DNA from: Hyphomonadaceae bacterium BL14
GTDB lineage: Bacteria > Pseudomonadota > Alphaproteobacteria > Caulobacterales > Maricaulaceae
Assembly (NCBI GenBank): GCA_027627705.1
Contig: CP091242.1
Location: 670,076 to 734,075 of the forward strand
DNA: 64,000 nt
Direction of reading: 5' to 3'
Positions within the stretch are counted from its first letter, which is position 1. Every line of letters begins with the position of its first letter. The notes beneath the pieces were generated by a model. The model made no database searches and was not told where the DNA came from. It worked only from the letters and a program-made list of their open reading frames with translations. Shown here one piece after another: positions 1 through 64,000 of the stretch. The position numbers and the translations under genes are program-made.

Positions 1-1133
1 CGCCGGGCGTGGGCAAGACCACGCTGGCGCGCCTGCTCAGCGATGCGGCGGGGTTGGAGTTTGACGCCATCTCGGCGGTGTTCTCCGGCGTGGCGGACTT
101 GAAGAAAGCCTTCGACCGCGCCCGCGCCCGCCGCGCCTCGGGCCAGGGCACGTTGTTGTTCGTCGACGAGATCCATCGCTTTAACCGCGCCCAGCAGGAC
201 GGCTTTTTGCCCGTGGTGGAGGAGGGGGTGGTCACCCTGGTGGGTGCCACCACCGAAAACCCCAGCTTCGAGCTCAACGCCGCGCTCCTGTCGCGCTGTC
301 AGGTGCTGGTGCTCAAGCGGCTGGACGCCGATGCGCTCGAACGCCTGCTCACCCGCGCCGAGGCGCTGGAGGGCCGGGCGCTGGCGCTGACGCCAGAGGC
401 GCGCGATGTCATGATGGCGCTGGCCGACGGGGACGGGCGCTATCTGCTCAATCTGGCCGAACAGGTCTTCGCCGCCTCACCCGATACACCGCTGGCCCCG
501 GCGGGCCTGGGCCAGCTGGTGCAGCGCCGGGCCCCGTCCTACGACAAGGCGGGCGATTCCCACTACAATCTCATCTCCGCCCTGCACAAATCCATTCGCG
601 GTTCGGACCCGGACGCGGCGCTGTACTGGCTGGCGCGCATGCTGGAGGCGGGCGAGGACCCGCTCTTCCTCGCGCGCCGCCTGGTGCGTATGGCCAATGA
701 GGATATTGGTCTGGCCGATCCCGGCGCGGTGCACGCGGCGCTGGCGGCCAAGGACGTGTATGATTTCCTGGGCAGTCCCGAAGGCGAGCTGGCGCTGGCC
801 CAGGCCGTGGTCCATCTCGCCTGCGCGCCCAAATCCAACGCCGTCTACAAGGCCTGGAAGGCGGCGGTGCGCAGCGCCAAGGCGACGGGCTCCCTGAGCC
901 CGCCCAAACACATCCTCAACGCTCCCACCAAGCTGATGAAGGCTGAAGGCTATGGCCAGGGCTATGAGTACGACCACGACGCTGCCGGCGGGGTCTCGGG
1001 TCAGGATTATTTCCCGGACGAGATGACCGACCGCCCGGTCTTCTACGAACCCAAGGACGGCGGGCGCGAGGCGCAGTTGAAAGAGCGCCTGGACCGCTGG
1101 CGGGTGCTGAGAAACGAGCGGCGGGGGCGTTAG
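1..1133 (+). CDS. rarA: Replication-associated recombination protein A (RarA/MgsA), 5' end outside window
   Basis: AAA+ ATPase of the clamp-loader-related RarA/MgsA/WRNIP1 family, which acts at stalled replication forks. The window opens inside the Walker A loop (PGVGKTT, in frame from base 3), so the N-terminus is missing. Walker B is LFVDEIHRF, followed by the sensor stretch GATTENPSFELN. The C-terminal half carries the MgsA tetramerisation signature HYNLISALHKSIRGSDPDA. The reading frame is intact to a TAG at 1131. The next gene is convergent and only 7 bases away. The family assignment is firm; only the upstream start is unseen. Confidence 0.95.
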   Translation, partial: PGVGKTTLARLLSDAAGLEFDAISAVFSGVADLKKAFDRARARRASGQGTLLFVDEIHRFNRAQQDGFLPVVEEGVVTLVGATTENPSFELNAALLSRCQVLVLKRLDADALERLLTRAEALEGRALALTPEARDVMMALADGDGRYLLNLAEQVFAASPDTPLAPAGLGQLVQRRAPSYDKAGDSHYNLISALHKSIRGSDPDAALYWLARMLEAGEDPLFLARRLVRMANEDIGLADPGAVHAALAAKDVYDFLGSPEGELALAQAVVHLACAPKSNAVYKAWKAAVRSAKATGSLSPPKHILNAPTKLMKAEGYGQGYEYDHDAAGGVSGQDYFPDEMTDRPVFYEPKDGGREAQLKERLDRWRVLRNERRGR

Positions 1134-1140
1134 GTTCGCC

Positions 1141-1536
1141 TCACCCGAACACCGCCGCAAACGGGAACAGAACCCCGATCGCCAGCGACCAGACGGTGAA
1201 GGCGATGGTCATGAACAGGAGTGCGGTCTCGCGCTTGCCGGTGAGGATGGCCGGGATGGCACCCGCCACGACCCAGATCACCATGGTGCCCAGCTGGACC
1301 AGCAGGATCGCCGCCATTTGCGCCGGCCAGAGGAGGCCAATGATGGCCAGCAGGCCCAGGCTCAGCTGGAACGCGCCGAGCAGGCGCAGATACACATCCA
1401 CCTGCACCGCGTCATAGAAGAGCTTGCGCGCCGCAAAGCCCGGCGTGAACACCATGATCAGTCCCGCCCCGCCTGCCGCCAGCACGGCGGCGAGATAGAG
1501 CGCTCTCAGCGCGATGGTGTCGGCAAGGGTCAGCAT
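1141..1536 (-). CDS. Small integral membrane protein of unknown function
   Basis: 131 residues with four predicted membrane segments spread over nearly the whole length (about residues 10-30, 45-70, 75-97 and 105-127). I do not recognise a named family with certainty; the layout resembles small four-helix DUF4345/DoxX-like proteins. I chose the ATG at 1536 because a GGAGG lies about 6 bases upstream on the minus strand. The frame is open further upstream to 1662, but that part is Arg/Pro-rich and unlike a protein start. The gene stands alone, convergent with rarA. Confidence 0.7.
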   Translation of the reverse strand: MLTLADTIALRALYLAAVLAAGGAGLIMVFTPGFAARKLFYDAVQVDVYLRLLGAFQLSLGLLAIIGLLWPAQMAAILLVQLGTMVIWVVAGAIPAILTGKRETALLFMTIAFTVWSLAIGVLFPFAAVFG

Positions 1537-1815
1537 GACGGCCTCCGGTGGCGGCGGGAAGGTGTGCGACGGGCCGGTAACGCGCGAAGCGGCGGCTTGG
1601 GTCCGTCGCGGACTGGTGGCGCAGCGCAGATCAGCACAAGCGGGGTCTGGCACCCGGCGCATCAGTCGTGTGGTGCCGATGTCGGCACGCTTGGGTGTCA
1701 GGATGCGCCCCCTCGCGGCAACGGGTCAAGGCGGGGCCCTAACCGAAGCCGTCTTGCATATCATTCAACGTTAAACTAAAGTGATTAGCATTGAACCAAG
1801 TGGGAGGAGGGCGCC

Positions 1816-2961
1816 ATGGCGCAGAGCCGCAGACTGTTTCTGAAACTCGCCGGCGCGTCCGCGCTGACGGTGGTGGGGGCCGGGGCCGTGTTCACCGCAA
1901 CCCGCAAGCCGGTGCGGGCGCTGGTCCCGTGGGAGACGGCGATGAGCGGCACCCATGGCGACCCCCGTCTGCGGGCGCTGGCCTGGGCCATCCTGGCGCC
2001 CAATCCGCACAATATTCAGCCCTGGCTGTTCGAGCTGGACGGCCAGGATGGCGTGCGCGTCTGGTGTGATCTGGACCGGCGCCTGCCCGCCACCGATCCG
2101 TTTGACCGCCAGATCACCATCGGCTTTGGCTGCATGCTGGAGCTTCTGCGCATGGCGGCGGCTGAGGCCGGGCTGGCGGCGCAGATCACGCCCTTCCCAG
2201 ACGGCACCGGCGCGCCGCGCCTTGATGACCGCCCCATCGCCCATGTGCGGTTCGCGCCCGCCGACGCCGCACCCGACCCGCTCTTCGCCCACGCCGCCAT
2301 AAGGCGCTCCGACAAAACGCCGTTTGAGGATCGGGCCATCGCGCCGGACCTGCTCGGCACGCTGCTTGAGGCCGCTGCGCCCGATCACCCGACTACGCTC
2401 ATCGCCGATCCAGCGGGCGTGGAGGCGCTGCGCGACCTGACCTGGCGGGCCATGGAGGTGGAGCTGCGTGCGCCGGTGCCGCATCGTGAAAGCGTCGATC
2501 TGATGCGTATCGGACGCGCCGAAATCGAGGCCAATCCCGACGGCATTTCCCTGCAGGGTGCCATGATCGAGGCGCTCTATATGGCCGGAATGATCACGCG
2601 CGAGACGCTCGCTGATCCCGGCTCCGCGGCGTTTTCTCAAACCCTCGACATGATGCGCGCCCAGATTTACAGCGCCCAAGGCTATGCCGTCCTGACCACG
2701 CCCGGTGACACACGCGCCGAGCAATTGGAGGCAGGACGCGACTGGCTGCGCCTCAATCTGGCCGCCTGCGGCCTGGGACTGGGCTTCCAGCCGTTGAGCC
2801 AGGCGCTGCAGGAGTATGAGGCCATGGCTGGCCTCTATGCCGAGGCCCATGACCAGTTTGCGCCCGGCGGCGGGCGCGTTCAGATGATCGCGCGTCTGGG
2901 CCATGGCGCGCAGCCCGCCCGCACGCCGCGCTGGCCGCTGGAGAGCAGGATGATGGCATGA
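1816..2961 (+). CDS. Tat-exported nitroreductase-like (Acg-family) protein
   Basis: 381 residues. The N-terminus has a twin-arginine signal (SRRLFLK followed by a hydrophobic stretch and a threonine at the expected cleavage zone), so a folded, probably FMN-bearing protein exported by Tat is likely. The body has nitroreductase-superfamily features: an early APNPHNIQPW stretch in the position where Acg-family and nitroreductase proteins bind FMN phosphate, RRSDKTPF in the middle, and a C-terminal LAACGLGLGFQPLSQ segment. GGAGG precedes the ATG. It overlaps the following marR-type gene by 4 bases (ATGA), so the pair is probably co-transcribed. The substrate is unknown. Confidence 0.8.
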   Translation: MAQSRRLFLKLAGASALTVVGAGAVFTATRKPVRALVPWETAMSGTHGDPRLRALAWAILAPNPHNIQPWLFELDGQDGVRVWCDLDRRLPATDPFDRQITIGFGCMLELLRMAAAEAGLAAQITPFPDGTGAPRLDDRPIAHVRFAPADAAPDPLFAHAAIRRSDKTPFEDRAIAPDLLGTLLEAAAPDHPTTLIADPAGVEALRDLTWRAMEVELRAPVPHRESVDLMRIGRAEIEANPDGISLQGAMIEALYMAGMITRETLADPGSAAFSQTLDMMRAQIYSAQGYAVLTTPGDTRAEQLEAGRDWLRLNLAACGLGLGFQPLSQALQEYEAMAGLYAEAHDQFAPGGGRVQMIARLGHGAQPARTPRWPLESRMMA

Positions 2962-3428
2962 GCCGCGCCCCCGGACCCGGGCCGGATCCCGAGCTGGTGT
3001 TCGCGGTCCTCAACGAGGTGGGCATCATCCACCAGCTGTCATCCAGCGCGTTGCTCAAGGTCCTGCCTGACGGGCTGCAGATCGCCCATTTCTCGGTGCT
3101 CAACCACATGGCGCGCCTGGGTGATGGCTGGACGCCAGTGCGCCTCGCGCGCGCCTTTCAGGTCACCAAGGGTGCCATGACCAACACGCTGCAGCGGCTG
3201 GAGGCGCGCGCCCTGGTGCGCATTGAGCCTGACCCGGAAGACCGGCGCGCCAAGCGGGTCTTCTTCACGCAGGCCGGCCGTGCCATGCACGCACGCTGCC
3301 TGGCCGCCCTCGGACCGGAACTCGACCGGATGGGCACCGCGCTGGGTGCCGGGCCGTTTGAAACCGCCCTGCCGGCGCTGCAGGCGATGCGCAGCTGGCT
3401 GGACGCGGATCGCAGTCCGACGAAATAG
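2958..3428 (+). CDS. MarR-family transcriptional regulator
   Basis: 156 residues with the MarR winged-helix fold. The recognition-helix region is RLARAFQVTKGAMTNTLQRL (about residues 64-83) and the wing is EPDPEDRRAKRVFFTQAG (about 92-109). Both match the family DxR wing signature. Translation is coupled to the upstream nitroreductase-like gene by an ATGA overlap, so it may control that gene in response to a small ligand; this is inference from position. Ligand and operator are not identifiable here. Confidence 0.9.
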   Translation: MSRAPGPGPDPELVFAVLNEVGIIHQLSSSALLKVLPDGLQIAHFSVLNHMARLGDGWTPVRLARAFQVTKGAMTNTLQRLEARALVRIEPDPEDRRAKRVFFTQAGRAMHARCLAALGPELDRMGTALGAGPFETALPALQAMRSWLDADRSPTK

Positions 3429-3511
3429 CCGGGCTGCAGCGGCGCTCCAACGTGCCCTGCACCGCCGCCCGGCCTTGCGCGTCAGCGCGCTGCAGCCTAT
3501 CGCTGCGCGCC

Positions 3512-3898
3512 ATGAACCATCTTCTTCTCATCGCCGCGGGAGGCGCGCTGGGCGCGGTTTCGCGCCATGGCGTGAATCAGGCGTGTTTGCGCTGGATCGG
3601 GCCTGAAGCCCCCTGGGGCGTGCTGATCGTCAATCTCGCCGGATCGCTGGCGGTCGGGCTGCTGGTGGGCTGGCTGGCCCTGGCTGGGCGCGCCGACGCC
3701 ACCGAGATCCGCTTTGCCTTCGGCGTCGGGTTTCTGGGTGCCTTTACCACCATGAGCGCTTTGTCGCTGGAGCTGATGTTGATGATCGAACGCAAGGCCT
3801 ACCTGGAGGCGCTGGTCTGGGGCGGCGGCACGCTGATCGCCTGTGTGCTGGCCACGGGTGTCGGTCTGGCGCTGGCGCGCACGGTGTGGGTGTCATGA
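3512..3898 (+). CDS. crcB: Fluoride-specific ion channel FluC (CrcB)
   Basis: 128 residues and four membrane helices, the usual size for a dimeric Fluc channel exporting fluoride across the inner membrane. Family marks visible are GGALGAVSRHG at the N-terminus, VNLAGSLAVG in helix 2 and GFLGAFTTMSALSLE in helix 3 (the normal GFxGGFTTFS motif with Met for Phe). I chose the ATG at 3512 because the upstream in-frame extension is not hydrophobic. It overlaps the pseudouridine synthase gene by 4 bases (ATGA). No fluoride riboswitch consensus is visible in the 83 bases upstream. Confidence 0.92.
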   Translation: MNHLLLIAAGGALGAVSRHGVNQACLRWIGPEAPWGVLIVNLAGSLAVGLLVGWLALAGRADATEIRFAFGVGFLGAFTTMSALSLELMLMIERKAYLEALVWGGGTLIACVLATGVGLALARTVWVS

Positions 3899-4875
3899 GC
3901 GCGGTTCAAACCCTCGAAGTCACGCAAGCCGAGGCCGACATGCGTCTGGACCGCTGGTTCAAGGCGCATTTCCCGCACATCCCCCACGGGCGGGTGGAGA
4001 AATTCCTGCGCACCGGCCAGATCCGCATCGACGGCGCACGCGCCAAGGGCAATCAGCGCCTGGAGGCGGGTCAGATCGTGCGCGTCCCGCCGATGCCCGA
4101 ACCCGGCGAGATCCGCGCCGAGGCACCCTTGTCGCGCGAGGATGCGGCGTTCGCCCGCTCCATGGTGCTGTATCAGGATCATGAGCTGATCGCGCTGAAC
4201 AAACCCCATGGTCTCGCGGTGCAGGGGGGCTCCAAGACCACGCGCCATCTCGACCGGCTGCTGGACGCTTTCGGCCGGGGTGATGAACGCCCGCGCCTGG
4301 TGCACCGGCTGGACAAGGACACGTCGGGCATTCTGGTGGTGGCGCGCACCGCCGACAGCGCGCGCCGGCTGTCGCGCCTGTTCCAGACCCGTGATCTTCG
4401 CAAGTATTACTGGGCCGTGGCGCTGGGCGTGCCCGCGCCCCATCATGGCGAGATCAGCGGCTTCCTGCGCAAGTCCAGCGGCCCCGATGGCGACCGCGAG
4501 CGCATGATGGCCGCGCGTCATGGCGAGGAGGGTGCCCAGCACGCGGTGACCCATTACGCTGTGGCTGACCATGCCGGACGCCGCGCCAGCTGGGTCGTGC
4601 TGAGCCCCGAAACCGGGCGTACCCACCAGCTGCGCGTCCACATGGCGGGCTTTGGCCACGCCATTCTGGGCGACGGCAAATACATGTGCGACATCCCCAC
4701 GCCCGAAGGCCTGTCGCGCAAGCTCCACCTGCATGCGCGCAAGCTGGTCATCCCGCGCCCCGGCCAGCGCCCGCTGGTGCTGGAGGCGCCCTTGCCGGAT
4801 CATATGAGCGAGACGTTTGCGGCCCTGGGCTTTGACTTCGACGCCGGCGCGGCCGCCGAGGAGACGCTGGCGTGA
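3895..4875 (+). CDS. rluC: RluA/RluC-family 23S rRNA pseudouridine synthase
   Basis: 326 residues. An N-terminal S4 RNA-binding domain (about residues 15-75) is followed by the RluA catalytic domain with the active-site motif RLVHRLDKDTSG, where the Asp is the catalytic residue, and the C-terminal GRTHQLRVHMAGFGHAILGD stretch. This architecture is that of RluC/RluD enzymes, which isomerise uridines in 23S rRNA. RluC is preferred over RluD from the operon context in alphaproteobacteria, but the exact target uridines cannot be told from sequence. The start ATG overlaps the crcB stop, and the stop overlaps the next gene (GTGA). Confidence 0.88.
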   Translation: MSAVQTLEVTQAEADMRLDRWFKAHFPHIPHGRVEKFLRTGQIRIDGARAKGNQRLEAGQIVRVPPMPEPGEIRAEAPLSREDAAFARSMVLYQDHELIALNKPHGLAVQGGSKTTRHLDRLLDAFGRGDERPRLVHRLDKDTSGILVVARTADSARRLSRLFQTRDLRKYYWAVALGVPAPHHGEISGFLRKSSGPDGDRERMMAARHGEEGAQHAVTHYAVADHAGRRASWVVLSPETGRTHQLRVHMAGFGHAILGDGKYMCDIPTPEGLSRKLHLHARKLVIPRPGQRPLVLEAPLPDHMSETFAALGFDFDAGAAAEETLA

Positions 4876-5558
4876 GCGGGTTGAAACTGGCCGTGTTCGA
4901 TGTCGACGGCACGCTGGTGGATTCGCGCAAGGTGATCGCGCGCGCCATGACCCGCGCCTTCGAGCGCGCGGGGCTGGGTGCCATCGCCTATGACCAGGTG
5001 CGCACCATTGTGGGGCTGGAATTGTCCGAAGCCGTGGCGCGGCTGGCCCCGCCCGATTATGGCGCGCAGCGGGTGGCGGCGCTGACCGACTACTACAAAC
5101 AGGCCTTCGTGGAGCAGCGCGCCGAGGCCGGCTTTTCCGAACCGCTTTATGACGGCGCGCGCGACACACTCGAACGCCTTGCCGGCGAAGGCTGGCTTCT
5201 GGGTGTGGCCACCGGCAAGGCCCGGCGCGGCCTGGACATTGTGTTCGGCCATCATGATTTGCACCGGTATTTCCAGACCCTGCACACCGTGGATGGCGGC
5301 CCGGGCAAGCCGCATCCGCGCATGGTGCTCGACGCCATGGCTGCCACCGGCGCGCGCCCGGAAGAGACCGTGGTGATCGGCGACACCTTCTGGGACATGG
5401 CCATGGCGCGCGCCGCCGACACCCACGCCATGGGCGTGAGCTGGGGCTTCCACACGGTGGATGAAATCAATGAGGCCCAGCCTCATGCCATCCACCATGA
5501 TTTCGCTGCACTCAACACAGCCCTTGACGTCTTCGCCGCTGACCGGAGCGCCGCATGA
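4872..5558 (+). CDS. HAD-superfamily hydrolase (phosphoglycolate phosphatase-like)
   Basis: 228 residues. Motif I is VFDVDGTLVDS, with the nucleophile and acid/base aspartates. Motif II is ATGKARRGL. Motif III/IV is GKPHPRMV and VVIGDTFWDMAMARAAD. The helical cap between motifs I and II places it in subfamily IA, with phosphoglycolate phosphatase and related enzymes. The GTG start overlaps the rluC stop by 4 bases and the stop overlaps the atp12 start, so it sits in a tightly coupled four-gene operon. The physiological substrate is not deducible. Confidence 0.9.
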   Translation: MSGLKLAVFDVDGTLVDSRKVIARAMTRAFERAGLGAIAYDQVRTIVGLELSEAVARLAPPDYGAQRVAALTDYYKQAFVEQRAEAGFSEPLYDGARDTLERLAGEGWLLGVATGKARRGLDIVFGHHDLHRYFQTLHTVDGGPGKPHPRMVLDAMAATGARPEETVVIGDTFWDMAMARAADTHAMGVSWGFHTVDEINEAQPHAIHHDFAALNTALDVFAADRSAA

Positions 5559-6295
5559 GCATGTCCAAGGCCAGGGCCGAAAACCGCCCCCTGCCGCGCC
5601 GCTTCTATACCGAAGCCACAGCGGCACCAGGCGAGGGTGGCTGGCGTGTGCTGCTGGACGGGCGTCAGGTGCGCACCCCGGCCAAATCGGTTCTGGTGCT
5701 GCCCGGCGAGACCCTGGCCCGCGCCGCCGCGGCCGAATGGGCCGCCCAGGGCGAACACATCAACCCCTTCACCATGCCGGTCACGCGGCTTTGCCATGTG
5801 GCGCTGGACCGCACCGGCGATGTGCGCAAGCAGGCCGCCGCCGAAGTCGCGCGCTACGCCCGCACCGATCTTTTGAGCCATCGCGCCGAAGAATCCGCGC
5901 TGGCCGGCCGTCAGGCCGCGGCCTGGGACCCCTGGCTCGCCTGGGCCGCCATGGCGCTCGATGCCCCGCTGCATGCCGCGGTCAGCGTCACTGCCATCGA
6001 TCAGCCCGATACCTCGATCGCTGCGCTGGAGCGCCGGGCCCTGGCGCTCGACAATTTCCGCCTGACGGCCCTGGTCAGCGCCGCGCCGATCCTGGGCTCG
6101 GCCGTGCTGGCCTTCGCGCTGCTGGAAGGCGAGGCGGACGCCGAATCCCTGTTTGGCGTGTCGCGGGTGGACGAGCTCTATCAGGCCGAGCGCTGGGGTG
6201 AAGACACCGAGGCCGCCGAGGCCGCCGGGAACCGCAAACGTGATCTTCTGGGCTGTGAAACAGTGTTCCGGGCCCTCGACGCAGACCAAAGCTGA
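5555..6295 (+). CDS. ATP12-family F1-ATPase assembly chaperone
   Basis: 246 residues, the length of alphaproteobacterial ATP12 proteins, which are homologues of the mitochondrial chaperone that shields the F1 alpha subunit during ATP synthase assembly. The N-terminal RRFYTEA...VLLDGRQVRTPAK block and the central NPFTMPVTRL, YARTDLLSHRAE and DNFRLTALV segments are diagnostic. It is the last gene of the crcB-rluC-HAD-atp12 operon (4-base overlap with the preceding gene), an order seen in many alphaproteobacteria. No terminator is obvious in the 109 bases that follow. Confidence 0.9.
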   Translation: MSMSKARAENRPLPRRFYTEATAAPGEGGWRVLLDGRQVRTPAKSVLVLPGETLARAAAAEWAAQGEHINPFTMPVTRLCHVALDRTGDVRKQAAAEVARYARTDLLSHRAEESALAGRQAAAWDPWLAWAAMALDAPLHAAVSVTAIDQPDTSIAALERRALALDNFRLTALVSAAPILGSAVLAFALLEGEADAESLFGVSRVDELYQAERWGEDTEAAEAAGNRKRDLLGCETVFRALDADQS

Positions 6296-6404
6296 GCTTT
6301 GACAGATGAAGGCCGGCTTTGACCACGCGGCGGGCGTCCATGACGACAAGAACCCCGGAGACGGCACGGTGTGCGGTGCGGGGACAAGACGCGGGCTCAG
6401 GCTG

Positions 6405-7115
6405 TCATCCGCCCGGATCATTGACGGTCTGCACACCCAGCTCCGGTGCCGGCATGAAGTCAGCCACCATGGGCGTGCGCGACTGGCTGCGCACAGTCTG
6501 GGCAATGGCTTCGAGATCAACCCTGGCCAGCGGTCCGGTGACCCCGATCACCAGATCATCTTCGCGCCACCACACCAGCCGCTCGCCATCGAGCCGTGAG
6601 TGCTGCAGCGCGCCCGCTCCGGCCGGGCTGATCCGGCGCGCCAGAATGCGCACAGTCTCGCCGCCAGAGGCTTGATATTCCAGCGCATTGAACGTGCCGC
6701 CCTGCGCCGTCCGCGCGATAGAAGCGGTCAGGTGCAGGCCATGCCCCGTCAATTCGGGCGGGCTCAGCACCGGGTCCGACAACAGGCTCGTGGCGGTGGT
6801 GGCGCCGCTCACGGCGAGCCCTTCCAGTTGCGCCAGCTCAGCGGGAGCCTGGCCCGCCGTCCGGCCTGAGCTCATCTGCAATCCCGCAGCCAGCCAGCCG
6901 CCGGCGAACACCACCACCCCCGCCGCCGCTATCGCGCCCATGCGCCTCATCCTGTCAAACCACTCGGCCCGCCGGGCGGCCCGTATCACGCCCGCCGGCA
7001 GTCCGGCGCCGGCTCTTTGGCGGGCGAAGGCGTCCAGGGCGTCCGTGATGCGCTGGTCAATGCGTGCATCGCCTGCGGTGTGGGTTTCCTGTTCAGTGTC
7101 AGTATCATGGGTCAT
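6405..7115 (-). CDS. Probable anti-sigma factor, single-pass membrane protein
   Basis: 236 residues: a cytoplasmic N-terminal region rich in Arg/Asp, one membrane helix (about residues 59-79, MGAIAAAGVVVFAGGWLAAG) and a periplasmic domain with a beta-rich GERLVWWREDDLVIGVTGPL segment. No zinc-binding HxxxCxxC motif is seen, so it is not a ZAS-type protein. The functional call rests mainly on position: it starts one base after the stop of an ECF sigma gene, as cognate anti-sigma factors normally do. Confidence 0.8.
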   Translation of the reverse strand: MTHDTDTEQETHTAGDARIDQRITDALDAFARQRAGAGLPAGVIRAARRAEWFDRMRRMGAIAAAGVVVFAGGWLAAGLQMSSGRTAGQAPAELAQLEGLAVSGATTATSLLSDPVLSPPELTGHGLHLTASIARTAQGGTFNALEYQASGGETVRILARRISPAGAGALQHSRLDGERLVWWREDDLVIGVTGPLARVDLEAIAQTVRSQSRTPMVADFMPAPELGVQTVNDPGG

Positions 7116-7116
7116 G

Positions 7117-7653
7117 CTATTTCACCTGGCGCAGCCGGGCGCGATGATCTGTTTGCGGTTCGGCCCCATCCTGCGCAAGGCTCTCTCGCAAGGCGCTGCG
7201 GGCACGCGAGACCTGTGAACGCAGCGTGGCCGGGTTGATGTCAAGAATGCGCGCAGCATCCTCGTTCGAATGCCCCTCGATGGCGATCAGGGTCAGCGCG
7301 GCGCGCTGTTCGCGGGGCAGGGCGTCCAGTGCATCCAGCGCTGCCGCACAGTCCAGCCGTGCCTGCTGGGCTGCTGGCGCAGCAATATCCGGCGCAGCGT
7401 CCGGATCCCTCAGCGGTGCCTCGCGCCGGGCCGCCTGGCGCATCAGGTCGAGATGGGTGCGGTAGACAATGGTCATCAGCCAGCTGCGCGCCCGTTCGGC
7501 CTGGCGTAACTGGCGCCGCTTGCGAATGGCGGTCTCCGCAGCGATCTGCACAAGATCGTCCGCGTCAAACGCATTGCCCGCCAGCCCGCGCGCAAATCGC
7601 CGCATGGCGGTCAGCTCCCGGGTGATGGCGCGGCTCATATCCTTGGCATTCAT
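7117..7653 (-). CDS. ECF-type RNA polymerase sigma factor
   Basis: 178 residues. Sigma region 2 is near residues 25-75 (FDADDLVQIAAETAIRKR, then ARSWLMTIVYRTHLDLMRQ). Sigma region 4 is near 115-165 (LPREQRAALTLIAIEGHSNE, NPATLRSQVSRARSALRE). The ATG at 7653 is preceded by GAGAG about 9 bases upstream; a second in-frame ATG at 7638 is possible. The stop lies one base before the anti-sigma start. The gene is divergent from an exported DUF4168 protein across a 200-base AT-rich region containing a palindrome, which suggests that gene as a regulon candidate (inference). Confidence 0.92.
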   Translation of the reverse strand: MNAKDMSRAITRELTAMRRFARGLAGNAFDADDLVQIAAETAIRKRRQLRQAERARSWLMTIVYRTHLDLMRQAARREAPLRDPDAAPDIAAPAAQQARLDCAAALDALDALPREQRAALTLIAIEGHSNEDAARILDINPATLRSQVSRARSALRESLAQDGAEPQTDHRARLRQVK

Positions 7654-7731
7654 CAAGCAAACTCTCAATGGCGTTTATGTAAGACGCTCAAAAACGTACA
7701 TTTGTTGCGTTATCCTAACCAAAAAAAATCA

Positions 7732-7749
7732 GTCATGTGCCGACATGAC
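7732..7749. promoter_or_regulatory. Perfect 18-bp palindrome GTCATGTGCCGACATGAC between divergent genes
   Basis: Seven-base arms GTCATGT and ACATGAC flank GCCG. It lies between the divergent ECF sigma gene and the DUF4168 gene, next to an A-rich tract (7721-7728). This is the shape of a dimeric-repressor operator. No cognate regulator is known from the window. Confidence 0.4.
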
Positions 7750-7854
7750 CAAATTGTAATGCATCCAGCCTGCAACATAAGCTGTGCGCCAGGCGTCTCA
7801 TTCGCAGTACGTCGGCCAAAGCGGACGTCAAAACTGGAATGGAGACTTGTTGAT

Positions 7855-8262
7855 ATGACCATGATGTCCAAAACAACCGCATCCGCCCTCGCTCTGGCTC
7901 TGGGTGCCGCTTATGCCACACCGGCCGCCATGGCGCAGCAGCAGCCCCCCCAGCAGGGCATGCAGCAACAGGCACCCGAGATCAGCCCAGTCAGCGACGA
8001 GGAAATCTGGAACTTCGTCCGCGCCGTGGACGATGTCAGCGACATCGTTCAAGAGGTGCGCCCGCAACTGGAAGCCGCGTCCGATCAGGAAGAGGCGCAG
8101 CTTATTCAGCAAGCCGCCCAGGCGCAGATGCTCCAGGCCGTAGAAGACCAGGGCCTGACGCCCGAGCGCTACAATGAAATCAACATGGCGGCCCAGTCCG
8201 ATCCGGAGCTTGGCGAGCGCATCTCGGCCATTGCCGAGGAGCACCGCGAACAGAACGGCTGA
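7855..8262 (+). CDS. Exported DUF4168 domain protein
   Basis: 135 residues. A signal peptide (about residues 1-27, ending PAAMAQQQ) is followed by a Gln-rich stretch and a DUF4168-type helical domain with the paired ISPVSDEEIWNFVRAV and GLTPERYNEINMAAQSDPEL segments. DUF4168 proteins are exported and of unknown function. The ATG at 7855 has GGAGA 9 bases upstream; the frame extends upstream without a ribosome site. A strong terminator follows at 8329. Its divergent position beside an ECF sigma operon hints at envelope-stress control, which is inference. Confidence 0.8.
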   Translation: MTMMSKTTASALALALGAAYATPAAMAQQQPPQQGMQQQAPEISPVSDEEIWNFVRAVDDVSDIVQEVRPQLEAASDQEEAQLIQQAAQAQMLQAVEDQGLTPERYNEINMAAQSDPELGERISAIAEEHREQNG

Positions 8263-8328
8263 TCGCATCCGCCTGACCCGGCTTCGGAGCGTCCGGACCC
8301 AGTCATCTGGTTCCGGGCGCTCTGCCTG

Positions 8329-8370
8329 CGCCCCCGGCTGACACTCCCCCCCGCAGCCGGGGGCGTTTTG
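8329..8370 (+). terminator. Rho-independent terminator after the DUF4168 gene
   Basis: A perfect 12-bp stem (CGCCCCCGGCTG paired with CAGCCGGGGGCG), a 13-base loop and a TTTT run directly after the stem. Confidence 0.9.
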
Positions 8371-8453
8371 TGCGGCGCGCTGGGTTGAAGTTAAGGTTTC
8401 GTCAAAGCGGGCGCGGCCAAGTTGCAGGCGACGAACCTCGCCGGGGACCTGCG

Positions 8454-8915
8454 ATGAACACCGCCGATCGTGACCATGCCATCGGGTTGAGCCAGGCGGC
8501 CCTGCGGGCTGCCCATGTCAATCCGGACACCGGGCTTGCAACCGATTATCTCAATCACTTCAATGAAGTGGCGATGCTTCTTGAGATGTTGCCCGATATG
8601 CCGGACTGCGTGGATGACGTCCTGGCCTGGACGCCGCGCGGCTATGACACGCATTTTGAGGCCACCGGCCACAGTCACCGCGCCGTGGTGATCGCGGCCT
8701 GGCGCGCAGCGCCAGAGACGGTGCGCGATCAGCTCGATGCCCTGATTGCTGCAATTGATCACACCATTGCCGGGCTGCAAGCCAGGGTCCGCTCGGGCGA
8801 TGCCTGCGGTGCGGCTGAGGGTGCGCGTCTTGAGCTGGCCCCCTTGCTGGCGTCGGCGCGCGGGCTGGTCAATGGCGATCCGACGGCGCAGACCGTCCCG
8901 GATACCCTGTTCTGA
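8454..8915 (+). CDS. Conserved hypothetical protein
   Basis: 153 residues, soluble, acidic and mostly helical by composition, with no signal peptide or membrane segment. I do not recognise a family. Notable segments are TGLATDYLNHFNEVAMLLEM (early) and LAWTPRGYDTHFEATGH (middle). The ATG at 8454 follows GGGGA by about 6 bases; the frame is open to 8370, but that runs into the preceding terminator. Coding-type third-position GC and a RidA gene starting 27 bases downstream suggest a real, co-transcribed gene. Confidence 0.7.
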   Translation: MNTADRDHAIGLSQAALRAAHVNPDTGLATDYLNHFNEVAMLLEMLPDMPDCVDDVLAWTPRGYDTHFEATGHSHRAVVIAAWRAAPETVRDQLDALIAAIDHTIAGLQARVRSGDACGAAEGARLELAPLLASARGLVNGDPTAQTVPDTLF

Positions 8916-8942
8916 CGCCCTGATCTTGAAGGAGCCCGCGCC

Positions 8943-9341
8943 ATGACCTCCGGCCGGCAACGCATCAGTTCCGGTGCCCCCTGGGAAGACCGGGTCGGCT
9001 ATCGCCGCGCGGTCAGGGTGGGCAACCTGGTCTGGGTCTCAGGGACCGTCGCTGTGGACCCGCAGGGCGACCCGTTTGCGCCAGGCGATGCGGGGGCTCA
9101 GGCCGCGCGGTGCCTTGAGATCATCGTGGCGGCGCTCGAGCAGGCTGGCGCACGCCCGGAACATGTTGTTCGCACCCGCATGTTTGTCACCGATATGGCA
9201 CCTGAGACCCAGGCGGCCGTGGGCGCGGCGCACCGGTCCGTGTTCGCGGACTGCCCGCCCGCCAGCACCATGGTAGGCGTCACCGCGCTGGCGGCACCGG
9301 AGTTTGTGGTCGAGATTGAAGCCGAGGCGGTGATCGGCTGA
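8943..9341 (+). CDS. RidA/YjgF/Rid-family protein
   Basis: 132 residues, the normal size for the trimeric Rid family, whose members hydrolyse reactive enamine/imine intermediates released by PLP enzymes. Family marks are GNLVWVSGTVAVDPQGDP near the N-terminus, a conserved arginine in VVRTRMFVTDM (about residues 79-89) and the C-terminal EFVVEIEAEAVI strand. GAAGGAG lies just upstream of the ATG. Which Rid subgroup it belongs to is not determinable by eye. Confidence 0.9.
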   Translation: MTSGRQRISSGAPWEDRVGYRRAVRVGNLVWVSGTVAVDPQGDPFAPGDAGAQAARCLEIIVAALEQAGARPEHVVRTRMFVTDMAPETQAAVGAAHRSVFADCPPASTMVGVTALAAPEFVVEIEAEAVIG

Positions 9342-9348
9342 CGCGCAC

Positions 9349-10743
9349 TCACCGCGCCGTCTGATCCGCGTTGCGCCGTGTGCCGGTGATCAGGGCCGCC
9401 ACCCCGTAAGCGGCCAGCGCGGCCAGGATCGAGCCCAGAAACGCACCGGGCAGATCAAAAATCCAGCCGCCCAGCGCCATGGCGGTCAGCCCGCCCGCCA
9501 AAGCGGCCAGTGCGCTCCACTCGTCGCCGAACCGGCTGTGAAGTCCGATCAGCAGCGCGACCAGCAAGCCGGCCGAGCCGAGCGAGGAGGCGATCTCCAC
9601 CAGCCCGTAAATCGTCTCGCCGCGCGTGGCCACCACATAGGCGGCAATGCCCGCTGCGACCGTGAGAACCCGCGCCGCGATCAGGGTTTCGCGTTGGCCG
9701 GCGGCGGGGCGGGCGCGCTTGTAGAGGTTTTCAGTGGTCAGGGCGGCCACCGCCAGCAGGGCTGAATCAACCGTCGACAGCACGGCTGAAAACAGCGCGC
9801 CGGCGAAGACCACAAAAAGGGCGGTGGGCAACAGCTCGGCCGCCAGTGCGGGCAGGAAAAGATCGCCATTGGAGGCGTCAAACCCCGCGCCCGGCCCGAT
9901 CAGGCCGAACGCCAGCGGGAAGAAACCCACCACCAGATACAGACCGCCCGCTATCAGTCCGCCCCGTATGGCGATCTTCGCGCTCCTGGACCCGAGAAAA
10001 CGCGAGATCAGTTCCTGCGCCACGATGGAGCCCAGTATGGGAATGGCGAACGCGTCCAGACGCGCCAGCCAGCTCTCGCCCGGTGCGATCAGGACCAGTT
10101 GTTCGGGGCGGATCTGCGCCAGCGCCATGGCCGGTCCGCCTGCGTGATCGACCAGCGCGATCAATAGAATAACGAGCCCGGCCAGCACCACCCCGCTCTG
10201 AACAATATCGGTCACCACCGAGGCCAACAGCCCGCCAATCAGTGTGTAGGCCGTCACCAGCACGGTCACCGCCAGCAGCGTCGTGCCCACCGGCAGGCCC
10301 GCGACGGTGGATACCAGAGCGGCCAGCGCCAGGAGCTGGGCGGCCGCCCAGACGATGGAGGTGGGGATGGACACGCAGGCCGCGGCGATTTCCGCGCGTC
10401 CGCCAAACTGGTCCCGGAAGAAGTCTGCCAGCGTTATATAGCCCTTCGCCCGCATCGCCCCGGCCACAAGAAGGGCGGCCAGGATCAGGCAGATGGCGTA
10501 GCCGAAGGGCTCGGCCCGGGCCCCGGCGATGCCCTCCTGGGCAATGGTGGCGCTGGCACCCATCACCGTCTCGCCGCCAAACCAGGTGGCGAACACGGAA
10601 ATCCCCACGGCGAACATGCCCAGGCGCCGTCCGGCGACCAGATAGTCCACATCACCGGCAATCTTGCGCGACGCCCACACGGCAATGCTCAGCTGGACGA
10701 GCACATAGGCGGCCAGGGCGGCGATCATCCAGGACAAGGGCAA
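9349..10743 (-). CDS. Sodium:solute symporter (SSF) family transporter
   Basis: 464 residues with about 13 membrane helices. The N-terminal SRKIAGDVDYLVAGRRLGMF loop, ATWFGGETVMGAS and the TAYTLIGGLLASVVTDIVQ helix are typical of SSF carriers (Na+-coupled uptake of amino acids, pantothenate, solutes). The helix-8 region FSAVLSTVDSALLAVAAL has the serine residues that bind sodium in this family. The substrate is not predictable. It converges with ridA and lies downstream of, and on the same strand as, the aidB-like gene. Confidence 0.9.
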   Translation of the reverse strand: MPLSWMIAALAAYVLVQLSIAVWASRKIAGDVDYLVAGRRLGMFAVGISVFATWFGGETVMGASATIAQEGIAGARAEPFGYAICLILAALLVAGAMRAKGYITLADFFRDQFGGRAEIAAACVSIPTSIVWAAAQLLALAALVSTVAGLPVGTTLLAVTVLVTAYTLIGGLLASVVTDIVQSGVVLAGLVILLIALVDHAGGPAMALAQIRPEQLVLIAPGESWLARLDAFAIPILGSIVAQELISRFLGSRSAKIAIRGGLIAGGLYLVVGFFPLAFGLIGPGAGFDASNGDLFLPALAAELLPTALFVVFAGALFSAVLSTVDSALLAVAALTTENLYKRARPAAGQRETLIAARVLTVAAGIAAYVVATRGETIYGLVEIASSLGSAGLLVALLIGLHSRFGDEWSALAALAGGLTAMALGGWIFDLPGAFLGSILAALAAYGVAALITGTRRNADQTAR

Positions 10744-10770
10744 GCTCCGGCCAGAATCAAGGGCATCAGT

Positions 10771-12438
10771 CTAAGACCGCAGACGCGCCCGGCTGACAAG
10801 CCATTCGATATCCATGGGTGCCTCGCCAGCGCCCAGCGTGGTCGTAGTCTCGGCGATGCGTCTGCCCAGATAGGCCTCCAGCACCGGGTCCAGCCCGGCG
10901 CGCTGCAGCGCGGCGGCGGTGAGAAGCGTGGCGGACAGTTCGGCAAAGCGGCGCGCGCGCGCCTCGCTCAATCCCCCTGTCATCATCGCACGCAGGGCTT
11001 TCAGCCGCGCATCCAGCACCGGGTGCAGACCGGCCAGCGGGGCCAGCTCTGCGTCCAGCGCCTCACGCGCGGCGGCGTCGCGGCTCAGGGCGCGCAGCAC
11101 GTCCAGCGCGATCACATTGCCCGAGCCTTCCCATATGGCGTTGAGCGGGCTCTGGCGGAACATGCGGGGCAGGGGGTGCTCCTCCACATAGCCCGCGCCG
11201 CCATGGGCCTCCATGGCCTCGTAGACCAGGTAGGGCGCGCGCTTGCAGATCCAGTATTTGGCGATGGGCGTGGCGATGCGGGCAAACGCGGCCTGCGCCG
11301 GGTCCGATGCGGCCCGGTCAAAGCTCTCGGCGACCCGGAAGGCCAGGGCGAGCGCGGCTTCGGCCTCCAGAGCCAGCTCGCCGAGCACTTCGCGCATCAG
11401 CGGCTGGTCGATCAGGCGGCGCTGAAACGCGCTGCGCCGGTCGGCATGCCAGATGGCGTGGGCGCTGACCGTGCGGATCAGGCCGGCCGAGCCGGCCAGG
11501 CAATCAAGACGCGTATGGTTGACCATCTCGATGATGGTGCGCACGCCGCGTCCCGGTTCGCCCACGCGCCGTGCCCAGGCCTGTTTGTACTCAATCTCGG
11601 AGGAGGCGTTGGAGCGGTCGCCCAGCTTGTCTTTCAGGCGCTGGATTTCGATGGCGTTGCGCGTGCCGTCCGGCCGCCAGCGCGGCACCAGAAAACAGCT
11701 CAGCGCCGCCCCGTCCCCGCCCGCGTCCCCGCCTTCATAGGCGAGGGTCAGGAACCCGTCGCTCATGGGTGCCGAGCAGAACCACTTATGCCCGGTCAGC
11801 AGGGCCGCATCGCCGCCATCAATGGGCTGGGCGCGTGTCGTGTTGGCGCGCACATCCGATCCGCCCTGCTTCTCGGTCATGGCCATGCCGATCGTCAGGC
11901 CGGTCTTGTGCTCCATGGGCAGGAAGCGCGGGTCGTAGACGCCGCTGGTCGCGCCCGCGATCCAGTCACCGGCCCAGCCGGCGTGACGCAGGGCCGGCAC
12001 GCAGGCATAGGTCATGGACATGGGACAGCATACGCCGGAATCGGCGTGTCCCATCAGGATCAGCAATCCGGCATGCAGGGCGTGGCCAGCCTGATCGGTT
12101 TTCCAAGCCGCCGCCGAAACGCCGGACTTGAGCCCCAGCGCCATCAGTTCGTGATAGGCGGGGTGAAACTCCAGCTCATCCACACGCTGACCAAAGCGGT
12201 CGAAGGGTTTGAATTTGGGGGGATTTTCATTGGCGAGCCGGCCCTGCTCCTGGACGGTCTGGCTGCCCGCCGCCGCGCCCAGCGCCGACAGGCTGGCAGC
12301 GTGAATGCCTGCGCCGGCCCGGCTCAGCGCCTGGTTCAGCATGATATCGTCATCATGCCAGTTCACGCCGGTCAGCGGCGCTGACTGGTTGAAGACGGAA
12401 TGGGTGGCAAGCTCGGTGCGGGGCGCGTGATGGGTCAT
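10771..12438 (-). CDS. aidB: AidB-like acyl-CoA dehydrogenase
   Basis: 555 residues, close to the size of E. coli AidB (a FAD protein of the adaptive response to alkylation). Diagnostic blocks are HSVFNQSAPLTGVNW-like N-terminus, HADSGVCCPMSMTYA, MAMTEKQGGSDVRANTT, KWFCSAPMSDGFL, LGDRSNASSEIEY and the C-terminal EAMEAHGGAGYVEEHPLPRM and IWEGSGNVIALDVLRAL. The ATG at 12438 begins the conserved N-terminus. The gene is divergent from the GIN-domain gene across 156 bases. Membership of the AidB subfamily is clear; a DNA-repair role is family knowledge and untested here. Confidence 0.92.
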   Translation of the reverse strand: MTHHAPRTELATHSVFNQSAPLTGVNWHDDDIMLNQALSRAGAGIHAASLSALGAAAGSQTVQEQGRLANENPPKFKPFDRFGQRVDELEFHPAYHELMALGLKSGVSAAAWKTDQAGHALHAGLLILMGHADSGVCCPMSMTYACVPALRHAGWAGDWIAGATSGVYDPRFLPMEHKTGLTIGMAMTEKQGGSDVRANTTRAQPIDGGDAALLTGHKWFCSAPMSDGFLTLAYEGGDAGGDGAALSCFLVPRWRPDGTRNAIEIQRLKDKLGDRSNASSEIEYKQAWARRVGEPGRGVRTIIEMVNHTRLDCLAGSAGLIRTVSAHAIWHADRRSAFQRRLIDQPLMREVLGELALEAEAALALAFRVAESFDRAASDPAQAAFARIATPIAKYWICKRAPYLVYEAMEAHGGAGYVEEHPLPRMFRQSPLNAIWEGSGNVIALDVLRALSRDAAAREALDAELAPLAGLHPVLDARLKALRAMMTGGLSEARARRFAELSATLLTAAALQRAGLDPVLEAYLGRRIAETTTTLGAGEAPMDIEWLVSRARLRS

Positions 12439-12594
12439 GGGCGACACAAAAGCGCGCGAGGACGTGTCTGTCGATAGGCGAGACGCGCCCTCCATGACCG
12501 GAAATTCACACCCGCTCCCGCATCCATATGGCATCGTGCGCGCATCATAAGGGTGACAGGCGCGCTGATCGCGGCGCGCGCAAGGGAGGTTTCC

Positions 12595-13599
12595 ATGATC
12601 AGGGTTTGCACAGCAGGACTGGCTTTGTTGATGACGGGTGCTGCGCCCGGCGCGTTTGCGCAGGAGGGCCAGGCGTTCGATGCGGACACGGTCCAGATCA
12701 TCAATTTCATTGGCCGCATCGAGATCCGCGAAGGCGGCGAGTCCATCGTTGTCGAAGCGCGTCCGGGCGCGGGCGGGGACGCGGCGGCCCAGCTACAACT
12801 CACGGGCGGCGTGGTGGCTATTGATGGCGGGCAGACCGTGTCGCGCGTCAATTGCCGGCGCCGCGATGGCGAGGCCTGGCTGGGCGGCGGCGGCGGCTGG
12901 TTCGGTTTCGGCGGCGGCACCGCCCGGCCGCTCAGCGATTACCCGTCGCTGGTCATCACCGCCCCGGCCTCGCTGGGTCTGGTGATCCGCGACAGTATTT
13001 TCGAAGGCGAGGCGGGCACCCTGGGCGAGGCCGACCTGGCCGTGCGCAGCTGTGGCCACTTCACGGCAGGCGACGTGTCGGGTGCGCTCACCGCCGCCAT
13101 GTCCGGATCCGGCGCGCTGACTGCAGGTACCGTGGGCGCGGACGCGGATATCGCCCTGTCCGGTGCGGGCCGGGTCATGACAGGTGATATCGGCGGCGGT
13201 CTGGACGCGCGCGTGTCCGGGTCGGGCGATATCCGTACGGGTGATGTGGCAGGCGGCGTGCGGGCGATCGTGTCCGGCTCGGGCAGCCTGACCGCCGGAT
13301 CGGTGGGCGTGCTCAATGCCGTGGTGTCCGGCTCCGGTTCGGTGCGTACCGGCGAACAGACCGGGGCCATGTCCGCGCGGATTTCCGGTTCCGGCTCCGT
13401 GCGGGTGGAATCCGGCCGGGCGCAGCCCTTCAGCGCGGCGGTGTCAGGCTCCGGCTCGGTGCGCCATGGCGGCGAGGCGGTGGATGTCGACGTTGCGATT
13501 TCCGGCTCGGGCGGCGTGCGCGCCGAGCGCTTCAGCGGCGAGATCCGCTGGCGCGGGCGCGGCGCTCCGGCGTCCAGCAGCTCTAGCGCTTCGGATTGA
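12595..13599 (+). CDS. Exported GIN/DUF2807 beta-helical protein with SGSG repeats
   Basis: 334 residues. A signal peptide (about 1-22, ending GAFA) precedes an N-terminal beta-rich domain and a glycine patch (GGGGGWFGFGGG, about 98-109). From about residue 175 there is a run of imperfect 18-20-residue repeats, each with a (V/I)SGSG turn followed by a short (S/D)(V/I)RTG strand. This is the GIN/DUF2807 pattern, which folds as a parallel beta-helix. GGGAGG lies 6 bases before the ATG. The 3' end overlaps the convergent rlmB gene by 17 bases. Function unknown; probably periplasmic or surface-associated. Confidence 0.82.
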   Translation: MIRVCTAGLALLMTGAAPGAFAQEGQAFDADTVQIINFIGRIEIREGGESIVVEARPGAGGDAAAQLQLTGGVVAIDGGQTVSRVNCRRRDGEAWLGGGGGWFGFGGGTARPLSDYPSLVITAPASLGLVIRDSIFEGEAGTLGEADLAVRSCGHFTAGDVSGALTAAMSGSGALTAGTVGADADIALSGAGRVMTGDIGGGLDARVSGSGDIRTGDVAGGVRAIVSGSGSLTAGSVGVLNAVVSGSGSVRTGEQTGAMSARISGSGSVRVESGRAQPFSAAVSGSGSVRHGGEAVDVDVAISGSGGVRAERFSGEIRWRGRGAPASSSSSASD

Positions 13600-14383
13600 T
13601 CCTCGGGTCGTGGCGGGAGGCCTCGTAAAGGGCCACCGCCGCGGCCGCCGAGACATTCAGGCTTTCCGCTTTGGGTCCCATGGGGATGCGCGCCAGCGCG
13701 TCGCAGCTGTCGGCCACGCGCGGCCGCATTCCCGTGCCCTCCGCGCCCATGACGATCACCAGGCCCGGCCCGGCATTGGCGGCGATCAGATCGCCCAGGG
13801 ATGCCTCGGCCTCGCCCGCCAGACCGATCACGAACCGGCCCGACTTGCGCAAGCTGAGCAGGGTGTCGGCGATATTGGTCACCTGCACATGGCCGATCGC
13901 TTCCGCGCAGCCCACCGCCGCCTTGCACAGCGCGCCGAACAGAGGCGGCGACTTGCGGTCCTGGGTGATGACGGCGCGCGCACCGAAGGCGGCGGCGGAG
14001 CGGAAGATCGCGCCGGCGTTCTGCGGGTCTGTGATCTGGTCGAGCACCACCAACAGGCCATGGGTGGGTTCGGCCACCGCCTGCAGCAATTCGGGCTCCA
14101 GTGCGCCAGCTTTCAGGGCAAAACCCTGATGCACCGCGCCGGCGGGCAGCTTGGCGTCCAGCTCGCCGGGCATTTCGATTCGCGCATACGCGCGGTCAGC
14201 CTCGGTGAGGTCATTGGAGGCGTTGCGCGTGACATGCAGCGAGATGCGTCTGCGGCGCTTGTTGGCGAGCGCAGCCAGCACCGCATGACGGCCCCAGATC
14301 CAGCCCTCATCGGGGTTTTCACGCAGGCCTGAACCGCGCGCTGCAACGGGCTTGCGGGGCGTATTGCGCCGTGTAGGGGTCAT
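13583..14383 (-). CDS. rlmB: TrmH/SpoU-family RNA 2'-O-methyltransferase (RlmB-like)
   Basis: 266 residues. A basic N-terminal tail is followed by the SpoU substrate-binding domain (GRHAVLAALANKRRR, about residues 31-45) and the SPOUT methyltransferase domain. The latter carries the three trefoil-knot motifs DQITDPQNAGAIFRSAAAFG, VMGAEGTGMRP and IPMGPKAESLNVSAAAAVAL, the last two forming the SAM pocket. RlmB methylates a 23S rRNA guanosine. Assignment to RlmB rather than another SpoU enzyme is by overall length and N-domain. It overlaps the GIN gene tail to tail. Confidence 0.9.
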   Translation of the reverse strand: MTPTRRNTPRKPVAARGSGLRENPDEGWIWGRHAVLAALANKRRRRISLHVTRNASNDLTEADRAYARIEMPGELDAKLPAGAVHQGFALKAGALEPELLQAVAEPTHGLLVVLDQITDPQNAGAIFRSAAAFGARAVITQDRKSPPLFGALCKAAVGCAEAIGHVQVTNIADTLLSLRKSGRFVIGLAGEAEASLGDLIAANAGPGLVIVMGAEGTGMRPRVADSCDALARIPMGPKAESLNVSAAAAVALYEASRHDPRINPKR

Positions 14384-14528
14384 GACTATAGTCCGCGCTC
14401 CAAATCGAGGAGCCGCCTCGTTAAAGCGCCTTGCGCTTCAGTGCAATGACGCTTGAACGGGGTTGTTTTTTGAATTGGCCCGGCGACCCGGCTCCGGCCG
14501 GTCAGCACCGCAAGGCTTGCGGACCCTT

Positions 14529-14614
14529 GGAGGGGTGGGAGAGTGGTTAAATCCAGCAGACTGTAAATCTGCCCGTTTCGGCGTACGTTGGTTCGAATCC
14601 AACCCCCTCCACCA
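14529..14614 (+). tRNA. tRNA-Tyr (GTA anticodon)
   Basis: 86 nt with encoded CCA. Acceptor GGAGGGG pairs with CCCCTCC. The anticodon loop is CTGTAAA in the GCAGACTGTAAATCTGC arm. The long variable arm expected of a class II tRNA-Tyr is present, and the T-arm is GGTTCGAATCC. Confidence 0.97.
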
Positions 14615-14774
14615 TTCGCAGCCGGTCTGCCGCAGGCAGAGAAATCGATCCGGTGGATCGATTTCAGACGTAGAATGCCCCGGCAGGGGCCTTCGCTCGC
14701 TGACGCGAGCTTCGGCTGGGCAAGCCCGCACCTCGCATTCGAGCTAAGGATGTCGCGCCGAAGCCGCAGGCGAA

Positions 14775-15248
14775 CTAGGGTAGCGTCCAATGCAGTTTTA
14801 TACCCCAACTTTCCGCTACGGCGCGCTCGTCAACAACAGGTATGCCGTAGTTTTTGGGTCGCCATTTTTCGCCATTGAAGTTCTTCCATTCTCTCTGCTG
14901 CTCGGCCCAATGATGTAGTTCCGTTTCACAGGCCAGCCTAAGCGCATCGTCATGCAAGCGGGGGTCGGTTGAAAGAGCAAATGTCTCTAATCCTATGTCG
15001 CCCCAGTCTTTTGCATGATTGGCATAAGGGCCAACGCGCCCGGATCGGCTTCCAGTCCCGTTTTTCATGCTTCGCATCCAGCTCGCATGAGACCTATGTC
15101 GCCCCCAGATATTTTTCGAAATTCCAATCCGAATAGAGCGAACTGGCCAAATAATTTCGCAATAGATCCCACATTCTCGCGGAAGAGCCCCGCTTGGGCT
15201 CGCTCCTTCGATCCAATCCATGTTGAATTCAATTCCGTGGATGTGCAT
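14775..15248 (-). CDS. GIY-YIG-like protein in an AT-richer islet beside tRNA-Tyr
   Basis: 157 residues. Residues about 26-60 read CGIYCEII...IRIGISKN...GRHRSH, which matches the GIY-YIG nuclease fold: a GIY strand, then (Y/R)IG, then a helix with a conserved Arg. A later ACETELHHWAE segment offers the expected catalytic Glu. The second motif tyrosine is replaced by Arg (RIG), so activity is uncertain. The ATG at 15248 has GGAG 5 bases upstream. Base composition is clearly lower in GC than its neighbours and the gene lies just downstream of a tRNA, so horizontal acquisition is likely. Fold call by eye only. Confidence 0.6.
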   Translation of the reverse strand: MHIHGIEFNMDWIEGASPSGALPRECGIYCEIIWPVRSIRIGISKNIWGRHRSHASWMRSMKNGTGSRSGRVGPYANHAKDWGDIGLETFALSTDPRLHDDALRLACETELHHWAEQQREWKNFNGEKWRPKNYGIPVVDERAVAESWGIKLHWTLP

Positions 15249-15295
15249 TTCAGCTCCAAAGGCAAACCGTTGGTGAGTTCGTGAACTTCGCCAAT

Positions 15296-16204
15296 TCAGA
15301 CCATCAACGCCAGCGCCGTCACCAGGGGCAGGGTGATCGCGCTCGTCAGGACGGTGAGGGTGATCATGCCCGCCACCAGGCCCGGTTCAGCCTTGAAGTC
15401 GGCGGCGAAGGCGTAGGTGACGGCGGCGGCGGGCGCGCCACCGGCGAGCGCCAGCAGGGCGGCTTCCTCGCCGCGCAGTCCGAAGCCCAGCGCCAGCGCC
15501 AGATAGATTGCGGGCGAGATGAGGCTGCGCAGCAGCGCGGCGGCGGCCAGCGCACGCAGACGGCCCTTGAGCGCGGCGAAATCGAGGCCAGCACCCATGG
15601 CCAGCAGGATCACGGCCATGGACCCCGCCGCCGTCATCTCCAGCGGGGTGAGCAAGGCGGGAAGGCGGGCCAGACCGGCGAGATTGGCCGCGACCCCCGC
15701 CACGCAGGCGATCAGCACGGGGTCGCGCACGATGCGGATCAAGGCCGCGCGCGGGCCCGCCCCCTGGCTGATGGCGAACCCGGCTACGGCTGCGCCTGCG
15801 CCCAGCAGCACGCCGGGCAGGACGACCGCCGCGCCGGCGGTCTCCGGTCCGAACAGGCGCTGGGCCAGCGCCATGGTCAGCACCAGGTTCCACAACGCCG
15901 CCACAGCGACCAGCCCGGCCGTTTCGGGCGCTTTCAGCTTGAGCAATCGTCCGGCAGCCAGACCCAGCGCAATCATGATCAGCGAGCCCAGCGAGGACGC
16001 CAGCACCAGCGTGCCGGCATTCCCTGCGCCAAACTCGGCCCGCGCGATCAGCACGAACAGGAAGGAGGGCAGAAGGACCCGGTGATTGAGCGCGTTGACC
16101 CCGCCCCATAGCGGCCGCCCCATCAGCCCGCTGGCGCGTACGAACCAGCCCAGCACGATCATCGCAAACACCGGCGCGAAGGCAGAGGCGATCATCAGGC
16201 TCAT
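15296..16204 (-). CDS. AEC-family transporter (second of tandem pair)
   Basis: 302 residues with about 10 membrane helices. The N-terminal half has APVFAMIVLGWFVRASG and a later RVLLPSFLFVLIA helix, and the C-terminal half has LLAMGAGLDFAALKGRLRA, all typical of the auxin-efflux-carrier/MdcF family of organic-acid and amino-acid transporters. Its ATG overlaps the stop of the upstream paralogue by 4 bases. Both copies share the VFGVIMLGW/VFAMIVLGW and GAGLDFxAL features, so the pair probably arose by tandem duplication, and the two may pair as a heteromer (inference). Confidence 0.87.
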   Translation of the reverse strand: MSLMIASAFAPVFAMIVLGWFVRASGLMGRPLWGGVNALNHRVLLPSFLFVLIARAEFGAGNAGTLVLASSLGSLIMIALGLAAGRLLKLKAPETAGLVAVAALWNLVLTMALAQRLFGPETAGAAVVLPGVLLGAGAAVAGFAISQGAGPRAALIRIVRDPVLIACVAGVAANLAGLARLPALLTPLEMTAAGSMAVILLAMGAGLDFAALKGRLRALAAAALLRSLISPAIYLALALGFGLRGEEAALLALAGGAPAAAVTYAFAADFKAEPGLVAGMITLTVLTSAITLPLVTALALMV

Positions 16205-17118
16205 CCGCCCGCCGCCCAGACCCAGAACGGCATGGCGATGAAGGCCAGCAGCGTTGTCGCGGTCACATGGCCGGCCATCAGGCGCGCATCCCCGCCCATT
16301 TCACTGGCCAGCACGTAGGAGGCGGCTGCGCCTGGCGTCGCCCCCACGGCCACCAGCACGGCGAGGGCCACACCCTCCACCCCGAACGCCAGGCCCAGCG
16401 CATAAAAGGCCAGCGGGGCCACAATCAGTTTCAGCGCCACCGCCAGCGTCAAAATGCCCGGCTGCGCGCGCAGGGCCGAGAAATCGAGGCCGGCGCCGAT
16501 AGTCAGCAGGATCAACGGCAGCGCCGCGCGCCCGACCAGCGCGGCGGTGTCGGCGATGGGGCCGGTCTGGAACACGCCGGACAGATTGGCGGCCAGGCCA
16601 GCCAGACACCCCAGAATCAATGGATTGGCCGCGATGCGACGGGCCACGCGGGCGAAATCCGGCGGCTCGTCATGGGCACCCCAGATCGACAGCACCGCCA
16701 CGCACATCACATTGATCAGCGGCACGGTGGGCGCAAACACCAGGGCCGCCAGTGCCGCGCCCTCCGCCCCGAAAGCGGGGGCGGCCAGCGCCAGCAGGAC
16801 AAATCCGTTCCAGCGCACGCCGCCCTGGAACAGGCTGGTGAAGGCCGGGCCGTCATGGATCACCGGCTTGAAGGCCATGGAGACGATCGCCATCACCACA
16901 AAGCCCAGCGTCACCGCAATCAGGAAGGGCCCTGCGGGCAGGCCGTCATAGTCTGCGGTGGCGATGGTGCTGAACAGGAGGGCGGGCAAAAGCGCCTGGT
17001 AGCCCAGCCTGTTGATCCCGCCCCACAATTCGGCGCGCACCAGATTCGACCGGCGCAAGGCCCAGCCCAGCATGATCACACCAAAGACCGGGATCAGCGC
17101 CGCGGTCAGCGCGTTCAC
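16201..17118 (-). CDS. AEC-family transporter (first of tandem pair)
   Basis: 305 residues with about 10 membrane helices. Visible marks are PVFGVIMLGWALRRSNLV, NRLGYQALLPALLFSTIA and LLTIGAGLDFSALRAQPG. The start is GTG at 17118, overlapping the ruvX stop by 4 bases (GTGA), and its stop overlaps the next AEC gene. It is therefore in a three-gene operon ruvX-AEC-AEC. The substrate is unknown; the family moves malonate, malate, auxins or amino acids in different organisms. Confidence 0.87.
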   Translation of the reverse strand: MNALTAALIPVFGVIMLGWALRRSNLVRAELWGGINRLGYQALLPALLFSTIATADYDGLPAGPFLIAVTLGFVVMAIVSMAFKPVIHDGPAFTSLFQGGVRWNGFVLLALAAPAFGAEGAALAALVFAPTVPLINVMCVAVLSIWGAHDEPPDFARVARRIAANPLILGCLAGLAANLSGVFQTGPIADTAALVGRAALPLILLTIGAGLDFSALRAQPGILTLAVALKLIVAPLAFYALGLAFGVEGVALAVLVAVGATPGAAASYVLASEMGGDARLMAGHVTATTLLAFIAMPFWVWAAGG

Positions 17119-17576
17119 GGAGTGGCTCCGCCACGTGCGATCTCGTCCAGCGCCGCGCGCAATATGCTGGCGGCAGCCTCGGCGTCGATGCGCGCTTTTT
17201 GTTCGTGCAGCTTCACGCCGGCTTCGGACAGGCGCTCCGATGCGTCAAACGTGGTCAGGCGCTCGTCCTGATAGCACACCGGCAGGTCGCGCAGACGCAG
17301 CAGATTGGTCACGAAGGAGCGCGCTGACTGGGAGCGCCGCCCGTCTCCGCCATCCATGTGCAGCGGCAGGCCAACCACCAGCCCGGCGCAGGTGCGCGCA
17401 TCATAGAGTTTGAGCAGGGCGGCAGCGTCCTCGGTGAATTTCGTCCGCCAGATCGTGGTCAGGGCCGTGACCAGCGTGCGGTCGCCATTGCACACCGCCA
17501 CGCCCAGCGTCCTGGCACCGGGATCAACCGCCATCAGGGGGCCTTTGGGCAGATGGAGGGGCGTCAGGAACAGCAT
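17115..17576 (-). CDS. ruvX: Putative pre-16S rRNA nuclease / Holliday junction resolvase-like YqgF (RuvX)
   Basis: 153 residues with an RNase H-like fold. Motifs are AVDPGARTLGVAVCNGD (catalytic Asp in strand 1), VVGLPLHMDGGDGRRSQSAR and YQDERLTTFDASE, then the C-terminal IDAEAAASIL with the last acidic residue. YqgF is needed for 16S rRNA 5'-end processing in E. coli. I chose the ATG at 17576 by alignment with the family's usual LPKGxLxAxDxG beginning; the open frame extends to 17678 without support. First gene of a coupled operon with two AEC transporters. Confidence 0.9.
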   Translation of the reverse strand: MLFLTPLHLPKGPLMAVDPGARTLGVAVCNGDRTLVTALTTIWRTKFTEDAAALLKLYDARTCAGLVVGLPLHMDGGDGRRSQSARSFVTNLLRLRDLPVCYQDERLTTFDASERLSEAGVKLHEQKARIDAEAAASILRAALDEIARGGATP

Positions 17577-17713
17577 AGGTGCCCATGTACGCCTCTGCGC
17601 GCTTGGCGCAAAGAGGGCGGATGCCATTCTTGCGCAGACCGCACACATGATTAACGCCGATTCAATCAAACACAGCAATACTCACACCACATCAACTGGG
17701 TGGGGTGTTCAAA

Positions 17714-19030
17714 ATGAACATGTTTGGCGTGACTGTGTCGGCGGTTTCAGTAATGGCGTCGGCGGTGATTGTAACTGCGCCCTCGGCGGCATCTTCTGCC
17801 GAAGAGGCCTCGCAGGCTTCGTTCGGTTTGTCGGGGTCGCTCCGGCTTCGTCATGAAACCTTGAACGCACGCTACCGTGCTGGTGGGTCCGGGTCTGACC
17901 AGCACGCGTCCTGGGCTCTGCGCATTCTGGGTGAATATGACGCCGGTCCCGTGACGTTTGGCGCAGAGCTACTGGATGCGCGTACCTGGATGACCGATTC
18001 CGGGTCTGTGCTGCCAGCCAGCTCGGTGAATGCGCTGGAGCTGTACCAGGCCTATGTCATTGTGCGCCCGGCCGAAGGCACGCGCGTTCAACTGGGCCGG
18101 TACAATGTGACGATCGGGTCAGGACGCCTTGCCGCGCAGAACGGCTACGTGAACTCGCCCAACAGCTTTGCCGGCGCGCGCCTCGGGCACAAGTTCAACG
18201 ATGACTGGACGCTGGATGCCTTTTATGGCTCGCCCGTGCCCATTCTGCCGCGTGACCGCAATGCGCTGCTGAACAACACCGCCCGTCTGGACGAGGTGGA
18301 CTGGGACACGCGGTTCTGGGCCGCACACTTCACGCGGGCCAACCTCCCCGGCGGCCTGATCGCGGAAGGGTATCTGTTCGGCCTCAATCATGCCAACGGG
18401 ACCGACACGTATTCGCCGGGTGCGCGCCTGCGCCGCAATGCGAGCCCCGGCCACACCGATTTCGAGGCGGAAGCGACCTTCCAGACCGGGTCGCGGCCTG
18501 TTGCGGGCGGACGTCAGGACATCCGGGCCGGCATGGTGCACCTGTCTGCCGGCTATACTTTCCAGGATGACTGGCGCACGCGGGTTTCGGCTCAGTTCGT
18601 CTATGCGAGCGGCGACGAGACGGGTGGAGACTTCAACCGCTTCAATTCGATGTATGGTGGCCGCCGGGGTGATTTCGGCCCGACCGCCATTTTCGGGCCG
18701 GTGGGGCGTGAAAACCTCGTCACGTCGGGCGTTCGCTACCAGAGCCGGCGCGGGCCGGTGGATTTCCAGGCGCGTGTCCAGGATGTCCGGCTCGCCACGT
18801 CTGATGACTCCTGGGCTAAGGCAGGGCTGCGCGACGCCACAGGCCAGAGCGGACGCCGCATCGGGATCGTGGCCGATGCCTATGCCGGGTATAACTTCGC
18901 TTCGGCCAACACGCGTCTTGAAGTGGGCGCGGCTGTGCTCGCCAAGGGCCGGTTCGCCCGGAATGCTCCGAACGCCCCGGATTCCAGCGATGTCGTCTAC
19001 ACCTATATTGCACTGACGCGCAGCTTCTAA
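17714..19030 (+). CDS. Outer-membrane beta-barrel, alginate-export-like
   Basis: 438 residues. A signal peptide (about 1-28) is followed by alternating hydrophobic/polar strands and a C-terminal strand YTYIALTRSF ending in Phe, as expected for an outer-membrane barrel. Segments such as VQLGRYNVTIGSGRL and FQDDWRTRVSAQFVYASGDE recall the alginate-export (AlgE-like) family of 16-18-strand channels. No alginate cluster is nearby, so the transported solute is unknown. The ATG at 17714 is preceded by GGGTGGGG; an in-frame GTG at 17705 is an alternative. Divergent from ruvX. Confidence 0.78.
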   Translation: MNMFGVTVSAVSVMASAVIVTAPSAASSAEEASQASFGLSGSLRLRHETLNARYRAGGSGSDQHASWALRILGEYDAGPVTFGAELLDARTWMTDSGSVLPASSVNALELYQAYVIVRPAEGTRVQLGRYNVTIGSGRLAAQNGYVNSPNSFAGARLGHKFNDDWTLDAFYGSPVPILPRDRNALLNNTARLDEVDWDTRFWAAHFTRANLPGGLIAEGYLFGLNHANGTDTYSPGARLRRNASPGHTDFEAEATFQTGSRPVAGGRQDIRAGMVHLSAGYTFQDDWRTRVSAQFVYASGDETGGDFNRFNSMYGGRRGDFGPTAIFGPVGRENLVTSGVRYQSRRGPVDFQARVQDVRLATSDDSWAKAGLRDATGQSGRRIGIVADAYAGYNFASANTRLEVGAAVLAKGRFARNAPNAPDSSDVVYTYIALTRSF

Positions 19031-19129
19031 AGTGCTGTCAGATGAAGCGCGCCTGGTTGCGCGTCATGGAATGGCTACGCATCGCTCCCCTGGTGCCATC
19101 GCGTTGAGCTCCGGCTCGGCGCGGTGGCG

Positions 19130-21832
19130 CTAGCGCGTTACGGCCAGACGCAGATAGGCGATACGGCCGCGCGCATCATGCACCTTGGTGTCATAGCCCA
19201 GCGGCGTCGGCACGGACGGCGCGGCCTCATCGGTGATGTTGAGCGCGCCCAGCGTCACCTGATAGCCGCGCCCGTGGGTCTCAACGCGCCAGCCGGCCTG
19301 CAGATCGGCCACCGTCCAGGCACCCACGCGTCCGCCTGCGCCTTCATCATTGTCATAGGCGGAGATGTGGCGGGTCTGCAGGCGTGCGCTCCACGCGCCT
19401 GCGCTCCAGTCGAGCCAGGCTGTGGCGCGCAGGCGGGGCAGTGAGCGGGCGGCGTTGGTGAAATTGCGGTTGCCGGCGGCCTCTATGGTGCGGTTCAGCA
19501 CCGGATCGGCAAAGCTGTAGCGCTCGATCCACACGCCCTCGAAACCCGCGCCGAACGCGCCGAAGCGGTTGGTCTCGATGGGCGCGCGCGTCAGCATCAG
19601 GTCCAGCCCTTGAGTGGTGACCGACGGCGCATTGACATAAGCCGCGCGCACCAGCGTTACATTGCCAGCGGTCGACACCTCGACACGCGGGTCATTAAAG
19701 CCGCCCGCGCCATCGCTGGCGGCGATCAGAATGGCCTGCGCGCTTTCACGCACGATCACGTCCTCTACCTCGATGCGCCACAGATCGAGCCGCGCGTTCC
19801 ACCCGCCCGCCTGTGCCGCGGCACCGGCGGTAAAGGTGTCGGCCTGTTCCGGGCGCAGGCCCGGCGCGCCGACCGTACGCACGGGCAGGAAGCTGCTGGC
19901 CGCGCCGGTATTGAGCGATTGCAGCGAGGTGGTCGCTGATATCTGCTGGTGCAGCGACGGCGCACGGAAGGACCGCGCCCAGCCCGCCGACACGGTCAGG
20001 GTCCCGCTGACATCATGGGCAATGGACAGCTTGGGATCGAGCGAGGAGAACGAGTCCAGCGCCTCATGCCGCGCTGCTGCCTGCAGGCGGGTGCGCGTGG
20101 TGAGCGGGATCAGGGTTTCAGCGTACACGCTGGTCACGCTGCGCGAGCCGGAAAAGTCCGGCCCGCCGACGATGAACTGGAAGGCGTCGGCGTTGAACAG
20201 ATCGCTATGCTCCACCGACAGGCGCTCGCGGCGCACCTGCGCGCCCACCGCCAGCGAAACCGGGCCGGCGGGCATCGTGAACAGGGCAGGGGCTTGCGCC
20301 GAGGCGTCCAGCACGCCGAGGCTCGCTTCGGACTGACGCAAATCCTCCTGCACCAGCCAATCCAGCAGCGCCGGATCATTATAGCGCGGGTCAGACGGGT
20401 CGGTGACCAGCGCGCCCGACCCGAACGGGTTGAACCAGAAGCATCCGGAATCGCCGGCCGCCGCGCCCGCCGGACAGGCCGGCCCGCCGACGCCATTGAG
20501 CGCCAGCGACAGGCGTGAGGCGACAGTGTCGGTAATGGTGGCGTCCAGCGCATTGGCCGACCAGCTGGCGCTGATCCGCCCCTCCCAGTCGCGCGCAAAG
20601 GCGCTGAACGGGGCGGTGAACTCGCTGTCCAGGCGCCAGGTCAGATGCTCGAACTGGCGCCGGGCTGCGCCGGCATTGACCCCCAGCGGACGCCCCAGCC
20701 AGGTCACATCCGCGCCCAGGTAATTACCGGGATTGGCAACCGGAATGGTGGGAAAGTTCAGCGCCGGGAGTGATGGTGAATTGCCCCGCGACAGCTCTGA
20801 ATAAGCCAGCCCGGCCCGCACTGTGAGCACCGCCTCGCCCAGATCTGCGGTGAGGGCGGAAAGGGCATTGATCCGCGTCTCATCCGGAACAAGCGAGAAG
20901 AACTGGCCGAAATCCAGCTGGCACAGGCCCGGATCACCAAACGGCGTCGCCGCACCCAGCACCAGCGGCGAGCCGCCGGCCGCTGCACAGTCGCGGTCCA
21001 GGACCGGCACCGGCCCGCCGGACGGATTGGTCAGCGCAAATCCGCCGCCTGGCACCTGGATGTAATAGGAACCCGGCTGGCCCAGCGTCGAAATGCCGGT
21101 GCCCGGGACGAAATCAGTCTCGAAGCCCTCCACCCCATCGGTGCGGCGCGCCGAGACGGCACCCATCAGATGCACCGCGCCAAAGCCGCGTCCGGCGATC
21201 ATCGCTGCCTGGCCGCTGGCGCCTGCGCCGCCGAAGCTGTCGGGTCGGCGGCCCTCCAGAACCAGCTCGAGGCCTTCAAACCCATCGCGGGTGATCACGT
21301 TGATGACGCCGGCCAGTGCGTCCGATCCGTGCAGCGGCGAGGCACCGTCTTTGAGGATTTCCACGCGCGCTATGGCGATATCGGGCACCAGCGCATTCAT
21401 GTCCACAAAGGTCGAGCCATCATCGGCGGCCACGCTGGTGATGGTCTGGCGCTGGCCATTGATCAGCACGAGAGACGCGCCCAGCCCCAGCCCGCGCAGA
21501 TTGACGCTCGCCGTGCCCGACGTGTTGTTCTGGGTGCCCGGATCATCATTGAATTCCGAGCCCGCAATCACCGGGTTGAACACCAGCGCCCGGCCCAGAT
21601 CCTCCTGGCCGCTCGCGCGCAAATCGTCCCGGGTGAGGCGCGCCACGGGCCGGTCCAGCGCGCCTGCGCCCGATGCCCGCCCGGCTGTAATGGTGATCAC
21701 ATCGCGTGCCGTTCCAGCTGCCTCGGACGTGGCCTCCTGCGCCCCCGCCGGCGCGGTGGCGGCACCGATCAGGGCCGCCAGGCTGACAGCGGCACACAGG
21801 CGGACACGGGCGGACGGGACAGAACGGATCAT
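19130..21832 (-). CDS. TonB-dependent outer-membrane receptor
   Basis: 900 residues. A signal peptide (about 1-30) precedes a TonB-box-like RDVITITAG. The plug domain has VNLRGLGLGASLVLINGQR and VEILKDGASPLHGSDALAGV, and a 22-strand barrel ends with the conserved GALNITDEAAPS and a final strand. It imports a large or scarce substrate using TonB energy; the substrate is unknown. The ATG at 21832 was chosen because it begins the signal peptide and has AGAGG upstream. The frame stays open for another 164 codons through the tRNA-Phe gene, which cannot be coding. No regulator is adjacent. Confidence 0.93.
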   Translation of the reverse strand: MIRSVPSARVRLCAAVSLAALIGAATAPAGAQEATSEAAGTARDVITITAGRASGAGALDRPVARLTRDDLRASGQEDLGRALVFNPVIAGSEFNDDPGTQNNTSGTASVNLRGLGLGASLVLINGQRQTITSVAADDGSTFVDMNALVPDIAIARVEILKDGASPLHGSDALAGVINVITRDGFEGLELVLEGRRPDSFGGAGASGQAAMIAGRGFGAVHLMGAVSARRTDGVEGFETDFVPGTGISTLGQPGSYYIQVPGGGFALTNPSGGPVPVLDRDCAAAGGSPLVLGAATPFGDPGLCQLDFGQFFSLVPDETRINALSALTADLGEAVLTVRAGLAYSELSRGNSPSLPALNFPTIPVANPGNYLGADVTWLGRPLGVNAGAARRQFEHLTWRLDSEFTAPFSAFARDWEGRISASWSANALDATITDTVASRLSLALNGVGGPACPAGAAAGDSGCFWFNPFGSGALVTDPSDPRYNDPALLDWLVQEDLRQSEASLGVLDASAQAPALFTMPAGPVSLAVGAQVRRERLSVEHSDLFNADAFQFIVGGPDFSGSRSVTSVYAETLIPLTTRTRLQAAARHEALDSFSSLDPKLSIAHDVSGTLTVSAGWARSFRAPSLHQQISATTSLQSLNTGAASSFLPVRTVGAPGLRPEQADTFTAGAAAQAGGWNARLDLWRIEVEDVIVRESAQAILIAASDGAGGFNDPRVEVSTAGNVTLVRAAYVNAPSVTTQGLDLMLTRAPIETNRFGAFGAGFEGVWIERYSFADPVLNRTIEAAGNRNFTNAARSLPRLRATAWLDWSAGAWSARLQTRHISAYDNDEGAGGRVGAWTVADLQAGWRVETHGRGYQVTLGALNITDEAAPSVPTPLGYDTKVHDARGRIAYLRLAVTR

Positions 21833-22101
21833 CGAGGCCTCTGGGGATGACGCGACCGGGACAGATCGCTGAAAGGATTCAGCCGGCAAACAGGCCGGAG
21901 GCGGGTACCAGTCCCGCGCGGGCGAGGCAAGGCCGGGCGGGCCGATCTGTCTGTTTGCACACCTGCCGGGCGTGACGGTGAGCGCGGATGGGGCAGGGCA
22001 CCGGAGCGCCGCGCGCGCATCTGCCCAAAGGGCATGGACAGGCCAAAAGCCCCGCCCTATAAACCGCCCCCTAGCGCGGCGCGCCACCGGCCCGCCCCGC
22101 C

Positions 22102-22177
22102 GCCCAGGTAGCTCAGTTGGTAGAGCAGCGGATTGAAAATCCGCGTGTCGCTGGTTCGATTCCGGCCCTGGGCACCA
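22102..22177 (+). tRNA. tRNA-Phe (GAA anticodon)
   Basis: 76 nt with encoded CCA. Acceptor GCCCAGG pairs with CCTGGGC. The D-arm is GCTCAGTTGGTAGAGC, the anticodon arm GCGGATTGAAAATCCGC and the T-arm CTGGTTCGATTCCGG. Confidence 0.97.
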
Positions 22178-22354
22178 TTTTTCTTCTTTTGTTTGTGCTC
22201 CACCGCTCCGCTCGGTCGATCCTCGCTGACATTGCGGGCGCGCAGGTGCGCTCTCACCTCGGCGAACCCTCACCGGATAGGGCTTTAGCCTCCCCACCCT
22301 TGCATGTCCGGACAAACCCGCCATCCTGTGCGCTCTGACGCGCAGGAGGTGATC

Positions 22355-23428
22355 ATGATTAGAGTTATCGCGGTCGCGACCGCATCGCTGGCTCTGGCGG
22401 TGTGCAGCGGGGCGGTGCAGGCCAAAGATGGGGCGGACCGCGCATCAGCCTCCATCTCCAACCCCAGCCCCTTCATCGCCGCGACCGGCCGTGGCTGGCA
22501 GGAGGCGGTGGTCTCGGTGCGCGATCTCGCCCCGATCCGCGACTTTATGGTTGATGTGGCCGGGTATGAGGTGCGTGCGTCCGGTGCGCTGGCACCGGAC
22601 TGGCTGGCCGCCTGGGGGCTGGAGGGCGCGTCGGGCGATTACGCGCTGATGGCGTCGCCAGGCAAGGATGTGGGCTGGGTGCGCCTGGTGCGCATTGCTG
22701 GCGTGGAGCAAGAGCTGATCCGCCCGGGCGCGCAGGTCTGGGACCAGGGCGGTTTGTTCTCCCTCATGGTGCGGTCACACGAGGCCGATGAGGTGATGGA
22801 CGCCGCCCATGCGCGCGGCTGGAGCGTGTTTGACCAGCCCCAGGTGTTCGATTTTGGCGGGCTGATCATCAAGAATGTGGTGGTACGCCTGCCCGACGGG
22901 GTCAATCTGGCGGTCTACTCGCGCGTGAACCCGCCCATCGAAGGCTGGGATGACCTGGACGGCTTTTCCTATCCGTTCAACACCATGGCCATGGTCCATG
23001 ACCTGCCGGCGGAGCGGGCATTCTTCGTGGAGGGCCTGGGTTATGCGCCATTCTGGGAGGGCGATTACATCGACCCCGAGCCCGTGAGCACCAATCACGG
23101 CCTGCCCAACAACTTCTCCCACATCATCCCGCGCCGCACGGCCATCCTGCAGCAGCGCCCGGGCGAGGACGGGCGTATAGAGCTCATGCATTTCGACGGA
23201 TTGGACGGCGATGATTTTTCGGACCGTGCGCGTCCGCCCAATCTGGGGATTGTGGCGGTGCGCCTTCCCGTGAATGATCTCGATGCCGCGCTGGCGCGTC
23301 TGGCGGCCCTGAGCGTCGTGCCGTCCGCGGGGCCGATCACCTTGACCCTTGAACCCTATGGCCAAATCCGCTGGGCGGCGGTGCGCTCGCCGTCCGGGAT
23401 CATTGTCGAGTTGATCGGACAGCCGTGA
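22355..23428 (+). CDS. Exported VOC (glyoxalase/bleomycin-resistance-like) protein
   Basis: 357 residues. A signal peptide (about 1-23, ending AVQAKDG) is followed by two or more vicinal-oxygen-chelate modules: WQEAVVSVRDLAPIRDFMVD with ...LFSLMVRSH..., then NTMAMVHDLPAERAFFVEGL and a final VAVRLPVNDLDAALARL...SGIIVELIG. VOC enzymes are usually cytoplasmic, so export is unusual. AGGAGGTGATC precedes the ATG, a near-ideal ribosome site. It lies directly upstream of, and on the same strand as, a TonB-dependent receptor, so the two may work on the same substrate (inference). Confidence 0.8.
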   Translation: MIRVIAVATASLALAVCSGAVQAKDGADRASASISNPSPFIAATGRGWQEAVVSVRDLAPIRDFMVDVAGYEVRASGALAPDWLAAWGLEGASGDYALMASPGKDVGWVRLVRIAGVEQELIRPGAQVWDQGGLFSLMVRSHEADEVMDAAHARGWSVFDQPQVFDFGGLIIKNVVVRLPDGVNLAVYSRVNPPIEGWDDLDGFSYPFNTMAMVHDLPAERAFFVEGLGYAPFWEGDYIDPEPVSTNHGLPNNFSHIIPRRTAILQQRPGEDGRIELMHFDGLDGDDFSDRARPPNLGIVAVRLPVNDLDAALARLAALSVVPSAGPITLTLEPYGQIRWAAVRSPSGIIVELIGQP

Positions 23429-23461
23429 CGGCGCGGTGCGCAAATGTCACATAAGGTATAT

Positions 23462-23481
23462 CAATTCGTCCGGACAAATTG
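23462..23481. promoter_or_regulatory. 20-bp near-perfect palindrome upstream of TonB-dependent receptor
   Basis: CAATTCGTCCGGACAAATTG is self-complementary at 18 of 20 positions around a TCCGGA centre. It sits between the VOC gene and the receptor ATG at 23564, where an operator would act. Regulator unknown. Confidence 0.45.
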
Positions 23482-23563
23482 ACGCGGGGCGGCGCTGCGT
23501 TAGACTTTGTGGCACCACACACCCGGAAAACCGGATGATTTGTCTCAACAGGGGAGACCGCCC

Positions 23564-25753
23564 ATGACCCGACTGTTCCAAGCTGCCTTGATGGCCAGCG
23601 CCGCTCTGCCGGCCTTCGCCGCAGCCGGCTACGCCCAGGAAACCGAGACTGCGGCACCGCGCGGCGTGGACCGCATTACTGTGACGGCGCAGCGCCGCGA
23701 GGCGGACTCCCAGGACGTGCCCATCGCGCTCACCGCCATCGGCGCTGAAGAGCTGGAGCGTCAGGCGGTCGAGGAGATCACCGATCTTCGCTTCACCGCG
23801 CCCAATGTGAACATTCAGAAGAATACCGGCGTGGCCAATGCGGCCCAGGTCTATATCCGCGGCGTGGGCCAGGATGAGTCCTCGCTCTTTGCCGAAGTGG
23901 GCGTGGGCATCTATCTGGACGGCGTCTATCTGGGCAAGCAGAACGGCACGACCATCGATCTGCTCGATCTGGACCGCATCGAGGTGCTGCGCGGGCCGCA
24001 GGGTACCTATTACGGGCGCAACACCAATGGTGGCGCGATCCGCTTCATCTCCCGCCGGCCTGAACTCACCGGCACGCGCGGTATTCTGGACCTCGCCGTG
24101 GGCACCCATGACCGCCTCGATGCGCGCGCGTCCTGGTCGTCGGCCATTGTGGAGGGCGTCAGCGGGTTCAAGATCGACGTGTTCAGCCGCAATATGGGCA
24201 GCGATTTCGACCTGCTCAATGCGCCTGCCGCGACGGCAGGACCCTTCACCTACCAGCCCCAGTCCGAGGTGAACAATGTCGAGCGCTACGGCGCGCGCGC
24301 GTCCTTCTTGTGGGAGCCGTCCGGTCAGGACCTTTCAGTCTATATCGTGGGCGACTGGACCATCGACAATTCGGGTGCTTTCATTCCGACCCCGATCCAG
24401 CGTCAGGCCGATGGATCGGTGACCGAGCCGTTCGGGCGGCGTGCGGGCAATATGTCCATCGCCCCCTTCCATGAGTATCGCGGCGGCGGCATCAGCGGGG
24501 AGGTCCGCTTCGGCACGGCGCTGGGCGATGTCACCTCCATCACCGCCTACCGGACCTTCTCCCAGGACCTGACGGCGGACCTGGACGGTCCGGGCATTGT
24601 CGATCTCTATCAGGAGCTTGACCAGTGGCAGTTCACCCAGGAAGTCCAGCTGGTCGGCGGCAATGAGCAGGTCGACTATGTGCTGGGTGCCTATTACTTC
24701 CGCGAGAATGTGGAGCAGCTGGCCAATAACCGCTTCAACCAGATATTCTCCTTCCTGATTGGCCAGCCTTTCGGTCTCAACGATGATGTGCAGGACACCA
24801 CCTCCTGGGCGGTGTTCGGCGAAAGCACCTTCCATCTCAATGACCAGCTGTCCTTCACGCTGGGCGGGCGCTACACCTCGGACGAGAAGACCGCCGAGCG
24901 CCGCCTGCTCAATCCCACCACGCTGGCACCCATCTGGGACGTGGATCCGTCCTTTGACGATACCAATTTTTCCTGGCGGGCGGTGGCGCAATACCGCCCC
25001 AATGACAATCTGATGGTCTATGGCTCGTACTCGACGGGCTACAAGGCGGGCGGCCTGGCCGGCACGCGCCCGATCACCCAGAATGTCGCCTTCAATATTT
25101 ACGAGCCTGAAGAGCTGTCCTCGTGGGAGCTGGGCCTGCGCTCGGACCTCGCCGACAACACGCTGCGCTTCAATGCCACCTATTTCTACTCGGTCTATGA
25201 CGCGCTGCAGCTGTCCGTGCTGGAGCCTGCCACCTTCCAGTTCGGCGTGATCAACGCCGACGCCATCGTCCACGGCCTGGAGCTGGAGGGCGTCTGGGCG
25301 CCCACAGACCAGTTCCAGCTGTCGGGCAATCTGGGGACCACCAATTTCGAGTATGACGAAGGCGCGCGCGTCGACCCGGCGGTAGGCATTCCCTTCAACA
25401 CGCTGGAGGGCAAGCAATTCCCCGACCTGTCAGCCCGGCTGAACGCGGTGGTCTTCCAGCCCACGCAGCTGGGCGAGTTCGCCTTTGGCGGTTCGGCTAC
25501 CCATTCCAGCGCGTTTGCCCGCAATGTGGGCAATTCACCGGCGATCTTCTCTGATGAGGTGACCACGTTCGATCTGTTTGCCCAGCTCACCTCGCCCGAC
25601 GGGCGCTGGCGGCTGAAGCTGGAGGGCAAGAACATCACCGACGAGGATATTTTCCTGGCCGGTAATGCGCCGGGTGCCGCGGCGGGCTCGTTCGGCAGCC
25701 GCTATTACACCTACGGGTCCATCTGGAGCGCCAGCCTGCGTCTCGAGTTCTGA
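23564..25753 (+). CDS. TonB-dependent outer-membrane receptor
   Basis: 729 residues. The signal peptide (about 1-24, ending GYAQE) is followed by a TonB box (DRITVTAQRREADSQDVPIA). The plug has VNIQKNTGVANAAQVYIRGV and the conserved IEVLRGPQGTYYGRNTNGGA, and the barrel ends with NITDEDIF and the C-terminal strand WSASLRLEF. This DVPIA/VLRGPQGTLYG type is abundant in sphingomonads and Caulobacterales. GGGGAGA lies before the ATG. A palindrome sits about 80 bases upstream and a terminator follows. Substrate unknown; the neighbouring exported VOC protein is the only clue. Confidence 0.94.
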   Translation: MTRLFQAALMASAALPAFAAAGYAQETETAAPRGVDRITVTAQRREADSQDVPIALTAIGAEELERQAVEEITDLRFTAPNVNIQKNTGVANAAQVYIRGVGQDESSLFAEVGVGIYLDGVYLGKQNGTTIDLLDLDRIEVLRGPQGTYYGRNTNGGAIRFISRRPELTGTRGILDLAVGTHDRLDARASWSSAIVEGVSGFKIDVFSRNMGSDFDLLNAPAATAGPFTYQPQSEVNNVERYGARASFLWEPSGQDLSVYIVGDWTIDNSGAFIPTPIQRQADGSVTEPFGRRAGNMSIAPFHEYRGGGISGEVRFGTALGDVTSITAYRTFSQDLTADLDGPGIVDLYQELDQWQFTQEVQLVGGNEQVDYVLGAYYFRENVEQLANNRFNQIFSFLIGQPFGLNDDVQDTTSWAVFGESTFHLNDQLSFTLGGRYTSDEKTAERRLLNPTTLAPIWDVDPSFDDTNFSWRAVAQYRPNDNLMVYGSYSTGYKAGGLAGTRPITQNVAFNIYEPEELSSWELGLRSDLADNTLRFNATYFYSVYDALQLSVLEPATFQFGVINADAIVHGLELEGVWAPTDQFQLSGNLGTTNFEYDEGARVDPAVGIPFNTLEGKQFPDLSARLNAVVFQPTQLGEFAFGGSATHSSAFARNVGNSPAIFSDEVTTFDLFAQLTSPDGRWRLKLEGKNITDEDIFLAGNAPGAAAGSFGSRYYTYGSIWSASLRLEF

Positions 25754-25782
25754 TCGGTCCGATCGGAGCCTGAAACGAAAAG

Positions 25783-25812
25783 CGCCCCGGCCATCTGGCC
25801 GGGGCGTTCTTC
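25783..25812 (+). terminator. Rho-independent terminator after TonB-dependent receptor
   Basis: CGCCCCGGCC pairs with GGCCGGGGCG over a 4-base ATCT loop, followed by TTCTTCT and preceded by AAAA. It could also serve the convergent cytochrome gene. Confidence 0.85.
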
Positions 25813-25841
25813 TGTCCGGCTTCGTGAGGCCGGAGGGCGCG

Positions 25842-26396
25842 TCAGTCCTCGCGTGCCGCGTCCGCCTCGGCCGGCGCCGTGGCAGCAGCCAGCCAGGCGA
25901 TCAGATCATTGCGGTCGCTCTCATGGCGCAGGCCCGCAAAGCTCATCCGGTTGCCCGGCAGGAAGTCGCGCGGATTGGTCAGCCACTCATCCAGCGCCTG
26001 CGGCGTCCAGACAAAACCTGCGCCGGCGACGACGTCGGAGTATCGGAACCCCTCTGCAGTCCCGGCCTGACGCCCGAACATGCCATGCAGATTGGGACCC
26101 ACCAGATGGCGGGCACCTTCATTGACCGTGTGGCAGGACTGGCAGCGCCGCCACAGCCGCTCGCCATTGGCCAGATTGGCGGACACATAGGGCTCGCCCA
26201 GCGCGGCCAGGGTGGCGGCGGCAGCCGCATCGCGTGCCGGATCTGCGGGCGAGGGCGCTGCGGCCGGGGCCGATGCGCCGTGTCCCTGAGGTGCCGCGCC
26301 TGGCTCACCGCCTGTTTCAGGCTCGCTGCACGCTGCCAGCGTCATCAGGGCGGCGGTCAGGCCGGGCAGGGCGATGAAGAGGAATGGGCTGCGCAT
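25842..26396 (-). CDS. Lipoprotein class I cytochrome c
   Basis: 184 residues. The N-terminus carries a lipobox (LAAC, Cys about residue 23), then an Ala/Pro/Gly-rich linker and a mono-heme cytochrome c domain. The heme site is CQSCH (about residue 88), and GNRMSFAGL supplies the Met ligand. The arrangement is that of membrane-tethered cytochrome c552/cy-like electron carriers. AAGGAG lies upstream of the chosen ATG at 26396. It converges with the TonB receptor. The redox partner is unknown. Confidence 0.9.
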   Translation of the reverse strand: MRSPFLFIALPGLTAALMTLAACSEPETGGEPGAAPQGHGASAPAAAPSPADPARDAAAAATLAALGEPYVSANLANGERLWRRCQSCHTVNEGARHLVGPNLHGMFGRQAGTAEGFRYSDVVAGAGFVWTPQALDEWLTNPRDFLPGNRMSFAGLRHESDRNDLIAWLAAATAPAEADAARED

Positions 26397-26489
26397 GACA
26401 GGCTCCTTGTCGATCAGTGTGATAACCCGGTAGCGCGTCGCGGCCCGGCGTTCAACGCGCATCGCGCCGCATACCCTCACCCCCGGCCT

Positions 26490-27281
26490 TCACGCCGGCT
26501 TGAGGCCGGTGCAGAACACCAGCGCCTGGTCATGATAGCGCACGCCGGGCGTGCGCATGAAGCGGGCGGCGAGGGCTGCCGCGTCATTAGCGCCGGTGAG
26601 GCCGGCGATGATCTCCACGTTCTCGGCCTGAAACCGCGCCCAGTCCGATCCGGTCTCCACCACGCGGTCAAAGCGCTGCGTCTTTACCTGGGTCAGTCCG
26701 GCATCGCGCATACAGGCGTCCAGCCGCGCGCCGAACGCGCTGTCCATGAGGCCGGAGGCATCCATGGCCGTGCGCAAGCCTGCCATCGCCGCGGCGACGG
26801 CCTGCATGTCCGGCGTGCTCACATCCACCGGGACAGACGTGGAGCAATCGAGATCGGCCAGCGCCAGCACGCCTCCGGGCTTCAGCCAGTCCATCAGGCA
26901 CGCAATGGCGGCTTGCGGGTCAGGCAGATGGCCGATCACCAGACGCGCATAGACCAGATCGAACCGCCCCGGCTCGGCTGCGGGCGCGTAGAGGTCCGCC
27001 TGCATCAGGCGCACAGGGGGCTGCGGCGGGTCGGCGCGCGACAGATCAATGTCCACGCCCAGCACATCGCCGTCAGGACCGGTCTTCTGCGCAAACCAGG
27101 CCAGCATCCGCCCGGACCCCGGCCCGAACTCCGCAACCGCCATGCCCGGCGTGAAGCGCACCGCCTGGTCCAGCCACGCCTTGGTGGGGGCGGCATAAAA
27201 CCCGTCCAGCCGCTGCAAGCGCTCAGCCTCATCGGCGGCGCTGCGGGCGGATGCGAAATAGACAGAACTCAGCTCACCCAT
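26490..27281 (-). CDS. Class I SAM-dependent methyltransferase
   Basis: 263 residues. Motif I is VAEFGPGSGRMLAWF, motif II ends with LGVDIDLS, motif IV is FDLVYARLVIGHLPDP and the post-motif is LKPGGVLALADLD. This is the Rossmann methyltransferase order (UbiE/MenG-like group). The C-terminal third has no recognisable substrate domain. The ATG at 27281 was chosen from conservation of the beginning; no good ribosome site is visible, and an upstream in-frame start at 27317 is possible. Substrate unknown. Confidence 0.85.
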   Translation of the reverse strand: MGELSSVYFASARSAADEAERLQRLDGFYAAPTKAWLDQAVRFTPGMAVAEFGPGSGRMLAWFAQKTGPDGDVLGVDIDLSRADPPQPPVRLMQADLYAPAAEPGRFDLVYARLVIGHLPDPQAAIACLMDWLKPGGVLALADLDCSTSVPVDVSTPDMQAVAAAMAGLRTAMDASGLMDSAFGARLDACMRDAGLTQVKTQRFDRVVETGSDWARFQAENVEIIAGLTGANDAAALAARFMRTPGVRYHDQALVFCTGLKPA

Positions 27282-27341
27282 GTCCGGACAAATATCGGGA
27301 AACGGGGGTGGCGGCAAGCGCGATGGGGATCGCCTGAAGTC

Positions 27342-27572
27342 CTATTGAAGTCTGGTATCGAGGCCCAGACCTCCATAGTTGAACTCGCCGACCATCCGGC
27401 AGTCCAGCGAATGTCCGCCCTCGCACCCGAGCCTGCAGAACGCCGCCGCCCGGGTCAGCTCGTGCGCCACGCCGGGCTCGCCCAGATGATGGCGCATCGC
27501 CTGCCCGGCGCTGTCCAAAGGTGGCTCGCTTAACATCCCGTCATGCTGTTTTCCGATATCTGCGTGCCACAT
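27342..27572 (-). CDS. Possible small hypothetical protein or gene remnant
   Basis: Up to 76 residues with neat coding-type third-position GC in the last 45 codons (a Cys/Gly-rich AAAFCRLGCEGGH then FNYGGLGLDT) and a TAG stop 60 bases before the methyltransferase start. No ribosome site supports any start (27572, 27536 and others are possible), and the upstream part lacks coding character. It may be the 3' remnant of a longer gene at the edge of the accessory region. No family recognised. Confidence 0.35.
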   Translation of the reverse strand: MWHADIGKQHDGMLSEPPLDSAGQAMRHHLGEPGVAHELTRAAAFCRLGCEGGHSLDCRMVGEFNYGGLGLDTRLQ

Positions 27573-27657
27573 GAAGAGCGAAGGCCCAGCACTGTGGGTC
27601 AGTGAGCCGGGGTGGTGGCGCCGCCTTTCGGCGCTTGGCATGCTATGGCGCATCAAG

Positions 27658-27681
27658 CGGAGGTGGACATGACCACCTCCG
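27658..27681. terminator. Hairpin with 9-bp perfect stem, possible bidirectional terminator
   Basis: CGGAGGTGG and CCACCTCCG flank ACATGA. The T-tract is weak (TTCAGTTT on the plus side). It lies in the 27573-27805 gap after the 3' end of the RiPP-operon third gene (minus strand); nothing else is seen there. Confidence 0.5.
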
Positions 27682-28247
27682 TTCAGTTTCCGGTCAACGG
27701 TTCCCATTCGGCCCGTAGGCGGATCCGCTGACATGAGGTGTGATTGGCGCCCGTCAGTGCTTGCCCGGGCAACTTAAGTCAGAGCCGGCTTCAGACAATT
27801 CGGGTCTAACCTTGATTTTCATGGTCTTGGGCAGGCTCGTCCCGATTGCTTGCAGCCGGGCCACAGGGCTCTCCGAGCATGGCGTCGGTTTCTTCACCCG
27901 GCCACCCTATCGCGGCGCGTCGCGCTTCAAGGTTTTCGGGTTCATGAACCGGTGGCTCAAATCGCCATTCGCCGTCCGTACAGGCAAGATGGCTACCGTA
28001 GAGCTGTCGGTCGCGTTTGCCGATTTCGTACCGGTCGATCAGGCCGCCATAAGGAATTGAATGAATGGCACCCTCAGAGAACAGCACCTCGTTCCACGCC
28101 AATGCCTGTTCAATTAACTCAGGCCCCTGATTCTCCCCAGGAAATGAATGGGTCACAATGCTGTTGTAGCTCAGATACGCCTCCCGATGATTGCGAATCA
28201 AGTTCCGCACACATTCAAGCGACGCAGTTTCAAGAACGAACGAGCTA

Positions 28248-29035
28248 CTAGGTGCTGTTGACAAAGTACCGGAACCACAGGCGGATTGAAGCGAGATGGA
28301 TGAAGCCGAGATAGCTGTCGGCGGTCTTGTCGTAGCGTGTGGCGAGGCGGCGTGAGCAGCGCAGCTTGTTGAAGCACCGCTCGATGCGGTTTCTCAGCCC
28401 ATAGACGAAGTCGTCGATCTGGACGGGGTTCTTGCGGTTTCGGCGCGCCGGGATCATCGGCACTGCGCCGGCGGCTTCCAGCGATGTTCGGATATTGTCG
28501 CTGTCATAGCCTTTGTCGGCCAGCAGGACGCGCGGGACTGAGCCATGCGCGGCCATTACCGCCTCATAACCTTTGTAGTCGGAGACTTCACCGCCGGTGA
28601 TCTCAGCGGCTATGGGCAGCCCTTCAGCGTTGGTGCGAAGGTGTATTTTGGTCGTGAAGCCACCTTTTGAGCGCCCAAAACCCTGTTTTTGAGTCCCCCT
28701 TTAGCGCCCGCAGCCTGATGGTGCGCGCGAACGATAGTGGAATCGACCATTTGAAGACTGTCGGGTACGGCCCCGCTCTCGCCCAGCGCTTCCAACATCA
28801 CCTCCCACACGCCTGACAGCGTCCAGCGGCGGAACTGGCGGTAGACCCGCGTCCACGGACCGAAATAGTCGTGAAGATCACGCCAGGGCGCGCCGGTGCG
28901 CGCGATCCAGAACACGCCGTCCAGCACGCGGCGATGATCAGAAGGCGGGCGGCCCCGCTTGCCTCCGGTCGCCACCACGAAAGGCGCAAAGAACGCCCAC
29001 TCCTCGTCCGTCATCAAACCGCGAACCAAGACCAC
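28248..29035 (-). CDS. IS5-family DDE transposase in two overlapping frames (putative -1 frameshift)
   Basis: The first frame (29035-28610) holds the N-terminal MTDEEWAFFAPFV domain, GVFWIARTGAPWRDL and the first catalytic Asp in MVDSTIVRAHH. The second frame, ending at 28248, holds LLADKGYDSDNIR (second Asp) and RNRIERCFNKLR (catalytic Glu). At the A5 run on the minus strand (28686-28690; codons CTC AAA AAC) a -1 slip gives the usual IS427-type continuation KKQGFGRSKGGFTTK, then runs without stops to the end. This fits the programmed frameshift known in this IS group, so the transposase may be functional. Confidence 0.85.
28251..28267. repeat. Left terminal inverted repeat of the IS5-family element
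   Basis: GGTGCTGTTGACAAAGT; 14 of 17 bases match the other end. The last codons of the transposase run through this repeat and its stop TAG is completed by the target TA. Confidence 0.85.
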
Positions 29036-29082
29036 CTCCCAAAAGCCAGTCTTGAATCACGCTTCGGGCGGGTTGGGAATCC

Positions 29083-29099
29083 ACTTCGTCAACAGGTCC
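29083..29099. repeat. Right terminal inverted repeat of the IS5-family element
   Basis: Plus strand ACTTCGTCAACAGGTCC, the reverse complement of GGACCTGTTGACGAAGT. It abuts target TA at 29100-29101. Confidence 0.85.
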
Positions 29100-29300
29100 T
29101 AAGCACGCGAATGTCTCCAAGAGATCTTCGTGCAATCAACTCGTTCTGTTGATCGCCCTCCCGATAGTGGGCTCGCCAGACTTGAATCAGCGCTGCATCC
29201 GCGCGGTCAAGTGCTGTGAGAGCCCCCGGCCAAGCGTCGGATCCGCAACGCAGCGCGGACACAACAGTCAATGCGATTGTTATCAGCCCGATAAACGCAG

Positions 29301-30287
29301 TCACGCCTTTGTCTCCCAAGCGCCATGCACCATCATACCATCGATCGCCTCGGCGACGCGGCCAACACTACCCTCCTGATCTCCAAGCCACCCCCATTGG
29401 CCATCAGGATTGGCTTCCAGAAAAAATAGATCATTTCCATCCGAGACAAAGTCAAAACATATTAAATTCAAACCGGTCGCTCTTACGTACGCTTCAATCA
29501 GGGCAATCAGATTTCCGTTAGGCTCGAACGGGTCCGAAAAGTCATCCAAGCGGTTGTGCACCTCATATACATAACGCCAATCGACCAAGTCTTTTCCAAA
29601 CATCTCCATAATTTTGCTTTTAGAAAATATCCTCGCAAAAATACGGCCAAAAATGTAATTTAGGCGAACTTCGTACTTTTTATCAACAAATGACTGAATG
29701 TATGTTACTGAACGAACTAGCTCCGAATCTTCTATTTCATTCAAATGTGACTTGGTAAGTTCAGACGTGCTTAAAAATTCATCTTCCCCGGCAGAGTTTT
29801 TTATGACAGCTATACGCAAGGGCTTTACCACGTGCCTATGCAATTCCAAACACTGTAAAATAGAGCTCCTCTTGTTTGTGCATATTGATTCAAGAGATTT
29901 GAACCCTATTGATCGGGCGATATTCGTTTGTATGAGCTTCTCATTATATCTGACGGCGTTGTCGTATTTATGAACTGAAACGTGCTCATTAAACAACCAT
30001 ATAGACTTTAAAAGACAGTTCCATTCAAGATTTTGATAAGACTCGTGGTCGCCGCTTCTGCGGAATTCGTTATCGATGTAAGGCTTCCATCTCCACCATA
30101 CGCAGCCTATACTATATTGAACGCCCTCCAACATAATTCCGTCAGGACGGTTTGGATCGAAGCACATTTCGAACGGACGCGAAGGATCAAATAAGATGCA
30201 CTTGTGCCCAAAATCGCGCTCAACGACTTTCAAAACTTCATTTAAATGCCAATCGAGCCTGTAACCGATAAATAGAGCTATTTTCAT
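29301..30287 (-). CDS. ATP-grasp peptide maturase (MvdC/MvdD-like RiPP enzyme)
   Basis: 328 residues from the ATG at 30287. The N-terminal pre-ATP-grasp part has MKIALFIGYRLDWHLNEVL and CVWWRWKP, the counterpart of the VWWRRP motif of MvdC/MvdD-type enzymes. Then comes a Lys-bearing RYNEKLIQTNIARSIGF helix, the central strand HVVKPLRIAVIKN, and the ATP/Mg-binding LNLICFDFVSDGNDLFFLEA with NPDGQWGWLGD, the hallmark ending of peptide-modifying ATP-grasp ligases. Such enzymes form ester or amide side-chain crosslinks in graspetides. Strikingly AT-rich compared with the genome. It lies 42 bases after a 59-codon precursor candidate and overlaps the third gene (GTGA). No Shine-Dalgarno is visible; an upstream in-frame GTG at 30323 exists but lies in a hairpin. 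Confidence 0.88.
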   Translation of the reverse strand: MKIALFIGYRLDWHLNEVLKVVERDFGHKCILFDPSRPFEMCFDPNRPDGIMLEGVQYSIGCVWWRWKPYIDNEFRRSGDHESYQNLEWNCLLKSIWLFNEHVSVHKYDNAVRYNEKLIQTNIARSIGFKSLESICTNKRSSILQCLELHRHVVKPLRIAVIKNSAGEDEFLSTSELTKSHLNEIEDSELVRSVTYIQSFVDKKYEVRLNYIFGRIFARIFSKSKIMEMFGKDLVDWRYVYEVHNRLDDFSDPFEPNGNLIALIEAYVRATGLNLICFDFVSDGNDLFFLEANPDGQWGWLGDQEGSVGRVAEAIDGMMVHGAWETKA

Positions 30288-30296
30288 GTTAGGTGC

Positions 30297-30323
30297 GTGG
30301 CGGCAGGCCGAACCTGCCGCCAC
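30297..30323 (-). promoter_or_regulatory. 11-bp perfect hairpin between precursor and maturase genes (attenuator candidate)
   Basis: GTGGCGGCAGG pairs with CCTGCCGCCAC over a 5-base loop. There is no T-run, so it is more likely a partial attenuator or mRNA-stabilising/processing structure than a full terminator. It ends about 9 bases before the maturase ATG and would lower enzyme output relative to precursor. Confidence 0.7.
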
Positions 30324-30329
30324 TCTCGC

Positions 30330-30509
30330 TTAGTCAATGCACTGCCAGTCACATTTATCGGGTCCGCCGCCTGTGCCGGGGGGGGTATCCCTGCAGCCAG
30401 CAGTGCAGTCAGGGTTCGACGATTCAGAATTTGCACCGGCGACCCTATCAATCTCCTCTTTGGTAAGAGTGCGATTCCGGTTTTGGGCTACTCGAGTCAA
30501 AGTTTGCAT
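30330..30509 (-). CDS. Putative RiPP precursor peptide, 59 aa, Cys-rich core
   Basis: The ATG at 30509 is preceded by TGAGGT with a 6-base gap, and the TAA is at 30330. The N-terminal half is a charged leader ending in LTKEEIDRVAGA (residues 15-26), which resembles the LSxEELxxVAGG leaders of double-glycine-processed peptides with Ala in the last place. The core (residues 27-59) has four Cys as two CxxxC pairs (C35/C39 and C53/C57), separated by a PPGTGGGP turn. It also has five Asp plus Thr/Ser/Lys residues, the acid and hydroxyl/amine partners that ATP-grasp enzymes join. The next gene is an MvdC/MvdD-like maturase. It lacks the PFFARFL leader motif of microviridins, so it may be a new class. 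Function is inferred from context; no homologue was searched. Confidence 0.78.
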   Translation of the reverse strand: MQTLTRVAQNRNRTLTKEEIDRVAGANSESSNPDCTAGCRDTPPGTGGGPDKCDWQCID

Positions 30510-30540
30510 GATGCGACCTCAGGACGTTTGCGATGTAAAT

Positions 30541-30569
30541 AAAATACCCCAAAGGGGTGTGCGGTGCAA
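30541..30569 (-). promoter_or_regulatory. Probable sigma-70-type promoter of the RiPP operon with embedded palindrome
   Basis: On the minus strand, TTGCAC (-35, 30564-30569), a 17-base spacer and TATTTT (-10, 30541-30546) lie about 31 bases upstream of the precursor ATG. The spacer holds ACCCCAAAGGGGT (30546-30558), a perfect palindrome with 5-base arms overlapping the -10 box, where a repressor could bind. Confidence 0.6.
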
Positions 30570-31021
30570 CCAGGAAATAGGCCAATGTGATAAATATTTT
30601 TGGTTCCACTGCGCCTGTCATTGCGTGCGCCGGTAACCAGTTCTCAATCGGTATTCGAGGGGGGGTGGATATAGCTGGTGTGCGCTGACTTGGCCTCTTG
30701 CGTTGCCTGAAAGGGCGGGCATTTCATGCGGAGCGAGCAGTGGGTTGAGTCGCCCAATGTAGCCCGCAAAAAACCGCTGCCAGGCAGCACCTTCAGGAAG
30801 CAAGAACACACGCAGATCGAACCTATCCCGGTCGGCGACGCAGCGAGGATGCTAGCGTTCTGATTTTGCCAAGAGAATCAGGAGAGGCTCATGCGCCAGG
30901 GTGCGCTAGCGGCATCGTGCGCTTGCAGCGATAGCGAGGATCGACCGATAAGACGAGAGATTGTCACCCATGTCTTAGGTGCAATCCGTTACCTATGTCT
31001 CCGGGCCGTACAAGAGAAAAA
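30570..31021. other. Non-coding flank with a probable IS-end remnant
   Basis: No convincing gene is present; the 63-codon minus-strand ORF at 30618-30809 has no ribosome site or coding pattern. Near 30962-31000 there is a degenerate direct repeat (TGTCACCCATGTCT then GTTACCTATGTCT) followed by CCGGGCCGTAC. This type of sequence occurs at the ends of some transposase-bearing elements, so I read it as a leftover IS end at the tRNA-proximal border of the accessory region. No partner end is seen in the window. Confidence 0.35.
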
Positions 31022-31097
31022 TGGTGCCGGCTGAGGGAATCGAACCCCCGACCTTCGGTTTACAAAACCGCTGCTCTACCAGCTGAGCTAAGCCGGC
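31022..31097 (-). tRNA. tRNA-Thr (TGT anticodon)
   Basis: 76 nt with encoded CCA. Acceptor GCCGGCT pairs with AGCCGGC. The D-arm is GCTCAGCTGGTAGAGC, the anticodon arm GCGGTTTTGTAAACCG and the T-arm GGGGGTTCGATTCCC. It marks the right border of the AT-rich RiPP region. Confidence 0.95.
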
Positions 31098-31103
31098 ACC
31101 GGG

Positions 31104-31132
31104 CCGCCCTCCAACGTCGGGGAGGAGGGCGG
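31104..31132 (-). terminator. GC hairpin between ndk and tRNA-Thr, possible terminator
   Basis: CCGCCCTCC pairs with GGAGGGCGG around an 11-base loop. There is no T-tract, so termination may be weak or the structure may protect the ndk transcript end. Confidence 0.45.
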
Positions 31133-31148
31133 GATGTCAGGTGTGAGC

Positions 31149-31571
31149 TTAGCCCACAATCTCGTGGCCGGCGAAGAAATAGGCAATTTCTTCTGCTGCA
31201 GTCTCAGGCGCGTCGGAGCCATGCACTGAATTGGCTTCGATGGATTCGGCAAATTCCTTGCGGATCGTGCCCGGCTCGGCATTGGCCGGATTGGTGGCGC
31301 CCATCACCTTGCGGTAGGTCGCGATGGCGTCTTCGCCTTCCAGCACCTGGACCACGACGGGGCCGGAAATCATGAAGGACACCAGCTCGTTGAAGAAGCC
31401 GCGCTCACGGTGAACGCCGTAGAAAGCCTCGGCCTGGGCCTGGGTCAGGTGCAGGCGCTTCTGCGCCACGATGCGCAGGCCGGCGGCCTCGATCAGGGCG
31501 TTGATCTGGCCGGTCAGATTGCGGCGCGTGGCGTCGGGCTTGATGATGGAGAAGGTGCGTTGCAGCGCCAT
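31149..31571 (-). CDS. ndk: Nucleoside diphosphate kinase
   Basis: 140 residues, the standard size. It transfers the gamma-phosphate from ATP to NDPs through a phosphohistidine. The active-site motif [12 protein letters not shown] contains the catalytic His (about residue 117). The N-terminal [17 protein letters not shown] carries the nucleotide-binding Lys, and [19 protein letters not shown] is conserved. The ATG at 31571 follows AAGGGA; the frame is open further upstream but unsupported. Divergent from the ABC-F gene. Confidence 0.97.
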
Positions 31572-31666
31572 GGTGGATGTCCCTTCAAGGATCTGGGGAG
31601 GAATGGATTGCGGCGGCTTATAGCGGCGCTTCCGCCCCCTGTGAAGGCATGCTAGGCGCATCGTCC

Positions 31667-33553
31667 ATGCTGCACGTCAATGACCTCACCCACCGCATTC
31701 AGGGCCGCTTGCTGTTTGATCAGGCGACGCTTTTTCTGCCCGCGAAAACCCGCATGGGGCTGGTGGGGCGCAATGGCACGGGCAAATCCACCCTGTTCCG
31801 CCTGATTTTGGGCGACGCCTCGCCTGAAAGCGGCGAGGTGCGGGTGCAGCCCGGCGCGCGCATCGGCACGATCGCGCAGGAGGCGCCCGCCGGGCGCACT
31901 AGCGTCATGGACTTTGTGCTGGCCGCCGATGTTGAGCGCGCGGCACTGATGGCGGAAGCCGAAACCGCCAGCGATCCCAACCGCATCGCCGAAGTGCAGA
32001 CGCGCCTGGCCGATATCGACGCGCACTCGGCCGAGGCGCGCGCCGGCGCAATCCTGAACGGGCTGGGCTTTGACACGGCGGCGCAGGCGCGCGCGTGTGC
32101 GGAGTTCTCTGGCGGCTGGCGCATGCGCGTGGCCATGGCTGCGACGCTCTTTGCCGGGCCGGATCTGCTCCTGCTCGACGAGCCCACGAATTATCTCGAT
32201 CTGGAAGGCGCGCTCTGGCTGGAGACGCACCTCTCGAAATTTCCCGGCGCGGCGCTGATCATATCCCACGACCGCGAGCTGCTGAACGCCAGCGTTCATT
32301 CGATCGTGCATCTGAAAGACTGCAAGCTGTCTGTCTGGGAGGGCGGGTTTGACGCCTTCCAGCGCCAGCTGGCCGAGCGTCAGCGCGTGCAGATGAAGAT
32401 GGTTGAAAAGCAGGAGGATGAGCGCCGCCGCCTGCAGGGCTTCGTCGACCGGTTCCGCGCCCAGGCCACCAAGGCCAAGCAGGCCCAGTCGCGCGTCAAA
32501 CGTCTCGAAAAGCTCGCCCCCATCGCCACCATGGTCGAGGACCCGGTAGCGCCCTTCGAATTTCCCGGCGCCGAGCGGCGCATGGGCAATCCGCTGGTGC
32601 GCTTTGACGAGTGCGACACGGGTTATGACCCGGACAAGCCGGTGCTGCGCAAGCTCAATCTGCGCATCGATGTCGATGACCGCATCGGGCTGCTGGGCCG
32701 TAATGGCGCGGGCAAGTCGACCTTCGCCAAGCTGCTGACCGGCGCGCTGCCGGTGACCTCCGGTGCCATGCGCATGCACAAGAAGGCGGTGGTGGCGCAC
32801 TTCGCCCAGCACCAGATCGACGCGCTGTCGCCGGACCATTCGGCCTATGACCATGTGTTTGAGCGCATGGAAGAGAAGACCGAGGCTCAGCGCCGCGCGC
32901 GCCTGGCGCGTTTCGGCCTGCCGCGCGACCGGCAGGAGACGCCGGCCAGAACCCTGTCAGGCGGCGAGAAGGCGCGCCTTCTGATGAACCTCATCACGTT
33001 TGACGGGGCGCACCTCCTGATCCTCGACGAGCCGACCAATCACCTCGATATCGACAGCCGCGCGGCGCTGATGGACGCCATCAACGAGTTTCCCGGTGCC
33101 GTCATCCTGATCAGCCACGACCGCAGCCTGATCGATACCTGCGTGGACCGGCTCTGGGTGGCCGAAGGCGGGACGATCAAGCCCTGGGATGGGGACCTGG
33201 ACGATTACCGCAAGCACATGCTGCAAAGCGAAGCCAAGCCCCGCCCCAAAGGCCAGCCCCCGGGCGGGCAGAAATCGGCTGACCGGCGCCAGACCGCGGC
33301 CGCGCGCGACCAACTCAAACCGCTCAAGGCCGAGATTGCCCGTTGGGAGCGCGAGATTGACCGGCTCAAGGGCGTGCTGGACAAGATCGATGCCGGCCTC
33401 GCTGTCATGGGGCTGTGGGAGAAGGATCCTGGCCTCGCTACCGACCTCACCAAAAAACGCGCGCGCTGTGTGGAGCTGATCGACGCAGCGGAGACAAGCT
33501 GGCTGGAGGCGTCAGAAGCCTATGAAGAGGCGCGGGCCGCGACGGGGGTTTAG
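31667..33553 (+). CDS. ABC-F family ATPase (YheS/Uup-like)
   Basis: 628 residues, two ABC ATPase domains in one chain and no membrane segments, as in ABC-F ribosome-binding proteins. Domain 1 has GRNGTGKS and [11 protein letters not shown]; domain 2 has [16 protein letters not shown] and [11 protein letters not shown]. Between them lies the charged P-site tRNA interaction linker (about residues 240-300, [15 protein letters not shown]). The C-terminal extension is a predicted coiled coil rich in Lys/Arg/Glu. I chose the ATG at 31667 because [11 protein letters not shown] matches the usual start; ATG 31649 is an alternative. The likely role is translation, not transport. Confidence 0.92.
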
Positions 33554-33617
33554 GGGCGTCTCTCAATCTTTCTCTCCCCTTGATGGGGTGGGTGGGCCGG
33601 GGCGTTAGCCCCGGGCC

Positions 33618-33684
33618 GGGTGGGGTGATGGCGCCGCCCGGTGAAGGACTTTAGTTGCCGCCTGACGGCGGCGCCCCCCACCCC
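33618..33684. repeat. Intergenic repeat, copy 1
   Basis: GGGTGGGGTGATGGCGCCG, then GGTGAAGGACTTTAG and a GCCGCC...GGCGGC hairpin ending in CCCCACCCC. It is about 90% identical to the copy at 33759. It lies in the 374-base gap between the ABC-F gene and the acyl-CoA dehydrogenase gene, which contains no gene. Confidence 0.75.
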
Positions 33685-33758
33685 GGCCCTCCCCCGGTGG
33701 GGGAGGGAGGATATCAGGGCAGCCTCAGATTCTTTCCCTCCCCTTGAGGGGAGGGTCA

Positions 33759-33822
33759 GGGTGGGGTGATGGCGCCGTGCGGTGAAGGACTTTAGCAGCC
33801 GCCTTCGGCGGCGCCCCCACCC
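33759..33822. repeat. Intergenic repeat, copy 2
   Basis: Second copy of the same element, with a CCCTCCCC-TTGA-GGGGAGGG hairpin just before it (33736-33755). The outer GGGTGGGG and CCCCACCC ends are mutually complementary, so each copy can fold into one long stem. Confidence 0.75.
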
Positions 33823-33927
33823 GGCTTTGCTTCGCTCAGCCCGTTCGGCCGGTCGTCTAGTCCCCGGACCAGACTTTGCGGCCTCACCCCCACGAGTGGG
33901 AGGGGAAAAGAGCGCCCCGCGCCCGGC

Positions 33928-35052
33928 TTAATAGCCGCTGAGCCTTGCGACCTCGCCCGCATTGAAGGCGTCATCGCCCAGATATTCGCCAGCGGCCTGG
34001 GCGCGCTTGTAGTACAGGCCGATATCGTATTCATCGGTCATGCCGACGCCGCCGAACATCTGGATGCCTTCGCTGGTGGACAGGCGTGACACGGCGGTGG
34101 CCTTCGCCTTGGCCGCGGCGCACCAGAGTGGTGCCTGGCTCGGCTGGGTGTCCAGCGTGGTGAGCGCGCGGCGCACCAGCGAGCGGGCCAGCTCCAGCTC
34201 GCCATACAGGTGGGCGGCGCGGTGCTGCAGGCCCTGGAAGGTCCCGATGGCGACGCCGAACTGTTCGCGCTCACGGATATAGTCGAGCGTCATATCAAAC
34301 GCGCGCTGGCCCACGCCCAGCGCCTCGGCGGCCTGGGCGGCGCGGCCAATGTCGAGGAGATGGCGGTAGGCCGCCTCCCTGTCCTCAGCCCCGCCCAGCA
34401 GCGCGTCGCCGTCCAGCTTCACGTCGTCAAAGGCGATATCGGCAGGCACATGGCTGTCCAGCGTTCGACGGGACGTGCGGGTGACCCCGGCGGCGTCCGG
34501 CGAGACCATAAACAGATTGATCTGGTCATCCTCGGTGCGCGCGGCCACGATCAGCAGGTCCGCGCCGGCACCATTGACCACATATTTCTTGGTGCCCGAA
34601 AGGCGGAAGCCATTGCCGTCCTTCACCGCTTTGGTCTGGACGTGGGACGGGTTGTGACGCGCCCGCTCGTCCAGGGCGAGGGCGATAACGGTCTCGCCCG
34701 CGGCAATCTTGGGCAGCCAGGCATCTTTCTGGGCGTCCGTGCCCGCCAGCTTGAAAGCACTGGCCCCCATGACCGCGGTGGACAGGAAGGGCGAGGCGGT
34801 CAGATTGCGCCCGATCTGTTCGAGCACCAGGCCGGCGGCGGCGCAGCCCATATCGACCCCGCCATGGTCTTCACTGACCAGAATGCCGCACCAGCCCATC
34901 TCGGCCATGGCGGACCACAGATCGCGCGAGAACCCTGCCGGGTCGCCGGCATCGCGCAGCTTGCGCAGGGCGGTGACCGGTGCCTGCTCTTCCAGGAATT
35001 GCTGGGCACCATCGCGCAGCATGGTCTCTTCTTCGTTCAGGACGAATGACAT
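33928..35052 (-). CDS. Acyl-CoA dehydrogenase family protein (second of pair)
   Basis: 374 residues of acyl-CoA dehydrogenase fold: an N-terminal helical domain with GWCGILVSEDHGGVDMG, a middle beta domain with GFRLSGTKKYVVNGAGAD, and a C-terminal helical domain with DYIREREQFGVAIGTFQGLQ and GIQMFGGVGMTDEYDIGLYY. FAD-dependent alpha,beta-desaturation of acyl-CoA is the family activity. It lies 28 bases after another, divergent acyl-CoA dehydrogenase gene. Such pairs (FadE28/29-like) can form heterotetramers acting on steroid or branched side chains; that is inference. Confidence 0.9.
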   Translation of the reverse strand: MSFVLNEEETMLRDGAQQFLEEQAPVTALRKLRDAGDPAGFSRDLWSAMAEMGWCGILVSEDHGGVDMGCAAAGLVLEQIGRNLTASPFLSTAVMGASAFKLAGTDAQKDAWLPKIAAGETVIALALDERARHNPSHVQTKAVKDGNGFRLSGTKKYVVNGAGADLLIVAARTEDDQINLFMVSPDAAGVTRTSRRTLDSHVPADIAFDDVKLDGDALLGGAEDREAAYRHLLDIGRAAQAAEALGVGQRAFDMTLDYIREREQFGVAIGTFQGLQHRAAHLYGELELARSLVRRALTTLDTQPSQAPLWCAAAKAKATAVSRLSTSEGIQMFGGVGMTDEYDIGLYYKRAQAAGEYLGDDAFNAGEVARLSGY

Positions 35053-35080
35053 CTTGGGTAATCCCCTGACTTAAATGGCT

Positions 35081-36259
35081 TCAGGCGCTCGGCAGATTGA
35101 GCACGCGCTTGGCAATGATGTTCAGCTGCACCTCGCTGGTGCCGCCCTCGATGGAGTTGGCGCGCGAGCGCAGCCAGGTCCGGGCTGCATCCCCGTCCGT
35201 GGGCTTGTCGCCTTCCCACAAGAGGCCGTCCGTGCCCAGCGCTGACATGTTGAGTTCGTGGCGGCGCTTGTTCAGCTCGGTGCCGACATATTTGAGCATG
35301 GAGGCGCGTGCGCCCACGCCCTCCCCATGGTCGCCCTCTTCCTTGGTGCGGCGCAAAGTGGCTTCAAAAGCAAGGCCATCGATGGTCAGGCGGGCGACAT
35401 CGCCGCGCAGGATCGGGTCGGCCAGGCGTCCGGTTTCGTCCAGCTCGCCGGACTGATGGGCGGCAGTGACGGGGTTCAGCCCGCCAAATGCGGCTTCGGA
35501 CACGATGCCCGCGCGTTCATGGCTGAGCAGGTACTTGGCGATCTCCCAGCCCTGGCCGGCCTTGCCCAGACGGTTGGCCACGAGCGCCTTGGCGTCATCA
35601 AAGAAGGTCTCGCAGAAGGGCGATTTGCCGGAGATGAGCTTGATCGGCTTGGTCGTCACGCCGGGCTGGTCCATGTCAATGAGCAGGAATGAGATGCCCA
35701 GATGCTTGGGCGCGTCGGCTTCGGTGCGCACCAGGGCGAAAATCCAGTCGGACTGGTCCGCATAGCTGGTCCAGACCTTCTGCCCGGTGACCGTGTAGTG
35801 ATCGCCTTGCAGCACGCCTTTGGTGCGCAGTGAGGCCAGGTCAGAGCCTGCGCCCGGCTCGGAATAGCCCTGGCACCAGCGGATTTCACCCCGCGCGATG
35901 GGGGGCAGATGCTCCAGCTTCTGCTCGTGGGTTCCGTATTTCAGGAGGGCCGGGCCGAGCATCCAGATGCCGAAACTGTCCAGCGGCGAGCGCGCCTTGA
36001 TGGCCTTCATTTCCTCTTTGAGGATGAAGGCTTCTTCCTTGGACAGGCCTGCGCCGCCGTATTCCTTGGGCCAGGTCGGGACCGTCCAGCCTTTTTCCAC
36101 CATGCGTTCGAGCCAGATTTTCTGATCTTCGCTGGTGAAGGTCCAGTTGCGGCCGCCCCAGCAGATATCGGCTTCGGAAGCGATGGGCTGGCGCAGGCTG
36201 GCGGGGCAATTGGCCTCCAGCCAGGCGCAGGTGTCTTTGCGGAATGTGTCGAGCGGCAT
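35081..36259 (-). CDS. Acyl-CoA dehydrogenase family protein (first of pair)
   Basis: 392 residues. FAD and substrate regions visible are WCQGYSEPGAGSDLASLRTK, TVTGQKVWTSYADQSDWIFA and the C-terminal WLRSRANSIEGGTSEVQLNI, where the Glu-Gly-Gly-Thr-Ser-Glu motif binds FAD. The start MPLDTFRKDTCAWLEANCP has GGGAGG just upstream on the minus strand. First gene of a two-gene operon with 33928-35052. Which of the two subunits carries the catalytic base cannot be settled by eye. Confidence 0.9.
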   Translation of the reverse strand: MPLDTFRKDTCAWLEANCPASLRQPIASEADICWGGRNWTFTSEDQKIWLERMVEKGWTVPTWPKEYGGAGLSKEEAFILKEEMKAIKARSPLDSFGIWMLGPALLKYGTHEQKLEHLPPIARGEIRWCQGYSEPGAGSDLASLRTKGVLQGDHYTVTGQKVWTSYADQSDWIFALVRTEADAPKHLGISFLLIDMDQPGVTTKPIKLISGKSPFCETFFDDAKALVANRLGKAGQGWEIAKYLLSHERAGIVSEAAFGGLNPVTAAHQSGELDETGRLADPILRGDVARLTIDGLAFEATLRRTKEEGDHGEGVGARASMLKYVGTELNKRRHELNMSALGTDGLLWEGDKPTDGDAARTWLRSRANSIEGGTSEVQLNIIAKRVLNLPSA

Positions 36260-36432
36260 GGTATTTCCTCCCTTACGTTGACGTAAAGGGTAAGCCGAAG
36301 CCGTGCGCCTGACCAGTCCCGCCGTGCGGACGCTTTGCGGCGAAACGGCGCGGGTGCCTTGCCACGCGCGCCCCAGCCGATAAGTAGCGGCAGACCGATG
36401 ACCACCCCTGCGCCCGTCCGGAGCCGCCGCCC

Positions 36433-37503
36433 ATGTCCAGCGCCATTCTGTCGATCCCGAAAGCCTATACCGAAACCGGCACGGACCGGGCGATGTTCTG
36501 GTGGCTGGTGATCATCGCGCTGTTCGTATGCGCCATGATCGTGGTGGGCGGGGCGACGCGCCTGACCGATTCCGGCCTGTCCATCACCGACTGGCGCCCG
36601 ATCACCGGGGCCATTCCGCCGCTAAGCCAGGAGGGCTGGGAGCGCGAGCTGGAGCGCTACCGCCAGATTCCCCAATACCAGGAAATCAATCGCGGCATGT
36701 CGATGAGCGATTTCCAGTTCATCTACTGGTGGGAATGGGGCCACCGTCAGCTAGGGCGCACGCTGGGCCTGGTCTATTTCCTGCCCTTCGTGTTTTTCCT
36801 GTGGAGCGGGCGTGCCCCGAAACGCCTGCGTCCCCGGCTCTGGGTGCTTTTCGTGCTGGGCGGGCTGCAGGGCGCGATCGGCTGGTGGATGGTGGCGTCC
36901 GGGCTCACCGAGCGTGTCGATGTCAGCCAGTACCGGCTCGCCACCCACCTCACCATGGCGTTCCTGATCCTGGGCCTGACCCTCTGGACGGCGCTGGAAT
37001 TGCGCCATGGCCAGACAAAGCTGGCCGTACGCTCACCCCTGTTCAAATGGAGCGCGATCTTCTGGGGTGCGGTGATGGTCCAGGTCGCGCTGGGCGCTTT
37101 CGTGGCCGGGCTCAATGCGGGGCAGATCTATACCAGCTGGCCGGGCTTTAACGGCCAGCTCTGGCCGCAGGACTATCTCTCCGGGCTGCCGCTCTGGCAG
37201 GCGGTGTTTGAAAGCCGCCCGGCGGTGCAATTGCAGCACCGGTGGGCGGGCTATGCCCTGGCGGCAGGCGGGCTGGCGCTGGCCTTGCTTTGGCGGCGCA
37301 GCGGCGATGTGATCATGGGGCGGTTTGCGCTGGTGATGCTGACCGCGCTGTTCGCCCAGATCGCGCTGGGGATCCTGACCCTGGTGAATGCGGCACCGCT
37401 GTCGCTGTCGCTGGCTCACCAGGCGGGCGCGATTGTTCTCTTCCTGACTGCTGGAGCAGCGGCCTGGGCGTCCGCGCGGGCGGTGCGGGCCGGGACGGCC
37501 TAG
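36433..37503 (+). CDS. ctaA: Heme A synthase (COX15/CtaA)
   Basis: 356 residues with eight membrane helices. It oxidises the C8 methyl of heme O to make heme A for cytochrome aa3 oxidase. The four heme-ligand histidines are in EWGHRQLGR, YRLATHLTMAF, VQLQHRWAGY and LSLAHQAGAI. The WWLVIIALFVCAMIVVGGAT helix and the TRLTDSGLSITDWRPITG loop are diagnostic of the alphaproteobacterial/mitochondrial type. The 3' end overlaps the convergent lipoprotein gene by 4 bases. Confidence 0.95.
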   Translation: MSSAILSIPKAYTETGTDRAMFWWLVIIALFVCAMIVVGGATRLTDSGLSITDWRPITGAIPPLSQEGWERELERYRQIPQYQEINRGMSMSDFQFIYWWEWGHRQLGRTLGLVYFLPFVFFLWSGRAPKRLRPRLWVLFVLGGLQGAIGWWMVASGLTERVDVSQYRLATHLTMAFLILGLTLWTALELRHGQTKLAVRSPLFKWSAIFWGAVMVQVALGAFVAGLNAGQIYTSWPGFNGQLWPQDYLSGLPLWQAVFESRPAVQLQHRWAGYALAAGGLALALLWRRSGDVIMGRFALVMLTALFAQIALGILTLVNAAPLSLSLAHQAGAIVLFLTAGAAAWASARAVRAGTA

Positions 37504-38540
37504 CTGTCGTCGGCCAGCACGGTGCGCGTGATCACTTCGCGGGCAATCAGCTTCAGGCTGCCGTCGCCGCGGTCATAAGCGGCGGCTATGCCCGATGCGA
37601 AGGCACCGCCGCCAAAATTGGCGTCGGTGACGGCCAGGGCGGATGGCTCGTTGAAGCCCGGCGCGCCCAGGCCCGCATCGAAGCGGACCGTGGCGATGAG
37701 CGCGAGATTGCGTGCATCCAGCACCTGCATCAGCCCGGTATCGGGCGACACCATCAGGGCTGCGGGCCGGCCCAGCAATTCACTGTAGGCGATGTTGGAA
37801 CCGGGCAGGCGATCGGTGCGGGCACGCACATCGCCATTGGCGCTGATGCGCGCCAGTCCGGCGGTGGGACCGCCTATGATGAGATCACCATCCGGTGCCG
37901 CGGCGCAGGAGCGGGCCGGGAAGGGTAGGGCGCGGGTTTCGCGCAGGCGCACCTGCAGGCCGTCGCCGCCCGCATCGCTCAGGCGCACAATGCGTGCTTC
38001 CTCGCCATCGCCCAGGATCGCCAGGTCGACATAGCCGATCCCTTCGCCGAACAGGCACAGGCTGGCCCCGCCCGGCATGTCGCCTTCGAGCGGCAGCTCG
38101 ATCACGTCGTCCACCGCACGCACAACCACGAAAGCGCGCAGCGCGCCGTTTTCGTCCATGGCGAAAATCATCGGCAGGGTCTCGCCGCGCAGCGGGAAGC
38201 CGCCTGTGCCGGCCAGGCCATTCAGGCGCGGGCCGGACCCTGTGATCACTTCGCGCCCGTCAATATTGAAGACCGAGATCCCGCCCTGCAGGCTGGCTGC
38301 CGCGAGCAATCCGTTGCCCGGCGATTCCGCATCCGCCAGAAAGGCCAGGTCGCGTGCGCCGCCCGGGGCGCTGAAGGAGCCCGTAACAATGGCGGTGCGT
38401 TCAGTCTCGCCGGGATCGGCGGCCTGTTCCTCGCCCGGAAAGAAGTTGCATCCGGCCAGCGCGGCCGACAGCGCGGCAGCGGCCAGCACACGGGTGAGGG
38501 GGGCGTGACGCAGGCGGGCGGACAGGGCGGCAGGCAGCAT
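37500..38540 (-). CDS. Lipoprotein with beta-propeller-like (phytase-like) repeats
   Basis: 346 residues. The signal peptide ends in a lipobox LAGC (Cys about residue 31). The body has repeated GG(I/L)...VFNIDGREV, FAMDENGALRAFVV, GYVDLAILGDGEEARIVRL and SPDTGLMQVLDARNL segments, which look like beta-propeller blades and recall bacterial beta-propeller phytases. The calcium-binding acidic clusters of true phytases are not obvious, so enzymatic activity is doubtful. The ATG at 38540 starts the signal peptide. Convergent with ctaA. Confidence 0.72.
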   Translation of the reverse strand: MLPAALSARLRHAPLTRVLAAAALSAALAGCNFFPGEEQAADPGETERTAIVTGSFSAPGGARDLAFLADAESPGNGLLAAASLQGGISVFNIDGREVITGSGPRLNGLAGTGGFPLRGETLPMIFAMDENGALRAFVVVRAVDDVIELPLEGDMPGGASLCLFGEGIGYVDLAILGDGEEARIVRLSDAGGDGLQVRLRETRALPFPARSCAAAPDGDLIIGGPTAGLARISANGDVRARTDRLPGSNIAYSELLGRPAALMVSPDTGLMQVLDARNLALIATVRFDAGLGAPGFNEPSALAVTDANFGGGAFASGIAAAYDRGDGSLKLIAREVITRTVLADDS

Positions 38541-38836
38541 GATCAGATATCTCGGCTCGATGCGCCCGCGCAGTGACGGGCTGACTGGGCAGCAATGGTA
38601 CATGGCGGCGCGCGCGCCGTCACATGCCCGATGTATGTCGTATCAGCCGCGGATCGAGGGGCTGATCCCGGCCTTCGAATGATGCGGTATTCCAATACCT
38701 GGTTCTCAAGAGCATGATTTCACATGCGTTTCACAAGCCCTATTGACCCGTGCAGAAGTCGCGCGTAGACACCGCGCCAGATCGCGTCCGGGATGGTCCC
38801 GAAACGCGGGTCAAGTCTGTCTCTGAGGCTCCTGTT

Positions 38837-39301
38837 ATGAAGACCTTTACCGCCAAGCCAGCGGACGTCGAGCACAAATGGATCGTGATCGATGCGGAAG
38901 GCGCCATTGTCGGCCGTCTCGCCGCCTTCATCGCCACCCGTCTGCGCGGCAAGCACCGCCCTGATTTCACGCCGCATATCGACACGGGCGACCATGTGAT
39001 CGTCATCAATGCCGAGAAAGTGGTGTTCACCGGCCGCAAGTTCGCCAACAAGCGGTATTACCGCCACACCGGTCATCCGGGCGGTATCAAGGAAACCTCG
39101 CCCCGCCGCATTCTGGAGGGCCGTTTCCCCGAGCGCGTGGTCGAGCAGGCCGTCAAGCGCATGCTGCCCAAGGAAAGCCCGCTGGCACGCGCCCAGTTTT
39201 CCAAGCTGCGCGTCTATGCCGGCGGTGAGCATCCGCACCAGGCGCAGACCCCTGAAGTCCTCGACTTCAAATCCCTGAACGCCAAGAACGCGCGGAGCTG
39301 A
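38837..39301 (+). CDS. rplM: 50S ribosomal protein L13
   Basis: 154 residues. Characteristic segments are [59 protein letters not shown] and [17 protein letters not shown] lies before the ATG. It is followed 2 bases later by rpsI, the conserved L13-S9 operon. Confidence 0.98.
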
Positions 39302-39303
39302 TC

Positions 39304-39807
39304 ATGTCCGAACAAACCCGTTCCCTCGAGGACCTGAAATCCGCACTGCAGGACGCCGGCTCGCCGGTCGTTCCCGAAGCTGTGTCCGAGCAGGTTCTGG
39401 CCGAGCCGAAAATCGACGAGCATGGCCGCGCCTATGCCACCGGCAAGCGCAAGAACGCCGTGGCGCGCGTCTGGATCAAGCCGGGTGCCGGCAAGATCAC
39501 GATCAATGGCCGCGAGCAGACCGTCTATTTCGCGCGTCCTGTCCTGCGCATGCTGCTGCAGCAGCCCTTCGAAACGGCCTCGCGCGTCGACCAGTATGAT
39601 GTGGTCGCTACGGTCACCGGCGGCGGTCTGTCGGGCCAGGCCGGCGCGGTGCGTCATGGCATCTCCAAGGCGCTGACCTACTATGAGCCCACCCTGCGCG
39701 GCGTGCTCAAGGCCGGCGGCTTCCTGACCCGCGACAGCCGCGTGGTCGAGCGCAAGAAGTACGGCAAGAAGAAAGCCCGCCGGAGCTTCCAGTTCTCCAA
39801 GCGCTAG
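39304..39807 (+). CDS. rpsI: 30S ribosomal protein S9
   Basis: 167 residues. The conserved core is [39 protein letters not shown] and the C-terminal [15 protein letters not shown] tail that reaches the P-site tRNA. The roughly 40-residue acidic N-terminal extension is typical of alphaproteobacteria. Last gene of the rplM-rpsI operon; a terminator follows. Confidence 0.98.
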
Positions 39808-39836
39808 ACACTTTTTGCTTGCACACCATACCAAGG

Positions 39837-39865
39837 CGGGCGGCTCCATCGGGCCGCCCGTTTTT
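39837..39865 (+). terminator. Rho-independent terminator of rplM-rpsI
   Basis: CGGGCGGC pairs with GCCGCCCG over an 8-base loop, followed by TTTTT. Confidence 0.92.
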
Positions 39866-39990
39866 GCGTTGCGGCTGGTGGAGCGCGCGCGGCAGATCGC
39901 GCCTCCCCTTGATGGTGGCCGCATGCTATGCCGACCCTTCACGATCCGGGCGGGGGCCTCCGCCTTCGCCTTCATTGAGCCCTGGTGCTG

Positions 39991-40764
39991 ATGACCCGAT
40001 CTGTCCCGTTCCCGCGCCTGACCGTGCTGATCCCGGCGCTGAACGAGGCCGACAGCATTGACGCGGTCGTGCGCGAGGCCCGCGACGTCATCACCGCCGC
40101 GATTCCCGAGACCGATTTCATCGTCATTGATGATGGCAGCACGGACGGCACCGCAGACGCGCTGACCGGCCTTATCGCTGAAGACACCCGCATCCGTCTG
40201 GTCCGCCACCCCAGACGCTCGGGCAAGAGCGCAGCGCTGCGCACCGGCATGATCGCCGCGCGCTCGCTCTGGGTCGCCACCATGGACGGGGACGGGCAGG
40301 ACGATCCACGCTCCATTCTCGACATGGCCGCCGAGGTCGATCTTGAGTCTGTGGGCGAGCGCGCGCTGGTGGCGGGCTGGCGCGCCAACCGCACGGACGG
40401 AAACAGCCGCAAATTCGCCTCGCGCTTTGCCAATGGCCTGCGGCGCAGTCTCCTCAATGATGATTGCCCGGACACCGCCTGCGGGCTGAAGCTGATCGTG
40501 CGCGATCTGTTTCTGGCCATGCCCTTCTTTGACGCGCTGCACCGTTACATCCCGGCCTTCACCAAGCATCTGGGTTTTGGCTATGTCAGCGTGAAGGTCG
40601 TCAACCGGCCAAGAGCTGCGGGCGAGTCGAAATACACCAATCTCGGCCGAGCTTTCGCGGGGCTTTTTGATTTGATGGGTGTGATCTGGCTGATGCGCCG
40701 CACGCATACACCGGGTCCGCAGCTTCTGCTGGGCCGCAGCCCAAGTGAAGGGTCAGGCCGATGA
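39991..40764 (+). CDS. Family 2 glycosyltransferase (polyprenyl-phosphate sugar synthase-like)
   Basis: 257 residues, GT-A fold. Family marks are TVLIPALNEADSIDAVV, FIVIDDGSTDGTADAL and MDGDGQDDPRSI (DxD-type metal site). The C-terminal FVSVKV-type strand and LGRAFAGLFDLMGVIWLMRR form a membrane-associating tail. It resembles dolichyl/undecaprenyl-phosphate mannose or glucose synthases, which would supply lipid-linked sugar to the GT39-type transferase whose gene overlaps it by 4 bases. The start is uncertain (GTG 39985 or ATG 39991). Confidence 0.88.
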   Translation: MTRSVPFPRLTVLIPALNEADSIDAVVREARDVITAAIPETDFIVIDDGSTDGTADALTGLIAEDTRIRLVRHPRRSGKSAALRTGMIAARSLWVATMDGDGQDDPRSILDMAAEVDLESVGERALVAGWRANRTDGNSRKFASRFANGLRRSLLNDDCPDTACGLKLIVRDLFLAMPFFDALHRYIPAFTKHLGFGYVSVKVVNRPRAAGESKYTNLGRAFAGLFDLMGVIWLMRRTHTPGPQLLLGRSPSEGSGR

Positions 40765-42464
40765 CTGCCGGGTTCGCTGCCTTGCTGACGCCTGGCCCCA
40801 AGGGCGGGCTGAACCCGGCGGCGTTCGCCTGCCTTCTGGTGCTGGCGCTGGCGGCGATGTTGCCGGGATTCTTCACCATCCCGGCCATGGATCGCGATGA
40901 GTCGCGCTACGCCCAGGCCAGCCGTCAGATGATGGAGACCGGTGACTTCATCGATATCCGCTTCCAGGACGAGGCGCGCCACAAACAGCCCGTGGGGTCC
41001 TATTGGGCGCAGGTCGTCACCAGTACGCCGTTTGGCGGCGCGCAGGCGCCGATCTGGGCGCACCGCCTGCCCAGCCTCTTCGGGATCATCGCCGCCGTGC
41101 TGATGACGGGATGGCTGGGCGCGCGCCTGTTCTCCCCGGGGGTGGGGCTGGCCGCCGGAATCGTGCTGGCTGTGTGCCTGACCGCCCAGGTGGAGGCGCG
41201 CACCGCCAAGACCGACGCGCTGCTGCTCGGCTTCGGCATGCTGGCGCAAATCTCGTTGGCCATGCTGGCGCTGAAAGTGACGCAGGTCAGACCCCGCTTC
41301 ATCGGGTGGCCGCTGGCCCTGTGGGCGGCGACCGGGGCGTGCATCCTGATCAAGGGTCCCATCTTCACGATGGTGACCGCGCTCACCCTGGCCGGATACA
41401 TCGCTCTGACGCGCGATTTCGGATTGCTGCGCCGAATTCGCCCGGGGCTGGGCCTGCTGACGGCCGCGGCTATCGCCGCGCCCTGGCTGATCGCCATCAC
41501 AGTCGTGACCGATGGCGCTTTCCTGGCCGAAGCTGTCGGCTGGTCCATGCTGCGTAAGGTGTCCGAAGCCGCCGAGAACCATACCGGCCCGCTGGGCTTT
41601 CACCTCATGCTCTCGCCGGTCACGCTGTGGCCTGCCGCCGCGCTTCTGGGTCTCGCGGCGCTGGCCGCCTGGCGCCATCGCGCAGACCGCACGGTGCTGT
41701 TCCTGGTCGCCTGGATCATCCCCACCTGGCTGGTGTTCGAGCTGGTAACCACCAAGCTGCCCCACTATGTGCTGCCGGTCTTCCCCGCCATCGCCATCCT
41801 GATGGGCCTTGCCCTGGGCGATGCGCGCGGCCTGCTGGCCGGCTGGCGGTCGCGGGTGTTTCATGGCGTCGTGGCCGCCGCCGTGCTCGTGGTGTCCGGC
41901 GTTCTGATCGCGCTGCCGATCGCGGGCCATATCGAGTTTAACGGTGTGATCGGCCTGACGGCCTGGATTGCCGCCGGCGCAGGAGTGCTGGCCCTGATCA
42001 CCGTGCTGGCGCTGGTTTTCGCCCCGTCCCTGCGCACGCTGACCGCGTCCGGCGTGGCGGCCACGGGGCTGTATGCGGCGATGTTTGGCGTGGTGATCCC
42101 GAACATCGACCCGATGTGGCCGTCCGAGCGGATCAGCCAAGTGGTGAGCACGCTGGAAGGATGCGACGCTCTGACCATCGCCACGCTGGGCTATCGCGAA
42201 CCCTCCAATGCCTTCTATCTCGGGACAGAGGCTTTGCTGGCGGATAATGCCGACGCCGCCGCCGGTGTGCTGGCCCGCGACCCCGCCTGCGGCCTGGCCA
42301 TCGTGGATGGCATTGAACGCGAAGGCTTTGACGCGGCGCTGGCCGAACGCGGCCTGACCGTGCGCGAACTGGCCACGGTCTCGGGCCACAACCTGGTCAA
42401 GGGCACAGAGCTGGAGATGACGCTGCTGGTGAGTGCGGGCTCGGCGCTGCGGCTGGCGGAGTAG
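40761..42464 (+). CDS. GT39/ArnT-like membrane glycosyltransferase
   Basis: 567 residues with about 12 membrane helices. After the first helix comes the MDRDESRYAQA loop, whose acidic residues are the catalytic signature of PMT/ArnT GT-C enzymes. RHKQPVGSYW and the VTTKLPHYVLPVFPAIAIL segment are also typical. It probably moves a sugar from the lipid carrier made by the overlapping GT2 gene onto lipid A, a protein or a surface polymer. The C-terminal about 120 residues form a soluble periplasmic domain. The acceptor is not known. Confidence 0.88.
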   Translation: MTAGFAALLTPGPKGGLNPAAFACLLVLALAAMLPGFFTIPAMDRDESRYAQASRQMMETGDFIDIRFQDEARHKQPVGSYWAQVVTSTPFGGAQAPIWAHRLPSLFGIIAAVLMTGWLGARLFSPGVGLAAGIVLAVCLTAQVEARTAKTDALLLGFGMLAQISLAMLALKVTQVRPRFIGWPLALWAATGACILIKGPIFTMVTALTLAGYIALTRDFGLLRRIRPGLGLLTAAAIAAPWLIAITVVTDGAFLAEAVGWSMLRKVSEAAENHTGPLGFHLMLSPVTLWPAAALLGLAALAAWRHRADRTVLFLVAWIIPTWLVFELVTTKLPHYVLPVFPAIAILMGLALGDARGLLAGWRSRVFHGVVAAAVLVVSGVLIALPIAGHIEFNGVIGLTAWIAAGAGVLALITVLALVFAPSLRTLTASGVAATGLYAAMFGVVIPNIDPMWPSERISQVVSTLEGCDALTIATLGYREPSNAFYLGTEALLADNADAAAGVLARDPACGLAIVDGIEREGFDAALAERGLTVRELATVSGHNLVKGTELEMTLLVSAGSALRLAE

Positions 42465-42485
42465 GGGGCGGCTGATCCCCTGTTT

Positions 42486-42515
42486 TCCCGGAACTTGCGC
42501 TGCAAGTATCCGGGA
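42486..42515. repeat. REP-like hairpin with TCCCGGA arms (first)
   Basis: TCCCGGA, then ACTTGC-GCT-GCAAGT, then a bulged A and TCCGGGA. It lies 22 bases after the GT39 stop. Confidence 0.65.
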
Positions 42516-42568
42516 CCCAACACGATACATCTCAGCGGCGTCGACAATGGACAAGCCCGGTGGATGGC

Positions 42569-42598
42569 TCCCGGATAGCCGCTTCGCGGCTTCCGGGA
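42569..42598. repeat. REP-like hairpin with TCCCGGA arms (second)
   Basis: TCCCGGA-T-AGCCGC-TTC-GCGGCT-TCCGGGA folds as a perfect hairpin apart from one unpaired T. The outer arms are identical to the hairpin at 42486, so the two form a pair about 80 bases apart. Confidence 0.65.
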
Positions 42599-42688
42599 AG
42601 GCAGTGTGTGTTGGTTTGATCACCGTCACCTGTGACATCCGCCCACGCTGACCCGCCGCGCGGCCTGAAGCCGGCGGGGAGGGCGGGG

Positions 42689-42786
42689 TGCGCGCGGCAG
42701 GTCCCTTAAGGACCGCTGCGTGGCTGTGGCCTGGCCGCAAGGCCAGGCGGTATGGCCGGCGGGTCCGGGGGGACCTGCCGCGCGCA
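42689..42786. other. Structured palindromic element in gene-free GC-rich region
   Basis: A perfect 17-bp inverted repeat (TGCGCGCGGCAGGTCCC at 42689-42705 and its complement at 42770-42786) encloses an inner hairpin CCTGGCC-GCAA-GGCCAGG (42730-42747). The whole could fold into a branched RNA or be a small non-autonomous palindromic element. The surrounding 42465-43540 has no credible gene. Confidence 0.55.
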
Positions 42787-43092
42787 GCGGCGTTATCCGG
42801 GCGTCGGCTCCCGCAGATTATCCCCGCAGGACTTGGCTGCCGAACGGGCGTGGACGGGGCCGATTGCACCCCGCCGCGTCACGCATCATCAGGTCCGCCG
42901 GTGATGCCTGGTCTCAGCGCCCGCCCCCCGCGGCCTAGAGCCTTGCCCCCGGGCCCTGGCTGCAGGGCGTGACCCGAAGGCCGGGCCTTGCAGCGGGGAC
43001 TGGCGGCGCGGCCCAGTGGCTGGGCGGGAGGAATCGTCCTCCGGGCGCGTCCGTACGGACATCACCGGCGCCTGACCGTCCGAACAGGCCGT

Positions 43093-43151
43093 GAGGCGGC
43101 GGCCAGGCCGCCTCGCCCGCTCTTTTGCGGCCGGGCGCGTCACCCGGCCGC
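43093..43151. repeat. Two adjacent strong GC hairpins
   Basis: GAGGCGGC/GCCGCCTC (43093-43114) is followed by CGCCCGCTCTTTT. Next comes GCGGCCGGG/CCCGGCCGC (43127-43151). They end the palindrome-rich zone before the AT-rich cassette starts. The first, with its T4 run, could act as a terminator. Confidence 0.5.
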
Positions 43152-43540
43152 TTGAGGCGCCGCCCCCGCCCCGCGCAACTGTGGACGCCTCCGGCAGCGC
43201 CCCCGCCTGCGGGGCGAGTGAGGGGAGTATGCAGGCGCAGGGAGAGGGCGGGGATAAGGGGGGGGTGGGGAAGTTCGGGAGCAGGAATTCTGGCAAGATG
43301 ATGGCCTGGCCCAGCTCCCAGTTTGCAATTTGCCAAGAGGGACTTATCCATCGATTGTAAATCCGGGATGCTCTTTCCAAGAGCGATCGGCAATGCTTTT
43401 GGAGTGCCTCAATCCCTTGCCGCCATCTACCTTTTCGTGTTGCTTTGAAAAGGCTATCAAAGCCCAATGGCTCATGTTTATGCTGGAGCTCACATTTAGC
43501 GAATGACGTCGAATGCAGCCAACAGTTTGGGGGTTTGCTC

Positions 43541-44587
43541 GTGAAGAGCTTTGATTCAAGAACGTATAGCATTAATGATTTTATCGAATGGGATAGGCAA
43601 AAACAGCTTGAGCTTAATCCAATATTTCAGCGCCGCAGTGTATGGAGCGATAAAGCCAAGAGCTATCTTATGGATACAATAATTAGAGGAAAGCCAATAC
43701 CAAAAATTTTTATTAGACAAAAAATAAATGTATCAACTAAAACCTCCATCAGGGAAGTGGTGGATGGACAGCAAAGATTGCGCACAATATTATCTTATGT
43801 TAAAGATGGCTTCACAATATATAATAAGCAAAATAAGGAGTATGGGGGTAAGTATTTCAGCGAGTTGCCTGAGGAGATTCAGTCGCAAATTTTATCCTAT
43901 GAAATTGCGGTTGATCTTCTTATAAATCTTCCCGATGCAGAGGTTCTTGATATATTTAATAGATTGAATTCATATGCTGTGGTTCTTAATGACCAAGAAC
44001 GTATAAATGCATCCCATTTTGGAGAGTTCAAAATTTTAGTTGATGGAATAGCCCATAAATACTATGATTATTGGATTTCCCAAAAAATTCTGACCCCTCA
44101 GCAGGTGCTTCGAATGGGCGAGGTTACGCTTGTTGCAGATTTATTGATATCGATAATAGACGGAATACGATCTAAGAAACAAATTAAGAAGTACTATGAT
44201 CGATATGAGCGAGAGTTCGATCAAGATGCGGATTTGATTGAGCGCCGATTTGATGCAAATATTTCAATAATGCGGCGTCTTTTCTCAGAGGGGCTTGCGG
44301 GCACTCAATTTAGAAGAATACATATATTTTACACGTTGTTCAATGCTATAGACCACGCCCAATATGGAGTGGAGCGCTTGGTAGCTCCGAGGCCAAGGCT
44401 CGTTTCGGAGCCTGAGCTCCAATCGGCTCGCCACAAACTTGATCGCATTGAGGAAATTTTTACGGAGCCTGATGTGGGCGCGCTTACTCCCAGCGAGCGT
44501 CAATTCCTGCAGGACAGTCGGCGAGCGACCACTGATGAGGCGGTGAGAGAGCGCCGTGCGAAATTTTTGCTCGGCCTAATGGGGTAG
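43541..44587 (+). CDS. DUF262 (ParB/GmrSD-N-like) domain protein
   Basis: 348 residues. The N-terminal DUF262 domain has LNPIFQRRSVWSDKAKSYLM, IIRGKPIPKIFI and the signature VVDGQQRLRTILSY (about residues 73-86). The DGQQR motif is that of the NTP-hydrolysing ParB/sulfiredoxin-like fold seen in GmrSD and BrxU. Then comes VLDIFNRLNSYAVVLNDQE, another DUF262 block. The C-terminal half is helical and lacks an HNH (DUF1524) nuclease, so it is not a complete GmrSD. GTG 43541 was chosen over an upstream frame because GGGGG lies 8 bases before it. Strongly AT-rich and 7 bases upstream of a HEPN gene, so a two-component cassette is likely. Confidence 0.85.
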   Translation: MKSFDSRTYSINDFIEWDRQKQLELNPIFQRRSVWSDKAKSYLMDTIIRGKPIPKIFIRQKINVSTKTSIREVVDGQQRLRTILSYVKDGFTIYNKQNKEYGGKYFSELPEEIQSQILSYEIAVDLLINLPDAEVLDIFNRLNSYAVVLNDQERINASHFGEFKILVDGIAHKYYDYWISQKILTPQQVLRMGEVTLVADLLISIIDGIRSKKQIKKYYDRYEREFDQDADLIERRFDANISIMRRLFSEGLAGTQFRRIHIFYTLFNAIDHAQYGVERLVAPRPRLVSEPELQSARHKLDRIEEIFTEPDVGALTPSERQFLQDSRRATTDEAVRERRAKFLLGLMG

Positions 44588-44594
44588 AGAGCGC

Positions 44595-45218
44595 GTGTCA
44601 CTATCGCAGACACTGGCTGATTTCCAAGCCTCAGCGGCGCAGTGTGATAGTCTCATTGCGAATTGCCACGCGCGCGACGCAGCGGGTCAGCCCTTGCTGC
44701 CAATCATCGACCAGAGACAGATTGCGGTGGCGGCTTTCTTGAATCTTTTCAGAGGATGGGAAGCTTTTCTTGAAGGGGCGATGACGAAGTATATGGCGGG
44801 AAGAAAGTCAGCGCTTGGGAGGCGCCCTCGGAAATATGTGAGTCCAAAAGACATTGATAGAGCATTAAAAATATTGATTGGGACGGGGCGATATTTTGAT
44901 TTTGCCAATCATGAAAATGTTAAGCGTGTTGCGTTTCTTTACTTTCATGATGGTCGGCCATTCGAGCCGCATATAAGCAGCATAACAACTGATTTGTCAG
45001 ATTTGAGGGCTATGAGAAATGCATCTGCTCATATTTCCAGCACCACACAAGCATCCTTGGAAGCAGTTGCAGCAAGGGTATTGGGCTCACCAAGCTCAGG
45101 TATTGAGCTATATGACTTCTTGATGGCGCAGAATCCAAATTCCTTTGCTGGAGAAACGGTTTTCTCAACCTACAAGGACAAGCTTTTGGTTGTAGCTGAG
45201 CTCATCGCAAATGGGTAG
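44595..45218 (+). CDS. HEPN-domain protein (putative RNase partner of the DUF262 protein)
   Basis: 207 residues, all-helical. Residues about 132-143 read RAMRNASAHISS, containing the RxxxxH motif (R-N-A-S-A-H) that forms the active site of HEPN ribonucleases. An earlier AFLNLFRGWEAFLEGAM helix matches RiboL-PSP/MAE_28990-type HEPN families. The GTG start lies 7 bases after the DUF262 stop, so they are co-translated. HEPN RNases act as toxins in many defence and toxin-antitoxin systems; pairing with DUF262 proteins has been seen in other genomes. Base composition is foreign to the chromosome. Confidence 0.75.
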   Translation: MSLSQTLADFQASAAQCDSLIANCHARDAAGQPLLPIIDQRQIAVAAFLNLFRGWEAFLEGAMTKYMAGRKSALGRRPRKYVSPKDIDRALKILIGTGRYFDFANHENVKRVAFLYFHDGRPFEPHISSITTDLSDLRAMRNASAHISSTTQASLEAVAARVLGSPSSGIELYDFLMAQNPNSFAGETVFSTYKDKLLVVAELIANG

Positions 45219-45347
45219 TTTGCTATCAATCGGTCGTATCTCGCTAAACGAATGAGTTTGAGGTCCGTACCTTTTTGGCGTCGACTGTTTCCGTTAGATT
45301 TACTGAACGTATTTCGCGAGCGGTGAAGGCAAATAAGAGAGCGCCCC

Positions 45348-47360
45348 CTAACTGCGCACCTTCACATATTCCCCCGGCGCCGGGCAGACCGGCTTGAGCT
45401 TGCCGCCGCCGGGCTCACGGGCGGGGACCTGCGCGTCATTCATGGACCGCAGCCAGTCTGTCCAGTGGGGCCACCAGGAACCGGGGGTTTCGGTGGCGCC
45501 GGCGAGCCACGCTTCGCGGGTTTCGGGCAGGGCCTTGTTGACCCAGTGCTGGTATTTCCTGGCGTCGGGGTGGTTGACCACGCCGGCGATATGGCCGGAC
45601 CCCGCCATCATGTACTGCACCGGACCGCCAAACAGGCGCGCCGAGCGGTAGACGCTGTCGGCCGGCGCGATGTGGTCTTCCTTGCTGGCCTGCATGAACA
45701 CCGGAATGGTCACGTTCCTGAGGTTCAGCGTATGGCCCGCCATCTCCAATTTGCCTTCGGAAAGAAGGTTCTGGCGGTAGAAGGTGTCGAGATAATACAG
45801 GTGCAGCCGCTTGGGCATGCGCGTCTGGTCGGCGTTCCAGTAGAGGAGGTCGAAGGCCTGGGGCTGGCGGCCCAGCAGATAGTTGTTGATCACGAAGGAC
45901 CACACCAGATCATTCGAACGCAGCATGTTGAAGGTGTCGGCCATGGTGCGCCCGTCCAGCACGCCGCCCTGGGCGTCCATCAGGCGCTCGATCTCCCTGA
46001 ACCATTCCTGATCGATGAAGACCAGGAGCTCGCCTGCCAGCTTGAAATCGAGCTGGGCGGCGAAGAAGGTGGCCGACGCGATGCGGTCGTCACCCTCGGC
46101 CGCCATCAGCGCCAGCGCCGTGCCCAGCATGGTGCCGCCAATGCAATAGCCCACCGTGTCCACCTGGCGCTCGCCGGTAATGGTCTCGATCACCTCCAGC
46201 GCGGTGAACAGGCCCTTGCGGATATAGTCTTCCAGACTGGCGTCCTTCAGGTCGGCTTCGGGGTTCACCCAGCTGATCAGGAAGACCGTGAAACCTTGTT
46301 CTGTGAGCCAGCGGATCATCGATCCCTGGGGCCGCATGTCGAGAATGTAGAACTTGTTGATCCAGGGCGGCGCGATCAGCAGGGGCCGCTGGCGGACCTG
46401 CTGCGTGGCGGGCGCGTACTGGATCAGCTCCATCACCTCATTGCGCCAGACCACAGCGCCGGGCGTGGCGGCCAGATCCTTGCCCACCTCAAACCCGTCC
46501 ATATCGGTCTGGGACAAAGCGAGGCGGCCCTGGCCGCGCTCCAGATCGCTCATCAGCTGGGTCAGGCCGCGCGTCAGGTTTTCACCCCGCGTGCGCACTG
46601 TCTCCTCGATCACATCGGGATTGGTCATGGCAAAATTGGTCGGCGACAGGGCGTCGATCATCTGGCGGGTGACGAAATTCACTTTGCGGCGCGCCGGTTC
46701 ATCAAGGCCCTTGGCCCCCGCCAGCAGGGTCAGCATGAAGCGCTGATTGAGCAGATAGGACTGCTTGATGGCGTCAAACACCGGATGCTCGCTCCACGCT
46801 TTGGAGCGCCAGCGCTTGTCACCCGGTTCCGGCATGATCGCCGGATCGGCGGCGTCGCCCGACAGCATCCGCCGGTTGGTGGACGACCACAGGTCCAGAT
46901 AGCTGCGATAGAGGTCTGACTGGGCCTGCAGCAAGAGCTCGGGATCGGACAGAATCGATTCCCAGGCCTTGATCAGTTCGGGCGCGGCGTGCAGCGGGTC
47001 AGCGTTCGGGGCCAGAGACGGGTCGCCCTCCAGCGAGCGGCGCATGACATCGCTCATCAGCTTCTGGCTTTTGAGCGCGGACTGCATGAGATTGCGCGAG
47101 ACCGTCTCCAGCCTGTCCAGGTCTTCCGCGCCAAGCACACCCAGGGATGCGGCGGCCTCTGCGGCCTGACCGGTTGCCGGTTGCGGCGCTGATCCGGCTT
47201 TGGCCGCCGGTGCCGCGCCGGATTTCGTCGCAGGTTTGGCGGGCGCTCCGGTCGTCCTGCCGGGCTCTGCGCCGGTCCTGGCCGGTTTGGGCGCGGAGGC
47301 CTTTGGTTTGCGTGTCCGCGCGGGTTTGCCGGAGCGGGCGGGTGTTTTTTTCTCGGCCAT
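45348..47360 (-). CDS. phaC: Class I poly(R)-hydroxyalkanoate synthase
   Basis: 670 residues. An unusual N-terminal extension of about 75 residues is Ala/Pro/Lys-rich (AEKKTPARSGKPARTRKPKA and similar), resembling histone-like or phasin-type tails. The PhaC core follows: LLIAPPWINKFYILDMRPQG, the lipase-like box GYCIGG with nucleophile Cys (about residue 405), WNADQTRMPKRLHLYYLD with the Asp region and AGSGHIAGVVNHP with the catalytic His. It polymerises 3-hydroxyacyl-CoA into storage polyester. The ATG at 47360 follows GGGAGG. No phaA/B or phasin gene is adjacent. Confidence 0.95.
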   Translation of the reverse strand: MAEKKTPARSGKPARTRKPKASAPKPARTGAEPGRTTGAPAKPATKSGAAPAAKAGSAPQPATGQAAEAAASLGVLGAEDLDRLETVSRNLMQSALKSQKLMSDVMRRSLEGDPSLAPNADPLHAAPELIKAWESILSDPELLLQAQSDLYRSYLDLWSSTNRRMLSGDAADPAIMPEPGDKRWRSKAWSEHPVFDAIKQSYLLNQRFMLTLLAGAKGLDEPARRKVNFVTRQMIDALSPTNFAMTNPDVIEETVRTRGENLTRGLTQLMSDLERGQGRLALSQTDMDGFEVGKDLAATPGAVVWRNEVMELIQYAPATQQVRQRPLLIAPPWINKFYILDMRPQGSMIRWLTEQGFTVFLISWVNPEADLKDASLEDYIRKGLFTALEVIETITGERQVDTVGYCIGGTMLGTALALMAAEGDDRIASATFFAAQLDFKLAGELLVFIDQEWFREIERLMDAQGGVLDGRTMADTFNMLRSNDLVWSFVINNYLLGRQPQAFDLLYWNADQTRMPKRLHLYYLDTFYRQNLLSEGKLEMAGHTLNLRNVTIPVFMQASKEDHIAPADSVYRSARLFGGPVQYMMAGSGHIAGVVNHPDARKYQHWVNKALPETREAWLAGATETPGSWWPHWTDWLRSMNDAQVPAREPGGGKLKPVCPAPGEYVKVRS

Positions 47361-47453
47361 GGTGCGCAACGCCTCCCGGGAGGTGACAGTGATGCGCAGA
47401 AGCGTATAGAAAGCCGAAGCCCCATCCAATGGCCGGGAGGCGCAAGGCGCGTC

Positions 47454-47780
47454 ATGATTCTGCGAATGCTCGCCCTCGCTTCGGCCGCCGTGTTTGCCGC
47501 AGGCTGCGCGGGGAATGCCCAGCCGGACGCCGACATCAGCAGCTGGAGCGCGCAGCGCCTGTCCGGCGGGGACCCGGCGGGTGGTGCCGCGCGTGCACCG
47601 GGCTTTGTGCCCGAGCGTGTCCTGGACGCGGGCACGCTTGCCTCCATGGCCGCGTCCGAGCGCGCGCTTCTGCGGCGTGGCGCGCAGATCCGTGACGCCG
47701 CCGACAGCGTGTCCGACCCGGAAGAGTCTGCCGAAGATTATGCTGTGCGCCAGCGCGCGCGCGCCAAACCCCCTGAATGA
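47454..47780 (+). CDS. Small putative lipoprotein
   Basis: 108 residues. The N-terminal signal peptide ends in a lipobox AAGC (Cys about residue 18). The remainder is Ala/Arg/Glu-rich with a predicted helix around SMAASERALLRRGAQIRDA. AAGG precedes the ATG. Divergent from phaC and 51 bases before glpX. No family recognised. Confidence 0.7.
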   Translation: MILRMLALASAAVFAAGCAGNAQPDADISSWSAQRLSGGDPAGGAARAPGFVPERVLDAGTLASMAASERALLRRGAQIRDAADSVSDPEESAEDYAVRQRARAKPPE

Positions 47781-47831
47781 TCACCGCCAACGCCTTGCGT
47801 TGGTGGCCCCTGAACGGACAAGGAAATGAGC

Positions 47832-48791
47832 ATGTCGAACGCCAAGGGGCTGGAAGCCCTGATGAATGATGCGGTGAACGCCGCCGAGCGCGCAGCCATC
47901 GCTGCGTCGGCCCTGGTGGGGCGCGGTGACAAGATCGCCGCTGACCAGGCGGCTGTGGACGCCATGCGTACCGCCTTCAACGCCATGGAGATGCGCGGCC
48001 GCATTGTGATCGGCGAGGGCGAGCGCGACGAGGCGCCCATGCTCTATATCGGCGAGGAAGTCGGCACGGGGCAGGGTCCCGAGATCGATATCGCCCTGGA
48101 CCCGCTGGAAGGCACGGACGTGACCGCCAAGGGCATGCGCGATGCGCTGGCGATCCTGGCGCTGTCGCCCCGGGGCGGGCTGCTGTACGCGCCTGACACG
48201 TATATGGACAAGATCGCCATCGGGCCGGGCTATGCCGAAGGCGTGATCGATCTGGACGCAGAACCCGCCGACAATATCCGCTCGCTGGCCCGCGCCAAGG
48301 GCGTCGACCCGTCGCAGATTACCGCCTGCGTGCTGGACCGCGAGCGTCATGAGGGTATCGCCGCCTCGATCCGCAAGGCGGGCGCGCGAATCACGTTTAT
48401 CGGTGACGGCGATGTGGCCGGCGTGATGATGGCCGCTGACCCGGATGTGGACGTGGACATCTATATTGGCCGCGGCGGCGCGCCCGAAGGCGTTCTGGCG
48501 GCGGCGGGGCTGCGCTGCGTCGGTGGCCAGATCCAGTGCCGCCTGCATTTCCGCAATGATGACGAGCGTGCCCGCGCCCGGCGCACCGGGATCGAGGATC
48601 TCGACCGCAAATACACGCTCATGGACATGGCCAGCGATGACTGCCTGCTGATCGCCTGCGGCGTGACCGATGGCCGGATGGTCCATGGCGTGCGCCACGG
48701 GGCCGGCTGGGTGGAGACCCAGACGCTGGTCTACTCCTCCATCTCGGGCGTGCGGCGGAAAATCTCGACCCGCCGCCCGCTGGCGCGGTGA
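47832..48791 (+). CDS. glpX: Class II fructose-1,6-bisphosphatase (GlpX)
   Basis: 319 residues. It hydrolyses fructose-1,6-bisphosphate (possibly sedoheptulose-1,7-bisphosphate) in gluconeogenesis. Metal/substrate motifs are RIVIGEGERDEAPMLYIGE, the Li-sensitive-phosphatase signature ALDPLEGTD and TFIGDGDVAGVMMAA. The ATG at 47832 has AAGGA 7 bases upstream; an ATG at 47826 in the same frame lies too close to that site. It overlaps recJ by 4 bases (GTGA). Confidence 0.96.
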   Translation: MSNAKGLEALMNDAVNAAERAAIAASALVGRGDKIAADQAAVDAMRTAFNAMEMRGRIVIGEGERDEAPMLYIGEEVGTGQGPEIDIALDPLEGTDVTAKGMRDALAILALSPRGGLLYAPDTYMDKIAIGPGYAEGVIDLDAEPADNIRSLARAKGVDPSQITACVLDRERHEGIAASIRKAGARITFIGDGDVAGVMMAADPDVDVDIYIGRGGAPEGVLAAAGLRCVGGQIQCRLHFRNDDERARARRTGIEDLDRKYTLMDMASDDCLLIACGVTDGRMVHGVRHGAGWVETQTLVYSSISGVRRKISTRRPLAR

Positions 48792-50569
48792 CCGGCAGCG
48801 CGCTGTTCGGCGTCACGCACTCGCTGGGCGGGCGCGCCTGGGCGCTCAAGCCTGCAGACGACCGTGTGGCGGGCGAGATCGCCCGCCTGACCGGTGCCAA
48901 TGACGCCTTGGCCCGCCTGCTCGCGGCGCGCGGCCTGACGGCGGACACCGCGCCGGGCTTTCTGGCCCCGCGTCTGCGCGACAGCTTTCCCGATCCGTCC
49001 AGCTTCAAGGGCATGGATGATGCTGCGCGCCTGATCTGGGACGCGGTGGAAGCGGGGGTGCGCATTGCCCTGTTTGCTGATTATGACGTGGACGGTGCCA
49101 CCTCCGCCGCCCAGCTTTCGCGCTGGCTGGCCATGGTGAGCAAAGCGCCCCTGATCTATGTGCCCGACCGGATCGAAGAGGGGTACGGCCCCAGTACGGC
49201 GGCGTTCGAAACGCTGAAAGCTCAGGGCGCAGGCCTGGTGATCACGCTCGATTGCGGGGCGGCGGCCGTGGTCCCGCTGGCCGGGGCGCGTGCCATGGGC
49301 CTGCCGGTGGCGGTGATCGATCACCATCTGATGGACGGCGCGGCACCGGACGCCGAGGCGCTGGTGAATCCCAATCAACCCGGTGATCCGTCAGGCTGCG
49401 GCCATCTGGCGGCCGCGGGCGTGGTGTTTGTCCTGCTGGCGGCGCTGAACCGTGAAGGGCGCACACGCGGCGCGTTTGCAGCCAAACCCGAGCCGGACCT
49501 GCTCGCCTTTGCGGATCTGGCGGCTCTGGGCACCATTTGCGACGTGGTGCCGCTGACCGGTTTCAACCGTGCCGTCACCGCGCAAGGGCTGAAAGTCATG
49601 AGCGCATGGTCGCGCCCCGGCCTGGCGGCGCTGGCAGAGGTGGCGGGCGTGACGGGACCTGCGGGCGTGTATCACGCCGGCTTCCTGATCGGACCGCGAA
49701 TCAATGCCGGGGGACGGGTGGGCAAGTCCGATCTGGGCGCGCGCCTGCTGACCACCGATGACAAGGACGAAGCGCGCGCCCTTGCACAGGAGCTTGACCG
49801 TCTCAATGCCGAGCGCCGCGAGATCGAGGCCGAGGTGCTGGAGGCCGCCCTGGCGCAGGTGGAGGCGGCGGGTGTCAGCGAGGATGCGGCGGTGCTCATC
49901 GCCGCAGGTGAGCACTGGCATCCCGGCGTCATCGGCATCGCCGCAGGACGGTTGAAAGACCGGTTCAACCGGCCCTCCATCGTGATCGGGATTGATCCCG
50001 AAACGGGCCTCGCCAAAGGCTCGGGCCGGTCCTGCCCCGGGGTCAATCTGGGCGGCGCGATTGCGCGCGCGCGTGAAGCCGGGCTGCTGGTGGCCGGCGG
50101 CGGACACGCCATGGCGGGCGGCCTGACCATAGCCGCGGACCGGATCGATGACCTGCGCGCTTTCATGGAAGCCGAGCTGGCCGCCGAATGGGCAGGCGCG
50201 CACGAGGCGCGCACGCTGCAGCTGGACGCTGTCGCCCATCCGGCCTCGGTATCGTTCGAGTTTTGCGAGGCGCTGAGCGCCGCCGCGCCCTTCGGCCAGG
50301 GCAATCCGGAGCCGCGTTTTGCGTTCAGCGATCTGCGCCGCACCTTTGCCAAGCTGGTGGGAACCAACCATGTGCGCGTCACGTTCGAGGCCGCCGGCGG
50401 CGCGCGCCTGCAGGGCATTGCGTTTCGCGCCGCCGACAATCCCATGGGCCACGCGCTGCTGGCTCCGGGCGAGGCGCGTTTCCATGTGGCGGGCAAGCTG
50501 CGCGCCGAGGACAATCGCTATGGACGGCGCGCCGAGCTGCACCTCGAAGACCTTGCGCCCGCAGGCTGA
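48788..50569 (+). CDS. recJ: Single-stranded-DNA-specific exonuclease RecJ
   Basis: 593 residues. The DHH phosphoesterase motifs are ALFADYDVDGATSAAQL (motif I), ITLDCGAAA (motif II) and AVIDHHLMD (motif III, DHH). DHHA1 features are GPRINAGGRVG and the GGGHAMAGGLT signature late in the chain. RecJ degrades 5' ends of single-stranded DNA in recombination and mismatch repair. The GTG start overlaps glpX, an order common in alphaproteobacteria. Confidence 0.96.
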   Translation: MTGSALFGVTHSLGGRAWALKPADDRVAGEIARLTGANDALARLLAARGLTADTAPGFLAPRLRDSFPDPSSFKGMDDAARLIWDAVEAGVRIALFADYDVDGATSAAQLSRWLAMVSKAPLIYVPDRIEEGYGPSTAAFETLKAQGAGLVITLDCGAAAVVPLAGARAMGLPVAVIDHHLMDGAAPDAEALVNPNQPGDPSGCGHLAAAGVVFVLLAALNREGRTRGAFAAKPEPDLLAFADLAALGTICDVVPLTGFNRAVTAQGLKVMSAWSRPGLAALAEVAGVTGPAGVYHAGFLIGPRINAGGRVGKSDLGARLLTTDDKDEARALAQELDRLNAERREIEAEVLEAALAQVEAAGVSEDAAVLIAAGEHWHPGVIGIAAGRLKDRFNRPSIVIGIDPETGLAKGSGRSCPGVNLGGAIARAREAGLLVAGGGHAMAGGLTIAADRIDDLRAFMEAELAAEWAGAHEARTLQLDAVAHPASVSFEFCEALSAAAPFGQGNPEPRFAFSDLRRTFAKLVGTNHVRVTFEAAGGARLQGIAFRAADNPMGHALLAPGEARFHVAGKLRAEDNRYGRRAELHLEDLAPAG

Positions 50570-50657
50570 CCGCGGCGCAGCGCGATGTGAAGAAACTCCC
50601 TGCCGAGCGCTTGCATAAGGGGGAGGGGGTGGATATATCGACGCTCCACGCGTTCGC

Positions 50658-50732
50658 GGGCCCTTCGTCTATCGGTTAGGACGCCAGGTTTTCAACCTGG
50701 AAAGAGGGGTTCGATTCCCCTAGGGCCTGCCA
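50658..50732 (+). tRNA. tRNA-Glu (TTC anticodon)
   Basis: 75 nt with encoded CCA. Acceptor GGGCCCT pairs with AGGGCCT (first pair G-U, as usual for tRNA-Glu). The anticodon arm is CCAGGTTTTCAACCTGG and the T-arm GGGGTTCGATTCCCC. Confidence 0.96.
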
Positions 50733-50944
50733 CGCGTGTTTCTCCCTGTTGATGTCTGACGCCGTGACGCTTGTTTCCAAGCGCACTTCCGGCGGTGATT
50801 TGCGGGCGGGCCGCTCGGGACAGAAGCCACTGCCGCAAACGGTATGAAGCTGATATCAGTGATCATTCCCGTCACCGTCCCAGCCGGGCGGGTGCCGGGC
50901 ATGTCTGAACACCGGCATTGAAACCGGATACGGAGGATCACCTG

Positions 50945-51970
50945 ATGCATGCCGCTCACCACAGGGTCAGTCCCTGGCGTTTTCTGGCTGTGGTCACAGC
51001 GGTTTGTATGGCCGCGGCGGGCTTCTGCACCGCCGTGGCGGACGCCGGCATGGATGTGGAACCGGCGGGCCAGGCCTGCGCCCGTGAGGGCGCGCGCGTG
51101 CTCTTCATCGGCAATAGCTACACATTCGGATCAACCTCGGCGGTGCGCTATTACCGGGCTGAGACGGTGCAGGACCTCTACAACACGGATTTTGGCGGCG
51201 TGCCGGCCCTGGTCGGCGTCTTTGCCGATCAGGCGGGCGTGGCGCTTGATGTCAGCCACGCCACGTCGTCCGGTTTCGGTCTGCACGATCATGTGGAGGC
51301 CGGACTCGAGCGCTTTGACCGTTCATGGGACTGCGTCGTGATGCAAAGCCTCTCCATGCTGGACCGGGCGGCACCGGGCGATCCGCGGCGTCTGGTCGAG
51401 GCGTCGGCCACCCTCGCCGATACGGTTCGCGCAAGACATGACGCGGTCCAGATCCTGTTTCTCGCGACCTGGCCGAGAGCCGATTACGTCCACCTGGACG
51501 GGCGGCCCTGGTCTGGACAGGGGCTTGACCGGATGGCGGCCGACATTCGGGACGGCTATGAACTGGCCGCAGCCCGCGTGGGTGTGGACGGTGCCATCAT
51601 TCCCGTGGCGGACGCCTGGCTGAAGGCGATGGAGACAGGCCTCGCCGTGGAAAACCCCTATCAGGGCGTGCCTCACGGCCAGGTCAGCCTGTGGAGTTAT
51701 GACCAGCATCATGCCAGCCAGTACGGCTACTACCTGTCTGCCCTGGTGGTTTTCGCACACCTGACCGGGCTGGACCCCCGGTCGCTGGGCGAGACCGAGC
51801 TGGCCGCCTGGGAGCTGGGCATAGAGCCGGGCCTGGCCGCCGGCCTGCAGGCAGCCGCGCGGGAGGTGACGGGTGGGGACGGCCTGACCGCCTTTTCCCC
51901 TGTGCCGGGCAGTCAGTATCGCCCGGGGCGCCGTGGCGTGGCCACAGGAATTCCGGCTGACCCCCGCTGA
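50945..51970 (+). CDS. Exported SGNH-hydrolase-like protein
   Basis: 341 residues. A signal peptide/anchor (about residues 10-35) is followed by RVLFIGNSYTFGSTSAV, where GNSYTF stands for the GDSL nucleophile block, and later an AxQxGYYLSALVVFAHLTG region with YDQHHASQ supplying a possible Asp-His pair. SGNH/DUF4886-type fold is likely; members include esterases and carbohydrate esterases. The ATG at 50945 has GGAGG 8 bases upstream. It stands alone between tRNA-Glu and a convergent LOG-family gene. Substrate unknown. Confidence 0.75.
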   Translation: MHAAHHRVSPWRFLAVVTAVCMAAAGFCTAVADAGMDVEPAGQACAREGARVLFIGNSYTFGSTSAVRYYRAETVQDLYNTDFGGVPALVGVFADQAGVALDVSHATSSGFGLHDHVEAGLERFDRSWDCVVMQSLSMLDRAAPGDPRRLVEASATLADTVRARHDAVQILFLATWPRADYVHLDGRPWSGQGLDRMAADIRDGYELAAARVGVDGAIIPVADAWLKAMETGLAVENPYQGVPHGQVSLWSYDQHHASQYGYYLSALVVFAHLTGLDPRSLGETELAAWELGIEPGLAAGLQAAAREVTGGDGLTAFSPVPGSQYRPGRRGVATGIPADPR

Positions 51971-52069
51971 CGGAGCGCCGCGTGCGCTGGCGGCGGACAT
52001 CCTGCCCGGGCCCGGCCGCGTGTCGAGGGGCGCGGCACCTCCCCGGTGCCCCGTCGCCCGCCCTTGACG

Positions 52070-52918
52070 CTACATCCCCGGTCCCGGATTGGGCAGGGCA
52101 TATTCGCACAGCTCGTCGACGATGTAGGTGTACGCCTCGTCCACGCTGTCGGTGCGGTGGATGAGGTCAAGGTCGGCGGCGTTGATGGCACCGAACTCGA
52201 CCAGAGCCTCCAGATTGAGCACCTTGTCCCAGTAGTCCGTGCCGAACAGCACCACGGGCAGGCGCTTTTTCATCTTTTTGGTCTGGAGCAGGGTCAGGGT
52301 CTCGAACAATTCGTCCAGCGTGCCGAACCCGCCGGGCATCAGGACCAGCGCCTTGGCCGGATACAAAAACCAGAATTTGCGCGTGAAGAAGTAGTGGAAC
52401 TCGAAATTGAGGTCCGGCGTCACATAGGGGTTATTGGCTTCCTCCATGGGCAGGGTGATGCCCAGGCCCACCGTCTCGCCGCCCGCCTCCATGGCGCCGC
52501 GATTGGCCGCTTCCATGATGCCGGGCCCGGCACCGGTGCACACCACAAAGCGCCGCCCGCCGCACGGCTCGAGATTGAGCGACCAGTGGGTGAGCCGCTT
52601 GGCCAGCTCGCGCGCGTCTTCATAGTAGCGCGACATCATGACGGCACGCTGCGCCAGCTTCACCGCGTCCTCGCCGCCCTCAGCCTGCGCCGCGTCCAGA
52701 CGCGCCTGCGCCACATCGGCGGGCAGGACGCGCGCCGAGCCAAAGAACAAAATGGTGTCGTTGATCTCGCGCTGTTCGAAGCGCTCCTTGGGCTGAAGAT
52801 ATTCAGCCAGGATGCGCAGAGGCCGCGCTGTCGGCGAGTTCATGAAATCGGGATTGAAATAAGCCTCCAGCGGATCGCCCGGCTGGGTCTCCACTGGCAA
52901 CTCGATCATACGCTTCAT
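52070..52918 (-). CDS. LOG-family (TIGR00730-like) nucleotide-binding protein
   Basis: 282 residues with a Rossmann-like fold. The conserved PGGFGTLDELFETLTLLQ motif and VCTGAGPGIMEAANRGA place it in the LOG (lysine decarboxylase-like) family, whose members release cytokinin-type bases from nucleotide monophosphates or act on other nucleotides. The N-terminal extension of about 60 residues is longer than in plant-type LOGs. GAGGAG lies upstream of the chosen ATG at 52918. Same strand as ppa, about 100 bases downstream of it. Confidence 0.9.
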   Translation of the reverse strand: MKRMIELPVETQPGDPLEAYFNPDFMNSPTARPLRILAEYLQPKERFEQREINDTILFFGSARVLPADVAQARLDAAQAEGGEDAVKLAQRAVMMSRYYEDARELAKRLTHWSLNLEPCGGRRFVVCTGAGPGIMEAANRGAMEAGGETVGLGITLPMEEANNPYVTPDLNFEFHYFFTRKFWFLYPAKALVLMPGGFGTLDELFETLTLLQTKKMKKRLPVVLFGTDYWDKVLNLEALVEFGAINAADLDLIHRTDSVDEAYTYIVDELCEYALPNPGPGM

Positions 52919-53017
52919 CAACCGTCTCCTCGCACTGCATGTCCGGGGTGTAATCACACCATGCAGGCGGCGGCGAGGCGAGGGCGGCGCTCAGCGCCGC
53001 CCTGCTTGCATGACGGG

Positions 53018-53551
53018 TCAGCCGGCGGTCTTGGCCCGCTCGATGGAGTCCAGGATCATTTCACGCGCGCGCTCGACGCCGTACCAGCCCTGGACCTTCA
53101 CCCATTTGCGCGGTTCGAGATCCTTGTAGTGCTCGAAGAAATGGGTGATGCGCGCGATCTGCGCCTGGTGCACATCGGTATAGGTTTTCATCTCTTCATA
53201 CAGCGGCGTCAGCTTGGCGTGGGGCACGGCAAGGATTTTCTCGTCCTGACCGCTCTCGTCCTCCATCACCAGCACGCCGATGGGGCGCGCGCGCATCACG
53301 CAGCCCGGTACCAGCTCGGTCTGACCCAGCACCATCACGTCGATGGGGTCGCCATCCAGGGACAGGGTGTGGGGCGTGAAGCCGTAATTGCACGGATAGC
53401 GCATGGGTGTGTGCAGATAGCGGTCCACCCAGAGCGTGCCGGAGCTCTTGTCCAGCTCATACTTCACCGGCTGGCCGCCGAACGGCACTTCGATGATGAC
53501 ATTGATATCGTCGGGCGGGTTCTGCCCGATGGAGATGGCTTCAATGCGCAT
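53018..53551 (-). CDS. ppa: Inorganic pyrophosphatase (family I)
   Basis: 177 residues, the usual size of soluble hexameric bacterial PPases. The metal-binding signature is DGDPIDVMV (about residues 66-74). [15 protein letters not shown] and [13 protein letters not shown] are also typical. It hydrolyses pyrophosphate to drive biosynthesis. GGGGGACGACAC lies upstream of the ATG. Confidence 0.97.
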
Positions 53552-53713
53552 ATGTGTCGTCCCCCTTAATGGCGTATCGTTCGACGCGCTAACAAACCTG
53601 TGCGGCGCGCACAGGCAAGCGCTTTTGTGCAGTGCACACGTGTGCCGCGCCCCACAGGGCCATCAGCGCAACACCGATTGCGTCCCGCGCGGTGCGAGGC
53701 TAGCTTCCCTTCC

Positions 53714-54388
53714 ATGAACATGATCGCCCCCGCCTTGTCCCGCTTCGCCGGCGCGTTTGCCGCGCTGTTCCTTGTGTCGGCCACCTGGGCCCACGCCGAT
53801 CCCACTGCGCGCGAGACGGTGGTGGAGTATGGCGGACCCGACCTTGTCGTGATCGACACGGCGGACGGCCCGGTCGAGCTGATTGTGGAGGTCGCCGCCA
53901 GCGACGACGCGCGCCAGCGCGGCCTGATGCACCGCGAGTCGCTCGATCCCGACGCCGGCATGCTGTTTGATTTCCAGCGTGAGCAGATCGTCTCCATCTG
54001 GATGGAGAACACGCTGATCCCGCTGGATATTCTGTATATTCGCGCCGACGGGCGCATCGCCAAGATCATCGCCCACGCGCAGCCCATGTCGCGCCGCCAG
54101 CTCTTGTCGGACTTTCCGGTGCTCAGCGTGCTGGAGATCAATGCGGGCCGCTCCGCCGAGCTGGGCATTTCGCCCGGCGACATCGTGCGCCATGCCCTGT
54201 TCGGCAATGAAGCCACTGTTCAGCCCGAGCCCGAGCCCGAGCCCGAGGCCGGTCCGGGGCCTGAAGGCGATGACGGTGAGCCGGGCAATGACGAACCGGG
54301 TGATGAGCCTGGCGAGGGTGAGCCCGGTGAAGAGCCGGCAGACGAAGAGCCCGCCGGTGATGGCGGCGAGGGCGGGGATAACCGCTGA
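53714..54388 (+). CDS. Exported DUF192 protein with acidic C-terminal tail
   Basis: 224 residues. A signal peptide (about 1-28, ending TWAHA) precedes a DUF192 domain with the hallmark QRGLMHRESLDPDAGMLFDF, VSIWMENTLIPLDILYI and LEINAGRSAELGI. The last about 65 residues are an unusual Pro/Glu/Gly/Asp tail starting with PEPEPEPEPEAGPGPEG. DUF192 proteins are small, function unknown; the low-complexity tail is not part of the family and may bind metal or span the periplasm. Divergent from ppa. Confidence 0.88.
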   Translation: MNMIAPALSRFAGAFAALFLVSATWAHADPTARETVVEYGGPDLVVIDTADGPVELIVEVAASDDARQRGLMHRESLDPDAGMLFDFQREQIVSIWMENTLIPLDILYIRADGRIAKIIAHAQPMSRRQLLSDFPVLSVLEINAGRSAELGISPGDIVRHALFGNEATVQPEPEPEPEAGPGPEGDDGEPGNDEPGDEPGEGEPGEEPADEEPAGDGGEGGDNR

Positions 54389-54444
54389 ACCTGGCGTTCG
54401 CGCCGCTTGCGCCGCCGGGCGCGCGCGCGTAAACCCCGCTCATT

Positions 54445-54521
<77 letters not shown>

Positions 54522-54563
54522 TCTTACCCGCGCAAGCGGGATGCCGTTTGGGAGTTCGTCTCG

Positions 54564-54869
54564 ATGTTCGCCAAAATCTATCGTCCGGCGAAAACCGCGA
54601 TGCAGTCCGGCCGGGCCAAGACCCATGACTGGCTGCTGGAGTTTATCCCCTCCATGGCCAAGCGCCCGGACCCGCTCATGGGCTGGGCCTCGTCCAATGA
54701 TACCCGCCGCCAGATCCGCCTCAGCTTTGAGACCCGTGACGAGGCCGTGGCCTATGCCCAGCGTCACGCCATCCCGTTCCAGGTCTTCGAAGCGCGCGAA
54801 ACGCCGCGCCGCATCAAAACCTATGCCGGCAATTTCGCCTATGAGCGCAAGGAGCCCTGGTCGCACTAG
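54564..54869 (+). CDS. NDUFS4-like accessory subunit of respiratory complex I
   Basis: 101 residues matching the ETC complex I conserved region (18-kDa subunit/NDUFS4 type): AKIYRPAKTAMQSGRAKTHD, WLLEF and the C-terminal MGWASSNDTRRQIRLSFETR and YAGNFAYERKEPWSH. It is a supernumerary subunit shared by alphaproteobacteria and mitochondria, which supports the taxonomic reading. It lies between tRNA-Pro and tRNA-Arg, unlinked to a nuo operon here. Confidence 0.93.
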   Translation: MFAKIYRPAKTAMQSGRAKTHDWLLEFIPSMAKRPDPLMGWASSNDTRRQIRLSFETRDEAVAYAQRHAIPFQVFEARETPRRIKTYAGNFAYERKEPWSH

Positions 54870-54905
54870 GCGCGAGCGCCAGTCACCGGCCCGCCTTGCG
54901 CCCCA

Positions 54906-54982
54906 GGCCCTGTAGCTCAACTGGATAGAGCACCGGACTTCTAATCCGACGGTTGCAGGTTCGAGTCCTGCCAGGGTCGCCA
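54906..54982 (+). tRNA. tRNA-Arg (TCT anticodon)
   Basis: 77 nt with encoded CCA. Acceptor GGCCCTG pairs with CAGGGTC (one G-U). The anticodon arm is CCGGACTTCTAATCCG and the T-arm GCAGGTTCGAGTCCTGC. Confidence 0.96.
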
Positions 54983-55117
54983 GTTTGCTGTGTGTCCGAT
55001 CCCGGTGAGCCGCGGTGCCCCCGCCATGCCATCTGAACCCGGTGCTTATCTGTCCAGATATTTAGCTGCGCACCCCCGTGGCCTCTGATATTGGCGGTGC
55101 AACGGGAAGGGGTGACC

Positions 55118-56161
55118 ATGGCAGACGATCGCAGAGACCAGCTTCAATCCTTGAGCATAGACCGGGGCGGCGAAGCGCACAGCGCCGGGCCGAATGTGTT
55201 GCTTCAGGTGCTGATTGCCACGGTGTCGATCGCGATTGGCGTGGCACTGGCCTGGTTTTTGATCCCCGTCCTGACGTCATCCGATGAGCCGGCACCCGCC
55301 GCTGCGCCGCAGATTGTGGCTGAGGCGTCTGGCGTTGAAGCCGCTGCGCCCGCGGCCCAGCCCGCGCCGCGCCCCGCCGCGCGGGCGTCCGGCCTTGTGG
55401 CGTCGGGCTATGTCACGGCGCGCCGTCAGGCGACCGTGTCGGCGGAAATCACCGGCCGCATCCGCGAAGTGCTCATTGAGGAGGGCACAGTTGTCTCTGA
55501 GGGCGAGGTGCTCGCCAGGCTGGATGATGAGCGCGCGCGGCTGGACCTCGATCTGTTCGAGGCGCAGGCCCAGGCCGCCGAAGCACGCGCGCGCGCCCTC
55601 GGCAGCCAGCGCGCCGAGGCGCAGCTTCAGCTGGAGCGCGCGCAGCGCCTGGTCACCTCCGGGTTTGCCACAGAGGCCTCGATCACCGCTTTGCAGTCCC
55701 AGCGTGATTCGCTTGGCAGCCAGATCGCAGCCGCCCGCGCCGACTCGGCGGCGGCCCGCGCCCGTCTGGCCAGCCAGCTGGATTTTGTCGACCGCCATGT
55801 GGTGCGCGCGCCCTTCGGCGGCGTGGTGATCGCCAAGAACGCCCAGGTGGGTGAAATCCTGTCGCCGGGGTCTGCCGGTGGCGGATTCACCCGCACAGGC
55901 ATCGCCACCATTGTGGATATGAGCAGCCTGGAACTCGAAGTGGACGTCAATGAGGGGCAGATCCAGCGCGTTACTGCCGGGCAGACTGTTGAGGCAGTAC
56001 TCGACGCCTATCCGGACTGGCGTATCCCGGCGCGGGTGGAGGCAATCATCCCAACAGCCGACCGGGCGCGCGCCACGATCAAGGTGCGCGTGGCGCTACT
56101 GGAGCGGGATGCACGGATCCTGCCCGACATGGCGGCGCGCGTGACATTCGTCGACGGGTAG
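55118..56161 (+). CDS. HlyD/MacA-type periplasmic adaptor protein
   Basis: 347 residues. One N-terminal membrane anchor (about 26-52) is followed by an Ala/Pro linker. The biotinyl-lipoyl half-motifs are ASGYVTARRQATVSAEITGR and VVRAPFGGVVIAKNAQVGE, flanking an alpha-hairpin coiled coil (about 140-225) rich in Ala/Gln/Arg. The barrel domain ends with ARATIKVRVALLERD. It is the membrane-fusion component of a tripartite ABC exporter with the three downstream genes. GGGAAGGGG lies before the ATG. Confidence 0.92.
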   Translation: MADDRRDQLQSLSIDRGGEAHSAGPNVLLQVLIATVSIAIGVALAWFLIPVLTSSDEPAPAAAPQIVAEASGVEAAAPAAQPAPRPAARASGLVASGYVTARRQATVSAEITGRIREVLIEEGTVVSEGEVLARLDDERARLDLDLFEAQAQAAEARARALGSQRAEAQLQLERAQRLVTSGFATEASITALQSQRDSLGSQIAAARADSAAARARLASQLDFVDRHVVRAPFGGVVIAKNAQVGEILSPGSAGGGFTRTGIATIVDMSSLELEVDVNEGQIQRVTAGQTVEAVLDAYPDWRIPARVEAIIPTADRARATIKVRVALLERDARILPDMAARVTFVDG

Positions 56162-56234
56162 TGAACGCCCTATTGATATAATGTGCTTTATTATGTAAAG
56201 TTCAATTCGTAAGACGGATCGGGAAGGGATGCCT

Positions 56235-56930
56235 ATGGCCGAGGCGCTGTATCAGCTCAACAATCTTGCCAAGCGCTACACGCGCGGGCGCGAATCCATC
56301 ACCATTTTCTCCGACCTCACGATGACCATCGGTCAGGGCGAGTTCATTGCGATCATGGGGCCGTCCGGTTCGGGCAAGACCACCCTGCTCAACCAGCTGG
56401 GCGGCATCGACCGGCCCAGCTCGGGCGAGGTGTTGTTCGACGGCGCGCGCATTGACAATATGGCCCAGTCGAAACTGGCCAAATGGCGCGCCGCGAATGT
56501 CGGTTTCATCTTCCAGTTCTACAATCTGATGCCCACGCTGACGGCGGCCCAGAACGTGGAATTGCCGCTGCTGCTCACCAAGCTCTCGGGCAAGGAGCGC
56601 AAGCGCCGGGTGCAGACCGCCCTGGATATCGTCAAGCTCGCCGACCGCTCCGGCCACAGGCCCCGCCAGATGTCGGGCGGTCAGCAACAGCGCGTGGCCA
56701 TTGCGCGCGCGATCGTGGCCGATCCCAAAGTGCTGCTGTGCGATGAACCGACCGGTGATCTGGATCGCACCACCGCCGACGAGGTGCTGGGTACGCTCCA
56801 GCTTCTCAATGACGAGCTGGGCAAGACTATCATCATGGTGACCCACGACCCGGCTGCCGCGAAATATGCCAAGCGCGAACTGCACCTGGACAAAGGCCGG
56901 TTCGTCGAAGCTGCAGGCGCGCCCGCATGA
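56235..56930 (+). CDS. ABC transporter ATP-binding protein (MacB/LolD type)
   Basis: 231 residues. Walker A GPSGSGKTT, Q-loop FIFQFYNLMPTLTAAQNVEL, signature MSGGQQQRVAIARAI and Walker B LLCDEPTGDLD, then the H-loop in IIMVTHDP. The Asn-Leu-Met-Pro-Thr-Leu stretch and overall length fit the MacB/LolD/FtsE group. The ATG at 56235 is 7 bases after GGAAGG; ATG 56229 is too close. Its stop overlaps the permease start by 4 bases (ATGA). Confidence 0.94.
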   Translation: MAEALYQLNNLAKRYTRGRESITIFSDLTMTIGQGEFIAIMGPSGSGKTTLLNQLGGIDRPSSGEVLFDGARIDNMAQSKLAKWRAANVGFIFQFYNLMPTLTAAQNVELPLLLTKLSGKERKRRVQTALDIVKLADRSGHRPRQMSGGQQQRVAIARAIVADPKVLLCDEPTGDLDRTTADEVLGTLQLLNDELGKTIIMVTHDPAAAKYAKRELHLDKGRFVEAAGAPA

Positions 56931-58084
56931 ACGATGCCACGCTGATCCGCAAAAGCCTGTTCCGCAAGAAGACGCGGGCAATCCTGCTTGTGCTGTCGAT
57001 CATGACAGCCTTCCTGATCTTCGCCGTGCTGGGTGCCTTTTCGCGCTCGCTCAATTCCGGTGTCGATACTGCGGCGGCGGACCGCCTGGTGACGCTGAAC
57101 GCGATCAACTTCACCCTGACCATGCCCTACGCCTATTGGGGGCGCGTGGCGCAGGTGGACGGCGTTCAGGCGGTCACCCACGCCAGCTGGTTTGGCGGGT
57201 ATTATCAGGAGCCGCGCAATTTCATCCAGGCCTTCGCCGCGGACATTGAGAGCTATCTCCAGGTGTATGCCGAGCTGGAGCCGGTGGAGGGCGAGCTGGA
57301 GACCCTGTTCGCGCGCCGCGATTGCGCCGCGGTCGGCGCCGATCTGATGAACCAGTATGGATGGACCCAGGGACAGCGCATTCCGCTGAACTCAAACATC
57401 TGGCGCAAGGAAGATGGCTCACAGGTCTGGGATCTCGAGCTATGCGTTGTCTTCGACGCACAGGATCAGGACGTTCCGACGAACTATATTTTGCTGAACT
57501 ACGATTATTACAACGAGGCGCTGGCCTTCAACCGTGACCAGATCGGCTGGATCATTCTCACCACCGGGGATCCGTCCATCAATGACCGGGTCGCCCGGGA
57601 GATCGACGCGCTGTTCGCCAACTCGCCGGCGGAGACGGAGACGTCCACAGAGGCGGCGTTTGGCCAGGCCTTCCTGGAGCAGCTGGGCAATATCGGCCTT
57701 ATTCTGACGCTGGTGATCGGCGCGGCCTTTGCCACGATCCTGATGATCGTCGGCACGACCATGGTGATGGCGATCAATGAGCGCACCAAGGAAGTGGCGG
57801 TCATGAAGACGCTGGGCTTCGCCCCGCCGCGGATCTTCATTCACGTGCTCAGCGAGTCGGTGCTGCTGAGCCTGGTCGGCGGATTGATCGGGCTCGGTTT
57901 GGCGGCACTGCTGCTGGCCGGCGTCGGCGCGATGCTGGCCGGTCAGCTGCCGGGCCTGCGCATGACGGGTGAGATAGCAGGCCAGGCCATTGCGCTGATG
58001 GTCGCGTTCGGCCTGGTTACCGGCTTGATGCCGGCGATCAACGCCATGCGGATCAATATCGTTGACGGTCTCGGGAAGGAGTAA
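56927..58084 (+). CDS. ABC transporter permease (FtsX/MacB-like), first
   Basis: 385 residues with four membrane helices in FtsX-like order: one near the N-terminus (ILLVLSIMTAFLIFAVLGAF), a large periplasmic domain, then three helices with FATILMIVGTTMVMAINERT, VAVMKTLGFAPPRIF and a final LMPAINAMRINIVDGL tail. These match the FtsX/MacB core. It forms a heterodimer with the next permease (inference from order). Confidence 0.92.
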   Translation: MNDATLIRKSLFRKKTRAILLVLSIMTAFLIFAVLGAFSRSLNSGVDTAAADRLVTLNAINFTLTMPYAYWGRVAQVDGVQAVTHASWFGGYYQEPRNFIQAFAADIESYLQVYAELEPVEGELETLFARRDCAAVGADLMNQYGWTQGQRIPLNSNIWRKEDGSQVWDLELCVVFDAQDQDVPTNYILLNYDYYNEALAFNRDQIGWIILTTGDPSINDRVAREIDALFANSPAETETSTEAAFGQAFLEQLGNIGLILTLVIGAAFATILMIVGTTMVMAINERTKEVAVMKTLGFAPPRIFIHVLSESVLLSLVGGLIGLGLAALLLAGVGAMLAGQLPGLRMTGEIAGQAIALMVAFGLVTGLMPAINAMRINIVDGLGKE

Positions 58085-58089
58085 GGGCG

Positions 58090-59265
58090 ATGCTCAGACA
58101 GATCGGGGCCGTCACGATGATCAATCTGCGCTCCATCCCGCAGCGATGGGGCATGTCATTGGCGACCGTCTTGTCAGTGGCGCTGGTGGTGGGCGTTTTG
58201 CTGGGCTTCCTGGCGATGGCCAACGGCTTCCGGGCGACGGTGGACGGTACGGGGTCGGATGATGTGGCGGTGGTCGTCGGGGCCAATTCCCAGACCGAGC
58301 TCAATTCCGGGCTGGGCCGCGATGCGGTGCGCCTGATCGAGGCGGGACCCGGCATCGCCGTGGACGCGTCCGGTGATCCGATTATATCGGCAGAGCTCTA
58401 TGTCGTCGCCAATGGCCGCAAGCGGTCATCGGGCACGGATGCGAACCTGCCCCTGCGCGGGGTGGGCGAGAATGCGCCATCGCTGCGCAACGGCTTTTCG
58501 CTCACTCAAGGCCGCATGTTTGCGTCCGGCTCCAATGAGCTTGTGGTGGGCGAGGGCGTGCTGCGCGAGTTTGCCGGCTTCGAGTTGGGCGAAACAATCC
58601 GGCTTGGCCCCAATGAATGGCGGGTGGTGGGGATATTCTCCACGGGGGGATCGGTTTTCGATTCAGAAATCTGGGCCGATCTGGGCGTGATCCAGAATCT
58701 CTATCAGCGCACCGGGACCGTGCAGTCCGTGCGTGCGCGCCTGACCAGCCCGCAGGCTCTGGCCGAGCTGCAGGCCTATGTGGAGAACGAGCCGCGTCTC
58801 GAGGCCGACGTGTCCAGCGAGCGCCAGTTCTTCGCGTCCACCGCTGGCGGCACCTCGAATATCATCCTGTTCCTGGGCTGGCCGCTGGCCATCATCATGG
58901 CGGTTGGGGCGCTCGCGGGCGCGTGGAACGCCATGTACGCGTCTGTCGATGCGCGCACGCGCGAGATCGCGACCCTGCGCGCCATCGGGTTTGCCGGCTT
59001 TCCGGCCTTTGTCGGCACGATGGCGGAATCGCTGCTGCTGGCCTCCATCGGCGGACTGATCGGCGCGGGGATCACCTATCTGGTGTTCGACGGTGTATCG
59101 GCCTCCACGCTGGGCGGCGGCTTCACCCAGATCGTGTTCTCCTTCGCCGTGACCCCGGCCGCGATCGTCTCTGGCGTGGTGCTGGCTCTGGTGGTGGGTG
59201 CCGCAGGCGGCTTCTTCCCGGCGATCCGGGCCGCGCGGGTGCCGATCCTGAAGGCGCAGGGCTAG
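58090..59265 (+). CDS. ABC transporter permease (FtsX/MacB-like), second
   Basis: 391 residues, same layout as the preceding permease. N-terminal helix WGMSLATVLSVALVVGVLLG, a periplasmic MacB-type domain including GVGENAPSLRNGFSLTQGRM, then FLGWPLAIIMAVGALAGAWN, REIATLRAIGFAGFPAFVG and the C-terminal FPAIRAARVPILKAQG. It completes a HlyD-ABC-permease-permease export operon. The substrate is unknown. It converges with metC with a 4-base overlap. Confidence 0.92.
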   Translation: MLRQIGAVTMINLRSIPQRWGMSLATVLSVALVVGVLLGFLAMANGFRATVDGTGSDDVAVVVGANSQTELNSGLGRDAVRLIEAGPGIAVDASGDPIISAELYVVANGRKRSSGTDANLPLRGVGENAPSLRNGFSLTQGRMFASGSNELVVGEGVLREFAGFELGETIRLGPNEWRVVGIFSTGGSVFDSEIWADLGVIQNLYQRTGTVQSVRARLTSPQALAELQAYVENEPRLEADVSSERQFFASTAGGTSNIILFLGWPLAIIMAVGALAGAWNAMYASVDARTREIATLRAIGFAGFPAFVGTMAESLLLASIGGLIGAGITYLVFDGVSASTLGGGFTQIVFSFAVTPAAIVSGVVLALVVGAAGGFFPAIRAARVPILKAQG

Positions 59266-60404
59266 GCGGCCGCGAGCGCCTGCTCGAGATCGGCCCACAA
59301 ATCCTCCACGTCTTCCAGGCCCACGGAGAGGCGCAGCAGGGCGCCGTCCGCTGGCCATGGGGTGGCCGTGCGGATGAGCTGGCGGTCGCAAGGCAGGATC
59401 AGGCTTTCAAATCCGCCCCAGGAAAAGCCCATGGCGAACAGCTGGCAGGCCTCGGCGATGGCCTCGCCTTGCGCCTGGCTGGCGTCCTTCACGGTGAAGG
59501 CGAAGCAGCCGGCGGGGCCGTGGAACTGGCGGGCATAGACCGCGTGGTCGGGACTGGAGGGCAGCGCCGGGTGCAGCACGCGGGCGATGCGCGGGTGGGA
59601 TTCCAGGCGGCGCGCGAGTTCCAGACCGCTTGCCCCCGAGCGCTCGATCCGCAGGGGCAGGGTGCGAAGCCCGCGCAGGCACAAAAACGCGTCATCGGGT
59701 GAGACATGCAGCCCGTTGACCGTCTCTTGCGACTTGAGCCGCGCGGCGGCTTCGCCTTTGGCCGCCACCGAGCCCATCAGGAAATCGGAATGGCCACCGG
59801 CGTATTTCGTCAGCGCCTGGGCGGCGTAGTCGACGTCCAGCGCCAGCGGGTTCATCAACCAGCCCGCGCTCCAGGTGTCGTCGATCACGGTGGGCACGCC
59901 GGCCGCGCGCGCGGCATGGGTGATGGCGGGAATGTCCTGCAGTTCGAAGGTCAGCGAGCCCGGGCTCTCCAGTGCGATCATGCGGGTGGACGGCGTGATC
60001 AGGCCTGCAATGTCCGCGCCGATGCGCGGATCGTAATAGCGCGGCGTGACGCCCAGGCGTGGCAGCTCTTCGTCACAGAAGCGGCGCACGGGCCGGTAGA
60101 CCGAATCGGTGATCAGCGCCTCGCCGGGCCCGTTGATGGCCGCGCGCATGGCCAGCACCACGCTGGCGAGGCCTGACGGTGCCAGCGCCACATGCTCCGC
60201 GTCATAGAGATCCGCGATGGCCGATCGCAGTTCGTCATTGGGGCTCAGACCCCCGCGCCCGTAGTGATGATTGCCCGACGCCGGGGCGTACAGTGCCTGC
60301 GTGGTCTCGCCCAGGACGGTGGAGGCGCGCCGTACCGGCGGGTTCACCAGATGCAGGTCGTCGGCGCAGCGGCCTGAATGAATGAGGCGGGTATCGCGTT
60401 TCAT
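59262..60404 (-). CDS. metC: Cystathionine beta-lyase (PLP Cys/Met-metabolism enzyme)
   Basis: 380 residues of the Cys/Met metabolism PLP family. The PLP lysine is in ALTKYAGGHSD (about residue 195), the PLP-phosphate site in ALAPSGLASVVLAM and the Asp contacting the ring nitrogen in VIDDTWSAGW. The MGFSWGGFESL segment and the IRTATPWP loop are typical of MetC, which cleaves cystathionine to homocysteine. Nearby cysK also acts in sulfur amino-acid metabolism. A few family members act on cysteine, so a secondary desulfhydrase activity is possible. Confidence 0.9.
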   Translation of the reverse strand: MKRDTRLIHSGRCADDLHLVNPPVRRASTVLGETTQALYAPASGNHHYGRGGLSPNDELRSAIADLYDAEHVALAPSGLASVVLAMRAAINGPGEALITDSVYRPVRRFCDEELPRLGVTPRYYDPRIGADIAGLITPSTRMIALESPGSLTFELQDIPAITHAARAAGVPTVIDDTWSAGWLMNPLALDVDYAAQALTKYAGGHSDFLMGSVAAKGEAAARLKSQETVNGLHVSPDDAFLCLRGLRTLPLRIERSGASGLELARRLESHPRIARVLHPALPSSPDHAVYARQFHGPAGCFAFTVKDASQAQGEAIAEACQLFAMGFSWGGFESLILPCDRQLIRTATPWPADGALLRLSVGLEDVEDLWADLEQALAAA

Positions 60405-60469
60405 GTCGACGCGGGCCTTTGCTTTGGTTACACCACAAGGACTTTTCAGCGTTTAGGGTGGTTGGAGCG

Positions 60470-61531
60470 ATGACGCCAGCGTCTTTGTTCGACCTGTTTG
60501 CACCGCGCCGGCTGGCGCGGGCAGCGGCGGCCTTCGCCATGGGCTTCACCGTATCCCAGAGCCAGTACGAGGCGCTGGGCTCGGGGCTTGCCGAGATTCG
60601 CGAGCGCGGCGTGCTGGTCTGCGGGGTGGATACGGGCCTTGCGGGGTTCGCCGAACGCGATGCCGACGGGCGCTGGCAGGGGTTCGAGATTGATCTGTGC
60701 CATGCGTACGCCGCCGCCTTTCTGGGTGATGCGGACCGGGTTCGCTTTGTGCCGCTGACCTCCGCCGAGCGCCTGCCGGCGCTGGAGGAGGGGCGCATCG
60801 ACATTCTCCTGCGCTCAACCAGCTGGACCTTTACGCGCGCGGCCCAGATGCCGGTAACATTCGCCGGCACGTATTATTATGACGGGCAGGGCTTCATGGT
60901 GCCGGCGGATCTGGGCGTGGCCAGCGCGCGTGAGCTCGATGGCGCGCGCATCTGCGTCCAGGCCTCGACCACCAGCATTCTCAATCTCACCGACTTCGCA
61001 GAGACTTACGGGCTGACCCTTACGCCTGTCCTTGCCGAAACGCCGCTGGCCGCGCGCGAAGCCTTCGAAGCCGGGCGGTGCGATGTCGTCACAGCGGACG
61101 TGTCCGCGCTGGCCGGTCTGCGCCGGGCGCTGGCTGAGCCGGATGCGTTTGTGATTCTCCCGGACGTCATCTCCAAGGAGCCGCTGGGCCCGGTGGTGGC
61201 GGCGCGTGATCCGCGCTTTGCCGAAGCCACACGCTGGGTGCTGCACGCGCTGATCACCGCAGAGGAATACGGCGTCACCGCCGCCAATGCGCGCGAGCTG
61301 CGCGACATCGGCCGCAGTCCCGTCGTGCGCCGCCTGCTGGGCGCGGAAGGCGCCATGGGCGAAGGGCTGGGCCTGGACGCCGACTTCGCCCTCAACGCCA
61401 TCACCGCGCGCGGCCATTATGGCGAGCTGTTCGCCCGCCATCTGGGCACCCAGTCGCCCCTGCGCCTCGAACGCGGCCTGAACGCCCAGTGGAATGAAGG
61501 CGGTCTGCTCTACGCGCCGCCGTTCAGGTAA
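60470..61531 (+). CDS. Amino-acid ABC transporter substrate-binding protein (AapJ-like)
   Basis: 353 residues. A signal peptide (about 1-30) precedes the type II periplasmic binding fold: GVLVCGVDTGLAGFAERDAD, WQGFEIDLCHAYAAAFLGD, SWTFTRAAQMPVTFAGTYYY and the hinge-proximal ICVQASTTSILNL. This matches general L-amino-acid receptors (AapJ/BztA). No permease or ATPase gene is adjacent, so it is an orphan here. The ATG at 60470 begins the signal; the start could also be 60419. It is 4 bases from the convergent cysK stop. Confidence 0.88.
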   Translation: MTPASLFDLFAPRRLARAAAAFAMGFTVSQSQYEALGSGLAEIRERGVLVCGVDTGLAGFAERDADGRWQGFEIDLCHAYAAAFLGDADRVRFVPLTSAERLPALEEGRIDILLRSTSWTFTRAAQMPVTFAGTYYYDGQGFMVPADLGVASARELDGARICVQASTTSILNLTDFAETYGLTLTPVLAETPLAAREAFEAGRCDVVTADVSALAGLRRALAEPDAFVILPDVISKEPLGPVVAARDPRFAEATRWVLHALITAEEYGVTAANARELRDIGRSPVVRRLLGAEGAMGEGLGLDADFALNAITARGHYGELFARHLGTQSPLRLERGLNAQWNEGGLLYAPPFR

Positions 61532-61535
61532 GGCC

Positions 61536-62546
61536 TTAGTCCGTCAGCCAGGGCGGTGTGGGCAATCCCTTCTCTCGCAGGAAGGCGGGGTTGTAGAGCT
61601 TGGACTGGTAGCGTGATCCGTGATCGCACAGGATTGTCACGATGGTGTGGCCCGGTCCCAGCTTGCGCGCCATGTGCACGGCGCCTGCGATATTGATCCC
61701 CGCCGATCCGCCCAGGCACAGGCCTTCGTGCATGACGAGGTCATAGAGGATTTCCAGCGCTTCCTCGTCGGGAATGCGGAAGGCGTCGTCGATCACCGCG
61801 CCTTCGAGATTTTTGGTGATCCGGCTCTGACCGATGCCTTCGGTGATGGAATTGCCTTCGGCTTTCAGTTCGCCATGGGCATAATAGCCGTACAGCGCCG
61901 CGCCGCCGGGATCGGCCAGTGCGATGCGGACATCTGAATTCCGGCTCTTGAGGGCGTCTGACACGCCTGCAATCGTCCCGCCCGAGCCCACAGCGGCGAC
62001 GAAGGCGTCGACCTTGCCGCCGGTCTGGGTCCAGATTTCCGGACCGGTCGTCTCGGCATGGACGCGCCGGTTGGCGGTATTGTCAAACTGGTTGGCCCAG
62101 ATCGCGCCATGGGGCTCGGACGCATTCATCTCCTGCGCCAGCTGGCCTGAATAGCGCGCATAATGGTTCGGGTTGGCATAGGGGACGGCGTCCACCTCGA
62201 TCAGTTCGGCGCCCATGAGGCGGATGGCGGCGGCTTTCTCGCGCGACTGGGTGCGCGGGAACACGATGACCACCCGGTAGCCGAGCGCGCGGCCGACCAT
62301 GGCCAGGCCAATACCGGTATTGCCCGCCGTACCCTCGACAATCGTGCCGCCGGGTTTCAGCGCGCCGGAGCGTTCCGCATCACGGATAATGCCCAGCGCG
62401 GCGCGGTCCTTCACGGAGCCGCCCGGATTGAGAAACTCCGCCTTGCCCAGAATCTCGCACCCTGTGGCGTCGGAGACGCGGTTGAGGCGCACCAGCGGCG
62501 TGTTGCCGATCAGATCGATGACGGAACGGGCGGGGGCTTGGGTCAT
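61536..62546 (-). CDS. cysK: Cysteine synthase A family PLP enzyme
   Basis: 336 residues. The PLP lysine is in NPGGSVKDRAALG, the phosphate loop in EGTAGNTGIGLAM and GSGGTIAGVSDAL. It makes cysteine from O-acetylserine and sulfide. The C-terminal RYQSKLYNPAFLREKGLP extension makes it longer than E. coli CysK and resembles the Cds1 desulfhydrase/CysK subgroup, so direction of catalysis in vivo is open. The ATG at 62546 has TGGAGA upstream; the frame is open further upstream without support. Confidence 0.9.
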   Translation of the reverse strand: MTQAPARSVIDLIGNTPLVRLNRVSDATGCEILGKAEFLNPGGSVKDRAALGIIRDAERSGALKPGGTIVEGTAGNTGIGLAMVGRALGYRVVIVFPRTQSREKAAAIRLMGAELIEVDAVPYANPNHYARYSGQLAQEMNASEPHGAIWANQFDNTANRRVHAETTGPEIWTQTGGKVDAFVAAVGSGGTIAGVSDALKSRNSDVRIALADPGGAALYGYYAHGELKAEGNSITEGIGQSRITKNLEGAVIDDAFRIPDEEALEILYDLVMHEGLCLGGSAGINIAGAVHMARKLGPGHTIVTILCDHGSRYQSKLYNPAFLREKGLPTPPWLTD

Positions 62547-62811
62547 GGCGGGCGTCTCCAGGCGGGCTCGCGATGTCAATGCCAGATAGGGCGTTGATAT
62601 GCGAGCCTTACACGCAAAAACCTCAGACGCGCGTGTCAGGCACGGCCCCCAGCGCACCATGAAGGTGAGTATCGCGGCACACCTGCAACAGGCTGACAGG
62701 ATCGGTGGCGGGTCATGCCGCCCGGCTGGAGGCAGACGGCCGGGCGGGCGCACGACGAGGTCGTGATGCCAAAGCCGCGTGATGGGAACCGGTCATCGCG
62801 GGTGCAGCAGG

Positions 62812-64000
62812 CTAGCCGCCGCGTGCGAAGATCACCTCGCGCACGGTGCGCACCAGAATGACGCAATCGCGCCACAGCGACCAGTTGCGCACATACCAGG
62901 CGTCCAGGCGCGCGCGTTCGGCAAATGTGGTCTGGTTGCGGCCGTTGGTCTGCCACAGGCCGGTCAGGCCGGGGCGCATGCGGGCATAGGCGGTCATATA
63001 GTCACCATAGGCGCTAATCTGGGACAGCGTCATCGGCCGCGGCCCGACCAGGCTCATATCGCCCCGCAAGACGTTGATCAGCTGGGGCAGTTCATCCAGA
63101 TTGGTCTTGCGGATCAGCCAGCCCACCGGCGTGATGCGCGGATCGCGGCGCAGTTTCTGGAAGGCGTGCCACTCCGACGCGATGGCCGGATTATCGCGGA
63201 TCAGTTTGTCCAGGCGCGCCTCTGCGTCCAGCTGCATGGACCGGAATTTCAGGCAGTCAAAACTCCGCCCGCCGCGGCCGACGCGCCTCTGGCGGAACAG
63301 GGCCGGCCCGCCATCGGCGCGTACGGCCAGGGTAATGGCGGCCAGCACGGGTGCCAGCAGCACCAACAGCCCTGCGGATGCGGCCACATCGAACACGCGC
63401 TTGGCTATCTCCGCTGCCGGACGGGCCAGCGGGTCACGCACATCGATGAAGGACACGTCTTCCAGCGGATAGTTGAGCACTTCGGCCTGGGTGGGCAGGG
63501 GACCGATCTGGGGTGCCAGCAGGAAGGGCACGCCCTCCAGGACGAGGGCGCGGATCACGTCGTGCTGATCCTGCTCATCGGGCGCGGGCGCATAGACCAC
63601 GCCTCTGCCCGAAATGGAGGCGCGCCGCATCGCGTCGATCAGGCGCGCCTTGTCCATGTCGTCAGTCGCTACCACGCTGTCCACATGGACGCCCAGCGCG
63701 TCGTGCCTGGCGATCACCTCGCGCACCGCGCCCGATCGGACGGCTGCCGTGAAGAGGACGGCCGGGCTGGTCCACAGTCCGGCCGATCTGAGCGCCTGAC
63801 GCGCGGCCAGGCGCGTGCCCGCCAGCGCGGGTGCCAGAATGAGCCAGTGTGTGGCGGTCAGCACGCGTGAGCCGACCTCGATGGTGGCGAACTGAATGGC
63901 CCCCGCGCCCAGCATCGCCACCGCGCACCCCGTCAGGATAGCCGGGAGCTGGTCCGTTAACGCCTCGCGGCGGTGATAGTGACCCTTGGAGCGCAGCCAG
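62812..64000 (-). CDS. Undecaprenyl-phosphate sugar phosphotransferase (WbaP-like), 5' end outside window
   Basis: At least 396 codons; the frame runs off the window end, where KGHYHRREALTDQLP is already in the family pattern. Visible parts are N-terminal membrane helices, a CoA-binding-like central domain, a re-entrant helix (about 60% through) and the bacterial sugar transferase domain with LFRQRRVGRGGRSFDCLKFR, KTNLDELPQLINVLRGDMSL and VGPRPM. This is a polyisoprenyl-phosphate hexose-1-phosphate transferase, which starts O-antigen or exopolysaccharide repeat units. Stop TAG at 62812. Confidence 0.93.
   Translation of the reverse strand, partial: WLRSKGHYHRREALTDQLPAILTGCAVAMLGAGAIQFATIEVGSRVLTATHWLILAPALAGTRLAARQALRSAGLWTSPAVLFTAAVRSGAVREVIARHDALGVHVDSVVATDDMDKARLIDAMRRASISGRGVVYAPAPDEQDQHDVIRALVLEGVPFLLAPQIGPLPTQAEVLNYPLEDVSFIDVRDPLARPAAEIAKRVFDVAASAGLLVLLAPVLAAITLAVRADGGPALFRQRRVGRGGRSFDCLKFRSMQLDAEARLDKLIRDNPAIASEWHAFQKLRRDPRITPVGWLIRKTNLDELPQLINVLRGDMSLVGPRPMTLSQISAYGDYMTAYARMRPGLTGLWQTNGRNQTTFAERARLDAWYVRNWSLWRDCVILVRTVREVIFARGG

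Follow-up and report, generated by a model that had tools for sequence, protein, structure and literature searches.

We find that a minus-strand locus downstream of a tRNA-Thr gene in Hyphomonadaceae bacterium BL14 is very probably a graspetide-type RiPP cluster, a reading based on family, PDB-sequence and comparative evidence that agrees with the short precursor and MvdC/MvdD-like ligase recognized in an earlier note on this DNA. The same note had raised the possibility of a new class with a single maturase. This is ruled out, as the third gene is a DUF6624 gene, described in PMC13097080 as a companion of several graspetide groups; the locus belongs to a known kind of cluster. Its DUF6624 gene is broken, and what is unusual is its synthetase, through the clade to which that enzyme belongs. 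Our confidence that this strain still makes a finished product is clearly lower than our confidence in the type of locus.

The window, the whole 64,000-nucleotide stretch that was analysed, reads on its minus strand, after the tRNA, as a 59-codon ORF, a hairpin, an ATP-grasp ORF and a GTG-started ORF. Both the adjoining tRNA-Thr and the placement of all genes on one strand agree with the earlier description. The genes, the insertion, the conserved residues and the comparative arrangement are direct observations, and the features are as follows.

31022..31097, minus strand: tRNA-Thr (TGT), upstream border of the probably acquired islet (from comparisons with genomes G012 and G001)
30541..30569, minus strand: promoter-like TTGCAC-17-TATTTT of the earlier note, not above chance
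30330..30509, minus strand: predicted precursor peptide gene, 59 aa (ORF and translation; same leader type in 8 other loci of the order)
30297..30323, minus strand: hairpin in the gap from precursor to synthetase; the perfect stem has 11 bp, the loop 5 nt, and there is no T-run
29301..30287, minus strand: ATP-grasp ligase (predicted graspetide synthetase), 328 aa, open frame intact (NCBIfam, PDB matches, conserved residues)
29100..29304, minus strand: third gene, N-terminal piece, GTG start overlapping the synthetase stop, hydrophobic N-terminus by eye
28251..29099, minus strand: 849-bp IS5-family element flanked by TA at either end, with a two-ORF transposase and an NF033580 match; cuts the third gene
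27806..28250, minus strand: C-terminal part of the third gene, carrying the DUF6624 domain; its frame continues that of the N-terminal piece once the insert is removed

The ligase and its candidate precursor

The assignment of the ligase to the MvdC/MvdD type holds, with an intact ORF and NCBIfam matches to MvdC (5e-21), TIGR04187 (6.6e-21), MvdD (3.8e-13) and grasp-with-spasm (8.8e-12), all four of them models of graspetide-type maturases, at scores of 75 bits at best, far under the curated cut-offs (230–475). A Pfam search of the ligase gave no ATP-grasp match. A profile of three clade members retrieved four PDB sequences, namely AMdnB, CdnC and two entries named 'ATP grasp ligase' (5ig8, 5ig9), which we take to be MdnB and MdnC. 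In all of the 18 proteins compared, K117, A124, K155, Q198, R208 and D236 are kept without exception, while R238, D279, E291, N293 and G296 are nearly invariant; these residues presumably serve ATP, DxR-motif and metal-site functions. In PMC13097080 the DFR motif is described as critical.

Grouping of the enzyme with non-peptide ligases, which the earlier note had named as a point against its own reading, was not seen: the NCBIfam and PDB matches comprise ATP-grasp peptide maturases only. A weak RimK-family match in the relative P0005 (E 0.0066) could be taken to suggest a non-peptide or RimK-like ATP-grasp enzyme, but the stronger matches of P0001, P0005 and P0006 are to graspetide-type maturase models and the PDB matches are peptide ligases; we reject this alternative, which we regard as highly improbable, and retain the graspetide-type assignment.

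The Cys-rich peptide gene described earlier is present, its ATG preceded by GAGG, with a predicted leader of residues 1–26 that ends in EEIDRVAGA and a predicted core of residues 27–59 that carries two CxxxC pairs, CTAGC and CDWQC. The core had also been called rich in Asp, Thr, Ser and Lys; the 33 residues after the GA contain 5 Asp, 1 Glu, 3 Thr and 3 Ser, which bears out the first three, but a single Lys, which does not bear out the fourth. Acceptor (Asp/Glu) and donor (Ser/Thr/Lys) residues are present, a weak test that many peptides would pass. The leader lacks Pro and therefore cannot hold the Phhx(1,2)h motif given in PMC8939145, so that the reported absence of the PFFARFL-type (or Phhx(1,2)h) motif of the microviridin group from the leader is borne out. 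The BLAST-type search that had been recommended for the 59-aa peptide came back empty in the form of a word search, which found no homologue, and the core is therefore without conservation support.

Between precursor and synthetase lies the strong hairpin noted earlier, and the stretch 30280–30340 folds at −26 kcal/mol (z −4.0; 0/200 shuffles as good), with a perfect stem matched by only 0.1% of 1000 random window stretches. The letters of the promoter-like site are present as described; its TTGCAC agrees with TTGACA at 3/6 bases, and a promoter scan gave 2 sites, where shuffled sequences averaged 2.5, and did not list this one. We reject it as a chance occurrence.

Islet origin, synthetase clade and leaders across the order

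The locus stands in AT-rich DNA, as previously remarked (ligase gene 42.6% GC, window 65.3%). The islet was probably acquired horizontally at a used integration site, because in the relative G012 the same flanking DNA encloses 290 bp where the window has the 3.7-kb islet, and G001 carries a phage integrase, together with a capsid gene, after the same tRNA-Thr. Only the tRNA-ndk side of G001 and G006 matched the fetched stretch, and G009 matched on that side and in one further stretch of 45 bp. No integrase was seen in the islet, and no repeat among those listed for 27250–31110 was convincing as a tRNA attachment repeat.

Sequence searches that need shared words, and so miss remote relatives, returned four proteins out of 5.8 billion: the window's own, P0005 (51%), P0006 (54%) and P0007 (218 aa; 46% identity over 64% of the query), whose name derives from an Oceanicaulis MAG. 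Synthetase matches occur in 13 of 398 genomes of the order, 5 of 385 in a class sample and 6 of 398 in a phylum sample, the genome itself included in each; outside it, the matching genomes of the class and phylum samples (4 and 5) gave none above 70 bits, and the best other synthetase match reached 76 bits as compared with 637 for the window's own. Scans of genome contigs found no relative. The genome also contains a second, degraded synthetase. The tree covered 26 proteins, without L119, which gave no ORF; in it the four proteins form a clade (support 100/100) whose stem is 2.51 changes per site long, and they share a group supported at 99/92 with the synthetases of G017 (two), G208, G010 and G389, although the placement of so long a branch is unsure. 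Since the clade is tiny and its stem very long, it is plausible that the locus falls outside the described graspetide groups.

Homologues lacking a neighbouring short peptide were the other point that the earlier note had named against its reading. A short upstream ORF on the same strand (≤300 bp) with the leader end ExxLxxVxG(G/A) accompanies the synthetase in 9 of 16 loci, the window included, where 0.34 would be expected from a rate of 0.9% in 1987 other ORFs; the seven remaining loci lack the leader motif, two of which (L016, with a tandem pair, and L063) hold other candidate short ORFs by eye. This pattern had been widened once the upstream ORFs had been read; the first, unrefined version, written after seeing two leaders, occurred in 6/16 loci against 0.42 expected (background 1.1%). 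The 16 loci stem from 18 synthetase matches after exclusion of a short fragment on contig 30 of G010 and of the degraded own copy.

Hairpin and Cys counts refer to the nine leader-motif loci. Their predicted cores differ from one another; eight contain Cys, a weak point as 62% of background ORF ends also do, and Cys makes up 25 of 309 core residues (8.1%; background ORF ends have 3.1% and the synthetases 1.4%), with C-x(2-4)-C in 7/9 cores compared with 8.4% of the background. PMC8939145 describes leaders of the GG type in roughly half of precursors and, in many of the new ones, conserved Cys, so neither trait is new in itself. A perfect stem of at least 10 bp separates precursor and ligase in five of the nine (window, L015, L069, L070 and L071, the gap of L069 being measured to a later start than the first start codon of the ORF); by this measure L011a, L013 and L064 are no better than random stretches and L012 is marginal, and L011a, L012 and L064 have strong folds with imperfect stems.

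These comparisons bear on whether the 59-aa ORF might be a chance frame beside a graspetide-like ligase with another substrate. The empty word search, the variation of cores between loci and the seven loci without the motif would all fit such a chance frame, but related loci repeat both the kind of leader and its placement well above the background rates given above, and a perfect stem follows the ORF in five of nine. We consider a chance ORF improbable and continue to read the 59-aa frame as the putative precursor gene.

The third gene and its IS5 insertion

The third gene had been described as a coupled, membrane-anchored gene of no recognizable family. Its coupling stands, given the GTG start that overlaps the ligase stop, as does the hydrophobic N-terminus judged by eye, but it is not one ORF, being split into two pieces around an IS5 element. 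The transposase ORFs lie at 28610–29035 and 28248–28556, the ends of the element agree in 14 of 20 bases, and at least 14 copies of about 100% identity are present in the genome (40 of 110 candidates scored), 13 of these 14 with TA on the left side. Such near-identity points to recent multiplication of the element, and the cut may therefore be recent. After discounting the IS5 and one TA the two frames agree, for a total of 648 bp.

The N-terminal piece alone had no convincing family match in Pfam or NCBIfam and was unmatched by a DUF6624 profile built from 17 ORFs of the order that passed a YG(S/T)(Q/H) filter, out of 30 loci fetched. The C-terminal piece does have a family: it matches Pfam DUF6624 (PF20329) weakly (E 1.1e-4, 22.2 bits, cut-off 27) and the 17-protein profile at E 9e-17 among 1779 ORFs, sharing with the latter the DR and QYGS..C.DG stretches. 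Four of the 16 loci have a DUF6624-like ORF next to the synthetase, namely the window, both G017 synthetases and G343; one of the two G017 ORFs (L011, 5111–5959) matches the profile and has no Pfam match, and that of G343 scores 26.1 bits in Pfam, just under the cut-off. The family is widespread in the order, with members in 133 of 398 genomes, mostly at sites apart from the synthetases found.

In 10 of the 17 profile members a simple pattern picks out a lipobox-like start, which suggests that the role of DUF6624 is exported rather than cytoplasmic. In a full-text literature search for DUF6624 the only match was PMC13097080 (Carter et al. 2026), which reports the family as frequent in graspetide groups 18, 20, 23 and 42. 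A literature search on graspetides together with genus names showed no paper on graspetides in the first 10 of 924 results. The 'cluster 23' of Makarova, characterized in PMC8939145 as often secreted or lipoprotein with conserved His and Arg, may be the same family.

Leader removal, proposed pathway and known systems

C39-peptidase ORFs of 705–842 aa lie within about 4 kb of the synthetase in 6 of 12 other genomes (G017, G076, G208, G389, G248 and G343) and only elsewhere in the genome in G005, G010 and G168; none was found in G237, G310 and G319, and the window's cluster contains no C39/NHLM-type transporter gene. The genome itself has one C39 match, 1.37 Mb away, in which an in-frame stop parts the C39-membrane part from the ATPase part; the strain may thus have lost export in trans as well. 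Because an ORF near this C39 gene has a similar leader, ELSMEEVDAVAGG, putative removal of the leader in trans is possible. PMC13097080 lists NHLM-type transporters as frequent in groups 2, 8, 14, 16, 18, 20, 21 and 23.

We infer the chemistry, expression, export and role of DUF6624 as follows. From a horizontally acquired cluster, the 59-aa precursor would be made with a GG-type leader, probably in excess over the enzyme owing to the hairpin after its gene. The ligase is predicted to phosphorylate Asp/Glu side chains of the core and to join them to Ser/Thr/Lys side chains as esters or amides. By analogy with the presumed action of C39 peptidase transporters in sister clusters, the leader would be removed after VAGA, and would have to be removed in trans because the cluster lacks a C39 gene. 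The third gene would have encoded a membrane-anchored or exported DUF6624 protein; as it is now cut in two by IS5, the strain probably lacks that step.

A decaying remnant, in which ligase and precursor remain open and no finished peptide is made, is a serious though not the favoured possibility, and is compatible with this pathway as its present state. The IS5 cut, the islet without a transporter, the distant C39 match with its interrupted ABC frame and the degraded second synthetase all point that way; against decay, the precursor and ligase frames are intact with their conserved residues kept, the near-identical IS copies indicate that the cut may be recent, and the steps of DUF6624 and the transporter may come only once the peptide is cyclized. 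More tentatively still, and unlikely in our estimate, the findings may be read jointly as an undescribed graspetide group with paired-Cys cores built on an imperfect repeat, PD(K)CxxxCxD, in which disulfides or a metal site would accompany ATP-grasp cross-links (perhaps thioesters to Cys), and in which DUF6624 would be exported and work as a partner on the completed peptide, not as a cytoplasmic tailoring enzyme.

The graspetide-type cluster extends the known synthetases by a branch that is deep and very small, and it draws attention to a set of alphaproteobacterial clusters, marked by Cys-pair cores, leaders of the GG type and C39-type genes, that are directly testable. The natural split of DUF6624 offers a ready-made comparison for the role of this uncharacterized, often lipoprotein-like family in graspetide clusters.

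Compared with microviridin-type synthetases (PDB 5ig8, 5ig9, 7m4s and 7mgv), the enzyme shares the ATP-grasp profile, the DxR motif and the presumed ATP- and metal-site residues, whereas the leader here has neither PFFARFL nor Pro and the predicted core has two Cys pairs. With the graspetide loci of its own order (G017, G010, G208, G389 and others) the window has in common a GG-type leader ORF upstream, a Cys pair (in most cores) and a hairpin (in about half), yet its synthetase is 18–24% identical to theirs, lacks the KIxSQ stretch common among them and is set apart with its clade by the stem of 2.5 changes per site. Groups 18, 20 and 23, for which PMC13097080 reports the NHLM-type transporter at high frequency and not as strictly present, and the six of 12 related genomes have a C39/NHLM-type gene that the window's cluster lacks. 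The DUF6624 graspetide groups 18, 20, 23 and 42, as described there, are alike in gene content, combining an ATP-grasp synthetase, a short precursor and a DUF6624 protein, and differ in that DUF6624 is here split by an insertion sequence.

Mobile elements at the window's cluster

In the relative G001, a phage integrase gene comes after the same tRNA-Thr that borders the window's cluster, together with a capsid gene, marking this tRNA-Thr as a used integration site. The IS5 element that splits the window's DUF6624 gene is amplified in the BL14 genome, with at least 14 near-identical copies including the window's own.

L109 1067-4717 (G001): phage integrase and capsid gene after tRNA-Thr
Window 28251-29099: IS5 element, 849 bp, at least 13 further copies in the genome

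A second synthetase and a C39 transporter in BL14

Besides the window's synthetase, BL14 carries a second, degraded one, its reading frame broken by stops (longest among the pieces listed, 136 aa). The single C39 ABC transporter found in this genome has an in-frame stop and is adjoined by a HlyD-like gene and by an ORF that has ELSMEEVDAVAGG as its leader and ends in a Gly/Ala-rich tail resembling bacteriocins (both likenesses judged by eye).

L010 about 9990-10836 (G000:C1:661990-662835): degraded graspetide synthetase, 8 kb left of the window
L115 1768-8734 (G000:C1 about 2.062-2.069 Mb): C39 ABC transporter region

Related loci elsewhere

Related short ORFs lie in pairs upstream of a synthetase at two loci, possibly representing multiple precursors. 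About 10 kb of G017, a genome of the same order, brings together the genes listed last.

L016 7655-8262: short-ORF pair
L071 7460-7934: short-ORF pair
L011 4114-13622 (G017): two synthetases, one C39-peptidase gene and two DUF6624-like genes
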